Part shown: positions 1 to 36,370 of the stretch, in pieces
How positions within the stretch are numbered: position 1 is the stretch's first letter
How the letters are laid out: each line of letters begins with the position of its first letter
Source: a virus
Virus record (IMG/VR): IMGVR_UViG_3300046517_001948
Location: 1-36,370 of that record
DNA: 36,370 bases
Strand: one strand, 5' to 3'
Program-made: the position numbers and the translations under genes
The notes under the pieces: generated by a model
Seen by the model: only the letters and a program-made list of their open reading frames with translations
Database searches by the model: none
Told to the model about the DNA's origin: nothing

Positions 1-219
1 GGCGTTCGTCGTGCCGTCGGTGCAGGTTCGCACAATTTCCAGCGTCAGGCCGTCATCGAAGGCGCGCGCCACCGGACGACTGGTCATGACGACGCCGACC
101 AGCTGGTCGCCATCGCGCAGCCCGATGGAAAATTTGCGCCCGCGCGGCGGCTTGTTGTGCCGGTGCAGCGCCGCGACAAAGGCGCAGGCCGCGCGAAAAG
201 TGATCGGCTCCAACCGCAT
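1..219 (-). CDS. XF1762 family protein (N-terminal part, cut by window edge)
   Basis: The minus strand reads 73 codons from the ATG at 219 and runs off the window at base 1. It begins MRLEPITFRAACAFVAALHR, followed by the HNKPPRGRKFSIGL and VARAFDDGLTLEIVRTCTDG stretches. This order matches the XF1762 family, a GNAT-like protein of unknown substrate common in phages and mobile elements. A TTG at 231 is in frame and could be the true start, because neither start has a good Shine-Dalgarno sequence. A strong terminator lies just upstream (243-273), so the gene may depend on readthrough or on its own weak promoter. The catalytic role is unknown; the family call is from memory of conserved motifs. 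Confidence 0.75.
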   Translation of the reverse strand, partial: MRLEPITFRAACAFVAALHRHNKPPRGRKFSIGLRDGDQLVGVVMTSRPVARAFDDGLTLEIVRTCTDGTTNA

Positions 220-240
220 CGGTGTGCTCAAACCAAAGTA

Positions 241-273
241 AGAAAAACCCCCCTGACGGCGGGTCAGGGGGGC
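241..273 (-). terminator. Rho-independent terminator of the leftward early operon
   Basis: A perfect 10-bp stem (248-257 with 263-272, CCCCCCTGAC/GTCAGGGGGG) closes a 5-nt loop. On the minus strand it is followed directly by TTTTTCT. It sits 38 bp after the stop of the ssDNA-binding protein gene. A second hairpin (GCCGGAC 274-280 with GTCCGGC 296-302) lies just upstream of it in the transcript. Confidence 0.85.
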
Positions 274-310
274 GCCGGACAACGCAATACGAAACGTCCG
301 GCTTACTAGC

Positions 311-850
311 TCAGTGGAACATGTCGACGCCGGCGACCTCACCGTCGTCGAAGGCGGCGCCAGCCGACACCCTGCCGTCGATGCGCGGGCCATCCTTGAT
401 GATCTGGACGTGGTTCAAGGCGAAGGAGACGCCCTTCTTGCCGGAGTTGATCCAGGCGAACGGCGAGACGTTGAAGCGCACCAGTTGTCCGGCCCAGACC
501 TGCTCCGGCAGCAGCACCGGCTGGCGGTTGGCGTCGACGATATCAGGCTTGTTTTTGGTCCATGGATTAATAAAGACGTCACCCTCATTGTAGCCGTTGT
601 ACCTGCCGGCCTTCTCGCCGGCGTCGCGGAACGGCATGTGGATTTCCTTCATGTTGACCTGGGGGCCGAACTTGGTTCGGGCGACGGCGACGCAGGCGTC
701 CCGCAGCGCCTTGAAGAAGGGGTGCTTCTGCTGCTCCTTGTCGAACAGGATGGCGCCGGAATAAACCGCATCGCCGCCTTCGGCGCGCTCCTTCGGCTGG
801 AAGAACTGTGGGAAGGCGAGGGTTCCGTAGGGGGTGTTGAGCATGACCAT
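311..850 (-). CDS. DUF2815 / Enc34-type ssDNA-binding protein
   Basis: This 179-aa protein begins MVMLNTPYGTLAFPQFFQPK and has the features of the DUF2815 family (Enc34 ssDNA-binding protein, OB fold): a PQFFQPKE start, a GAILFDKE segment and the LLPEQVWAGQLVRFNVSPFA region. Such proteins coat single-stranded DNA during phage replication and recombination, like T7 gp2.5. The start is preceded by AAGGAATCGAC. The gene follows the DUF2800 nuclease gene, a pairing seen in other phages, and has its own promoter (895-923) and terminator (241-273). It may therefore be expressed more strongly than its neighbours. Family assignment is fairly confident. Confidence 0.82.
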   Translation of the reverse strand: MVMLNTPYGTLAFPQFFQPKERAEGGDAVYSGAILFDKEQQKHPFFKALRDACVAVARTKFGPQVNMKEIHMPFRDAGEKAGRYNGYNEGDVFINPWTKNKPDIVDANRQPVLLPEQVWAGQLVRFNVSPFAWINSGKKGVSFALNHVQIIKDGPRIDGRVSAGAAFDDGEVAGVDMFH

Positions 851-894
851 GTCGATTCCTTTTCGATATTTCGGTTATTGCGATATGCCTGATA

Positions 895-923
895 ACTTTA
901 CGTTCAAGTGTTCAACGTGTCAA
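895..923 (-). promoter_or_regulatory. sigma70-like promoter before the SSB gene
   Basis: On the minus strand TTGACA (918-923) is separated by 17 bp from TAAAGT (895-900). The spacer contains TTGAACACTTGAAC, a direct repeat of TTGAA also found in the central divergent promoters. It overlaps the 3' end of the DUF2800 gene and would drive the SSB gene separately from the operon. Confidence 0.6.
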
Positions 924-1644
924 CGCCATCGTTGAAGGCGTCGCTGGCGACACCGACTTTCACCGCCTTGTAGGCGGCGCACATCGTCTTCCTGACGCAC
1001 CAGCGGCAGTAGGTGCCGGGGGTTTCGGTTTCGTCGCCCTTGTTGATGCGCTTGATGGCCGGCTGCAATTCGGCGTCGCCCCAGTCGATGAGTTCGCCGG
1101 CGGATAGGGCGTGTGGTTTCGGCACCGGATCGAGCCGCGGCTGGACGATGGTCAGGCAGACGGTCTGGAACGACACGTTGGGCCACAGCGTGTCCATGGC
1201 CGCCAGCGCATAGATTTTCAGCTGCGCCGAATCCGGCGCCACCGGCACCCCAGTGCCGTACTTCAGATCGGCGATGATCATGGTGTCGTCGAGGCGGGCG
1301 ACACAGTCGGCGGTGCCCCAGACGAGGCCGCCACTGCCGATCCTGACGCGCTGCTCGACGCGGACGTCGGGGGTTTGCGCCTGCAGGTTCTGGACGAAGG
1401 CGATGTACGGATTCAAGGCCCTGAGCATCGGGATGCCGACAATGAACTGCTCACCCTCGACGGTGATTTTACCAGGTGGAAAAATATTGCCGGCGATGAT
1501 CATCTCGGCGATCCGGTGCGCGGCGGTGCCTTCCCTGGCGTAGCGCGACGACGGTCGGGTCAGGCCAGCGGATTTGGTGATGCTCGCCGCGCAATTCATC
1601 CACATCGCGGCTGACGACGGCGAGCAGGCGGCATGATCAGCCAT
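904..1644 (-). CDS. DUF2800 protein, RecB/Cas4-like nuclease
   Basis: This 246-aa protein belongs to the DUF2800 (PD-(D/E)XK, Cas4/AddB-like) family. The N-terminal SPSSAAMWMNCAAS carries the first conserved Cys (C18). GTAAHRIAE follows, then DDTMIIADLKYGTG with the D...xK catalytic core. A C-terminal CRWCVRKTMC (C213, C216, C222) completes the four-Cys iron-sulfur site typical of this group. It probably processes DNA ends during phage replication or recombination. It overlaps the upstream gene by 8 bp and precedes the SSB gene. The Shine-Dalgarno sequence is weak, so translation is probably coupled. Confidence 0.82.
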   Translation of the reverse strand: MADHAACSPSSAAMWMNCAASITKSAGLTRPSSRYAREGTAAHRIAEMIIAGNIFPPGKITVEGEQFIVGIPMLRALNPYIAFVQNLQAQTPDVRVEQRVRIGSGGLVWGTADCVARLDDTMIIADLKYGTGVPVAPDSAQLKIYALAAMDTLWPNVSFQTVCLTIVQPRLDPVPKPHALSAGELIDWGDAELQPAIKRINKGDETETPGTYCRWCVRKTMCAAYKAVKVGVASDAFNDGVDTLNT

Positions 1645-2203
1645 TCGCCCCCCGGTTCATGGCTTCGCGGATTTCGGGGAATTGCGAAGCGTCGATCTCG
1701 GCGAAGGTCTTGGCGCCGTTGCCGAACTCGTCGAGGATCGAGCGGATGAACTTGACCTTGCCGGAGTTGAACAGTCCAGCGAGCCGGTCGATGACCTCGG
1801 CCTTGACCTTCTCGTTGGCGATGGCATCGGCCATCGGCGTCCGTGGTGGCGCCACTGTTGCCGGTTCGTCTTCCGCCATATAGTCGAGCCACTCGGCGCC
1901 ATCCGATGCTTCCCCAGGTGCTTCCTCGCTGTCGAACGAGGTGAGGTCGACGTCCTCCAGCACCGGCTCCGCCGGCTCTGGCTCGGGTTCCGGCCTTGGC
2001 GTCGTCGTGGCGCGATGCTTGCGTTTGGGCTTGGCGGGTGCCGGCGTGGCCGCGATGGGCTGCAGCGGGTCGGCCTTCCATTCCTCCTTGGCCGGCTCCG
2101 GTTCTGGCGGCGTGACGGTTTTCCAGATGGGCGTCGGGAGCAGCGCGAACAACTGGGCGCGCAACTCCTCGACGGTCTCGGCTTCGATGGTGATGGTGAT
2201 CAT
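1637..2203 (-). CDS. Hypothetical protein with Pro/Glu-rich linker
   Basis: This 188-aa protein is not recognised. It starts MITITIEAETVEELRAQL, a short beta-helix segment. A long low-complexity Pro/Glu/Lys linker follows (about residues 30-85), then a C-terminal helical domain containing KVKAEVIDRLAGLFNSGKVK and ASQFPEIREAMNRG. The layout suggests two small domains joined by a flexible tether, as in accessory replication proteins, but no function can be assigned. GGGAG lies before the ATG, and the upstream stop codon TAG is part of that Shine-Dalgarno sequence. It overlaps the DUF2800 gene by 8 bp, which suggests joint expression. Confidence 0.75.
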   Translation of the reverse strand: MITITIEAETVEELRAQLFALLPTPIWKTVTPPEPEPAKEEWKADPLQPIAATPAPAKPKRKHRATTTPRPEPEPEPAEPVLEDVDLTSFDSEEAPGEASDGAEWLDYMAEDEPATVAPPRTPMADAIANEKVKAEVIDRLAGLFNSGKVKFIRSILDEFGNGAKTFAEIDASQFPEIREAMNRGANG

Positions 2204-2213
2204 GATTTTCTCC

Positions 2214-2426
2214 CTAGTCCTTCCTGGCCAGTGCGTCGAGGATCGCTTGCGCCTGCTCGGCGAGCAGCGGTTCGCGGGCGATGGTGAGTTCGTTGACCAG
2301 CAGCGAGGCGGCGGCGAGCGCGGTCTCGCGGCTGGATTTTCTCATGCGTTCGGTCAAGACGGCGACGAGGCTCTTGACCTCGTTCGGCGCCAGGCCGGCG
2401 ACGATGTCTTCGATTGCGGTGGCGAT
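2214..2426 (-). CDS. Small hypothetical helical protein, probable AUC start
   Basis: The frame is open and strongly coding-like over IATAIEDIVAGLAPNEVKSL to the stop at 2214 (70 aa). It is all alpha in character and its function is unknown. The phage's conserved translation-start element (AGGAGTAACGACC) lies at 2427-2439. At the exact position of the usual ATG stands ATC (2424-2426). An in-frame ATG exists upstream at 2495, but it would lie inside the preceding gene, lacks a Shine-Dalgarno sequence and would add a Cys/Trp-rich run unlike the rest. I therefore place the start at the ATC. Alternatives are the far ATG or a short internal start. Confidence 0.65.
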   Translation of the reverse strand: MATAIEDIVAGLAPNEVKSLVAVLTERMRKSSRETALAAASLLVNELTIAREPLLAEQAQAILDALARKD

Positions 2427-2439
2427 GGTCGTTACTCCT
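2424..2439 (-). promoter_or_regulatory. Conserved translation start element with ATC in place of ATG
   Basis: Minus strand AGGAGTAACGACC is followed by ATCGCC. The same 13 bases precede ATGACT at 4583. The spacing from AGGAG to the initiating triplet is 8 nt in both cases, so the AUC is placed exactly where the start codon should be. Confidence 0.6.
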
Positions 2440-2460
2440 GTTGTGAGTTTTTCAGTACAG

Positions 2461-3039
2461 TCATGTCGGCAGCGATCCCGCCACCAGCACGGCAAAGCGT
2501 AGATTGGCGCCTATCCGGCGCAGCGGTGAGCGCACACCCGTCGTCGCCCGGTGAGCGCCTGGGCGACCGACCTCCGATCTCGGACGATACGGCTTCAGCC
2601 GCAAGGTGATCGGGCCGTATTTCCTGATCTTCGCCAACAGCTTCTTGTGGCCGTCGGGACCATCATTCAGCCGGGCCATGGCGTTGTTGTCGTGTTCGTA
2701 GGCAACGCATTCGGACGGCAAGCCGTGGCTGTCGAGCTTGGAAGCGATGAAAGCCCTGGAATAGGTGAAGTCGGTCCAGCCGATCACCGGATGCGGAAAC
2801 AGGTCGCGGTGCTCGTATATGCAAACCGACCCGGAGCACTTGGCGGTGTTGCCGGCGCCGTCGATCTTCATCGACCTTTCCACCGTGCCGGCATCAAGCT
2901 GTAGCGCGACAGGTTCGGTCGCGTGAACCACCTTGGCCGCGTGGCGCATGAGCTTCTCGCCGCCGTCGGGAAGTTGCAACTTGTAGAGAAACAGATGGCG
3001 TACCTGCGCATATTTGCTTCTGCTTTTCCTCGCTTTCAT
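2461..3039 (-). CDS. Hypothetical early protein, basic C-terminus
   Basis: This 192-aa protein is not recognised. It begins MKARKSRSKYAQVRHLFLYK and contains SVCIYEHRDLFPHPVIGWTD, a His/Asp-rich central part, and a very basic tail (ITLRLKPYRPRSEVGR, then RSPLRRIGANLRF). The basic ends suggest nucleic acid binding, but this is inference only. The start is preceded by GGGAGTAGCGAGC, a variant of the conserved AGGAGTAACGACC element, whose first bases overlap the TAG stop of the helicase gene. It belongs to the leftward early operon. Confidence 0.7.
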   Translation of the reverse strand: MKARKSRSKYAQVRHLFLYKLQLPDGGEKLMRHAAKVVHATEPVALQLDAGTVERSMKIDGAGNTAKCSGSVCIYEHRDLFPHPVIGWTDFTYSRAFIASKLDSHGLPSECVAYEHDNNAMARLNDGPDGHKKLLAKIRKYGPITLRLKPYRPRSEVGRPGAHRATTGVRSPLRRIGANLRFAVLVAGSLPT

Positions 3040-3051
3040 GCTCGCTACTCC

Positions 3052-4377
3052 CTAGTTGAACAACTGGTCGAAGTCCCTCGCCTTGCGGGCGAGAATTCGG
3101 GATATGCGGTCGTCGATGGTGCCGTGCGCGGTCAGGAAGCGGGCGACGACGGCCTCGGACTGGCCGATGCGGTGGATGCGGCAGGCGGCCTGCGCGTTGT
3201 CGGCGGCGCTGAACGACGACTCGACGAAAATGACGTCGGAGCAGTCGCAGTTGGGGCCGACCAGGGTAAGCCCGGTGCCGGCTGCCTGTATGTTACCTAT
3301 AATGATACGGCAGGAATGGTCGCCGAGGAAACGATTGACGGCGGCGGTACGCTCCCGGCTTGTCGAGGCACCGACGATCATCGCCGGCTGCCAGTCGGCG
3401 AGACCCTGGACGAGGCCGTCGATCACGTCCTTGTGGTGAGCGAAGACCAGCACTTTTTTGTTAGCCGGCAAATTAGTTAGGAAGTCATCGATGTACTCTA
3501 TCGCCGGCAGGCACTTGGCGACGCCCAACAGCCGGCGCAGCCGCATGATGTGCTCCTCGCCCGATGCCGAGAGATACCTAAGGAAGGCGTCGTCGTCAGC
3601 GATATCGGGCATCGCCGGCGTCGCCATGCTGGACACCGCCAGCGGCACGACGTCGTAGCGGATCGGCGGCAGGTCTTTCAGCACGTCCTCCTTCCTGACC
3701 CTGACCATGAAGCCTTCGAGCCTTCTCCTGAGTTCGGGCAAATTCTTGGAACCCTCGATCACCCTGACCGAGGGGCCGCTGCCGAAACGCTTCGAGACGA
3801 CGCGGCAGAAGACGTCCTCGAACTCCCACTGCGTCATCACCGACCTGCCGGCTTGGATGGCGCTGGGATGCAACGCTCGGAGGATCGGGTAGAGTTCGCC
3901 GGCATGGTTGGGCGCCGGGGTGCCGCTGAGCGGTAGCAGGTAACCCAACTTCGAAAACATCTTGCCGAGGATGGCGCGGGTGCGGTTGGCGCCGGCGTTT
4001 TTCACGGCGACGGCCTCGTCGAGGATGGTCATGTCGAAGGCAACGCCCTTGGCGATGGCGTCGGCGTAGGGACTGCCCTTTTGGGAGAGCAAGCCATAGG
4101 TGATGATGAAGACGCCGTCGCCTTGCAACGTGGGGAGGTCGGCGAGGCCCTGTACGGGGATCGGACGGATGCCGGTCCACTTCCTGATCTCGGCGTCCCA
4201 GACGTAGCGTCCGGAAGCCTGGCAGACGATCAGCAGCCGCCGGACCTTACGCCCGCGGGCGGCCTCCAGCGCGGTGCGGCTCTTGCCTAAACCTGGATCA
4301 AATCCGAGGTAAATCTGCTCGCCAGCGGCGATGCGCGCGGCGGCGTCGGCCTGGAATGGGTACAGGGGGACGTTCAT
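3052..4377 (-). CDS. SNF2-family helicase (DEAV box)
   Basis: This 441-aa protein has the full set of SF2/SNF2 motifs: YPFQ (Q-like motif), Walker A DPGLGKS (K32), ILDEAV (D120-E121) in place of the usual DEAH/DEAD, LSGTPAPN (motif III), AGTGLTL (motif V) and CRIHRIGQ (motif VI). It is an ATP-driven DNA translocase or remodeler, probably acting on forks or branched DNA alongside the RuvC-like resolvase and DUF2800 nuclease in the same operon. The ATG at 4377 overlaps the preceding stop as ATGA, and the homology starts right there (MNVPLYPFQ). A longer frame reaches 4419 but adds unrelated residues. Confidence 0.88.
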   Translation of the reverse strand: MNVPLYPFQADAAARIAAGEQIYLGFDPGLGKSRTALEAARGRKVRRLLIVCQASGRYVWDAEIRKWTGIRPIPVQGLADLPTLQGDGVFIITYGLLSQKGSPYADAIAKGVAFDMTILDEAVAVKNAGANRTRAILGKMFSKLGYLLPLSGTPAPNHAGELYPILRALHPSAIQAGRSVMTQWEFEDVFCRVVSKRFGSGPSVRVIEGSKNLPELRRRLEGFMVRVRKEDVLKDLPPIRYDVVPLAVSSMATPAMPDIADDDAFLRYLSASGEEHIMRLRRLLGVAKCLPAIEYIDDFLTNLPANKKVLVFAHHKDVIDGLVQGLADWQPAMIVGASTSRERTAAVNRFLGDHSCRIIIGNIQAAGTGLTLVGPNCDCSDVIFVESSFSAADNAQAACRIHRIGQSEAVVARFLTAHGTIDDRISRILARKARDFDQLFN

Positions 4378-4583
4378 TTGACGCCTATGGACTTGTCGAG
4401 CAGGCCCTGCGCCTGCCACGCCAGCAGCGAACGCTCGCAGGCGCTGCAGTACTCCGCCTGATTGTCGTGGGGCCTGAACAGGTCGAGTTCGCTCCTATGC
4501 ACCTCGATGCGCAGCCAAGTGCAGTCTTCATTCTCGCTCATGGCATTGCAGCGGTCGCATTTGTAGCGAAGGATTTTAGTCAT
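4374..4583 (-). CDS. Small zinc-ribbon protein
   Basis: This 69-aa protein has two Cys pairs, YKCDRC near residues 8-12 and YCSAC near residues 45-49, which would form a zinc ribbon. It starts MTKILRYKCDRC after a perfect conserved start element (AGGAGTAACGACC, 4584-4596). Its stop overlaps the helicase start (ATGA), which implies translational coupling. Its function is unknown; a DNA- or protein-binding accessory to the helicase is possible. Confidence 0.75.
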   Translation of the reverse strand: MTKILRYKCDRCNAMSENEDCTWLRIEVHRSELDLFRPHDNQAEYCSACERSLLAWQAQGLLDKSIGVK

Positions 4584-4767
4584 GGTCGTTACTCCTGGTT
4601 GCGGATGGCCTGGCCCAGAGATAGCCGTCGCCGGATGGGTAGAAGCGGGCGTGTTCCTCGCGCAATTCGATCCTGTCGATGCGCTCGGCCAGCGACATCA
4701 TCCAGACGATGAGCGCGGTGTTGACGACGGCGATGAGCGGGATGGTGATGAGATAGATGGTGGTCAA
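4576..4767 (-). CDS. Small single-pass membrane protein
   Basis: This 63-aa protein starts at TTG 4767, chosen because AGGAGTAACGACGC (4768-4781) lies directly before it. Residues 3-25 (IYLITIPLIAVVNTALIVWMM) are a transmembrane helix. A charged tail, ERIDRIELREEHARF, could be a short coiled coil. It overlaps the next gene by 8 bp. The function is unknown; small early membrane proteins of this kind often modify the host envelope or block superinfection, but nothing in the sequence proves it. Confidence 0.7.
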   Translation of the reverse strand: MTTIYLITIPLIAVVNTALIVWMMSLAERIDRIELREEHARFYPSGDGYLWARPSATRSNDHD

Positions 4768-4773
4768 GCGTCG

Positions 4774-5232
4774 TTACTCCTTGCGTCGGTGCATGAACCA
4801 ATGCCCCAATAACAAGGCATCGGCCCTGCCGTGGTCCTTCTTGCGCTCCAGCCCGACGACGCCGGGATAGAGGCGGATGGCAAGCGCGCGGGCGCTCTCC
4901 TTGTCGGTGCCGATCAGGCTCATGCCCCTCTTCCACTGCGTCGGCGTCACCAGGTGGATGGGGACGCCGATGCTGCCCAACACCCCATGGACGATGCCGA
5001 CGGCGACGCCGAATTTGAACGTCGAGGAGACGCCCTGGCGCGGCATCGAGGCGACACGCTCGACGACGGCGGCCTTGGGATCGATGCCGCGCAGCCAGCG
5101 AGCCAGCTGCGCGGCATCCACCTGCCCGTCGACCACCGGCAGGTCGGTGACCGATGGGCTGCCCCCCTCCGGGAAGACGGCGACGGCGCCGGAGATGGCG
5201 CCGGGGTCAATGGCGATCAATTGAACTGTCAT
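4774..5232 (-). CDS. RuvC-like Holliday junction resolvase
   Basis: This 152-aa protein has the RuvC/RNase H fold signature. IAIDPGAISG carries the first acid (D9), AAVVERV the second (E58), TPTQWKRG a Lys (K101), and DHGRADALLLGHW the final acids (D133/D138). It is expected to cut four-way DNA junctions, resolving branched replication or packaging intermediates. The family length (about 150-170 aa) fits. AAGGA lies before the ATG, and the gene overlaps the preceding one by 26 bp. It sits in one operon with the SNF2 helicase. Confidence 0.85.
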   Translation of the reverse strand: MTVQLIAIDPGAISGAVAVFPEGGSPSVTDLPVVDGQVDAAQLARWLRGIDPKAAVVERVASMPRQGVSSTFKFGVAVGIVHGVLGSIGVPIHLVTPTQWKRGMSLIGTDKESARALAIRLYPGVVGLERKKDHGRADALLLGHWFMHRRKE

Positions 5233-5530
5233 GGGATATGAGGTCCTTTTCGACGTTCTTGATCAGCCCGGCCTCGATGCCAAGCTGGATGAAGATCGGC
5301 AGCCACGCCGGCGGGATCGAATTGCGCAGGCGCCAGCCGACAATCGACGTCGGCGGCACCCGGGAATAGCCGCGCCCGACGAGGTCCTCGACGATCTGGT
5401 CCTCGCGACCGAGGCCGAGGATCAATTCGTCGAAGCGCCACACCGGCGGGGTGTAGGTCAGCTTGCCGCCGCTGCCGGAGGCGGCGCGGCGGCGAAGCCG
5501 TTTCTTCTTGATCGGGGTGTCAGTCTTCAT
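5207..5530 (-). CDS. Putative helix-turn-helix early protein
   Basis: This 107-aa protein has a basic start (MKTDTPIKKKRLRRRAASGS). The segment GRGYSRVPPTSIVGWRLRNS followed by IPPAWLPIFIQLGIEAGLI resembles Cro-like or carph-isopro type HTH domains, where a recognition helix is followed by an IPxxW motif. It might therefore bind DNA and regulate the divergent region just upstream, but this is inference from pattern alone. AAGGAGAAGCG precedes the ATG. It overlaps the upstream gene by 11 bp and the resolvase gene by 26 bp. Confidence 0.6.
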   Translation of the reverse strand: MKTDTPIKKKRLRRRAASGSGGKLTYTPPVWRFDELILGLGREDQIVEDLVGRGYSRVPPTSIVGWRLRNSIPPAWLPIFIQLGIEAGLIKNVEKDLISHDSSIDRH

Positions 5531-5801
5531 CGCTTCTCCTTGCCAGCTTCAGGCTGCGGACCTCGCTCGCCTTGATGTATGGTTCGATGGCGTCGCGACC
5601 GAAGGCGGCGATCAGCGCCGGCTTGTCGAGGGTCTCGCGGATGGACGCCTGGACGAAGGCGGTGAAATTCTTGCCGTCGCGTTCCTCGCTGGAGGCATTC
5701 ATGAGGTAGACGCGCAGCACCGCCTCGCGGGCTTCCAGCTGCTTGATGGCGTCGCGGATGGCGCCGAGTTCGTCGGCGGGGTGGATGTTGGCGATGTTCA
5801 T
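5520..5801 (-). CDS. Conserved phage hypothetical protein, first gene of leftward operon
   Basis: This 93-aa protein begins MNIANIHPADELGAIRDAIK and continues with LEAREAVLRVYLM, so a coiled-coil N-terminus leads to a KPALIAAFGRDAIEPYIK segment. Similar small proteins (IHPADELxxIRxEIxxLExRE) occur in many proteobacterial phages and have no known function. It is the promoter-proximal gene of the leftward operon and carries the conserved start element (AGGAGTAACGGCAA, 5802-5815). Confidence 0.75.
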   Translation of the reverse strand: MNIANIHPADELGAIRDAIKQLEAREAVLRVYLMNASSEERDGKNFTAFVQASIRETLDKPALIAAFGRDAIEPYIKASEVRSLKLARRSDED

Positions 5802-5840
5802 TTGCCGTTACTCCTGTTTTCGTTGAATTGTTGAAACCCC

Positions 5841-5869
5841 GATATAGCGCTTGCCTTTCAAGAGTTCAA
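5841..5869 (-). promoter_or_regulatory. Leftward early promoter
   Basis: On the minus strand TTGAAC (5864-5869) is followed by a 17-bp spacer and TATATC (5841-5846). The upstream half reads TTGAACTCTTG, a motif shared with other promoters in this genome. It drives the leftward early operon and overlaps the rightward promoter at 5851-5879. TTGAA direct repeats in 5822-5892 could be operators. Confidence 0.6.
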
Positions 5870-5879
5870 GCCTTATTTT
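5851..5879 (+). promoter_or_regulatory. Rightward early promoter before DNA polymerase
   Basis: TTGCCT (5851-5856), a 17-bp spacer and TATTTT (5874-5879) precede the polymerase gene by about 45 bp. The spacer contains TTCAAGAGTTCAAG, which is also the -35 region of the opposite promoter. The two promoters overlap face to face and probably compete or share a regulator. Confidence 0.45.
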
Positions 5880-5923
5880 GCAATTGTTCAATTTTATCCC
5901 AAACCGGAGAAACGACAGCGAAA

Positions 5924-7837
5924 ATGACCATTTTGCATTTGGACATCGAGTCGTTCAGCGTCGCCGACCTCAAGCGGGTCGGAGTGGAAAATTACGTCAG
6001 GGCGCCCGGCTTCGCGGTGACGGTGGTTGGCTGGGCGTTCGACGATGAGCCATCACAATCCGTGGTCTGGCCCAGCACCGCTTTACCGTCACGGGTGCGT
6101 GATCACATCACCGAAGGCGGCACCATCAAGGCGTGGAACGCCAATTTCGAGTGGCACATATTGAAGTTGCATTACGGCATCGTCGCGCGGCACACGCAGA
6201 TGGATGACGTCATGCAGAGGTCCTTGGCGTGGGGGCTGCCGGGGTCGCTGCTGCAGGCCGGCGAGGCGATTGGCGCCCCGGTGGTCAAGGACGACACCGC
6301 GCGGCGGCTGATGCTGTCGATGGGCAAGCCACGTAGGGATGGCACGGGGTGGCATGAGGACCGCAGCGGCAAGGCGGTGCGGATGCTCGACGATTTGGCG
6401 GTGTATTGCCGGCGGGACGTCGACGCCGAGCGCGAACTCGACCGGATGATCCCGGCGCTGTCGGCGGAGGAGAAGGCATTGTCGGCGGTCGACGCCGAAA
6501 TCAACCAGATGGGGGTGCTGATCGATCTGGTGGCGGTCAGGGCGCTGAAGAAGGCCGCCGAGACGGAACGCTGGGGGCTGGACGCCGAATGCGCGGTGCT
6601 GACGTCGGGCGCGGTGACCTCAGCCGGCACCCAATCGGAGAAGCTGCTGGCGTGGCTGCGGGGCGAGAACGTCATCCTGAAGGACACGACGAAGGAGACG
6701 ATTGGCGCGTGGCTGGCGCCGGGCAGGCGGCTGCCTCCGCGTGTGCGCAGGGTGCTGGAAATCCGGCAGGCGGTGGCGAAATCGTCGCTGGCGAAATTGG
6801 ATGCGATGGCGGCGGTGGCGTCGGTGGCGGACGAGCGAGCGCGAAATTTGTTGCAGTTCAATGGCGCCGGGCGAACGGGGCGCTGGGCCGGAAGGCTGAT
6901 CCAGGTGCAGAACCTGCCACGACCCGACAGGGGGATGAACGCCGATACGGTGATCGGCGTGGCGCAAAGGGATGCCGGCGGGCTGGGGATGTTCTGGGGT
7001 AAGCCGATGCGGGCAATCTCGGGGGCGTTGCGGGGCTGCCTGGTGGCGCGGCGGGGGTGTGTGCTGGTGTCGGTCGACCTGTCGCAGATCGAGGCGCGGA
7101 TCACGGCGTGGCTGGCGGGGCAGGAGGACGTGCTGCAGGCGTTTCGCGAGCAGAGGGACGTCTACACCCTGCAGGCGGCGGCGGTGGGCTCTGGTGACCG
7201 CCAACTGGGCAAGGTGCTGGTGCTGGCGTGTGGCTACGGGATGGGGCCGGAGAAGTTCAGGCAAACGGCGGCTGAACAGTATGGGGTGGTGCTGACGGCG
7301 ATGGAGGCGGAGGCGGCGCTGCGGGGGTGGCGGGCCGGCAATGGACGGATCGTCCGCTATTGGTACAGCATCGAGGACTGCGTCAAGGCGGCGGTCAGGA
7401 AGCCGGGGGTGGCAGTATGGCTCGAACATGGGGTCGCCGCCGGCGTCGGCCCGGATGGGGTGCTGATGCTGAGGAAGCCGGGTGGTGGCAGGCTGGCATA
7501 TCATGGGATGCGGTTCTCAGATGGCGGCCTGGTGTTTTCTGGCTTGAACGGCAAAACGAAAAAGTGGGGGACGGAAAGGACATACGGTGGCCGGCTGGTC
7601 GAGAACATGGCGCAGTCGGTGGCGCGCGACGTCATGGCGCTGGGGGTGATGGCGTCGCATCGGGCGGGGTGGACGCCAATCATGACGGTGCACGATGAAA
7701 TCGTCTGGGAAGTGCCGGAGCGGGACGCCGCCGGCACTGCTGCCGTGCTCAGGGATTTGATGATCCGGGGGGCGTCGTGGAGCGGTGGGCTGCCGCTGGC
7801 GGCGGAATACAAGATATCGAAGCGGTTCGGCAAATAG
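5924..7837 (+). CDS. Family A DNA polymerase with 3'-5' exonuclease
   Basis: This 637-aa replicative polymerase has an exonuclease domain with HLDIES (D7, E9), AWNANFEWHIL and YCRRD (Y161, D165). The palm and fingers carry motif A SVDLSQIEARI (catalytic D385), motif B RQLGKVLVLACGYG and motif C VHDEIVWEVP (H590, D591). It lacks a separate 5' nuclease domain, as usual in phages. I start at ATG 5924 because GGAGAAACGACAG, a relative of the conserved start element, precedes it and the exonuclease homology begins at once. The open frame upstream to 5828 lies in the promoter. It is the first rightward gene. Confidence 0.92.
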   Translation: MTILHLDIESFSVADLKRVGVENYVRAPGFAVTVVGWAFDDEPSQSVVWPSTALPSRVRDHITEGGTIKAWNANFEWHILKLHYGIVARHTQMDDVMQRSLAWGLPGSLLQAGEAIGAPVVKDDTARRLMLSMGKPRRDGTGWHEDRSGKAVRMLDDLAVYCRRDVDAERELDRMIPALSAEEKALSAVDAEINQMGVLIDLVAVRALKKAAETERWGLDAECAVLTSGAVTSAGTQSEKLLAWLRGENVILKDTTKETIGAWLAPGRRLPPRVRRVLEIRQAVAKSSLAKLDAMAAVASVADERARNLLQFNGAGRTGRWAGRLIQVQNLPRPDRGMNADTVIGVAQRDAGGLGMFWGKPMRAISGALRGCLVARRGCVLVSVDLSQIEARITAWLAGQEDVLQAFREQRDVYTLQAAAVGSGDRQLGKVLVLACGYGMGPEKFRQTAAEQYGVVLTAMEAEAALRGWRAGNGRIVRYWYSIEDCVKAAVRKPGVAVWLEHGVAAGVGPDGVLMLRKPGGGRLAYHGMRFSDGGLVFSGLNGKTKKWGTERTYGGRLVENMAQSVARDVMALGVMASHRAGWTPIMTVHDEIVWEVPERDAAGTAAVLRDLMIRGASWSGGLPLAAEYKISKRFGK

Positions 7838-8057
7838 ACACCAGATGGTGTGGCTGGACTTGATTGGCCGGCTCAACGAAAATAGCCACCCCGTGGGCAG
7901 GGGCGGCTATTGTTTCGTATCCGAATGGGGTTCGAATGACGGGCGGCTGCGAAGCGGGGAAGCCTGTCCGAGATACCGCCGGAGTAACGACAAACCTACG
8001 ATACCGACGCAGGGCAATCCCGCTCCGCGTCATGAGATATAGGCCACGGAGGCTTTC
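7838..8057 (+). other. Structured intergenic region, possible RNA element or decayed gene
   Basis: This 220-bp gap contains a small ACACC/GGTGT hairpin (7839-7852) and an imperfect hairpin AATAGCC-A-CCCC/GGGG-C-GGCTATT (7881-7911) with a weak T tract. It also holds a 7-bp stem GACGGGC/GCCTGTC (7938-7944 with 7962-7968), which encloses GCT-GCGA-AGC, a GNRA tetraloop hairpin (7946-7955). An orphan copy of the conserved start element follows at 7981. A 65-codon frame (7846-8042) is open but has no Shine-Dalgarno sequence and no recognisable product. Confidence 0.4.
7981..7994 (+). promoter_or_regulatory. Orphan conserved start element without start codon
   Basis: GGAGTAACGACAAA matches the element that precedes genes at 11855, 32288 and elsewhere. 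Here it is followed by CCTACG, with no ATG, GTG or TTG at usable distance. It may be a relic of a lost small gene or have a role other than translation. Confidence 0.5.
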
Positions 8058-8618
8058 ATGACAATACGCAACGCCGACGCCCTGATGTATCTGAAAGAGG
8101 CTTTCGGGGACAGGTGGGAACAGGCTTGGGTGGAATGGGGGACGTTCGACGGCGGGGGTCTTTTCCGCAGGAACGGATGCGGGAGGGTCGGCAGGCTGGC
8201 GGAAGGAAGCCCGCCGGAAGACCAGGCGGTCTATGTCTGCTGCGGGCTGCTGAAACCGGGTTCGACGCGGCGCTGCATCGAGAATGTGTCGCGGGTGCAT
8301 GTGCTGTGCATCGACGACGTCGGCAGCAAGATCGACCTGGCGGACATGGAAGCCGGGGTCGCGATGGGCTTGGTGCCGGAGCCGTCGGCGACCATCGAAA
8401 CGTCGCCGGGAAACTTCCAGTGGCACTATTTCATCGCCGGCGGCATGGAGGTCGAACAGTACAGGGCGCTGCGCAAGGCGATGCGGTCGAATGCGATCCA
8501 CGGGCATTCCGACGCGATCTCCCCGGCGAACCTCATAAGGCTGCCGATGGGCGTCAACGGCAAACCCGGCGCGGTGCGGCACGATGTTGCCGTCCAGCAG
8601 TGGGGGGTAAGCTCATGA
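8058..8618 (+). CDS. AEP/RepB-like DNA primase
   Basis: This 186-aa protein resembles the archaeo-eukaryotic primase / RepB-type catalytic domain found in phage replication modules. VLCIDDVGSK supplies the metal-binding acids, PSATIETSPGNFQWHYFI the Ser/His core strand, and ISPANLIRLPMGVNGKPG the C-terminal motif. It would make primers for the polymerase. ACGGAGGCTTTC precedes the ATG. The stop overlaps the next gene as ATGA, so primase and helicase, which are fused in many phages, are separate but translationally coupled here. Confidence 0.75.
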   Translation: MTIRNADALMYLKEAFGDRWEQAWVEWGTFDGGGLFRRNGCGRVGRLAEGSPPEDQAVYVCCGLLKPGSTRRCIENVSRVHVLCIDDVGSKIDLADMEAGVAMGLVPEPSATIETSPGNFQWHYFIAGGMEVEQYRALRKAMRSNAIHGHSDAISPANLIRLPMGVNGKPGAVRHDVAVQQWGVSS

Positions 8619-10384
8619 CGTACAGCGGCGAGGACCTGCTGACGTGGTTCGGCGGCGGCGCGCCGGTGACGCCAGCGCCGCCGGCTGGGGATTTGCTGGC
8701 GCCGTCGGAGGCGATGCTGAAGGCGGTGCTGGCACGGCTGCCGAACGACGGTGTCGCCGGATACTGCAACTCGTATGAGGCGTGGATCGAGTTCGGCCTG
8801 GCGCTATACGGCGCGACCGGAGGCGAGGGATTGGAGCTGTGGGAGGACTGGTGTTCGACGCAGGTGCAGCAGGTCGACGAGACGGCGAAGTGGGCGTCGT
8901 TCTCGGCGACGGGGCTGGGCTGGGATACGCTGTGCATGTACGAGGACACGATGGGGATGGGGTCGCGGTCGGCAATCGCGGCGCTGGTGTTCGACGACGG
9001 CGAAGTGGCGCCGGCGGTGGCGGCTGGGGTGGCTGGGTTACCGCGCGCCATGCAATTGAAATACGCCGAGGACATCGCCCGGCGGTGGGGGTGGCGGATG
9101 CGCTACGTACTCGACCGCAAGGCGTGGGCGGAGTTCGACGGGGTGGCGTGGCGGCATCTGCCGTCGAAGGTCAAGCTGGCGGGGCGGGCGGCGATGGCCA
9201 TGGCGAGGTCGGCACCGCCGAAGGCACGGGGGGAGCACGACGTCACGACGCTGTCGTTCCTGGATGGGGTCGAGGGGCTGTGCCAGCAGATGCCGGCGCT
9301 GCAGTGCCGCGAAACGGATTTCGATAAAGATGTCTGGCTGCTGGGGACGCCCGGGGGGACAGTGGACCTCAGGACGGGGGTGCTTGGGGCGGCGAAGGCA
9401 TCGGATTTGATATCGAAGGTGACGGCGGTGGCGCCGGCGGCTGGGGTGACGTGCCCACGCTGGCTGCGGTTCCTGGACGAGGTGACGGAAGGCGATTTGG
9501 CGTCGGTGGCGTTCCTGCAGCAGTGGGCGGGGTACTGCCTGACGGGACTGACCATCGAGGAGAAGATTCTGTTCCTGTATGGGCCGGGTGGCAACGGCAA
9601 GAGCAAGTTTTCGGACATGCTGGCTTGGGTGCTGGGCGACCATGCGGCCAAGCCGGTGGCTGATTTGTTCATCAAGAAGGCGCACGGCATGGGGCATACG
9701 TCGAAATTGGCGATGCTGTCGGGGGCGAGGCTGTGCACCATCTCGGAAGTGCCGGCTGGGGCGCAGTGGGACGAAGGGTTGCTGAAGGACATCACCGGCG
9801 GCGGCGTGGTGACGGCTGGGTTCAAGCACAGGGACGAATTCAGTTTTGAACCCCGGTTCAAGTTGCTGGCATACGGCAACCATCAGCCGACGTTTCCAGG
9901 CGGCATAGACGAAGCGATCCGCCGGCGGTTCATGATGATGGAGTTTCGTTTTCAGCCCAGGGTTGTCGACCTGGAGTTGATGGACAAGCTGAAAGGCGAG
10001 GCGGCGGGGGTGCTGCGGTGGATGATAGAGGGGTGTCTGGCGTGGCGGAAAACGCGGCTGATAAAGCCAAAAAAGGTCGAGGACGCCACCGACGCGATGT
10101 TCAGGGAACAGGACCTGCTGGGGCAGTGGATCGGCGCCAGGATCGAAAAAGCGAGGGGCTCTGAAGTCTTGGTATTGGTGCTGTTCAAGGACTGGATCGA
10201 CTGGCGAAACCAGCAGGGAAATCACGAGCTTTTCGACAGCGTAACGGTGTTTGGCAAGGAATTGGTGGACCGAAGGGGCTTCGTAAGGAAGCGGATCAAC
10301 AGCGGAAATGTGTATCAAGACATCAAAATCAGAGGGACTTCGGGTGTAGGGTTCGACGTTTTCGGCAGTCCGCTAAGCCCTTGA
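8615..10384 (+). CDS. Primase-helicase: PriCT-2, D5_N, SF3 helicase
   Basis: This 589-aa replicative helicase has an N-terminal PriCT-2-like domain (about residues 45-110, YCNSYEAWIEFGLALYG then TGLGWDTLCMYE). A D5_N-like region (about 150-300) and an SF3 ATPase follow, with Walker A FLYGPGGNGKSKF, a Walker B-like LCTISEV, and sensor KLLAYGNHQPTF followed by AIRRRF (Arg finger). It unwinds the replication fork as a hexamer and works with the adjacent primase. The ATG at 8615 overlaps the primase stop. A longer frame from 8114 is a shadow of the primase gene. Confidence 0.9.
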   Translation: MTYSGEDLLTWFGGGAPVTPAPPAGDLLAPSEAMLKAVLARLPNDGVAGYCNSYEAWIEFGLALYGATGGEGLELWEDWCSTQVQQVDETAKWASFSATGLGWDTLCMYEDTMGMGSRSAIAALVFDDGEVAPAVAAGVAGLPRAMQLKYAEDIARRWGWRMRYVLDRKAWAEFDGVAWRHLPSKVKLAGRAAMAMARSAPPKARGEHDVTTLSFLDGVEGLCQQMPALQCRETDFDKDVWLLGTPGGTVDLRTGVLGAAKASDLISKVTAVAPAAGVTCPRWLRFLDEVTEGDLASVAFLQQWAGYCLTGLTIEEKILFLYGPGGNGKSKFSDMLAWVLGDHAAKPVADLFIKKAHGMGHTSKLAMLSGARLCTISEVPAGAQWDEGLLKDITGGGVVTAGFKHRDEFSFEPRFKLLAYGNHQPTFPGGIDEAIRRRFMMMEFRFQPRVVDLELMDKLKGEAAGVLRWMIEGCLAWRKTRLIKPKKVEDATDAMFREQDLLGQWIGARIEKARGSEVLVLVLFKDWIDWRNQQGNHELFDSVTVFGKELVDRRGFVRKRINSGNVYQDIKIRGTSGVGFDVFGSPLSP

Positions 10385-10391
10385 TATCATT

Positions 10392-10507
10392 GGGTTGTGT
10401 ACAGTTGTGTATAGTTTTCCTAAACTTGTCCTACGCGCGAGGAGATTGAAGACATGAGTGCATCCATAGGAGAGTTTACGGAAACTATACACAACTATAC
10501 ACAACCC
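10392..10507. repeat. Large imperfect inverted repeat with GTATAG core (origin or operator candidate)
   Basis: Left arm 10392-10434 (GGGTTGTGTACAGTTGTGTA then TAGTTTTCCTAAACT and TCCTA) matches the reverse complement of right arm 10465-10507 with few differences. Each arm carries two copies of TTGTGTA(T/C)AGTT. The roughly 30-bp centre holds TTGAAGACATGAGTG, resembling the leader motif at 10585. A second hairpin AACCCTT/AAGGGTT (10503-10523) abuts it. Its position directly after the helicase gene fits a replication origin or a regulator binding site. Confidence 0.6.
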
Positions 10508-10588
10508 TTGGAAAATAAGGGTTCTGCCGGTTTTGTCGGGGTTTTTCCGGGGTTTTTCGAAAAAAGGTGGGGGGCGCCCTTGCGTTGA
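10454..10588 (+). CDS. Possible 44-aa small protein
   Basis: ATG at 10454 is preceded by GAGGAG with 9-nt spacing and reads 44 codons to TGA at 10588. The product begins MSASIGEFTETIHNYTQPLE and ends in a Gly/Phe-rich part (GFVGVFPGFFEKRWG). Half of it is encoded by the right arm of the inverted repeat. It may be a genuine tiny gene or a by-product of the repeat; no family is recognised. Confidence 0.35.
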   Translation: MSASIGEFTETIHNYTQPLENKGSAGFVGVFPGFFEKRWGAPLR

Positions 10589-10608
10589 AGAATTGAGTGG
10601 ACTATATG
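10580..10608 (+). promoter_or_regulatory. Promoter before first small-gene cluster
   Basis: TTGCGT (10580-10585), a 17-bp spacer and TATATG (10603-10608). The bases TTGCGTTGAAGA and the following TTGAGTGGA recur almost unchanged at 11769-11791 before the second small-gene cluster. Confidence 0.5.
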
Positions 10609-10649
10609 GGGAAGACATCAAAACCAAACTTCAAAGGAGTAACGGCAAA

Positions 10650-10955
10650 ATGACTTACGGTGTACCTGGATACGCGGTCCGCGACCGCATCGACGAGCTC
10701 GAAGACCGGCTTTACGATCTGAAGGCCGACATCGTCGACGCCCGTGCCGAACGTGACAAGGCGCTCGAACAGGTCGACGAGCTCGACAATGAGCGCGCCC
10801 GCCTGCAGGACCGTCTGGCGACGTTGGAGGATATGTTGCTCGACATCCGCGACTGGATGGACAGCCGCGCGGATGCCGACCACGACGGCGAGACATTCGT
10901 GGCCAATGACGAAATGCAGTGGGCGATGCGGATCACTGCCGAGGTGGCGCCGTGA
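10650..10955 (+). CDS. Small coiled-coil protein
   Basis: This 101-aa protein is not recognised by family. Residues 10-70 are a continuous charged heptad pattern (RIDELEDRLYDLKADIVDAR, then EQVDELDNERARLQDRLATL), predicting a dimeric coiled coil. A short acidic tail ends in MQWAMRITAEVAP. AAAGGAGTAACGGCAAA (10633-10649) precedes the ATG, a full copy of the conserved start element. It begins a chain of four overlapping small genes. A role in host takeover or DNA binding is possible but not shown. Confidence 0.75.
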   Translation: MTYGVPGYAVRDRIDELEDRLYDLKADIVDARAERDKALEQVDELDNERARLQDRLATLEDMLLDIRDWMDSRADADHDGETFVANDEMQWAMRITAEVAP

Positions 10956-11152
10956 ACCGCGCCATCATCCGGCATTACGCCGCCAGCCGTGGAATGCGCT
11001 ACCGCATCACCTGCGCCGGCCATGTCGACCTCTTCGGCTTGCTGCCGGGTTCGCACTTGCGCGGCTGGTATCGTTTCGCCGGCAGTGAGGCGGCGGCGGT
11101 CAGCCGTATCGTCGTGGAAAGTGTCGGCGATATCATCGGAGGCGGGGCATGA
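10952..11152 (+). CDS. Small hypothetical protein
   Basis: This 66-aa protein starts at GTG 10952, which overlaps the previous stop as GTGA. It begins VNRAIIRHYAASRGMRYRIT and ends SRIVVESVGDIIGGGA. The composition suggests a small alpha/beta domain with a basic N-terminus. No family is recognised. Its position in the tightly overlapped cluster (10650-11761) points to co-translation with its neighbours. Confidence 0.65.
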   Translation: MNRAIIRHYAASRGMRYRITCAGHVDLFGLLPGSHLRGWYRFAGSEAAAVSRIVVESVGDIIGGGA

Positions 11153-11457
11153 TCTGGACCGTCGTTGCGCCGCATGGCGAGGAGGATATCGGCCTGCTGC
11201 CGATGATTTTCACCGATAGCGATCCCCGTCCAGCCGCCATGCAGGCCAATGAGCGCTACGCTCATGGCGGTGGATGGCGCCCGCAAAAAGGCTGGAAGGT
11301 CAATTCGAAAAACGGTGTCGCCCGTTATCCCGGCGATCCCGTGCTGAAGCCGATTGCGTGGGCCGGGATGAACGATGAAATGTTGTTTGTCTACCGTTAC
11401 GGCTACGTCTGCGTCATGCAGCGCGGCGGCGCCTTCGAGATGGCGAGGCTGGATTGA
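11149..11457 (+). CDS. Small hypothetical protein
   Basis: This 102-aa protein begins MIWTVVAPHGEEDIGLLPMI. Aromatic and basic residues are rich in the middle (GGGWRPQKGWKV) and it ends FVYRYGYVCVMQRGGAFEMA, likely a beta-rich fold. No family is recognised. The ATG overlaps the previous stop by 4 bp (ATGA), and the next gene's ATG overlaps its own stop by 1 bp. Confidence 0.65.
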   Translation: MIWTVVAPHGEEDIGLLPMIFTDSDPRPAAMQANERYAHGGGWRPQKGWKVNSKNGVARYPGDPVLKPIAWAGMNDEMLFVYRYGYVCVMQRGGAFEMARLD

Positions 11458-11666
11458 TGTCTTTCAAACCGGAAGTCCAGACCGCCGGCAATGGCGACAG
11501 GTGGAGCGGAAACGCGCTGGTCTTCGCCAGTCGGGCCGAGGCGCTCGACTATGTCGAAGACCTCATGTTCCGCTGGACAGCGGTCACTGATACCCGTGCG
11601 GTCGAGACCGACGAACCCGTTACCCATGTCTGGAAGGATGGCCAATTGGGGCATGTGAAACCGTGA
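11457..11666 (+). CDS. Small conserved phage protein
   Basis: This 69-aa protein begins MSFKPEVQTAGNGDRWSGNA and contains FASRAEALDYVEDLMFRWTA followed by VTDTRAVETDEPVTHVW. This arrangement is seen in many small phage proteins: an Ala-rich helix, then RW, then a short beta segment ending DEPV. The function is unknown. The start ATG overlaps the preceding TGA by one base (TGATG). An in-frame TTG at 11454 is a less likely start. Confidence 0.65.
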   Translation: MSFKPEVQTAGNGDRWSGNALVFASRAEALDYVEDLMFRWTAVTDTRAVETDEPVTHVWKDGQLGHVKP

Positions 11667-11761
11667 CGCTGTTTTTGGAACTCGGGGTGCTTGGCGCCTT
11701 GTTCACCCTCATTCCCATGGTCGGCATCGTGATCATGGGCCTGCTGGGATTGTGGGACTAA
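11663..11761 (+). CDS. Tiny membrane protein (32 aa)
   Basis: GTG at 11663 overlaps the previous stop (GTGA) and reads 32 codons to TAA at 11761. Almost the whole product is hydrophobic: VTLFLELGVLGALFTLIPMV then GIVIMGLLGLWD, a single transmembrane helix. The tight coupling supports a real gene despite its size. It could be a holin-like or host-envelope-targeting peptide; nothing more can be said. Confidence 0.6.
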   Translation: MTLFLELGVLGALFTLIPMVGIVIMGLLGLWD

Positions 11762-11781
11762 AAATAATTTGCGTTGAAGAC

Positions 11782-11810
11782 TTGCAGTGGAGCCTTTTAT
11801 CGTCTAGATA
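11782..11810 (+). promoter_or_regulatory. Promoter before HhH gene
   Basis: TTGCAG (11782-11787), a 17-bp spacer and TAGATA (11805-11810). It lies just after the repeated leader TTGCGTTGAAGACTTG (11769-11784). The leader RNA also has a small hairpin GCGCA-TTGG-TGCGC (11821-11834) just before the start element at 11841-11854. Confidence 0.5.
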
Positions 11811-11854
11811 GAGGGTTCTGGCGCATTGGTGCGCTTCTAAAGGAGTAACGACAA

Positions 11855-12445
11855 ATGTACGACCGCGATATGCCCCTGATGCGTGACCACGCGCTGGCTT
11901 CCCCCGCCGGCCTCACCGACGTGATTGCATTCGTGCTGGCAACCATCCAGCAACCCTTGCAGTCGGTCGCCAATCAGATGCGCGACATCCGCGCCAACGG
12001 CGCTGGCAGCAAATATCTTTTTGGCAGCAAGCGTGGCGGTTACGAGTATGCCGTCGCTCATGCCGACGTGTTACACGCCGCCGTGGTCAAGGCCGTGCAG
12101 GTCAATGACGTCGTTGGCGCCGTCGATATCCTTTCCAACGTTCCGGGCTTGGGTATCGTCAAGGCGAGCTTTGTCGCACAGATTTGCGGTCTCGAAGTTG
12201 CCTGTCTCGATACGCACAATCTGAAGCGGCTTGGCCTTGGTGAAGCGACGTTCAAGCTGGCCAAGTCGGTCAAGCATGAAACCAAGCTGGCGAAAATCGC
12301 CAAGTACGTGGCGGTCTGCGCCCGGGAAGGCGGTTCGCGCTATTTCTGGAATTCGTGGTGTGAGTTCGTCGCTGGCAATCGCGCCAACCGGTCGTTGGCG
12401 ACTGCCGATGCCGTCTCGGCTTACCATGCTGCCTGCATTGCATAG
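11855..12445 (+). CDS. Helix-hairpin-helix protein, HhH-GPD/DNA glycosylase-like
   Basis: This 196-aa protein has at its centre DILSNVPGLGIVKASFVAQI followed by CGLEVACLDTHNLKRLGL. The PGLGxxKA hairpin and the later conserved Asp (LDTHN) match the HhH-GPD layout of base excision glycosylases, where the Asp is catalytic. It may cleave or bind modified DNA bases or simply bind DNA. It stands alone with its own promoter and a perfect start element (AGGAGTAACGACAA), and it is followed by a terminator, so it is regulated as a single gene. The enzymatic call is tentative. Confidence 0.6.
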   Translation: MYDRDMPLMRDHALASPAGLTDVIAFVLATIQQPLQSVANQMRDIRANGAGSKYLFGSKRGGYEYAVAHADVLHAAVVKAVQVNDVVGAVDILSNVPGLGIVKASFVAQICGLEVACLDTHNLKRLGLGEATFKLAKSVKHETKLAKIAKYVAVCAREGGSRYFWNSWCEFVAGNRANRSLATADAVSAYHAACIA

Positions 12446-12481
12446 GCCGTAACGCCACAGGCGAGGCCGTACAGAGGGTTC

Positions 12482-12510
12482 AAGGGCTCCGGAGCTTCCG
12501 GGGCCCTTTT
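12482..12510 (+). terminator. Rho-independent terminator ending the early rightward region
   Basis: An 11-bp stem with one G-U pair (12482-12492 with 12498-12508, AAGGGCTCCGG/CCGGGGCCCTT) has a 5-nt loop and is followed by TTCGCGTT. It is bracketed by a further inverted repeat CCGTACAG (12467-12474) and CTGTACGG (12524-12531). It separates the early genes from the terminase operon. Confidence 0.8.
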
Positions 12511-12554
12511 CGCGTTGGTTGCGCTGTACGGGGCTGGCGTGGCATTGTGCGGGC

Positions 12555-13100
12555 ATGTTCACGCGCATTCCGGTTAAGCAGGAACAGTTTTTGCTGCTCG
12601 TCCTTGATGGCCAGCCGGCGAGCCGTGCCTATGCCCATGTCTATGGTCAGGACAAATCCAAAGCCGTCTGCGAGGTTTCCGGTTCAAGACTGTTAAGCAA
12701 GGCTAAGGTTCAGCAGCGGAAGAGCGAGCTTCTGGCCGCGCGACATGCGGCCAGCCCCATATCAGCGGCGTTTTTGACAGGCGAATTATTGGCTACAGCC
12801 GTTGAAAGCCGGGCACTTGGGCAGGGTTCAGCTGCCCAGGCTTGCTACATGGGGATAGCCAAACTGCATGGCCTCATCGTCGACCGCGTCCAGGCCGACG
12901 TGCTGGTTCGTAAGCCGGCTAACAATCCCGACAGCCCCGATGAGATGACAGCAGAGGCTTGGCTGTCTGACTTCGGCGTTACAGTAATAGAGCACAACTC
13001 TACTGCAGCTATACCTGCGCAACCCGAAACTATAGTTGAGATACACCAGAAAGATGCAGAGGTCGAGGGCGACGACGAGGGCCAGGCCTATACAGTATAG
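12555..13100 (+). CDS. terS: Terminase small subunit
   Basis: This 181-aa protein begins MFTRIPVKQEQFLLLVLDGQ, then PASRAYAHVYG, AVCEVSGSRLLSKAKVQQRK and a helical oligomerisation region with TAAEAWL-like residues (EMTAEAWLSDFG). This is the usual small terminase pattern: an HTH-like N-terminus that recognises the packaging site, then an oligomerising core. It is directly followed by the KTSC and large subunit genes. The 3' end is AT-richer than its surroundings and runs into a cluster of GTATAG repeats (13095-13166) that may be the packaging signal. A longer frame from 12519 lacks a ribosome site. Confidence 0.78.
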   Translation: MFTRIPVKQEQFLLLVLDGQPASRAYAHVYGQDKSKAVCEVSGSRLLSKAKVQQRKSELLAARHAASPISAAFLTGELLATAVESRALGQGSAAQACYMGIAKLHGLIVDRVQADVLVRKPANNPDSPDEMTAEAWLSDFGVTVIEHNSTAAIPAQPETIVEIHQKDAEVEGDDEGQAYTV

Positions 13101-13166
13101 CGCCAGTATAGTGTGAGTATAGTGTGAGAGTATAGATGGTATAGTCGTAGTAGTGTTGTAGTATAG
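13095..13166. repeat. Six GTATAG repeats, first three phased at 11 bp (packaging-site candidate)
   Basis: GTATAG occurs at 13095, 13106, 13117, 13130, 13139 and 13161. The first three are exactly 11 bp apart, so they lie on one face of the helix; units read GTATAGCGCCA, GTATAGTGTGA, GTATAGTGTGA. The first copy overlaps the terS stop codon. CTATAC and CTATAG also occur at about 13008 and 13030 inside terS. Confidence 0.6.
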
Positions 13167-13209
13167 TTGGGGTGGCGGGTCTGAACCGGAAAGTGGGTAC
13201 ACCCCTGGG

Positions 13210-13226
13210 TTGTGGGGCCTCCACAA
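13210..13226 (+). other. Short hairpin between terS and KTSC gene
   Basis: TTGTGG (13210-13215) pairs with CCACAA (13221-13226) around a 5-nt GGCCT loop and is followed by AATTT. It could be a weak terminator or processing site. Otherwise I see no gene in 13101-13292. Confidence 0.35.
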
Positions 13227-13292
13227 AATTTACACGGATACAACAGCGACGCGTTCCCGTTTTGTTCTAAAGTCCATCGTAAGGCCACCAGA

Positions 13293-13490
13293 ATGTCGAC
13301 AGCCATAGCCCAGAGCGACTACGACGACTTCAGCCGGACGCTGACCATAACCTTTACCGACGGCACCGTGTACGAATACTACGGTGTCCCTCCCGCCGTG
13401 TTCCAGGCCGTATCGAGCGACACCACGTCGAAAGGCACCTACTTCAACCGCGACGTCCGCAGGGCGTACAGCTATTCGAGGATTGGTTAG
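13293..13490 (+). CDS. KTSC domain protein
   Basis: This 65-aa protein contains FSRTLTITFTDGTVYEYYGV, PPAVFQAV, and SKGTYFNRDVRRAY. This is the KTSC domain: a small beta domain with the Tyr-x-Tyr/Val-Pro pattern and a terminal KGxYFN motif, found in phages and in lysyl-tRNA synthetase-associated contexts. The role in phages is unknown. The TAG stop (13488-13490) is immediately followed, in the same frame, by the first codon of the terminase large subunit. Either coupled initiation or stop-codon readthrough is possible. Confidence 0.82.
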   Translation: MSTAIAQSDYDDFSRTLTITFTDGTVYEYYGVPPAVFQAVSSDTTSKGTYFNRDVRRAYSYSRIG

Positions 13491-14918
13491 CTGGCTAACA
13501 AACCCCAGACCGTCGTCATCGGCTTCAAGCCGCAGCCTGGGCCGCAGGTCGCCTTTCTCAAGGCGCCCTTCGACGCCGTCATCTATGGCGGCGCCCGTGG
13601 CGGCGGGAAGAGTTACGCGACGCTGGGCGAGTTCTGGCTCCACGCCGAGCGTCACGGCCCCCACGCCCGCGGCCTGATGGTGCGCAAGACCCGCGAGGAT
13701 TTGAAGGACACCATCGAGACCGCCCAGCAGATGTACGGCTCGGCGGCGCAATGGAACGACCAGAAGAAGTTCTTCCGCTTCCAGGGTGGCGCCATGCTCA
13801 ACATGGCCTACCTCGAATCCGACTCCGACGCCCAGAACTACCAGGGCTGGTCCCTGACCCGCGTCTACGTCGAGGAACTGACGCAGTACGCCGACTCCAA
13901 GGCGATCTTCAAGCTGTTCGCCACCCTGCGCAGCGCCGTGCCGGGTATCAAGTGCCAGTTCCGCGCCACCTGCAACCCCGGCGGCCCCGGCCACCACTGG
14001 GTCAAGCAGTGGGCCATCGACCTCGGCCCGATGCGCCCCACCACCGATCCCCGCACCGGCCTCACCCGCGTCTTCATCCCGGCCAAGGTCACCGACAACC
14101 CCGCCTTGCTCAAGAACGACCCCGGCTATATCAACAGGCTGCGCGCCAGTGGCTCCGAGGCCCTCGTCCGCGCCTGGCTGGAGGGCGATTGGGATGTCAT
14201 CGAGGGGGCTTTTTTCCCGGAGTTCGACCGCAAAAAGCACGTGCTCGAAGCCTTCCGTATCCCTGCCGACTGGGTCCGTTTCCGTTCCATGGACTGGGGC
14301 AGCGCGAAGCCTTTCTCTGTCGGCTGGTGGGCTCACGTGCAGGATGATTTCCCCATACTTAGCCGGCAAACAATCCTGCCTCGCGGTGCGATTGTCCGCT
14401 ACCGCGAGTGGTATGGCGCCGCCGCCGCCAACGAGGGCCTCCGCCTTCCCGCCGAAATGGTGGGCGCCGGCATCGTGGCGCGCGACAATCGCGAGGATAT
14501 CGCCTACGGGGTGCTGGACCCGGCGGCCTTCGCCGTCATCTCCGGCCCTTCCATCGGCGAGACCCTCGGCAGGGCCGGCGCCTTCTTCCGCCGCGCCGAC
14601 AACGCCCGCGTCAGCCGCGATAAGCGCATGGGCGGCTGGGACCAGGTCCGCGCTCGGCTGCGGGGCGACGCCGACGGACGCCCGATGATTTACTTCTTCG
14701 ATACCTGTCGTGATACCATCCGCACCCTGCCGATGATGCAGCACTCGGAGCACAACCCCGAGGACCTCGATACCGACTCGGAGGACCACGCCGTGGATGA
14801 AGTCCGTTACGCCTGCATGAGCAGACCTTTTCGCTCGACCGGCTTCGTCACCGAGCACGAGGACAAGAACCCCTTCCTCATCCGCAACGCCTTCAAGCTC
14901 GACGAACTGGACCTCTGA
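13491..14918 (+). CDS. terL: Terminase large subunit (no canonical start; probable CTG)
   Basis: This 475-aa packaging ATPase/nuclease has Walker A IYGGARGGGKSYATL (K40 counting from CTG), Walker B RVYVEEL (about 124-130), a coupling motif near RATCNPGGPGH, and an RNase H-like nuclease domain beginning RFRSMDWG. The first ATG in frame (13677) lies after Walker A and cannot be the real start. Between the TAG at 13488-13490 and that ATG there is no ATG, GTG or TTG. The only reasonable initiator is CTG at 13491 (LANKPQTVV), with GAGG 9 nt upstream. Readthrough from the KTSC gene is the alternative. Function is certain; the start is not. Confidence 0.9.
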   Translation: MANKPQTVVIGFKPQPGPQVAFLKAPFDAVIYGGARGGGKSYATLGEFWLHAERHGPHARGLMVRKTREDLKDTIETAQQMYGSAAQWNDQKKFFRFQGGAMLNMAYLESDSDAQNYQGWSLTRVYVEELTQYADSKAIFKLFATLRSAVPGIKCQFRATCNPGGPGHHWVKQWAIDLGPMRPTTDPRTGLTRVFIPAKVTDNPALLKNDPGYINRLRASGSEALVRAWLEGDWDVIEGAFFPEFDRKKHVLEAFRIPADWVRFRSMDWGSAKPFSVGWWAHVQDDFPILSRQTILPRGAIVRYREWYGAAAANEGLRLPAEMVGAGIVARDNREDIAYGVLDPAAFAVISGPSIGETLGRAGAFFRRADNARVSRDKRMGGWDQVRARLRGDADGRPMIYFFDTCRDTIRTLPMMQHSEHNPEDLDTDSEDHAVDEVRYACMSRPFRSTGFVTEHEDKNPFLIRNAFKLDELDL

Positions 14919-14920
14919 GC

Positions 14921-17245
14921 ATGGCCACGAAATTTTTCGACGACACCCCCAAGGTCGCCGGCACCATTAGCGCCGAGGCCGGCAAGGCCGACACGCCGCC
15001 GGTCAACCCCGAGGAACCCCCAACCGACCCCACCGACGAGGTCGACGCGCAATACTGGGAGCGCTGCCTCGCCGACGCCGAGCGCGCCGAGCAGGACTGG
15101 CGCCAGCGCGGGCGTGAGATCATCCGCATCTACCGCAACGACGGCAGCTACACCGCGCTCAACAAGAAGCGCAACGTCAACGACATCGTCTTCAACATCC
15201 TTTTCTCCAACACCGAAGTGATGCTGCCCAACATCTACGCCAACCCGCCGGACCCCGTCGTCCGCTCCCGTTTCATCAAGAAGACCACCCCGGTTCCGCA
15301 ACCCCCGCCTCTGCCTCCGGCCCCGCCGGCGATGGCACCGCCGCCAGGGCCGGGGATGCCGGGTGGACCGCCGGCGGCGGCCCCTCAGGCACCGCCACCG
15401 GCGCCACTGCCGCCGACCCCGCCCAGCCCCAATCTTGGCGTCGACATCAACATCCAGGGCCTGCACCCGCCGCAGCCGCCCGTCCAGCAACCGCCGCCAC
15501 CGCCAACCCCTCCGCCCCCCGAGGAACCGCAACCCCCGGCGATGCCGGCGATGATGCCGGCGCCGCCGCCGCCGGGGATGCCGGACCAGAAGGACGTCGA
15601 AACCGCCGCCGCCGTCATGGAGAAGGCGCTCGGCATCGTCGTCGACGACACCACCAGCCACGAGGCGATCAAGGCCGCCGTCAAGGACATGCTGCTGCCA
15701 GGCCGCGGCACCTGCCGCGTCCGCTGGTATCCGCAACTGCAGAGCCAGCCCGTTGCCGACCCCGTCATGGGCGGGAACCTGAGCCTCCCCGGCAGCCCTC
15801 CTCCCGCGCCGGGCGAGGCTCCGCTGACCGAGGACGTCAAAATCTGGGAGACCGTCAGCGACGAATACGTCTACTGGGAGGACATCCTCTACGATCCCGT
15901 CCGCCAGTTCACCGACGGTTCGTGGGTCGCCTTCCGCCACCTGTTCGACGAGAAATCGCTGTTGGCCGAGTTCGAGGACAGCCAGCAGCTGCAGACCCTC
16001 AAGGCCGCCAACAAACTGCAGGACGTGCTGAAATGGACCGACGAGTCCGCCGCCAAGTCGGTGGTCGGCGGCGGCAGCCCGATGAAGACCGCCAACAAGC
16101 TCGGCGACGTCATCAAGAAGGCGATGGTCTGGGAAATTTGGAACCGCACCAAGACCAACGTCATCTGGTTCATCCGCGAGGTCGACGGCCTCGTGCTGCG
16201 CGTCGACCCCGACAGCCTCGGCCTTTCCAACTTCTTCCCCGTCCCCAAGCCGCTGCTGGCGGTCACCACCACCGACTCGATGCTGCCGCGGCCTTACTAC
16301 GACCTCTACCGCCACCTCGCCGCCGACCTCGACGAGACCTCCCGGCAGATTTCGCGCCTCACCGACAAGATCAAGGTCAGGGGCGGTTACAACGCCTCAA
16401 ACCGCGATATCGCCGCCATCCTGACCGCCGAGGACGGCAAGATGCTGCCTGTCGCCGGCGTCGACCTCATCAATGGCGGCCTCGCCAATCACATCTGGCT
16501 GGTGCCGATCATCGAATGGGTCAACGCGCTCAAGGAGCTTTACCTCGCCCGCGAGCAGATCAAGCAAGCGATCTACGAGGTGATGGGCATCTCCGACATC
16601 ATGCGCGGCAATTCCAACCCCTACGAGACCGCCACCGCGCAGCGCATCAAGGGCACGATGGGCACCAACCGCCTCGCCGAGCAGAAGCGCGTCTGCGCCA
16701 ATTTCGCCCGCGAGCTTCTGCGCATGAAGGCCGAAATCATCGCCAAGAACTTCGATGCCTCGACCCTTACGCGGATGACCGGCGAGGAGGTCACCCCCGA
16801 AGTCGAGGCCATCCTCAGGGACGACTTCCAGAGGACCTGCTCCATCGACGTCGAGACCGACTCCACTGTCGCCGTCGACGAGCAGGGCGAGCAGGACGCC
16901 AATGGCAAGATGATGATGGCCATGCAGGGCATCATGCAGGGCGCCGCCGGCCTTCTCCAGGCCGGCATCCTGCCGCCGCCGATGGTCGCGCAATTCTCGC
17001 TCGAACTGATGAAGATGATGCTGCATCCGCTGAAGAACTCCCGCGGCGTCGTCGAACTGATCGACGACTTCCAGGAGCAGATACAGGCGCTGGCCAAGAT
17101 GCAGGCCATGCAGCCGCCGCCTCCGCCCGGGCCACCCCCCGGCGCTGGAGCCGGCCCGCCCGGTGCCCCTCTTACTATCCCGCCGGGCGGGCCGCCGCTG
17201 CCGAATGGCGCCGGCCCACCGCCGCCAGGAATGCCGATGCAATGA
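14921..17245 (+). CDS. Portal protein with polyproline insertion
   Basis: This 774-aa podovirus-type portal is the dodecameric ring through which DNA enters and leaves the head. The core is recognisable: RGREIIRIYRND, NDIVFNILFSNTEVMLPNIY, VRWYPQL, DEYVYWEDILYDPVRQF, and QAIYEVMGISDIMRG. Residues about 123-221 are an inserted Pro/Ala/Met-rich run (about 99 aa, bases 15287-15583) between SRFIKKT and DQKDVETAA. The last 45 residues form a second Pro/Gly-rich tail. The rest fits portals of about 650-700 aa. It follows terL by 2 bp. Confidence 0.85.
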   Translation: MATKFFDDTPKVAGTISAEAGKADTPPVNPEEPPTDPTDEVDAQYWERCLADAERAEQDWRQRGREIIRIYRNDGSYTALNKKRNVNDIVFNILFSNTEVMLPNIYANPPDPVVRSRFIKKTTPVPQPPPLPPAPPAMAPPPGPGMPGGPPAAAPQAPPPAPLPPTPPSPNLGVDINIQGLHPPQPPVQQPPPPPTPPPPEEPQPPAMPAMMPAPPPPGMPDQKDVETAAAVMEKALGIVVDDTTSHEAIKAAVKDMLLPGRGTCRVRWYPQLQSQPVADPVMGGNLSLPGSPPPAPGEAPLTEDVKIWETVSDEYVYWEDILYDPVRQFTDGSWVAFRHLFDEKSLLAEFEDSQQLQTLKAANKLQDVLKWTDESAAKSVVGGGSPMKTANKLGDVIKKAMVWEIWNRTKTNVIWFIREVDGLVLRVDPDSLGLSNFFPVPKPLLAVTTTDSMLPRPYYDLYRHLAADLDETSRQISRLTDKIKVRGGYNASNRDIAAILTAEDGKMLPVAGVDLINGGLANHIWLVPIIEWVNALKELYLAREQIKQAIYEVMGISDIMRGNSNPYETATAQRIKGTMGTNRLAEQKRVCANFARELLRMKAEIIAKNFDASTLTRMTGEEVTPEVEAILRDDFQRTCSIDVETDSTVAVDEQGEQDANGKMMMAMQGIMQGAAGLLQAGILPPPMVAQFSLELMKMMLHPLKNSRGVVELIDDFQEQIQALAKMQAMQPPPPPGPPPGAGAGPPGAPLTIPPGGPPLPNGAGPPPPGMPMQ

Positions 17246-17263
17246 CCCAGAGGAGAAACGATT

Positions 17264-17422
17264 ATGCCGTTCAAGACCAAGCCCAAGAAAGCCGTCAAGA
17301 AACCGCCGTCGAAACCGTTCGGTAAAACCGCCGCCAAGACGCCGTTCGCCAGCACCCCGAAGGCGCCGATGCCGGGAGCCAAGGCGGGATTTCCACCCAA
17401 GAAGCCAATGCCGGGGTGCTAG
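17264..17422 (+). CDS. Small Lys/Pro-rich basic protein
   Basis: This 52-aa protein begins MPFKTKPKKAVKKPPSKPFG, then KTAAKTPFASTPKAPMPGAK, and ends KPMPGC. It is extremely basic and likely disordered. AGAGGAGAAACGATT precedes the ATG, an excellent ribosome site, which argues that the gene is real. It could bind DNA or the Pro-rich portal, but no family is recognised. It lies 18 bp after the portal gene. Confidence 0.65.
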   Translation: MPFKTKPKKAVKKPPSKPFGKTAAKTPFASTPKAPMPGAKAGFPPKKPMPGC

Positions 17423-17425
17423 GAA

Positions 17426-17713
17426 ATGAATTGGATCGTCGTCATCTTCATCCTGCTTGCCGGCACCGTCATCGCCTTCGGCCAGAGCCAGCCGCCACCG
17501 CCGACCCTGATCCAGCAATTGCAGTCGTTCCTCAGTTACGAACTGGACGAGGAGGATGAATATCCCCAGCCCAACTACCACACCTACCGGGCGCAAAGGC
17601 TTCAGGGACAGTTGGCTACGGCAAATGCTGCGGCTGCTGCAGGGCACCCACTACCACCACAGCTTAATGAGCATGGTGTTATCACCCCGCTCTACCCACC
17701 CTCGGGCAAGTGA
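17426..17713 (+). CDS. Small exported or membrane-anchored protein
   Basis: This 95-aa protein has an N-terminal hydrophobic segment, NWIVVIFILLAGTVIAFG (residues 2-19), a signal peptide or anchor. SQPPPPTLIQQLQSFLSYEL follows, then an acidic EDE patch and a Pro-rich end (PLPPQLNEHGVITPLYPPSG). It lies just upstream of the endolysin, so a role in lysis (anchor, holin regulator or spanin component) is plausible but unproven. The start is 3 bp after the preceding stop. Confidence 0.6.
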   Translation: MNWIVVIFILLAGTVIAFGQSQPPPPTLIQQLQSFLSYELDEEDEYPQPNYHTYRAQRLQGQLATANAAAAAGHPLPPQLNEHGVITPLYPPSGK

Positions 17714-17714
17714 G

Positions 17715-18296
17715 ATGATCAACCGCGACATCTACTTCGATGAGGTGAGGGACAGCTTATTTTCAGGGGCTTTGACGCAACAAAATGTCGACGGCCAGAA
17801 CGTCATCCTCGGACTGTGGGAATGGCAGGCGACCGGAACGCCGATGACCGATATCCGCTGGCTCGCCTATATCCTTGCCACAGTATATCATGAGACGGCC
17901 ACAAGATGTTGGCCAGTAACCGAGTATGGATCGCAAGATTATTTGCAGGGAAAAGAGTACTGGCCATATATCGGGCGCGGTCTAATTCAGCTAACTTGGG
18001 AAGAAAACTACAGGAATGCCTCAGCGATGTTGGGATTGATTGATGATCGAGACCTGGTTAGTCATCCTGAAGTGGCATTGGACAGTTTGATCGCGGCGCG
18101 GCTGGCGTTTCGCGGCATGGCTGAAGGGTTCTACACCGACATGCAGTTGGGCATGTATTTCAACGACACCACCGATGATCCGATCAACGCCCGCCAGATC
18201 ATCAACGGCAACGACAAGGACGAGTTGATCGCGTCCTACTATGACGTTTTCCTGGAGGCACTGATCGCGGCACAAGGCCGTGAGCGAGCAACCTGA
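17715..18296 (+). CDS. Endolysin, GH19 (chitinase/lysozyme) family
   Basis: This 193-aa protein has the GH19 muramidase/chitinase pattern: AYILATVYHETATRCWPVTE (likely acids E60 and E70) followed by WPYIGRGLIQLTWEENY. It degrades peptidoglycan at the end of infection. It has no signal peptide, so a holin or other export path is needed. ATG at 17715 was chosen over longer frames because homology starts at once. The stretch about 17880-18080 is clearly richer in A/T than the neighbouring genes, which suggests acquisition from elsewhere. Confidence 0.85.
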   Translation: MINRDIYFDEVRDSLFSGALTQQNVDGQNVILGLWEWQATGTPMTDIRWLAYILATVYHETATRCWPVTEYGSQDYLQGKEYWPYIGRGLIQLTWEENYRNASAMLGLIDDRDLVSHPEVALDSLIAARLAFRGMAEGFYTDMQLGMYFNDTTDDPINARQIINGNDKDELIASYYDVFLEALIAAQGRERAT

Positions 18297-18750
18297 ACCC
18301 GGCAAGCTCGAACGCGCGGCCAAGGTCGTCTCGTCGCTGACCCTGTCCAACGTCATGATCATCGCGCTCTTGGCGGTTATCGCGGTGCCGGTCTATGTCG
18401 TCTACCGCGCGCTTGGCGACGAGAAGCTGCTCGACCGCCTCCTGTCCACCTACGAGGAGCATGATTCGAAGAGCGGCTGCGCGCTGCGCCACGTCAAGGC
18501 GCGCGGCGGACCCGATCTGTGGGGCATCTCCTCCGGCTTCTCGTTTACCGGCGCCGACCGCTGGTATGTTAATGTCCTGCTCGACCACGACCCGAACGAG
18601 GAGGAGGTCGAGAGCTATTGTCAATCGCTCAAGCTTATCGCCGATTCCATGCTGGCTCGCGGTCATGATGCTGCTGGCGTCGACCAGCCGGGCGGAAACG
18701 CCGAAATTCTCGGCGGACCAGTGCCGGGTGCTGAAACAGACCGGCGTTGA
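18280..18750 (+). CDS. Single-pass membrane protein, inner-membrane spanin candidate
   Basis: This 156-aa protein starts at GTG 18280, overlapping the endolysin by 17 bp. Residues about 20-43 (LTLSNVMIIALLAVIAVPVY then VVYRAL) are a transmembrane helix. A soluble domain follows with KLLDRLLSTYEEH, two Cys and WYVNVLLDHDPNEEEVESYC. Its position after the endolysin and the presence of an overlapping out-of-frame small gene (18665) resemble an Rz/Rz1 pair. The coiled coil is short, however, so the spanin call is tentative. Confidence 0.55.
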   Translation: MSEQPEPGKLERAAKVVSSLTLSNVMIIALLAVIAVPVYVVYRALGDEKLLDRLLSTYEEHDSKSGCALRHVKARGGPDLWGISSGFSFTGADRWYVNVLLDHDPNEEEVESYCQSLKLIADSMLARGHDAAGVDQPGGNAEILGGPVPGAETDRR

Positions 18751-18796
18751 CACGACGGGCATCTGCCCGCCACCGCCGAGGAAGGAGAAGAAATGA
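18665..18796 (+). CDS. Nested small Cys-motif protein (Rz1-like position)
   Basis: This 43-aa frame starts inside the preceding membrane protein gene in another frame (ATG 18665 or 18668) and ends at 18796. It reads MMLLASTSRAETPKFSADQC, then RVLKQTGVDTTGICPPPP and a Lys tail. The first ten residues could be a very short export signal, but there is no lipobox. The motif QCR-x-L-[KR]-Q-x-GV-x-T-xx-x-C recurs in the lipoprotein at 19479. That similarity across frames and loci is the main support that this frame is translated. Confidence 0.5.
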   Translation: MMLLASTSRAETPKFSADQCRVLKQTGVDTTGICPPPPRKEKK

Positions 18797-18969
18797 AGTA
18801 CAAATTCCGCGCACCCGATCCCGACCCGCGCCAGTGGCGCTTGCAACGCGAACTGTCCCAAGCCGAACTGGAGGCCCTGGCCCGCGACGGCTCCTGGAAG
18901 CAGGAGCACTTCCTGATCCAAATCCTCGCCGAGAACCTGCTGAAGGAGGAAGCCGCGGGGAAGAAATGA
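18793..18969 (+). CDS. Small hypothetical helical protein
   Basis: This 58-aa protein begins MKYKFRAPDPDPRQWRLQRE and ends with a helical LSQAELEALARDG...HFLIQILAENLLKEEA part. GGAAGGAGAAGAA precedes the ATG, a strong ribosome site, and the start overlaps the stop of the nested gene (ATGA). It is soluble, charged and of unknown function. It is separated by 2 bp from the stop of the antisense HNH gene. Confidence 0.65.
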   Translation: MKYKFRAPDPDPRQWRLQRELSQAELEALARDGSWKQEHFLIQILAENLLKEEAAGKK

Positions 18970-18971
18970 GA

Positions 18972-19439
18972 TCAGCCTCTGTTATGACGCTGCTCAAAGT
19001 AGGTGGCCCACCGACAATTTCCCGGAAAATAGCCTTTGTGATTGTCGATGCGGTCCAGCGTCAGGCCAGCAGGCCGATCCCCCATATCAGCATAGAAGTT
19101 TTCAAAGAACTGCCAGCGTTCGCAAACGGGGCGATCCTTGTATCTGTCATAGCCCTTTTGCGACGGATGGGTGCAGCGATTCCACATCGACGCCCAGCTT
19201 CGATAGGCTCCGGTATGACTCCCAACCCTTGCTTGCCCATGTGTCACGGGGCCGGGTATTTGCAGACAGCCGCACGATTTCGTCTGACCGCAGCGAAGGT
19301 TGTTTCCGCCGACCACCTTCGTGCCTCCGCAGTCGCAACGGCACAGCCAGTAAACGATTTTGTTTTTGGCACGGTGAGCCGGGGATACGGCGATCAATCG
19401 ACCAAAACGTTGCCCGGTGATATCGATGAATTTGGGCAT
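18972..19439 (-). CDS. HNH homing endonuclease (antisense)
   Basis: This 155-aa protein begins MPKFIDITGQRFGRLIAVSP. It has a zinc-binding part, LCRCDCGG...SCGC, and an HNH core, GLTLDRIDNHKGYFPGNCRW followed by AT...QRHN, as in free-standing HNH/AP2-type homing endonucleases. A near-perfect AGGAGGT precedes the ATG. It lies antisense within the lysis region, between the small gene 18793 and the lipoprotein 19479. It is a selfish element that would cleave phages lacking it. Its sequence is less GC-rich than its surroundings, fitting recent arrival. Confidence 0.85.
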   Translation of the reverse strand: MPKFIDITGQRFGRLIAVSPAHRAKNKIVYWLCRCDCGGTKVVGGNNLRCGQTKSCGCLQIPGPVTHGQARVGSHTGAYRSWASMWNRCTHPSQKGYDRYKDRPVCERWQFFENFYADMGDRPAGLTLDRIDNHKGYFPGNCRWATYFEQRHNRG

Positions 19440-19478
19440 CGGACCTCCTACACAGGTTCCTTGTCAAGTGGCGGGTCG

Positions 19479-19949
19479 GTGCGTCAACACCGGCCTGTCG
19501 CGCATTATATCACAAGGCTCATTCCGGTAGTATTGCTCGTCTCATGTACGACAACGGGGCCAACCGATTTCGACGAGTATCAGTGCCGGCTCCTGCGCCA
19601 GCGCGGCGTCAACACCTCCAATCTGTGCCGGCGTCCACCGTCGGCGTCGAAGGCATCGAACGGAGGCGCCAGTGAAGGAGCGAGTGCTGGTGGCGATGGT
19701 GGGGCTGGTGGTGGTGGCGCTCCTAACCCTCCTGTGGGTGGAGGCAACCCTCCACTAGGCGGCGGCACCACGCCACCGACGCCGGAACCGCCGATCACCG
19801 AGCCACCGCCCACCGGAGGTGGTGGCGAGCCACCGCCGACCGGCGGCAAGCCGCCTGGCGGCATCGACAGTGTCAAGCCGCCGGGAACACCCGGCGACAG
19901 CGGCGGCAAACCCGACGATAATGGAGACAGGCCCCATGCCCGGACCTGA
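19479..19949 (+). CDS. Lipoprotein with Gly/Pro-rich tail, outer-membrane spanin candidate
   Basis: A GTG start at 19479 gives 156 aa. Basic MRQHRPVAHYITR leads into the hydrophobic LIPVVLLVSC, a good lipobox with lipidated C23. TDFDEYQCRLLRQRGVNTSN and LC follow, then a long Gly/Pro/Ser-rich tail to the end. Proline-rich lipoproteins in lysis cassettes are typical of o-spanins (Rz1), which fuse outer and inner membranes. The Shine-Dalgarno sequence is weak, and the HNH insertion upstream may have displaced the original one. The motif around the two Cys repeats in the 18665 protein. Confidence 0.6.
   Translation: MRQHRPVAHYITRLIPVVLLVSCTTTGPTDFDEYQCRLLRQRGVNTSNLCRRPPSASKASNGGASEGASAGGDGGAGGGGAPNPPVGGGNPPLGGGTTPPTPEPPITEPPPTGGGGEPPPTGGKPPGGIDSVKPPGTPGDSGGKPDDNGDRPHART
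19672..19758 (+). CDS. Possible nested 28-aa membrane peptide
   Basis: GTG 19672 is preceded by GGAGG with 5-nt spacing and reads 28 codons: MKERVLVAMVGLVVVALLTL then LWVEATLH, a textbook single transmembrane helix with a basic N-terminus. It lies wholly inside the Gly/Pro-rich tail of the lipoprotein in another frame. The ribosome site makes it credible; the skewed codons of a Gly/Pro tract can also produce Val/Leu runs by chance. Confidence 0.4.
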   Translation: MKERVLVAMVGLVVVALLTLLWVEATLH

Positions 19950-20031
19950 CAACGGCTTCTGGAGGGGCGTTTTTTATGCTACGGCTTTTTCCACGGCGAT
20001 TTGGTTCGTCCTCTGGCTGATTTTCCGTTGA
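19936..20031 (+). CDS. Tiny membrane protein (31 aa)
   Basis: ATG 19936 reads MPGPDNGFWRGVFYATAFST then AIWFVLWLIFR. One aromatic-rich transmembrane helix fills residues 12-30. It overlaps the lipoprotein end by 14 bp and has GGAGACAGG upstream. A holin or antiholin role is possible given its place in the lysis cassette, but single-helix peptides are hard to assign. Confidence 0.55.
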   Translation: MPGPDNGFWRGVFYATAFSTAIWFVLWLIFR

Positions 20032-20043
20032 AAGGAACGCAAA

Positions 20044-20304
20044 ATGGCTCTTTCCTCCAAGGAAACCAAGGAAACTCGGGACACCAGGGAAACCAAGGAG
20101 GTCGTCGAGCCACAAGCCATCGTTCCCGGCACCTGGCCGAGCCCCATCGACGGTTTTCGCGCCGCCGTCGGCGGTGTCGCCGTGACCGTGGTCAATCCCG
20201 GTGCTGGCGACGCGCTGCTGCCCTATCCGATCGGCACCCCTTGCCCAGTTGGCTCGCGTTTCTGGCTGCAGACCGGGTATTACAGGTCGGCGACCCCAAC
20301 TTGA
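20044..20304 (+). CDS. Small hypothetical protein, virion module
   Basis: This 86-aa protein has a striking N-terminal repeat of Thr/Lys/Glu/Arg (MALSSKETKETRDTRETKEV), then IVPGTWPSPIDGFRAAVGGV and a Gly/Pro-rich end. GAAAGGAACGCAAA precedes the ATG. It lies between lysis and head genes, with three other small genes. No family is recognised; a minor virion decoration role is a guess. Confidence 0.65.
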   Translation: MALSSKETKETRDTRETKEVVEPQAIVPGTWPSPIDGFRAAVGGVAVTVVNPGAGDALLPYPIGTPCPVGSRFWLQTGYYRSATPT

Positions 20305-20317
20305 GAGGAAGCCAGCC

Positions 20318-20917
20318 ATGGCCCTGCAGGCATTTTCCGTCAAGCGCATCCAGGAAGCCGCCGACGCCAACGCCAACATCGTCGAAATCACCCCGAAAAG
20401 CTGGCGCCGCTTCCCGACCTCCGGCCCGCCCGTAGGGGGCTCACTGCCGATTTACGTTCCGACAGTGACCTATGTCGGTGGCGTCCAGGGTGACGACGTC
20501 GCTGTCGCCACCGCCAATTCCACCACGCCCTACGCGCCGACGACGCAGGCCGCCAAGGCCACCGCGCTTGGCACCACCATCGTCGTCGACACGGGCCGCC
20601 GTCGCGGCCCATTGGGACCGTCCGACCCCTATCCGGTCACCGGCTACACGCCGCTCGCCGCGCCGGTCATCACCTCGCTGGCTCCCAACACCGCTGTTGC
20701 AGGCACCGATCCCAACCTGATTGTCACCATCACCGGGACCGGTTTTTCGGCATGGTCCGCCGTCACCTCCGGTGGCTTCACGATCCCGTTCCGGTACATC
20801 TCTCCGACCAAGCTGGAGATCGTGCAGAAGCCGAAGGCGTCGATAGCCGGCATCGTGCAGGTGGTCGTCTCCGACCACGGCGTCGCCTCCGCCCCCTCCA
20901 ACTTCACCTTCACCTGA
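20318..20917 (+). CDS. IPT/TIG (Ig-like) domain protein
   Basis: This 199-aa protein has a C-terminal half from about residue 112 (APVITSLAPNTAVAGTDPNL, IVTITGTGFSAWSAV, then VVSDHGVASAPSNFTFT) that is a typical IPT/TIG immunoglobulin-like domain, common as decoration on phage capsids and tails. The N-terminal half contains SLPIYVPTVTYVGGVQGDDV and a TAV-rich beta region. GAGAGGAAGCCAGCC precedes the ATG. It is probably a surface decoration protein that binds glycans or stabilises the head. The longer frame from 20201 overlaps the preceding gene and has no ribosome site. Confidence 0.7.
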   Translation: MALQAFSVKRIQEAADANANIVEITPKSWRRFPTSGPPVGGSLPIYVPTVTYVGGVQGDDVAVATANSTTPYAPTTQAAKATALGTTIVVDTGRRRGPLGPSDPYPVTGYTPLAAPVITSLAPNTAVAGTDPNLIVTITGTGFSAWSAVTSGGFTIPFRYISPTKLEIVQKPKASIAGIVQVVVSDHGVASAPSNFTFT

Positions 20918-20927
20918 GGAAGGCTCG

Positions 20928-21131
20928 ATGGCAGACACCATAGACCCGCTGGTCGCCACCATCATCACCCTCAATCCGTGGGACCCCTATCCGACCGGCA
21001 CCCCAGGGGTGACCAACCTCGCCAATTGCCACGACGCCCAGGAACTGCAGACCGCCGCCAACTGGCAGGCGCAGTGCATCGCCAATCTCGCCGCCGGCGG
21101 TTCGGTGGCTGGAGGGGCCAAGTTCCCTTGA
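20928..21131 (+). CDS. Small hypothetical protein, virion module
   Basis: This 67-aa protein begins MADTIDPLVATIITLNPWDP. The middle is helical (NCHDAQELQTAANWQAQCIA) and it ends in a Gly-rich tail. It follows the Ig-like gene by 10 bp with GAGGAAGGCTCG before the ATG. Two Cys residues are present. No family is recognised. Confidence 0.6.
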   Translation: MADTIDPLVATIITLNPWDPYPTGTPGVTNLANCHDAQELQTAANWQAQCIANLAAGGSVAGGAKFP

Positions 21132-21406
21132 CGGTCTACGTCTACCGCGGCGGCAAGGTGGTGCCGAAAAAGTCGAAAATGAAACGCGCCGGCGGTGCCT
21201 ACGTCTCGCGCTTCGAAAGTTACGAAAGCCCCATCGATGGGGCTTCGATCTCGTCGCATCGGCAGCGTGATCTGGATTTGACCAGAAATAACGCCTATGA
21301 CGTGCGGGATGTAGGGCCAAATCACGAGTTCACTCGTGCTAAGGAGGCCCGGAAAGCTGAGAATGCCCGATCCGACGGACCAAGACAGCTTGATTTCTGG
21401 CGCTGA
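21128..21406 (+). CDS. Conserved head-module protein
   Basis: This 92-aa protein starts at TTG 21128, overlapping the previous stop as TTGA. It reads MTVYVYRGGKVVPKKSKMKR, then SRFESYESPIDGASISSHRQ, NAYDVRDVGPNHEF and ends QLDFWR. The SPxDGxxIxSR and Nxx-D-x-RDVG-xx-HE pattern recurs in small proteins encoded just upstream of scaffold and capsid genes of many podoviruses. Their function is not established. It probably takes part in head assembly. Confidence 0.65.
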   Translation: MTVYVYRGGKVVPKKSKMKRAGGAYVSRFESYESPIDGASISSHRQRDLDLTRNNAYDVRDVGPNHEFTRAKEARKAENARSDGPRQLDFWR

Positions 21407-22511
21407 CGACAGCGCCGAGGGGTCTTCGCCGCCTTCCCTGCGCGAAATCGCCGAGAAAGCTTACGACGAAGGCTCCCGCCCGGAGCGCGAGGCGCCCACC
21501 GACGACGGTGGTCGAGCCCGCGACGACCGTGGACGTTTCGCCCCGAAAGAGTCGAAAACAGGTGAAGCAGAGCGTGAAGCTCCCAGCCCTGAACCAAAAG
21601 CCGAGACCCCAGTACCGACCGATCCAGCTTTGAGCAATCGGGCGCCGGACCACTGGAGCGCGCAGGACAAGGCCGTCTTCGATAGGTCGCCGCCGGAAGT
21701 CAAGGAGATGCTTCAGCGGCGCTATTCCGAGATGGAAGCGGACTACACGCGCAAGTCTCAGGCCAACGCCAGTGCAGTCCAAGCCGTCAACGCGTTAGCG
21801 CCGATCTTCAACGACCCCGACATCCAGCGGTCGCTCGCCAGCCTGAATGTGCACCCCGTCGGTGCCATCCAGCAGTGGGCGTCCTTCCACAAAAGGGCGG
21901 TCAGCCCGAATGTGCAGGACCGGGCCGCCTTGATGATCGACCTCGCCGAGCAGATGGGCTTCGACCCAGCCAGGCTGTTTGCCGTCAATCGCCCGCCGGA
22001 ACCGCAACTCCCCCCGGGAGTGGCCGATGATCCGGCGATCCGTCACTTTGCCAACCTTTACGGCAAGACGGCCAGCGAAATGCAGTCCCTGCGTAACCAA
22101 ATCCAAAACATCCAAGCCACCGAGCAGAAGAAGTACGAGCAGGAAACCTTGAAAGTCGCCCGCTGGAACATCGACCAGTGGGCCGACGAGAAAGGCCCCG
22201 ACGGCGCACCCGTCAGGCCCGATTTCAATGAGCAACTGCCGTATCTGCTTAAGTTGTTTCAGGCCGATCCCAACTACGATCTGGCTGAAGCATACGACAT
22301 CGCGCGCAGCATGAACCCCAAGACGCGGGGTGCAGCGCTTGCCGCTGAGAGGGCAAGGATGCAGTCGCAGCAATCGGTCGCCAAGGCCCAGGCTGCGAAC
22401 CGTGGCAATCTCCGGGGGGTCACCTCCCCGGTATCGAAGCCCACGGCGAGGACGGGGAACGGAGGTCTGCGCGACGTATTGGACGCATCAGCTGATGAGG
22501 TTGGCTTCTAG
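21363..22511 (+). CDS. Scaffold-like head assembly protein
   Basis: This 382-aa protein begins MPDPTDQDSLISGADDSAEG. A disordered acidic/Pro-rich N-terminus (1-100) is followed by a helical region (RAPDHWSAQDKAVFDRSPPE, RRYSEMEADYTRKSQANASA, then NQIQNIQATEQKKYEQETLK) and a basic C-terminus. Composition, size and position directly before the major capsid gene fit a scaffolding protein, which guides capsid assembly and then leaves. It overlaps the previous gene by 44 bp. AAGGAGG lies 15 nt upstream of the ATG, so an upstream GTG at 21336 is also possible. Confidence 0.75.
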   Translation: MPDPTDQDSLISGADDSAEGSSPPSLREIAEKAYDEGSRPEREAPTDDGGRARDDRGRFAPKESKTGEAEREAPSPEPKAETPVPTDPALSNRAPDHWSAQDKAVFDRSPPEVKEMLQRRYSEMEADYTRKSQANASAVQAVNALAPIFNDPDIQRSLASLNVHPVGAIQQWASFHKRAVSPNVQDRAALMIDLAEQMGFDPARLFAVNRPPEPQLPPGVADDPAIRHFANLYGKTASEMQSLRNQIQNIQATEQKKYEQETLKVARWNIDQWADEKGPDGAPVRPDFNEQLPYLLKLFQADPNYDLAEAYDIARSMNPKTRGAALAAERARMQSQQSVAKAQAANRGNLRGVTSPVSKPTARTGNGGLRDVLDASADEVGF

Positions 22512-22526
22512 AAATAGGAGCCTCCA

Positions 22527-23480
22527 GTGGCCGAACCGACCGTCAACCAGCTAGTCGCTACTACGCTGGCTAACTACCATAAACAATTCGCCGACAACGT
22601 CTCCAATTCCAATGCCGTGACCGCGCTTTTGCGCCAAGGCAACCGGATGCGCAGCGTCGACGGCGGACGTTCGATTGCCTGCCCGCTGACCTACGCCGAG
22701 GAGACGTTCGCCTGGTACATGGGCAGCGAACTTCTTTCCAGGGCCGTCAAGGAAACCATCTCGGAAGCCGACTACGAGCCGGCCAACGCGGTGGCCTCGA
22801 TCACCCTCAGCGGTCCCGACCTGGCCAAGAACAAGGGTCGCGAGCAGGTGCTCAACCTGCTCGAAGGCAAGATGACCAACGCCGAAAACACCATGAAGAA
22901 CAACATTACCAAAGCGATTTACGGTGATGGTACCGTCGCCAAGAGCTTCGCCGGCCTGAAGGCGTTCGTCACCGACGCCGGCACTGGCATCGTCGGCGGC
23001 ATCGACTCGACGACGTGGGTGTTCTGGAAGAACCAGTTCGCCTCCATCGCCAGGGCGACAGGACTGCAATACCCGGCCCTCAAGGCCGGCCTCAACAGCC
23101 TGTGGATCAAGCTGATCCGCGGTACCGAACATCCCGACTTGGTGCTGGCCGACGCCGAAATCTACTCGACCTACGAGGGCGGCCTGCAGGAAAACCAGCG
23201 CTACGCCGACGCCGCCTTGGGTTCTCTCGGTTTCGAGACCCTCAAGTACAAGTCGGCGGCGATGGTCTTTGACGGCGCCGCCACCGGCCTCGCCGGAGGT
23301 TATATGTTGAACACGAAATATATGAAGTTCGAAATCTACGATGGACGGAATTTCGAGGCGCTCGATCTTCCCGACCAGAGCGTCGACATGGATGCGATCA
23401 CCAAGCACATCGCCTTCATGGGGGCGCTCACCCTCAGCAACCGTTCAATGCAGGGGAGAATCCTGCTGACGGGCACCTGA
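22527..23480 (+). CDS. Major capsid protein
   Basis: This 317-aa protein begins with GTG 22527 after TAGGAGCCTCCA. It contains NRMRSVDGGRSIACPLTYAE, then ETFAWYMGSELLSRAVKETI, and GGYMLNTKYMKFEIYDGRNF near the end, with the overall layout of a HK97-fold phage major capsid protein of about 310-340 aa. Its place right after the scaffold and before head-tail genes supports this. It forms the icosahedral shell. Confidence 0.82.
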   Translation: MAEPTVNQLVATTLANYHKQFADNVSNSNAVTALLRQGNRMRSVDGGRSIACPLTYAEETFAWYMGSELLSRAVKETISEADYEPANAVASITLSGPDLAKNKGREQVLNLLEGKMTNAENTMKNNITKAIYGDGTVAKSFAGLKAFVTDAGTGIVGGIDSTTWVFWKNQFASIARATGLQYPALKAGLNSLWIKLIRGTEHPDLVLADAEIYSTYEGGLQENQRYADAALGSLGFETLKYKSAAMVFDGAATGLAGGYMLNTKYMKFEIYDGRNFEALDLPDQSVDMDAITKHIAFMGALTLSNRSMQGRILLTGT

Positions 23481-23485
23481 TTTCG

Positions 23486-23541
23486 ATGCGGGGCCTGATT
23501 CTCTCGACCGGGACTTGACGGCACCCCGCATTGAAGCGGGG
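23486..23541 (+). other. Two mutually exclusive hairpins after the capsid gene
   Basis: CCCCGCAT (23524-23531) can pair with ATGCGGGG (23486-23493) over a 30-nt loop. Alternatively its CCCCGC can pair with GCGGGG (23536-23541) over a 6-nt loop. This could tune expression between the highly needed capsid gene and the next gene. Confidence 0.4.
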
Positions 23542-23595
23542 GCGGCGTTCTTCCTCAAAACTGACGCCGTCCCCATCAACCCAAAGGAAGACCTC

Positions 23596-24129
23596 ATGTC
23601 CGACACGCCCACTTTGGTAAGGTTCTATTCCGGCTGGGAAACCGCCGGCACCGGCTCCGACGGGATGCCGCTCTATAAAGAGAACATCATGATCCGGCTC
23701 GATCGGCCTCCCTTCCTCAGCGTCACCCGCGTCGCCGAGGACGAGGATTTCATCTATCACTCGATGGCCTTCGAACTGTTCCAGAAGGAGCAGTCGGCCC
23801 GCAAGGTCAGCTATTCCGAAGGCTATCCACTGGCGTTGTGGCCCGCCGTCAGCGAAGCCGAGTTCAAGATGCTGGTCGACCGCGACATCGTCACCGTCGA
23901 GCAACTGGCCAAGGCCAAGAAAGCCGACATGCCGACCGCCCTCAAGGAGCTTTGCGATCGCGCCGCCAAGCTGGTCAAGCTGCAGGCCGGCGCCGCCAAA
24001 TACGAAGAACTGCTGCGCGACCGCGACGGGCGCATCGAGGCGCTGGAGGAGCAGGTCAAGGAAGCCGTGATCACCATCGCCAGCCAGAAGACCCTCATCG
24101 AGCGTCTCAGCGTCAGGGGAGCCGGCTAA
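23596..24129 (+). CDS. Hypothetical virion-module protein with C-terminal coiled coil
   Basis: This 177-aa protein begins MSDTPTLVRFYSGWETAGTG, has a compact N-terminal half (PLYKENIMIRLDRPPFLSVT, then FELFQKEQSARK) and ends in a charged coiled coil (LRDRDGRIEALEEQVKEAVI to the end). AAAGGAAGACCTC precedes the ATG. It follows the capsid gene and precedes the head-tail adaptor. A head or neck role is inferred from position only. A longer frame to 23515 runs into the hairpin region. Confidence 0.65.
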   Translation: MSDTPTLVRFYSGWETAGTGSDGMPLYKENIMIRLDRPPFLSVTRVAEDEDFIYHSMAFELFQKEQSARKVSYSEGYPLALWPAVSEAEFKMLVDRDIVTVEQLAKAKKADMPTALKELCDRAAKLVKLQAGAAKYEELLRDRDGRIEALEEQVKEAVITIASQKTLIERLSVRGAG

Positions 24130-24555
24130 ATGGCGCAGCTGATCTCCGTCGCCCAGGCCGTCAACGACGCCGCGCGCGAGATCGGCATCTCGCAAACCGA
24201 CGTCCTGCGGGTGCTGGGCTCCAACGACGAGGATGTCGTGCAGATGGCGGCGCTGCTCACCGCCGTCGCCGACGAACTGCTGCTGGAGGAGCCCTACCAG
24301 GACCTGCTTGGCGACGGCAACTGGCTGCTCGACAAGGATGGCCACACCTACAAGGCCCGCCCGACCGACGACACCGACCTGCTGCTGTTCGACAGCCGGC
24401 TGGCCATCTCCGGCCTCAAGTACCGCTTCCTGCAGGCCAAGGGCTTGGAGTTCGGCGAGCAGATGCGCGATTTCCTCGTCCGCATGGGCAAGATCGCCGT
24501 GCGCGCCAACCAGCGGGTGCTCGATCTCGACGCCGAACCCTCAAGACAGATTTAA
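24130..24555 (+). CDS. Probable head-tail adaptor (neck) protein
   Basis: This 141-aa all-helical protein begins MAQLISVAQAVNDAAREIGI and contains ELLLEEPYQDLLGDGNWLLD and LAISGLKYRFLQAKGLEFGE, ending in another helix. Length, helical content and place between capsid and tail genes match P22 gp4/T7 gp11-type adaptors, which bind under the portal. The family call is by analogy. The ATG follows the preceding stop directly. Confidence 0.55.
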   Translation: MAQLISVAQAVNDAAREIGISQTDVLRVLGSNDEDVVQMAALLTAVADELLLEEPYQDLLGDGNWLLDKDGHTYKARPTDDTDLLLFDSRLAISGLKYRFLQAKGLEFGEQMRDFLVRMGKIAVRANQRVLDLDAEPSRQI

Positions 24556-24567
24556 AGGAGAAGAGCG

Positions 24568-25284
24568 ATGGCCCAAGGCATATTGAAGAGCATCTTCGGC
24601 GGTGGCATTCCGCAAAACGCGCAGGGGCGCAGACCGGCCTCGATGAGCGACCGCGACGCCGCCGCTCGCGACACCGTCTATCGCAAGCCGGCGGCCAAGG
24701 CGGCCCCGGCCAAGTCCAGTGGTGGCGGTGGCGGCGGTCACAAGAAGCATGGCGGCGGTGGCGGCGGCCCGCTCACCACGTCCGCGATCCCAACAGCGCG
24801 GCCCAATACGACCCTCGGCGGCACCCCGACAGCCGGTTACGAGCCTATTGGCAACGATCCTCGCGGTACGCCGGACCCTTTGCAGCCACCGATGGTGCCG
24901 ATGATGCCGCCCCTCACCGGGGTGCCGCCGGACCTGCTGAACCCCGGCCCCAATCTGACACTCGGCGGGACGCCCACCCAAGGTTACGGGTCGCCTTCGA
25001 CCTTCCCAGGTCGGCCCGACATTCCGCAGACGCCGCCCACAGGCCCCGGTGGAACGCCGCTCGACGCCGGCAACATGCGCGGCAGGCCCGATCCGATGAT
25101 GCCGCCGATGATGTCGCCAACCAATCCCACCAGCCCTAGCCGCGATGAACTGGCGGCGATCATGCAGCAGCCGGGCATCCTGAGTTCCTTGAATGGCGGC
25201 GCCAATGGCCTGCCGTTCGGCAAGGCGCTCGACGCCGCCGGCCAGAAATACCTGCCCTCCATCTTCGGGGGCGCCTACCGGTGA
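24568..25284 (+). CDS. Gly/Pro-rich low-complexity virion protein
   Basis: This 238-aa protein begins MAQGILKSIFGGGIPQNAQG and has a His/Lys island inside Gly runs (residues about 51-67). It carries two copies of the unit TLGGTPT-x-GY (near residues 81 and 131) within a Pro/Met-rich middle. A folded-looking C-terminus reads DELAAIMQQPGILSSLNGGA then FGKALDAAGQKYLPSIFGG. AAAGGAGAAGAGCG precedes the ATG. Its position fits a minor tail or internal protein; no family is recognised. Confidence 0.65.
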   Translation: MAQGILKSIFGGGIPQNAQGRRPASMSDRDAAARDTVYRKPAAKAAPAKSSGGGGGGHKKHGGGGGGPLTTSAIPTARPNTTLGGTPTAGYEPIGNDPRGTPDPLQPPMVPMMPPLTGVPPDLLNPGPNLTLGGTPTQGYGSPSTFPGRPDIPQTPPTGPGGTPLDAGNMRGRPDPMMPPMMSPTNPTSPSRDELAAIMQQPGILSSLNGGANGLPFGKALDAAGQKYLPSIFGGAYR

Positions 25285-27143
25285 GGGTCCTGCCGTCCCG
25301 ATATGCTAGCAAAATGGCGCCCAGCATCGTCAAGAAGACCAGGGCGCAGGTCTCGCATGTCTCGATCCCGTCCAAGGGCTTGTCGCTGGAAGCCAACACC
25401 AACACCGTCGATGCGCAATACGCCGGCGTGTTGACCAACTTCTACGTCGACGACGACCGCATCTCCGTCCGCGCCGGCTACAAGAAGATCGCCACTTGCC
25501 CCGGCGGCCAGCCGGTCGACCACCTGATCCCCTACTACGGCCAGCCGGAGCGGCTCCTCGCCGCCACCAACCACACGCTGTGCGATGCCCAGACCGGGAC
25601 GCTGCTGCGCTCCGGCTTCACCTCCAACGATTGGCACTGGTCGAGCTTCTCCAATCTCGGCGACCGCGAATACACCATCATCTGCAACGGCGCCGACGGC
25701 GTCTGGGGCTGGGATGGCGGCTCGACGGCGGGACTGGCGCCGGTCGCCGTCACCAATATCGCCGGCAGCGGCACCGGAACGCCGCCGCCGTCGAACCCGG
25801 CGCAATGCACGGTGGCGCTGGCCGACATCGGCAAGTTCCACGACGGCATGACGGTGGTCATTTCGGGCGCCGATGCCTTGCATACTAAGGCCAATGGCGC
25901 GCACCGCATCACCAGCGTCAACAACCCGCCGAATACGTTCTCGCTGGTCGGCGTCGACCTCTCCGGCGCCGGCTCCGACCAGACCACCGGCACCATGACG
26001 GCGACGACGCAAGGGTCGTTCGAGAAGCTGGCGCTGATGGCGCCGACCGGCAACACCTGGCTGCACCCCGACGACTTCCAGATCGTGCTGGCGCACCAGA
26101 ACCGGCTGTGGTTCGCCGACGAAACCAATTTGGCCGTCTATTACCTGCCGATCCAGCAGAAGGACGGCGTCTTGGCGGTGCTGCCGATGAACGCCATCTT
26201 CAAGAAGGGTGGCACCATCCGCGCCATGTACACCTGGACCGTCGACGCCGGCATGGGCATGGACGACCAGCTGGTGGTCTTCAGCACCAATGGCGAGGCG
26301 GCGATCTACAGCGGCGTCGACCCAGACAGCGACTTCTCGCTGGTTGGCGTCTACCGCTTCGACCCGCCGATGTCGAAGCACTCGATCCTCAACTACGGCG
26401 GCGAGCTCTACGTGCTGATCCCGACCGGGGTGACGCCGATGATCTCGATGATCAAGTCGGGCAACGAGGGCCTCGACACCGTCGACCGCAGCATCGTGCC
26501 GATCTTCCTGCAGGCCAGCACCAACCACCGCGACCAGTTCGGCTGGCAGATGTTCCTCAATCCGTCGTCGGGCCGTGTTTTCGTCAACCTGCCGCAGGGT
26601 GGCGGACGCTACCAGCAGATGGTCCGCCACATGCCGAAGTCGGTGTATTCGTTGTTCGACAACATCCCGGCGCGCTGCTGGGGCTGGATCAACCCCTACG
26701 TCTATTTCGGCGACGACCACGGCAACATCTACCAGATGCACCCGGACTACCGTTCCGACGATGGCGCCAACATCCGCGTCGACGTGCAGATGGCGTGGTC
26801 GCAATTCAAGTCGCCGGCGCTGAAGCACTTCAAGATGATCCTGCCCTACATCGTCACCGACGGCGACCCGCATCCGCAGATCGACGTCAAGGTCGATTAC
26901 GACAACAGTGTTGCCATAAACGAGCCCGAACTCAGCGCCGTGGTGGCCAGCGGCGCGACCTGGGACCTGGCGACGTGGGATGTCGACTACTGGGTGGGCG
27001 GAGCGCGCAACTGGAACAACTGGACCGGCGTTGGCGGCCTTGGCCGCGTCGGCGCCATCCGCCTGTCGGCGCAGGTCAACAACTGCTCCTTCGCCGTCGT
27101 CGGCTGGGATGTACTTTACGAGACTGGTTCCGTTTTTGGCTGA
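25281..27143 (+). CDS. Tail hub / nozzle protein (P22 gp10-like)
   Basis: This 620-aa beta-rich protein begins (GTG 25281, overlapping the previous stop) with a short leader, then IPSKGLSLEANTNTVDAQYA and GVLTNFYVDDDRISVRAGYK. Repeated beta blades follow, such as LLAATNHTLCDAQTGTLLRS and YTIICNGADGVWGWDGG. This matches tail hub or DNA-stabilisation proteins (P22 gp10, T7 gp12-like nozzle) that close the portal channel and carry fibres. ATG 25314 is an alternative start without a ribosome site. The last 28 bp overlap the end of an antisense HNH gene. Confidence 0.65.
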   Translation: MRVLPSRYASKMAPSIVKKTRAQVSHVSIPSKGLSLEANTNTVDAQYAGVLTNFYVDDDRISVRAGYKKIATCPGGQPVDHLIPYYGQPERLLAATNHTLCDAQTGTLLRSGFTSNDWHWSSFSNLGDREYTIICNGADGVWGWDGGSTAGLAPVAVTNIAGSGTGTPPPSNPAQCTVALADIGKFHDGMTVVISGADALHTKANGAHRITSVNNPPNTFSLVGVDLSGAGSDQTTGTMTATTQGSFEKLALMAPTGNTWLHPDDFQIVLAHQNRLWFADETNLAVYYLPIQQKDGVLAVLPMNAIFKKGGTIRAMYTWTVDAGMGMDDQLVVFSTNGEAAIYSGVDPDSDFSLVGVYRFDPPMSKHSILNYGGELYVLIPTGVTPMISMIKSGNEGLDTVDRSIVPIFLQASTNHRDQFGWQMFLNPSSGRVFVNLPQGGGRYQQMVRHMPKSVYSLFDNIPARCWGWINPYVYFGDDHGNIYQMHPDYRSDDGANIRVDVQMAWSQFKSPALKHFKMILPYIVTDGDPHPQIDVKVDYDNSVAINEPELSAVVASGATWDLATWDVDYWVGGARNWNNWTGVGGLGRVGAIRLSAQVNNCSFAVVGWDVLYETGSVFG

Positions 27144-27655
27144 TACTTAGGTATACTATGTTTGTTACCACTCGCCATATTCTCCGCATGATTAGCCCAA
27201 GTCAAATGGTTTGGGTTCACGCAGATTTTGTTGTGGCAACTGTGCATGGCTTCTGGCTGGCCTTCCGGCGCTGGGCCGTGCGCCATTTCGCATATCATGC
27301 TGCTGGCGGTACGCCCGGTAACGGCGCCGTAACCGTTGGTTTGTTGCCCGTAGGGCCACGGCAGGCAGTCATTACTTTTGTAGGTGAGAGCCCGCTCAAG
27401 GAACGCCAGTGGGGTGCCGGACGGGGCGTGGACAGTCTTGGTTGGGTCTCCGTGCCGACGCCATCGCTTCCAGTGCAGGGAACAGAGGCCCCGGCCCCAA
27501 ACGGGATTGCCGCATATAACGCAGAATTGCCCCACCTGTTGCCGCGTCCACGTCAGTTGGACGTTCGGATCGCCGTGGACGTGCCAGCGTGTGTAATGCT
27601 TCTTGCAGAAACCCTTAGCGTAATAGCGGTTTTCACAAATCGAACAGGTTTTCAT
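27116..27655 (-). CDS. HNH homing endonuclease with two zinc-knuckle repeats (antisense)
   Basis: This 179-aa protein has tandem repeats CSICENRYYAKGFCKKHYTR then W..HGDP, and CVICGNPVWGRGLCSLHWKR then W..HGDP, each a CxxC...C..H zinc knuckle followed by the RW-HGDP motif. The C-terminus holds an HNH core, MHSCHNKICVNPNHLTWANH followed by AENM. It lies antisense between the tail hub and GNAT genes and overlaps the hub gene's end by 28 bp. It is a mobile homing endonuclease, with lower GC than its neighbours. Confidence 0.85.
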   Translation of the reverse strand: MKTCSICENRYYAKGFCKKHYTRWHVHGDPNVQLTWTRQQVGQFCVICGNPVWGRGLCSLHWKRWRRHGDPTKTVHAPSGTPLAFLERALTYKSNDCLPWPYGQQTNGYGAVTGRTASSMICEMAHGPAPEGQPEAMHSCHNKICVNPNHLTWANHAENMASGNKHSIPKYQPKTEPVS

Positions 27656-27685
27656 CTAAACACCCTACCACAGGAGGCTGCTTAG

Positions 27686-28171
27686 ATGAAGGTGGATTTC
27701 TATCCGCTGCGCAGCGACGCCGTCGCCATCCTCTCGGCGGCGACCGGCATCGACTATTCCAGCACCGAGTTCTCCAGGGAGCACGAGTGGTTCTGCTGCA
27801 CCTCGCGCAACGAGTTCAACCAGGTCGCCCTGGTCATCGTCTTCGAGTTCAAGTCCCGCTACGACGCCCACGTCTCGACGGTGCTGGTCGACCACCGGGC
27901 GCTGACCCGCCGGCTGCTGGCCACCGTCATCGGCGCCGTCTTCCAGCGCGCGACGCGCATCACCGCGCTGGTCGATCCCGCCAACGAGGTCGCCATCGGG
28001 CAGATGTGGCGCATGGGCTTCAAGCACGAGGGCTACCTCAGGCGCGGTCTCGGCGACCGCGACGCCTTACTGTTTGGGCTGCTGCCGGAGGAATGCCCCT
28101 ATCTCGTCGGCAAGGCTTTCCGCATCGTCAGGGTCGAGGCGACGCACCCAACCCACCCCGGAGTGAACTGA
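27686..28171 (+). CDS. GNAT-like internal virion protein (T7 gp13-like)
   Basis: This 161-aa protein has an acetyltransferase-like fold: VALVIVFEFKSRYDAHVSTV, LTRRLLATVIGAVFQRATRI, then PANEVAIGQMWRMGFKHEGY followed by LRRG. The last part is the GNAT beta6-alpha4 region (xxGFxxEGxLR). In podoviruses such proteins are encoded next to the ejection genes (T7 gp13) and are needed for virion assembly, with no proven enzymatic role. CAGGAGGCTGCTTAG precedes the ATG. Confidence 0.75.
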   Translation: MKVDFYPLRSDAVAILSAATGIDYSSTEFSREHEWFCCTSRNEFNQVALVIVFEFKSRYDAHVSTVLVDHRALTRRLLATVIGAVFQRATRITALVDPANEVAIGQMWRMGFKHEGYLRRGLGDRDALLFGLLPEECPYLVGKAFRIVRVEATHPTHPGVN

Positions 28172-28172
28172 C

Positions 28173-29117
28173 ATGGCCAGCCAACCGAAGGCGCCCGATC
28201 CCTACAAGCAGGCCGACGCGCAGAACAGCCAGAATGCCTACGCGGCGTTCTACAATTCGGTGGCCGGCAACGCCAACACCGTCAATCCCTACGGCTCGAC
28301 GTCGAGCTCGATATCGGGCTACACGCCCTACACCGACCCGACCACCGGCAAGGTGACGCAGGTGCCACAGTGGACGCAGACGACCAAGCTGTCGAATGCC
28401 GAGCAGGGCCTGTTCGACACCGAAGAGCGGATCAAGAAAGGCATGGGCGGACTGGCCGAACAGCAAGTCGGCCAATTGACCGACGTGCTGGGCAAGCCGT
28501 TCAACACCGACAACCTCAACGCCTGGCAGACCTACGGCCAAGGCCCCGACCTCAAGGTCGAGCAGGGCGCCACCGACCGCGCCTCCATCGAGAAGGCGAT
28601 GATGGATAGCTACTACCGCGGCGTCCAGCCGCAGCAGGCGGCGCAGGACGCGCAACTGGCGGCGCGCGGCATGAACCCCGGCTCGCAAATGGACTACACC
28701 ACGCAGAACCAGCGCTCCGACGCCGCCGCCGAGCAGACGCGGCAGGCGTATCTCGGTTCCGGCCAGGAAAGCCGCGCCGCCATGGAGGCGCAGAACAAGG
28801 CGCTGCAGCAGGGCTGGCTCAACGCCAACAGCCGCGTCGACCAGGGCAATGCGTTGCGCCAGAGCCAGTTCGGCGAGCGCCAGCAACTGCGCAACCAATT
28901 GGTCAACGAGGTCTCGGCGCTGATGGGCAGCGGCCAGGCGACGGTGCCGAACACGCCGTCGTGGCAAGGCGGCACGGTCAATCCGTTCGACATCGCCGGC
29001 GCGCAGAACAATGCCTACAACATCGCGGCCCAGCAGGCTTCCAACACCAACGCCGGCATCTTCGGGGCGCTGGGTAGCGTACTCGGAGCCTTCAACCCCT
29101 TGTCGAGGATAGCATGA
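28173..29117 (+). CDS. Ejection-type internal virion protein (gp14-like)
   Basis: This 314-aa protein begins MASQPKAPDPYKQADAQNSQ, is rich in Gln, Asn, Ala and Gly, and is largely helical (AQLAARGMNPGSQMDYTTQN, RSDAAAEQTRQAYLGSGQES, then QFGERQQLRNQLVNEVSALM). The C-terminus has a Gly-rich amphipathic stretch (GIFGALGSVLGAFNP). Gln-rich helical proteins in this position are DNA-ejection proteins that form a channel across the cell envelope. Function is assigned by composition and position. It overlaps the next gene by 4 bp. Confidence 0.65.
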   Translation: MASQPKAPDPYKQADAQNSQNAYAAFYNSVAGNANTVNPYGSTSSSISGYTPYTDPTTGKVTQVPQWTQTTKLSNAEQGLFDTEERIKKGMGGLAEQQVGQLTDVLGKPFNTDNLNAWQTYGQGPDLKVEQGATDRASIEKAMMDSYYRGVQPQQAAQDAQLAARGMNPGSQMDYTTQNQRSDAAAEQTRQAYLGSGQESRAAMEAQNKALQQGWLNANSRVDQGNALRQSQFGERQQLRNQLVNEVSALMGSGQATVPNTPSWQGGTVNPFDIAGAQNNAYNIAAQQASNTNAGIFGALGSVLGAFNPLSRIA

Positions 29118-29839
29118 AGCTCACCCACGACCAGATCGTCGCCGGCCTCGTCGAGCGTGGTGTCCCCGCCCACGTTGCACAGGGCGTCGCCATGAATTTC
29201 CGCGACGAGAGCGGCTTCGACACCGGCATCAACGAGCGCGGCATGTCCTTCGGCCATGGCGGCTACGGCCTGGCGCAATGGACCGGCCCGCGCCGCATCC
29301 AATTGGAGGATTTCGCCAAATCGCAAGGCAAGTCGGTCGACGACCCCAATGTGCAGATGGACTTCTTCATGCGCGAGAACGCCGGCCCCGAAAAAGGCGC
29401 CTGGAACGCCGTCGTCAATTCGCCCGACGCCAAGTCGGCGGCGGTGTCGTTCGTCAAGAATTGGGAACGCCCAACCTCGGCCAATGTGGCGGCGCGCAGC
29501 GCCAAGTACCTCGGCGACAGTCCCAGCGAGAGCGGTGGCGCCCGCTTCGGTGGCGCCGGCCTGGGGACGCCGGGAGTGGCGCCGCTGACACCACCGACGC
29601 CGCCGGCGCCGGTGCCCGAAAGCCCGATGCAAAAACTCAGCGACAATCTCGGTAGCGCGGTCGCCGGCTACGGCTCCGGCGCGATCAACCCGCTGCCGTC
29701 GTCGACGGTGCCGAGGATACCGATGGCGCTGACGCAGGCGCAGCAGGTGCAGACCGCCGACACGGCGACGCCGGAAGCGATGCGCGCCCAACTGGCGCAG
29801 CGGCTGGCGCTGCTCAACTCCGGCAAACTCTGGGGATAG
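29114..29839 (+). CDS. Virion-associated tail lysozyme
   Basis: This 241-aa protein has an N-terminal phage tail lysozyme (Phage_lysozyme2-like) domain: VPAHVAQGVAMNFRDESGFD with the catalytic Glu (RDESGF), GGYGLAQWTGPRRIQLEDFA, and DDPNVQMDFFMRE. A Pro-rich linker (residues about 145-170) and a helical C-terminus follow. It would open peptidoglycan locally during DNA injection, different from the GH19 endolysin used for lysis. It is encoded within the ejection protein series. Confidence 0.8.
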   Translation: MKLTHDQIVAGLVERGVPAHVAQGVAMNFRDESGFDTGINERGMSFGHGGYGLAQWTGPRRIQLEDFAKSQGKSVDDPNVQMDFFMRENAGPEKGAWNAVVNSPDAKSAAVSFVKNWERPTSANVAARSAKYLGDSPSESGGARFGGAGLGTPGVAPLTPPTPPAPVPESPMQKLSDNLGSAVAGYGSGAINPLPSSTVPRIPMALTQAQQVQTADTATPEAMRAQLAQRLALLNSGKLWG

Positions 29840-29842
29840 ACC

Positions 29843-31330
29843 ATGGCCATACAGCAGGCGGGTTCTTCATACCGCGATCCGATGAAGGCGATGACGATCA
29901 AGGCGCTGCAGGCCCGGCAGGCGGCTGCCGCGGCGGCGACCGCCGAATCGATGAAGGTGCCGGCGCAGATCGCCAGCCCCTGGCAGGGCGTCTCGCACCT
30001 CGCCGGCATCCTCGGCAGCGAATACACGCAGAACAAGGTCGACAGCGCCGAATCCGACGCCCGTAATCGGCTGGCGGCGCTGAAGGCGCAGATCAATCCC
30101 GAAACTGGCGCGACCTCGCAGCAGCTGGCCGACATTGGGCAACTGGATCAGGAGTTCGCCGACAAGGAGTTCGCGCGCATCGCGGCGGCGCGCGAGGCCG
30201 CCAAGCTGGAGACGCAACGCGAAGCCCACGACACCAGCGAGCGGATCGGCGGGCAACAGTTCACCTCAGGGCAGACGCAGGCCGGCTTCACCGAGCAGGA
30301 GAAGCAGGCCGCGGCGTTGGTCAAAGCCAACCAGGAGGCCGCCGCCGCGCAGGTCAAAGCCAATCAGGATACCGCCGCGCAGTCGGCCAAGACCGCCGCC
30401 GACGTGGCCACCGTCGCCGACACGCGGACGCAGGCGCAGAAGGAGCAGGAGGCGGCGCTGTCGCCGGATATGGTCAAGCTGGACCTCGCCCTCAAGGCAG
30501 GCCGGATGACGCCGGAGGATTACCAGCAGCAGAAGCAGTTGCTCATCCAGAAGCAGCAGGCGCAGGCCGCCGCCGCCGGGCCGGACATATGGAACGACAT
30601 GACGCCGGATCAGCGGACCTACTACCACGTCCCCGCCGACGCGCCGGCGCAGATCAACAGCAAGACCAAGGAGATCAAGATCGGCCAAGTCCCGACGACG
30701 CCGCAGCAGGCCGACATGAACCAAAAAATCACTAGCGACGTGCAGGACTGGGACAACAAGGGCCGGGTCAACGTCGAGAACGCCATAGACAAGGTCGAGA
30801 AGTCGATGGCGGCCATCGCGCCTGGCCAAAGCTCCGGCGGCAAGGTCGCCGAAACCTTGGGCATAGGCCAGACCGGCCCGGTGGCGGGTCTGCTGTCGAA
30901 GCTGCCGGTCGTGGGGCCGTATACCCAGAGTTTCTTCAACTCGGACATGCTCGCGGCCCAGAAGGACATGCAAACCGCCGTGCAGAGCACCCTGAAGGAG
31001 ACCTTGGGCTCCCAGTTCACGCAGCAGGAAGGCGAGGGCCTGATGTCACGCGCCTTCGACATAAACCTCGGCCCCGACAAGAACATGGAGAATGCCAGGG
31101 ACATCATGCTGAAGCTGAAAAAAGCGCAGTATCTCAAGGCGGACCAGTCGAAATACTGGCACGAGCATGGCGGCGACATGAGCAGATACGTGCCGCCGGA
31201 AGGTGGCATCGAGGCGCTCAAGCAGGAGGTCGCGAACATGTTCAGGGACGGCGGCGGCGGCGGTGCTAACGCTCCTGCTGGTGGCGGCGGTGGCGGCGCC
31301 GGCGGCTGGAAAGTGGAGGAGGCGAATTGA
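29843..31330 (+). CDS. Large helical ejection-type protein
   Basis: This 495-aa protein begins MAIQQAGSSYRDPMKAMTIK and is mostly alpha helix with Ala/Gln/Lys heptads (residues about 60-260, e.g. EKQAAALVKANQEAAAAQVK). A more globular part follows (TETLGIGQ-type segment, PVVGPYTQSFFNSDMLAAQK, then TLKETLGSQFTQQEGEGLMS) and a Gly-rich tail with a run of small residues. The composition and position fit an internal ejection protein (T7 gp15/P22 gp20-like). It is not recognised by sequence family. Confidence 0.65.
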   Translation: MAIQQAGSSYRDPMKAMTIKALQARQAAAAAATAESMKVPAQIASPWQGVSHLAGILGSEYTQNKVDSAESDARNRLAALKAQINPETGATSQQLADIGQLDQEFADKEFARIAAAREAAKLETQREAHDTSERIGGQQFTSGQTQAGFTEQEKQAAALVKANQEAAAAQVKANQDTAAQSAKTAADVATVADTRTQAQKEQEAALSPDMVKLDLALKAGRMTPEDYQQQKQLLIQKQQAQAAAAGPDIWNDMTPDQRTYYHVPADAPAQINSKTKEIKIGQVPTTPQQADMNQKITSDVQDWDNKGRVNVENAIDKVEKSMAAIAPGQSSGGKVAETLGIGQTGPVAGLLSKLPVVGPYTQSFFNSDMLAAQKDMQTAVQSTLKETLGSQFTQQEGEGLMSRAFDINLGPDKNMENARDIMLKLKKAQYLKADQSKYWHEHGGDMSRYVPPEGGIEALKQEVANMFRDGGGGGANAPAGGGGGGAGGWKVEEAN

Positions 31331-31331
31331 G

Positions 31332-32207
31332 ATGGCCGACCCCAATGGGCCGATAACATACGGGAGTGTCGCGCCGGCGGTGGGGGTAAAGTCCTACTAC
31401 GTCACCCGGCCCTCCGACGGCAAGCGATTCAAGGTCACCGGGCAAGGCTCCCCGGAAGAAGCGCAAGCCTACGTTATGAAGAACCACCCGGACCCCGGCA
31501 CCGGCGCGCATGTCATCGACAGCCTTGAACACCCGACGCAGTCGATCCCCGACATGCTGCGTTCGGGTTCCGACTTCATCACCTTTGGCGCCAACGACCG
31601 GCTGCGCGCGTGGCTGAAGGGCACCAGCTACGCCGACGAGAAGCAGGCCACCGAGCAGGCCGACACGCGGCTGGGCTCGCTCGACGACGCCGCCAAGCTG
31701 GGTGGCGCCATGGTCGCGCCGTCTGCCGCCGCCGGCTACGCGCCGGAGGCCGGCGCCTTGGGCCGGCTGGGCCAATGGGGCAAGTCGGCACTCGGCTGGG
31801 CTGGCGAGGGTGCCGGACAGGCCGGCGCGCAGGCCGTCATCAAGGGTGAGGACCCGGTGTCGGCAATGGAGAAAGGCGCGGCTTTCGGTTCCGCCGGCAA
31901 GCTGATGTCGTCCCTGCGGATGCCGAGCGCGCCAAGCCAGTGGGTGCCGTCAGCGGAGAAGATGGCCCAGACCAAGGCCCTCGCCGAGAAGGCCGCCCAC
32001 CTCCTGAAAGGTGGCGACCTCGACCCGTCACTGAAGATGGCCTGGGGCGTGGGGACTGGCGGCAAGGGTCCAGCCTTGGGCTACGCTATTGGCAGGGGGG
32101 CCAAATGGCTTCCGAATGGAATCGCCGCCCAGAGCGTCGTTTCACCGGACCCGGCTGTATCGAGGGATTACCTCGCCCGCATGATGCTGGGAGCGGGGCG
32201 GCTATGA
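31332..32207 (+). CDS. Hypothetical ejection-module protein
   Basis: This 291-aa protein begins at ATG 31332 (MADPNGPITYGSVAPAVGVK). It has a small N-terminal domain (YYVTRPSDGKRFKVTGQGSP, then EEAQAYVMKNHP), an Ala/Gly-rich, weakly hydrophobic middle (GGAMVAPSAAAGYAPEAGAL, then WAGEGAGQAGAQAV) and a C-terminal helix. Gly/Ala-rich amphipathic stretches suit insertion into membranes during ejection. No family is recognised. It follows the previous gene by 1 bp; the frame upstream to 31203 overlaps that gene. Confidence 0.65.
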   Translation: MADPNGPITYGSVAPAVGVKSYYVTRPSDGKRFKVTGQGSPEEAQAYVMKNHPDPGTGAHVIDSLEHPTQSIPDMLRSGSDFITFGANDRLRAWLKGTSYADEKQATEQADTRLGSLDDAAKLGGAMVAPSAAAGYAPEAGALGRLGQWGKSALGWAGEGAGQAGAQAVIKGEDPVSAMEKGAAFGSAGKLMSSLRMPSAPSQWVPSAEKMAQTKALAEKAAHLLKGGDLDPSLKMAWGVGTGGKGPALGYAIGRGAKWLPNGIAAQSVVSPDPAVSRDYLARMMLGAGRL

Positions 32208-32288
32208 TCAATCCTTCTCACCCCGCTTTTTCTTCATGCTGTCATGCGCGGCGAACAGGAAGCAGATTATCAGCAGGCAGGTGGCCAT
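32208..32288 (-). CDS. 26-aa antisense membrane peptide with early-type signals
   Basis: ATG at 32288 is preceded by AGGAGTAACGACA (32289-32301), the same start element used by early genes, and by a TTGAAG/TATATG promoter. It reads MATCLLIICFLFAAHDSMKK then KRGEKD: one short transmembrane helix (residues 4-14) and a basic tail. It occupies the only gap between two rightward ejection genes on the opposite strand. The combined promoter, ribosome element and hydrophobic product make it a credible gene; the function is unknown. Confidence 0.7.
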   Translation of the reverse strand: MATCLLIICFLFAAHDSMKKKRGEKD

Positions 32289-32312
32289 TGTCGTTACTCC
32301 TTTGTGGCTCCG

Positions 32313-32341
32313 CATATAGGCCATCTCTCCCAAGACTTCAA
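32313..32341 (-). promoter_or_regulatory. Antisense early-type promoter in the late region
   Basis: On the minus strand TTGAAG (32336-32341), a 17-bp spacer and TATATG (32313-32318). The motif TTGAAGTCTTG matches the one at 5859-5869 and others. It lies 25 bp upstream of the 26-aa gene's start and overlaps the leader of the rightward ART-like gene. Confidence 0.6.
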
Positions 32342-32352
32342 GGGAGTGCTTG

Positions 32353-33201
32353 ATGCCGACGCAGCAGGACTGGATGGAAGCCCAGAAGCAGCGCATGGCG
32401 CCGCAAACCCCCGACACCATCGGGCGGATGCTGATGGGCATGGAGCATCTAGGTTCTGGTGGCAACGCCGAACTGACGGCGGGGGATTACACGCTGCGCC
32501 AGCGGCTGGCGGACATCTTCGCCAAAGTCTATGGCGGCAACGATCCGCGCGCCGCGCAGTCGTTTGGCAGGAGCGGCGCCGACCTGGCGTCGATTGCGCC
32601 GGTGTCGGGGCAGATACTGAGCGGCGACGACGCGCTCAGGGCCGCCGGCAAGGGCGACGTGTTGGGGGCCGCGCTGGCGGCGTTCGGAGCATTGCCTGGC
32701 ATCGGCCCCGAGGCGCGGGCCGCCGCCGAGGGTGGCGACGCCCTGACCAATGCGATGCGGCAGCTGGAACTGCCGCTGCCGCATACGCCGCAGCCGCCGC
32801 GTGGCTTTCAGGCGTGGCATGGGTCACCGGACCCGAACCTCGACAGGATCAGCAACAGACACGCCGTCGAGGCGCGCGGCGCGACCTTCCACGCCAGCAA
32901 TCCCGATGTCGCTGAACTGTTCACCGCGCCACGCGAATATGGCGAGCCTGTCTGGGGCGCCCCACCAGGCAAGGTCTACCAGACGCAGCTGGACCCGCGT
33001 TACCCCTTCGAGGTTCCCTCTCACGATGCCCAGAAATTCATCGACGACCCCGCGCATCAGCAGCGGATTATCGATGAAGCCAGGCGCAAGGGCCACGACA
33101 TGATCATCGCCCGCAACGTCAAGGAGGGGTTCGGCGGCGAAGCCATCCCGACCGATGTGTATGCCGCCTTGCGTGATGAGATTATAAAGATGCGGCGATA
33201 G
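32353..33201 (+). CDS. Ejection-module protein with ADP-ribosyltransferase-like domain
   Basis: This 282-aa protein has a helical N-terminal half (residues 1-140). The C-terminal half begins FQAWHGSPDPNLDRI (H156), then RGATFHASNPDVAELFTAPR, GKVYQTQLDPRYPFEVP and ARRKGHDMIIARN. This order (HGS...; G-x-xF-x-S-x-x-A; VYxxxL..P; KGxDxII) resembles ART-PolyVal-type ADP-ribosyltransferases carried by phage virion proteins. If active, it could be injected with the DNA and modify host targets. The catalytic Glu is not clear to me. GGGAG precedes the start; TTG 32350 is an alternative. Confidence 0.6.
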   Translation: MPTQQDWMEAQKQRMAPQTPDTIGRMLMGMEHLGSGGNAELTAGDYTLRQRLADIFAKVYGGNDPRAAQSFGRSGADLASIAPVSGQILSGDDALRAAGKGDVLGAALAAFGALPGIGPEARAAAEGGDALTNAMRQLELPLPHTPQPPRGFQAWHGSPDPNLDRISNRHAVEARGATFHASNPDVAELFTAPREYGEPVWGAPPGKVYQTQLDPRYPFEVPSHDAQKFIDDPAHQQRIIDEARRKGHDMIIARNVKEGFGGEAIPTDVYAALRDEIIKMRR

Positions 33202-33211
33202 GAGATGACCC

Positions 33212-34762
33212 ATGCCCTTTGACAGTTCAGGCACGTTCAACCGCGTCATCCCCGGCGGCTGGCAGGCTGACGCCGCCGCCGGCACCAAGATTCGCGCCGA
33301 CCGCCACGACTCGGAGGACGACGGCTTCGCCACCGGGCTGTCGACCTGCATCACCAAGGACGGCAGGACGCAGCCGACCGCCGACATCCCGATGAACGGC
33401 AAGAAGCTCATCAACCTCGGCGAGCCAACCAATCCGCAGGACGCCGTCACCCGCAACTATGTCGACACCTTCAAGACCTTCAACACCGGCGCGGTCATCG
33501 CCGGCGCCGGGCCGATCAACGGTTTCATCAACTTCACCGCGCCGACCGGCGTCAACGGCATTTCCTGGGCCACCGCCGACATGGCGTGGATCGGACGCGA
33601 CACCGTCGCCAACCAGACCCGCAAGCTGCTGGCCATCAACGACAAGACCGACGGCACCGGCAGCGACGTCTTCCGCGTCGACGAGGGCGGCATCGTCAAC
33701 GGCCCCAACCAGTTCAGCAACAATCTGTCCTACGACGCCGGCGGCGTCTGGCGCAACATCGCCGCCGGCACGGGCAGCCTGCTGGGTTTCAAGAACGGGT
33801 CGTTCAACCTCTATGTCAACGACACGCCGGCGACGACGACCTACCAGCCGGCGACGCTGCGCGCCTTCTTCACGGCGCAGGATTCGACACTCGGCACCTT
33901 CGTCACCCTCGACAAGAAGGCAAGCGGCGAGTACTGCCGCGTCACCGCGTCGATGGCCGGCAAGAACCGCTGGATAGTGGACCTCGGCGACGGCACCGCC
34001 GAAACCGCCACCGACCGCGTCGGTTCCGATTTCGAGATTTACAGCTACGACAATGCCGGCGCGACAGCGTTCCCGGAGTTGAACATCAACCGCGCCACGC
34101 ACCTGATGACGACCGGCGGCGCCCTGACCGTCGCCGGGCAGGTCTACTCCACCAACGACTACATCACCAAGACCGGCATCTTCCGCAGCGATGTCGCCAA
34201 CGTTGTGCTGGCCACCGGCGTCTCGCCCGGCGCCGTCTATCTCAGGCCGAACACGGCGGCCTCGAACTACGGCGAGGTCAACATCAATACCGACGGCACC
34301 CTCACCGTGTCGAATACCGGCCTTCTGATCGCCGGCAAGGGCGTCCTGGACCGGCAGGGCATGAGCGGCGCCTACACCGGCAACGTCCACAACTTCATTT
34401 ATGCGAGCCCGTACTTCTACGCCTATGTCAACGACACCAACATGGGCGCCATCGCCTGGCAGTCCGACTACCGGATGAAGAAGGACATCCAGCCGCTTCC
34501 CAGCATGTGGGACATCGTCAAGCGGCTCTCGCCCATCCAGTATTCGATCAAGGAGTGGGGCCTGTTCAAGAACGACGACACGCCGCGCTGGGGCTTCGTC
34601 GCGCACGAACTGCAGGAGAAGCTGCTGCCGAGCGCCGCCACCGGGACCAAGGACGAGGAGGACGTCGTCCAAAGCCCCAATCCCTGGACCGTCATCGCCG
34701 CCCTGACCAAGGCGCTGCAGGAAGCCATGCGCCGCATCGAGGTCCTGGAGGCGCGGGCATGA
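33212..34762 (+). CDS. Tail fibre with S74 intramolecular chaperone
   Basis: This 516-aa protein has at its N-terminus a typical fibre-anchor part (QPTADIPMNGKKLINLGEPT, then NPQDAVTRNYVD). A beta-helical shaft follows. The C-terminal Peptidase_S74 chaperone begins at QSDYRMKKDIQPL (Ser418-Asp419 with Lys423/424) and contains SPIQYSIKEWG and WGFVAHELQEKLLP. By analogy to endosialidase, the chaperone trimerises the fibre and cuts itself off before Ser418. It is the receptor-binding or shaft fibre of the tail. AGGAG lies just before the start. Confidence 0.85.
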   Translation: MPFDSSGTFNRVIPGGWQADAAAGTKIRADRHDSEDDGFATGLSTCITKDGRTQPTADIPMNGKKLINLGEPTNPQDAVTRNYVDTFKTFNTGAVIAGAGPINGFINFTAPTGVNGISWATADMAWIGRDTVANQTRKLLAINDKTDGTGSDVFRVDEGGIVNGPNQFSNNLSYDAGGVWRNIAAGTGSLLGFKNGSFNLYVNDTPATTTYQPATLRAFFTAQDSTLGTFVTLDKKASGEYCRVTASMAGKNRWIVDLGDGTAETATDRVGSDFEIYSYDNAGATAFPELNINRATHLMTTGGALTVAGQVYSTNDYITKTGIFRSDVANVVLATGVSPGAVYLRPNTAASNYGEVNINTDGTLTVSNTGLLIAGKGVLDRQGMSGAYTGNVHNFIYASPYFYAYVNDTNMGAIAWQSDYRMKKDIQPLPSMWDIVKRLSPIQYSIKEWGLFKNDDTPRWGFVAHELQEKLLPSAATGTKDEEDVVQSPNPWTVIAALTKALQEAMRRIEVLEARA

Positions 34763-35457
34763 TCGTCAATAGGACAGTTTTCCTAAACTCCATCGAACCG
34801 GAGTTCCTCGCCTTCAGGTTCTCGCAAGGCGTCGACACCAGGGTCAACCTGCATTTCAGGGACCAGAACGGGACGCCGCACGGCGAGGACGTCGTCGCCC
34901 AATTGCAGATGACCGGGCGCTCGAACCGTATAACCGAGTATTATTCCTGCCCGGCGACCGACATCGTCAATGGTAGTGCCAGGGTGCTGATCCCGGCGGG
35001 GCTGCAATACGACCCCAATGGCTGGCAGCTGCGCCTCACCGGCACCGTCGACCAGGAACCCCAGGTGATCGCCTACGGCGTCGCCACGGCGGTGGCCGGC
35101 GCTGGCCCGCAGGTCGAGGCGCAGGACGTCATCGATTCCATCGACATCGTCATGACGCATGACGCCGACTGCGTCATGATCGTCAAGATGTGGCAAGACG
35201 ACGGCAAGAACGCGCCCTTCGACCTGACCGTCGCCAGCCTCGCCGCCGCCGTCTACGACCACCAGGGCGGCGCGCTGCTGGCTCCCTTCGCAGTCACGCC
35301 AATCGACATCAACAGCGTCCGGCTGACCATGGCCGCCGCCATCGTCAATACGCTTCCGGTCTCCGCCTGGTGGAGCATGACAGTGACGCAAGGTGGCGGC
35401 ATCACCACCATCGTCGAAGGCAACGTCAGCGTTCGCGCGGCGGCATTGGGGGCATAG
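34759..35457 (+). CDS. Fibre-associated beta-sandwich protein (BppU-like)
   Basis: This 232-aa protein overlaps the fibre stop by 4 bp (ATGA). It begins MIVNRTVFLNSIEPEFLAFR, then RVNLHFRDQNGTPHGEDVVA and SARVLIPAGLQYDPNGWQLR, a beta sandwich as in baseplate upper/fibre adaptor proteins. A second half (DIVMTHDADCVMIVKMWQDD, then VTPIDINSVRLTM) looks like a second similar domain. It may join fibres or bind the tail hub. The call is by fold pattern and position. Confidence 0.6.
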   Translation: MIVNRTVFLNSIEPEFLAFRFSQGVDTRVNLHFRDQNGTPHGEDVVAQLQMTGRSNRITEYYSCPATDIVNGSARVLIPAGLQYDPNGWQLRLTGTVDQEPQVIAYGVATAVAGAGPQVEAQDVIDSIDIVMTHDADCVMIVKMWQDDGKNAPFDLTVASLAAAVYDHQGGALLAPFAVTPIDINSVRLTMAAAIVNTLPVSAWWSMTVTQGGGITTIVEGNVSVRAAALGA

Positions 35458-35459
35458 CG

Positions 35460-36370
35460 GTGGCTAGAGTCGAGATAGAGTTTTCCGGCGACGCCCTGGT
35501 CGAGGAAATCACTGTTGCCACGCCAAGGACGACGCTGCCTGCGACCGCCACGCCGGCCAATATCGGCCTGGTCGAGATTTCGACGGTGCAGACCCAGGAA
35601 TCCGGTCTGGTCATCACCTTAGATACCCCGCCGGCCAGCAAGGTCGACGGCAAATTGTGGTGGGAGACCGACACCGGCAATCTCTACCTGCTCTATGACG
35701 ACGGCAATTCGCAGCAGTGGGTGCAGGTCAACGGCGGCTCCAGCGGCGTGCCGGAAGCGCCTCTTGACGGCAGCCAGTACGGAAGGCAATCGGCCAACTG
35801 GACTGTCATCAGCGGCGGTGGCGGCGGCATTACAGAGCCGCCCGACAGCAAGACCTACGGCCGGAAAAACGGTGCCTGGGATGACCTCACCGACGATTTT
35901 GCCGCCAAACTCAACTCGAGCGCCTACACCGCCGCCGATGTGCTGGCCAAGCTGGTCACCGTCGACGGCACGGGAAGCAACCTCGATGCCGACCTGCTCG
36001 ACGGACAGAGCGGAGCGTACTATCTCGCTTACGGCAACATGTCAGGCGTGCCATCCACCTTCCCTCCGACGCTGCCGATTGCACAGAGCGGCGTGACCAA
36101 TCTCGTCACCGACCTTGCTGCAAAGGAGCCGGCCATCGCCGTCGGAACCAGCGCCCAGTACTGGCAGGGGACCAAGTCATGGCAGACGCTCGACAAGACG
36201 GCGGTCGGTTTGTCCAACGTCGACAACACCTCTGACGCCGGCAAGCCGGTCTCCACCGCACAAGCTGCCGCTGACGCGCTGAAGGTCGCCAAGGCCGGTG
36301 ACACCATGACCGGCGACCTGTCGATCAGCAAGGCGACGCCGGTGCTGTCCATCGACAAGGCGGCATCCGG
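35460..36370 (+). CDS. Second tail fibre (partial, continues past window end)
   Basis: GTG 35460 opens a frame of 303 codons running off the window. It reads MARVEIEFSGDALVEEITVA, then SKVDGKLWWETDTGNLYLLY (a domain seen in fibre tips), DADLLDGQSGAYYL, VGLSNVDNTSDAGKPVSTA and GDTMTGDLSI. These last motifs are classic tail fibre repeats (LDxDLLDGxxxxYYL, GLxNVDNTSDxxKPVS). It likely forms the host-binding fibre. The ribosome site is weak; translation is probably coupled to the preceding gene, whose stop is 3 bp away. Confidence 0.85.
   Translation, partial: MARVEIEFSGDALVEEITVATPRTTLPATATPANIGLVEISTVQTQESGLVITLDTPPASKVDGKLWWETDTGNLYLLYDDGNSQQWVQVNGGSSGVPEAPLDGSQYGRQSANWTVISGGGGGITEPPDSKTYGRKNGAWDDLTDDFAAKLNSSAYTAADVLAKLVTVDGTGSNLDADLLDGQSGAYYLAYGNMSGVPSTFPPTLPIAQSGVTNLVTDLAAKEPAIAVGTSAQYWQGTKSWQTLDKTAVGLSNVDNTSDAGKPVSTAQAAADALKVAKAGDTMTGDLSISKATPVLSIDKAAS

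Follow-up and report, generated by a model that had tools for sequence, protein, structure and literature searches.

The DNA analysed here, referred to as the window, is the whole stretch of 36,370 nucleotides (positions 1 to 36,370 of IMG/VR virus record IMGVR_UViG_3300046517_001948). It encodes a portal protein whose gene starts at 14921, directly after the end of the large terminase gene at 14918, and further downstream a candidate scaffold protein (21336-22511) and the major head protein (22527-23480). The following features of the portal gene, all on the + strand, are used below:

14921-17245, + strand: portal protein gene (Mx8-type, PHROG 12082); the 774-residue open reading frame spans 14921-17242
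15257-15283, + strand: conserved basic base of the arm, VVRSRFIKK, at the end of a wing strand; R117 and F118 are invariant in an alignment with 43 relatives
15287-15583, + strand: proline-rich arm, T123-P221, 99 residues with 49 Pro, predicted to be disordered
15431-15463, + strand: aliphatic, strand-like island within the arm, NLGVDINIQGL (residues 171-181); related islands occur in a subset of relatives
15584-15643, + strand: wing helix that follows the arm and is conserved (DQKDVETAAAVMEKALGIVV); T228, A229 and A230 are invariant, and its counterpart in the model of relative L065 is H133-151
15737-15835, + strand: second, shorter Pro-containing portal loop (residues 273-305), of variable length across the clade
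17114-17242, + strand: Pro-rich C-terminal tail (residues 732-774, 21 Pro in 43 residues), found clade-wide

The protein matches the PHROG 12082 'portal protein' family with an E value of 4.4e-123, and the phage records matched by the portal and by the major head protein of the Mx8-type head module are for the most part the same. A comparison with the Pfam family PF23899 (SU10_portal) gave a partial match (546-701) of 21.1 bits, below the curated cut-off of 30 bits. Judged by sequence, the window protein is a portal of PHROG 12082 within an Mx8-type head module. The portal identity proposed in an earlier sequence-only reading of this DNA is thus upheld by the PHROG match, by the position next to the terminase gene and by the portal fold of the relative L065 (see below). 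Kinship with Mx8, together with fold matches to the portals of short-tailed phages, suggests a short non-contractile tail (podovirus morphology). In the neighbouring large terminase gene (13491-14918, + strand), the Walker A motif GGARGGGKS lies upstream of the first ATG (13677), where the frame is open; since the stretch from the preceding stop to 13677 holds no ATG, GTG or TTG, and a CTG only directly after the stop, this terminase may use an unusual start.

The arm lies in frame at 15287-15583, bounded without a gap by SRFIKKT (116-122) and DQKDVETAA (222-230), i.e., it is the 99-residue insertion inside the portal that the sequence-only reading had described. That reading called it dominated by Pro, Ala and Met, which holds for proline as the main residue (49 of 99) and alanine as the second (11) but not for methionine, a minor component (6) that follows glutamine and glycine (7 each). 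Of its proline codons, 33 of 49 are CCG, and the best stop-free 99-codon stretches in the five other frames would encode 24-31 Pro each, compared with 49 in the arm. A genome-wide tendency towards proline was ruled out, as most window genes contain 2-7% Pro and few others exceed 12%, namely 17426-17713 and 18747-19949 (both approximately 12.5%) and 24568-25284 (16.8%). The last of these, a 238-residue open reading frame on the + strand with a PMVPMMPPLTGVPP stretch, has the highest Pro content outside the portal region and gave no match to PHROG.

It had been considered earlier that the insertion might prove to be an assembly artefact. This does not hold, as portals that are 97-100% identical and have the same 99-residue arm are encoded on contigs from four other metagenomes (L002, L003, L004 and L006). 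In addition, the tandem-repeat score of the DNA is weak (40, with 66% matches), and the Pro codons of 87 arms are mixed (CCG 47%, CCC 25%, CCT 16% and CCA 12%), more so than in the portal body. The four other metagenomes, the weak repeat score and the mixed codons rule out both codon-repeat slippage and an assembly artefact. No support was found for an arm that is absent from the virion protein because it is spliced, bypassed or cleaved out. Such removal is highly improbable, since the frame is open and selection acts at the amino acid level in all arms (see below). Signs of an intron, intein or bypass were not found, the arms contain no Cys, and intein-like blocks were not seen by eye; the sequence is compatible with proteolytic removal.

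An IMG/VR scan yielded 180 relatives, 80 of which were kept, while a scan with the alignment yielded at least 415, and further scans gave more distant members. Arm length was counted on two scales, either from the residue after SRFxKKx, as in the earlier reading, or from the position that follows the invariant RF. On the first scale, the arms of the first set measure 46-158 residues, plus L065 at 9 (L072 left out). On the second, 87 of the 88 portals with a fully delimited site (window included) have arms of 50-162 residues, and L065 has 13 (TSPSSMPPKPGRP). Proline makes up 33-51% of each of the 87 arms and approximately 43% overall. The comparison with related portals that had been proposed as a check on conservation thus shows the arm to be kept clade-wide. 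L065 (L065:3164-5176) is the sole clade portal with a nearly absent arm, and its Pro-containing tail is kept; it can serve as a natural comparison only if its assembly is right. In L072 (L072:1645-4055), the portal lies in two frames around the arm, reflecting a frameshift or an assembly error, and this portal was excluded from the arm statistics.

The closest known counterparts are the Mx8-type portals (Mx8p45 of Myxococcus phage Mx8, Ruegeria phage 45A6 and phage ctMlz233; PHROG 12082), the body of which is homologous to that of the window portal (25-33% identity, tblastn). These phages also share a homologous major head protein and the terminase-portal gene order with the window, whereas their portals have a loop of 6-13 residues at the arm site and a Pro-poor tail in place of the 99-residue arm and the Pro-rich tail. 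The same loop length, typically in the form RRF-KDEDPL-GKAA, was found throughout an outgroup of approximately 40 sequences, drawn from Mx8, 45A6, ctMlz233, BUCT555, Rhizobium, Bradyrhizobium and Microcystis phages, prophages of metagenome-assembled genomes (MAGs), IMG/VR contigs and Hyphomicrobiales genomes. A FastTree phylogeny computed from the portal body without the arm unites the 92 clade members in a monophyletic group (support 0.908) on a long stem (0.90), with L065 nested deep within the armed clade. The simplest history would be a single gain on the stem, followed by one shortening in L065. As read from alignment and tree, the arm is an ancestral, clade-wide trait that replaced a wing loop of 6-13 residues.

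Among 222 portal pairs with usable dS, the median dN/dS is 0.27 for the arm (5-95%: 0.16-0.37) and 0.08 for the body (0.05-0.13), values that serve as a guide only because the pairs are not independent and low-complexity alignments are approximate; dS is nearly equal in the two parts (1.07 and 1.03, respectively). An in-frame dN/dS of 0.27 indicates that the arm is translated and loosely constrained. The exchange partners of Pro in the arms are G, A, M, S, L and Q; Arg takes this place in 0.1% and Lys in 0% of cases. Arg accounts for 0.3% of arm residues versus 6% in the body, charged residues for 3%, and Trp and Tyr, like Cys, are absent; the median net charge is -3 when the first six residues are excluded. 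A single base change turns a Pro codon (CCN) into an Arg codon (CGN). Since Arg is nearly absent although one mutation away, and since the Pro codons are mixed, the amino acid composition appears to be selected. The constraint on the arm thus looks like one on composition, and its looseness at the level of sequence would fit a mere spacer equally well.

These data also bear on the idea that the arm is a tolerated low-complexity expansion, in which a permissive loop would gather GC-rich Pro and Gly codons without a specific job while selection keeps the chain soluble and unstructured. The highly variable sequence and length of the arms, their many indels, a protein-level rate approximately three times that of the body, and the GC-rich genomes are as this idea predicts. 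Neutrality, however, predicts common loss, which is observed in one of 88 portals, and the dN/dS, the avoidance of Arg and the mixed Pro codons speak for selection at the amino acid level, so that tolerated expansion is considered rather unlikely. Polyproline runs are also known to stall ribosomes, and the arm could be a translational device, with stalling after the N-terminal wing segment until EF-P acts, tuning the folding or amount of the portal. The arms do contain a median of 11 PPP triplets (10 in the window arm), but PPP is hardly more frequent than in within-arm shuffles (945 versus 812), and it is PGM, GLP and PPG that are over-represented. Moreover, a few prolines suffice for a pause, for which 50-160 residues are not needed. 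A translational device is therefore very unlikely as the reason for the arm; EF-P-dependent stalling is possible, and would explain little of the arm composition.

For the window portal, AlphaFold2 (AF2) gave a poor model (mean pLDDT 59, pTM 0.34). The arm is without secondary structure in it, with residues 136-192 below 50; despite the poor model, the sole significant matches in a fold search were portals. For this reason, the short-armed L065, which is approximately 58% identical to the window portal, was folded as a stand-in, and a 65-row alignment gave a good model (pLDDT 79, pTM 0.73). This model shares its fold with the solved portals of Pan3 (Z 28.3, rmsd 3.9, 391 aligned), KHP30 (Z 28.1), GP4 (Z 27.3), N4 (Z 25.7) and P22 (Z 24.9), with Z scores of 23.7-28.3 for the full set including SU10. 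A sequence-profile search of solved structures found no portal, whereas the fold search did. In the L065 model, strand E111-116, the first wing strand, precedes the arm site and helix H133-151 follows it. A matching strand-loop-helix can be made out at ADNQQDSDAAD in SU10 (90-100), RPKDGARPDAAD in P22 (81-92) and VRDPGGKKDV in R4C (99-108). The profile alignment of this site was best among single portals for SU10 (E 0.0014, reported probability 17%) and suggestive for R4C and KHP30; for P22 it failed, and the match was made by eye. Overall, the arm has in all likelihood no fixed fold and forms a disordered, partly polyproline-II-like chain.

Because the P22 portal wing comprises residues 6-319 and 417-524 (PMC12005531), the arm site is placed in the wing. 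In the portal of Dinoroseobacter phage R4C, the wing loop 99-108 has an apparently equivalent strand-loop-helix position, and it is reported to reach the layered genomic DNA and to touch it via R100 and K105 (PMC10276861). The arms are therefore probably located inside the capsid, around the wing, with the match to R4C as the weak link in this chain of homology. The R4C loop has ten residues; the arm of the window portal is far longer, and past its base Arg and Lys are avoided. Portals are dodecamers, so the ring very probably carries twelve arms, and it is plausible that these project from it. Scaffold, terminase and capsid had been named earlier as possible binding partners. With an interior-facing loop, as homology suggests, scaffold or capsid would be possible neighbours, to which DNA may be added. 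Terminase is an unlikely partner, since it docks on the portal clip, outside the capsid.

The earlier reading was also correct in noting a second Pro-rich segment at the C-terminus, where residues 732-774 contain 21 Pro. The median Pro fraction of the tail is 0.38 in the clade and 0.02 in the outgroup, and the tail has the same distribution as the arm. A basic Lys/Pro protein noted immediately downstream exists as a 52-residue open reading frame (17264-17422, + strand), but a link to the arm is not supported. It is clearly kept solely in the near-identical L003, L004 and L006, with a looser candidate in L024, and it was ruled out as part of the arm trait as it is missing from most of the armed clade.

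An arm of this kind appears to be new among described portals. None turned up among 50,697 phage records, cultured phages included, or in the open-access papers searched, in agreement with the earlier remark that no such portal had been described. A search of open-access papers for proline-rich or polyproline portals returned nothing relevant, and the word proline is absent from the main text of an evolutionary study that places Mx8-like portals (PMC10386132). The genome contigs examined (one pattern scan; 397 genomes of one order) contained no armed portal either, an absence that carries little weight. By sequence, the portals of P22, SU10 and KHP30 have short loops at the arm site, and none of the three has an arm. 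In the P22 wing, two loops, the 'trigger' (226-277) and the 'hammer' (456-505), have been linked to assembly or to a change of conformation (PMC13386823); unlike the arm, these lie elsewhere in the wing and are ordered and charged or hydrophobic, not polyproline. The arm is thus a clade-specific elaboration of a known portal type, real and selected rather than an artefact, and not a new kind of system.

As to its role, twelve disordered, non-sticky arms could form a flexible collar around the wing. During assembly, such a collar would act as filler and spacer where the 12-fold ring faces the scaffold or coat of the 5-fold vertex, and after packaging it might hold the innermost DNA turns away from the portal body. 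It would then be the reverse of the R4C Arg/Lys loop, which holds DNA; because the composition of the arm is opposite to that of a DNA-binding loop, exclusion rather than binding is suggested. A collar is consistent with the agreement of 87 portals in the site, length class and composition of the arm, and in P22 the wing is the portal part that meets the scaffold (PMC12005531). L065, if correctly assembled, may indicate that at least one virus manages with 13 residues. A flexible interior collar that aids assembly or genome ordering is tentatively favoured here, at somewhat less than an even chance. The fuller proposal, namely that twelve selected polyproline arms act as an interior entropic collar that orders scaffold or innermost DNA by exclusion and was gained once on the stem together with the Pro-rich tail, would make the arm a novel type of portal part; it is possible but more doubtful.

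Alternatively, the arm could be a flexible tether, in which the proline chain would only provide reach for a strand-like island that docks on an internal partner (scaffold, major capsid protein or ejection protein, for example). Along with the tolerated expansion, this is the main rival of the collar. Candidate docking islands are DINIQGL, DIGINVTGL, DVNIRVTTED and similar segments. A strict strand motif is present in 14 arms, 39-52 residues before the arm end, that of the distant L064 among them, and close variants of this motif are seen in the window island and in several others; in P22, moreover, portal and scaffold meet in the wing through a mainly hydrophobic contact (PMC12005531, PMC13386823). 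Most arms, notably those of the large L037-L073 group, lack an island, however, which makes a tether an improbable explanation.

The portal belongs to the best conserved machines found in tailed viruses, and its loops are generally regarded as ordered points of contact. In the present clade, sampled with approximately 90 viruses, each subunit retains at one fixed site an arm that is long and disordered and avoids charge. With relatives that have loops of approximately 6 residues as a comparison class, and L065 as a natural short-arm case, the role of disorder at the portal vertex becomes testable, e.g., in ring assembly, the 12-to-5 symmetry mismatch or the packing of the innermost DNA.

Two further genes of the window were noted. 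A 155-residue open reading frame (18972-19439) lies on the - strand within the structural cluster and is, by eye, a putative mobile HNH/AP2-type phage endonuclease. At 27686-28171 (+ strand), an acyl-CoA N-acyltransferase-like gene is located among the virion genes (phrog_4470, E 6.9e-9).
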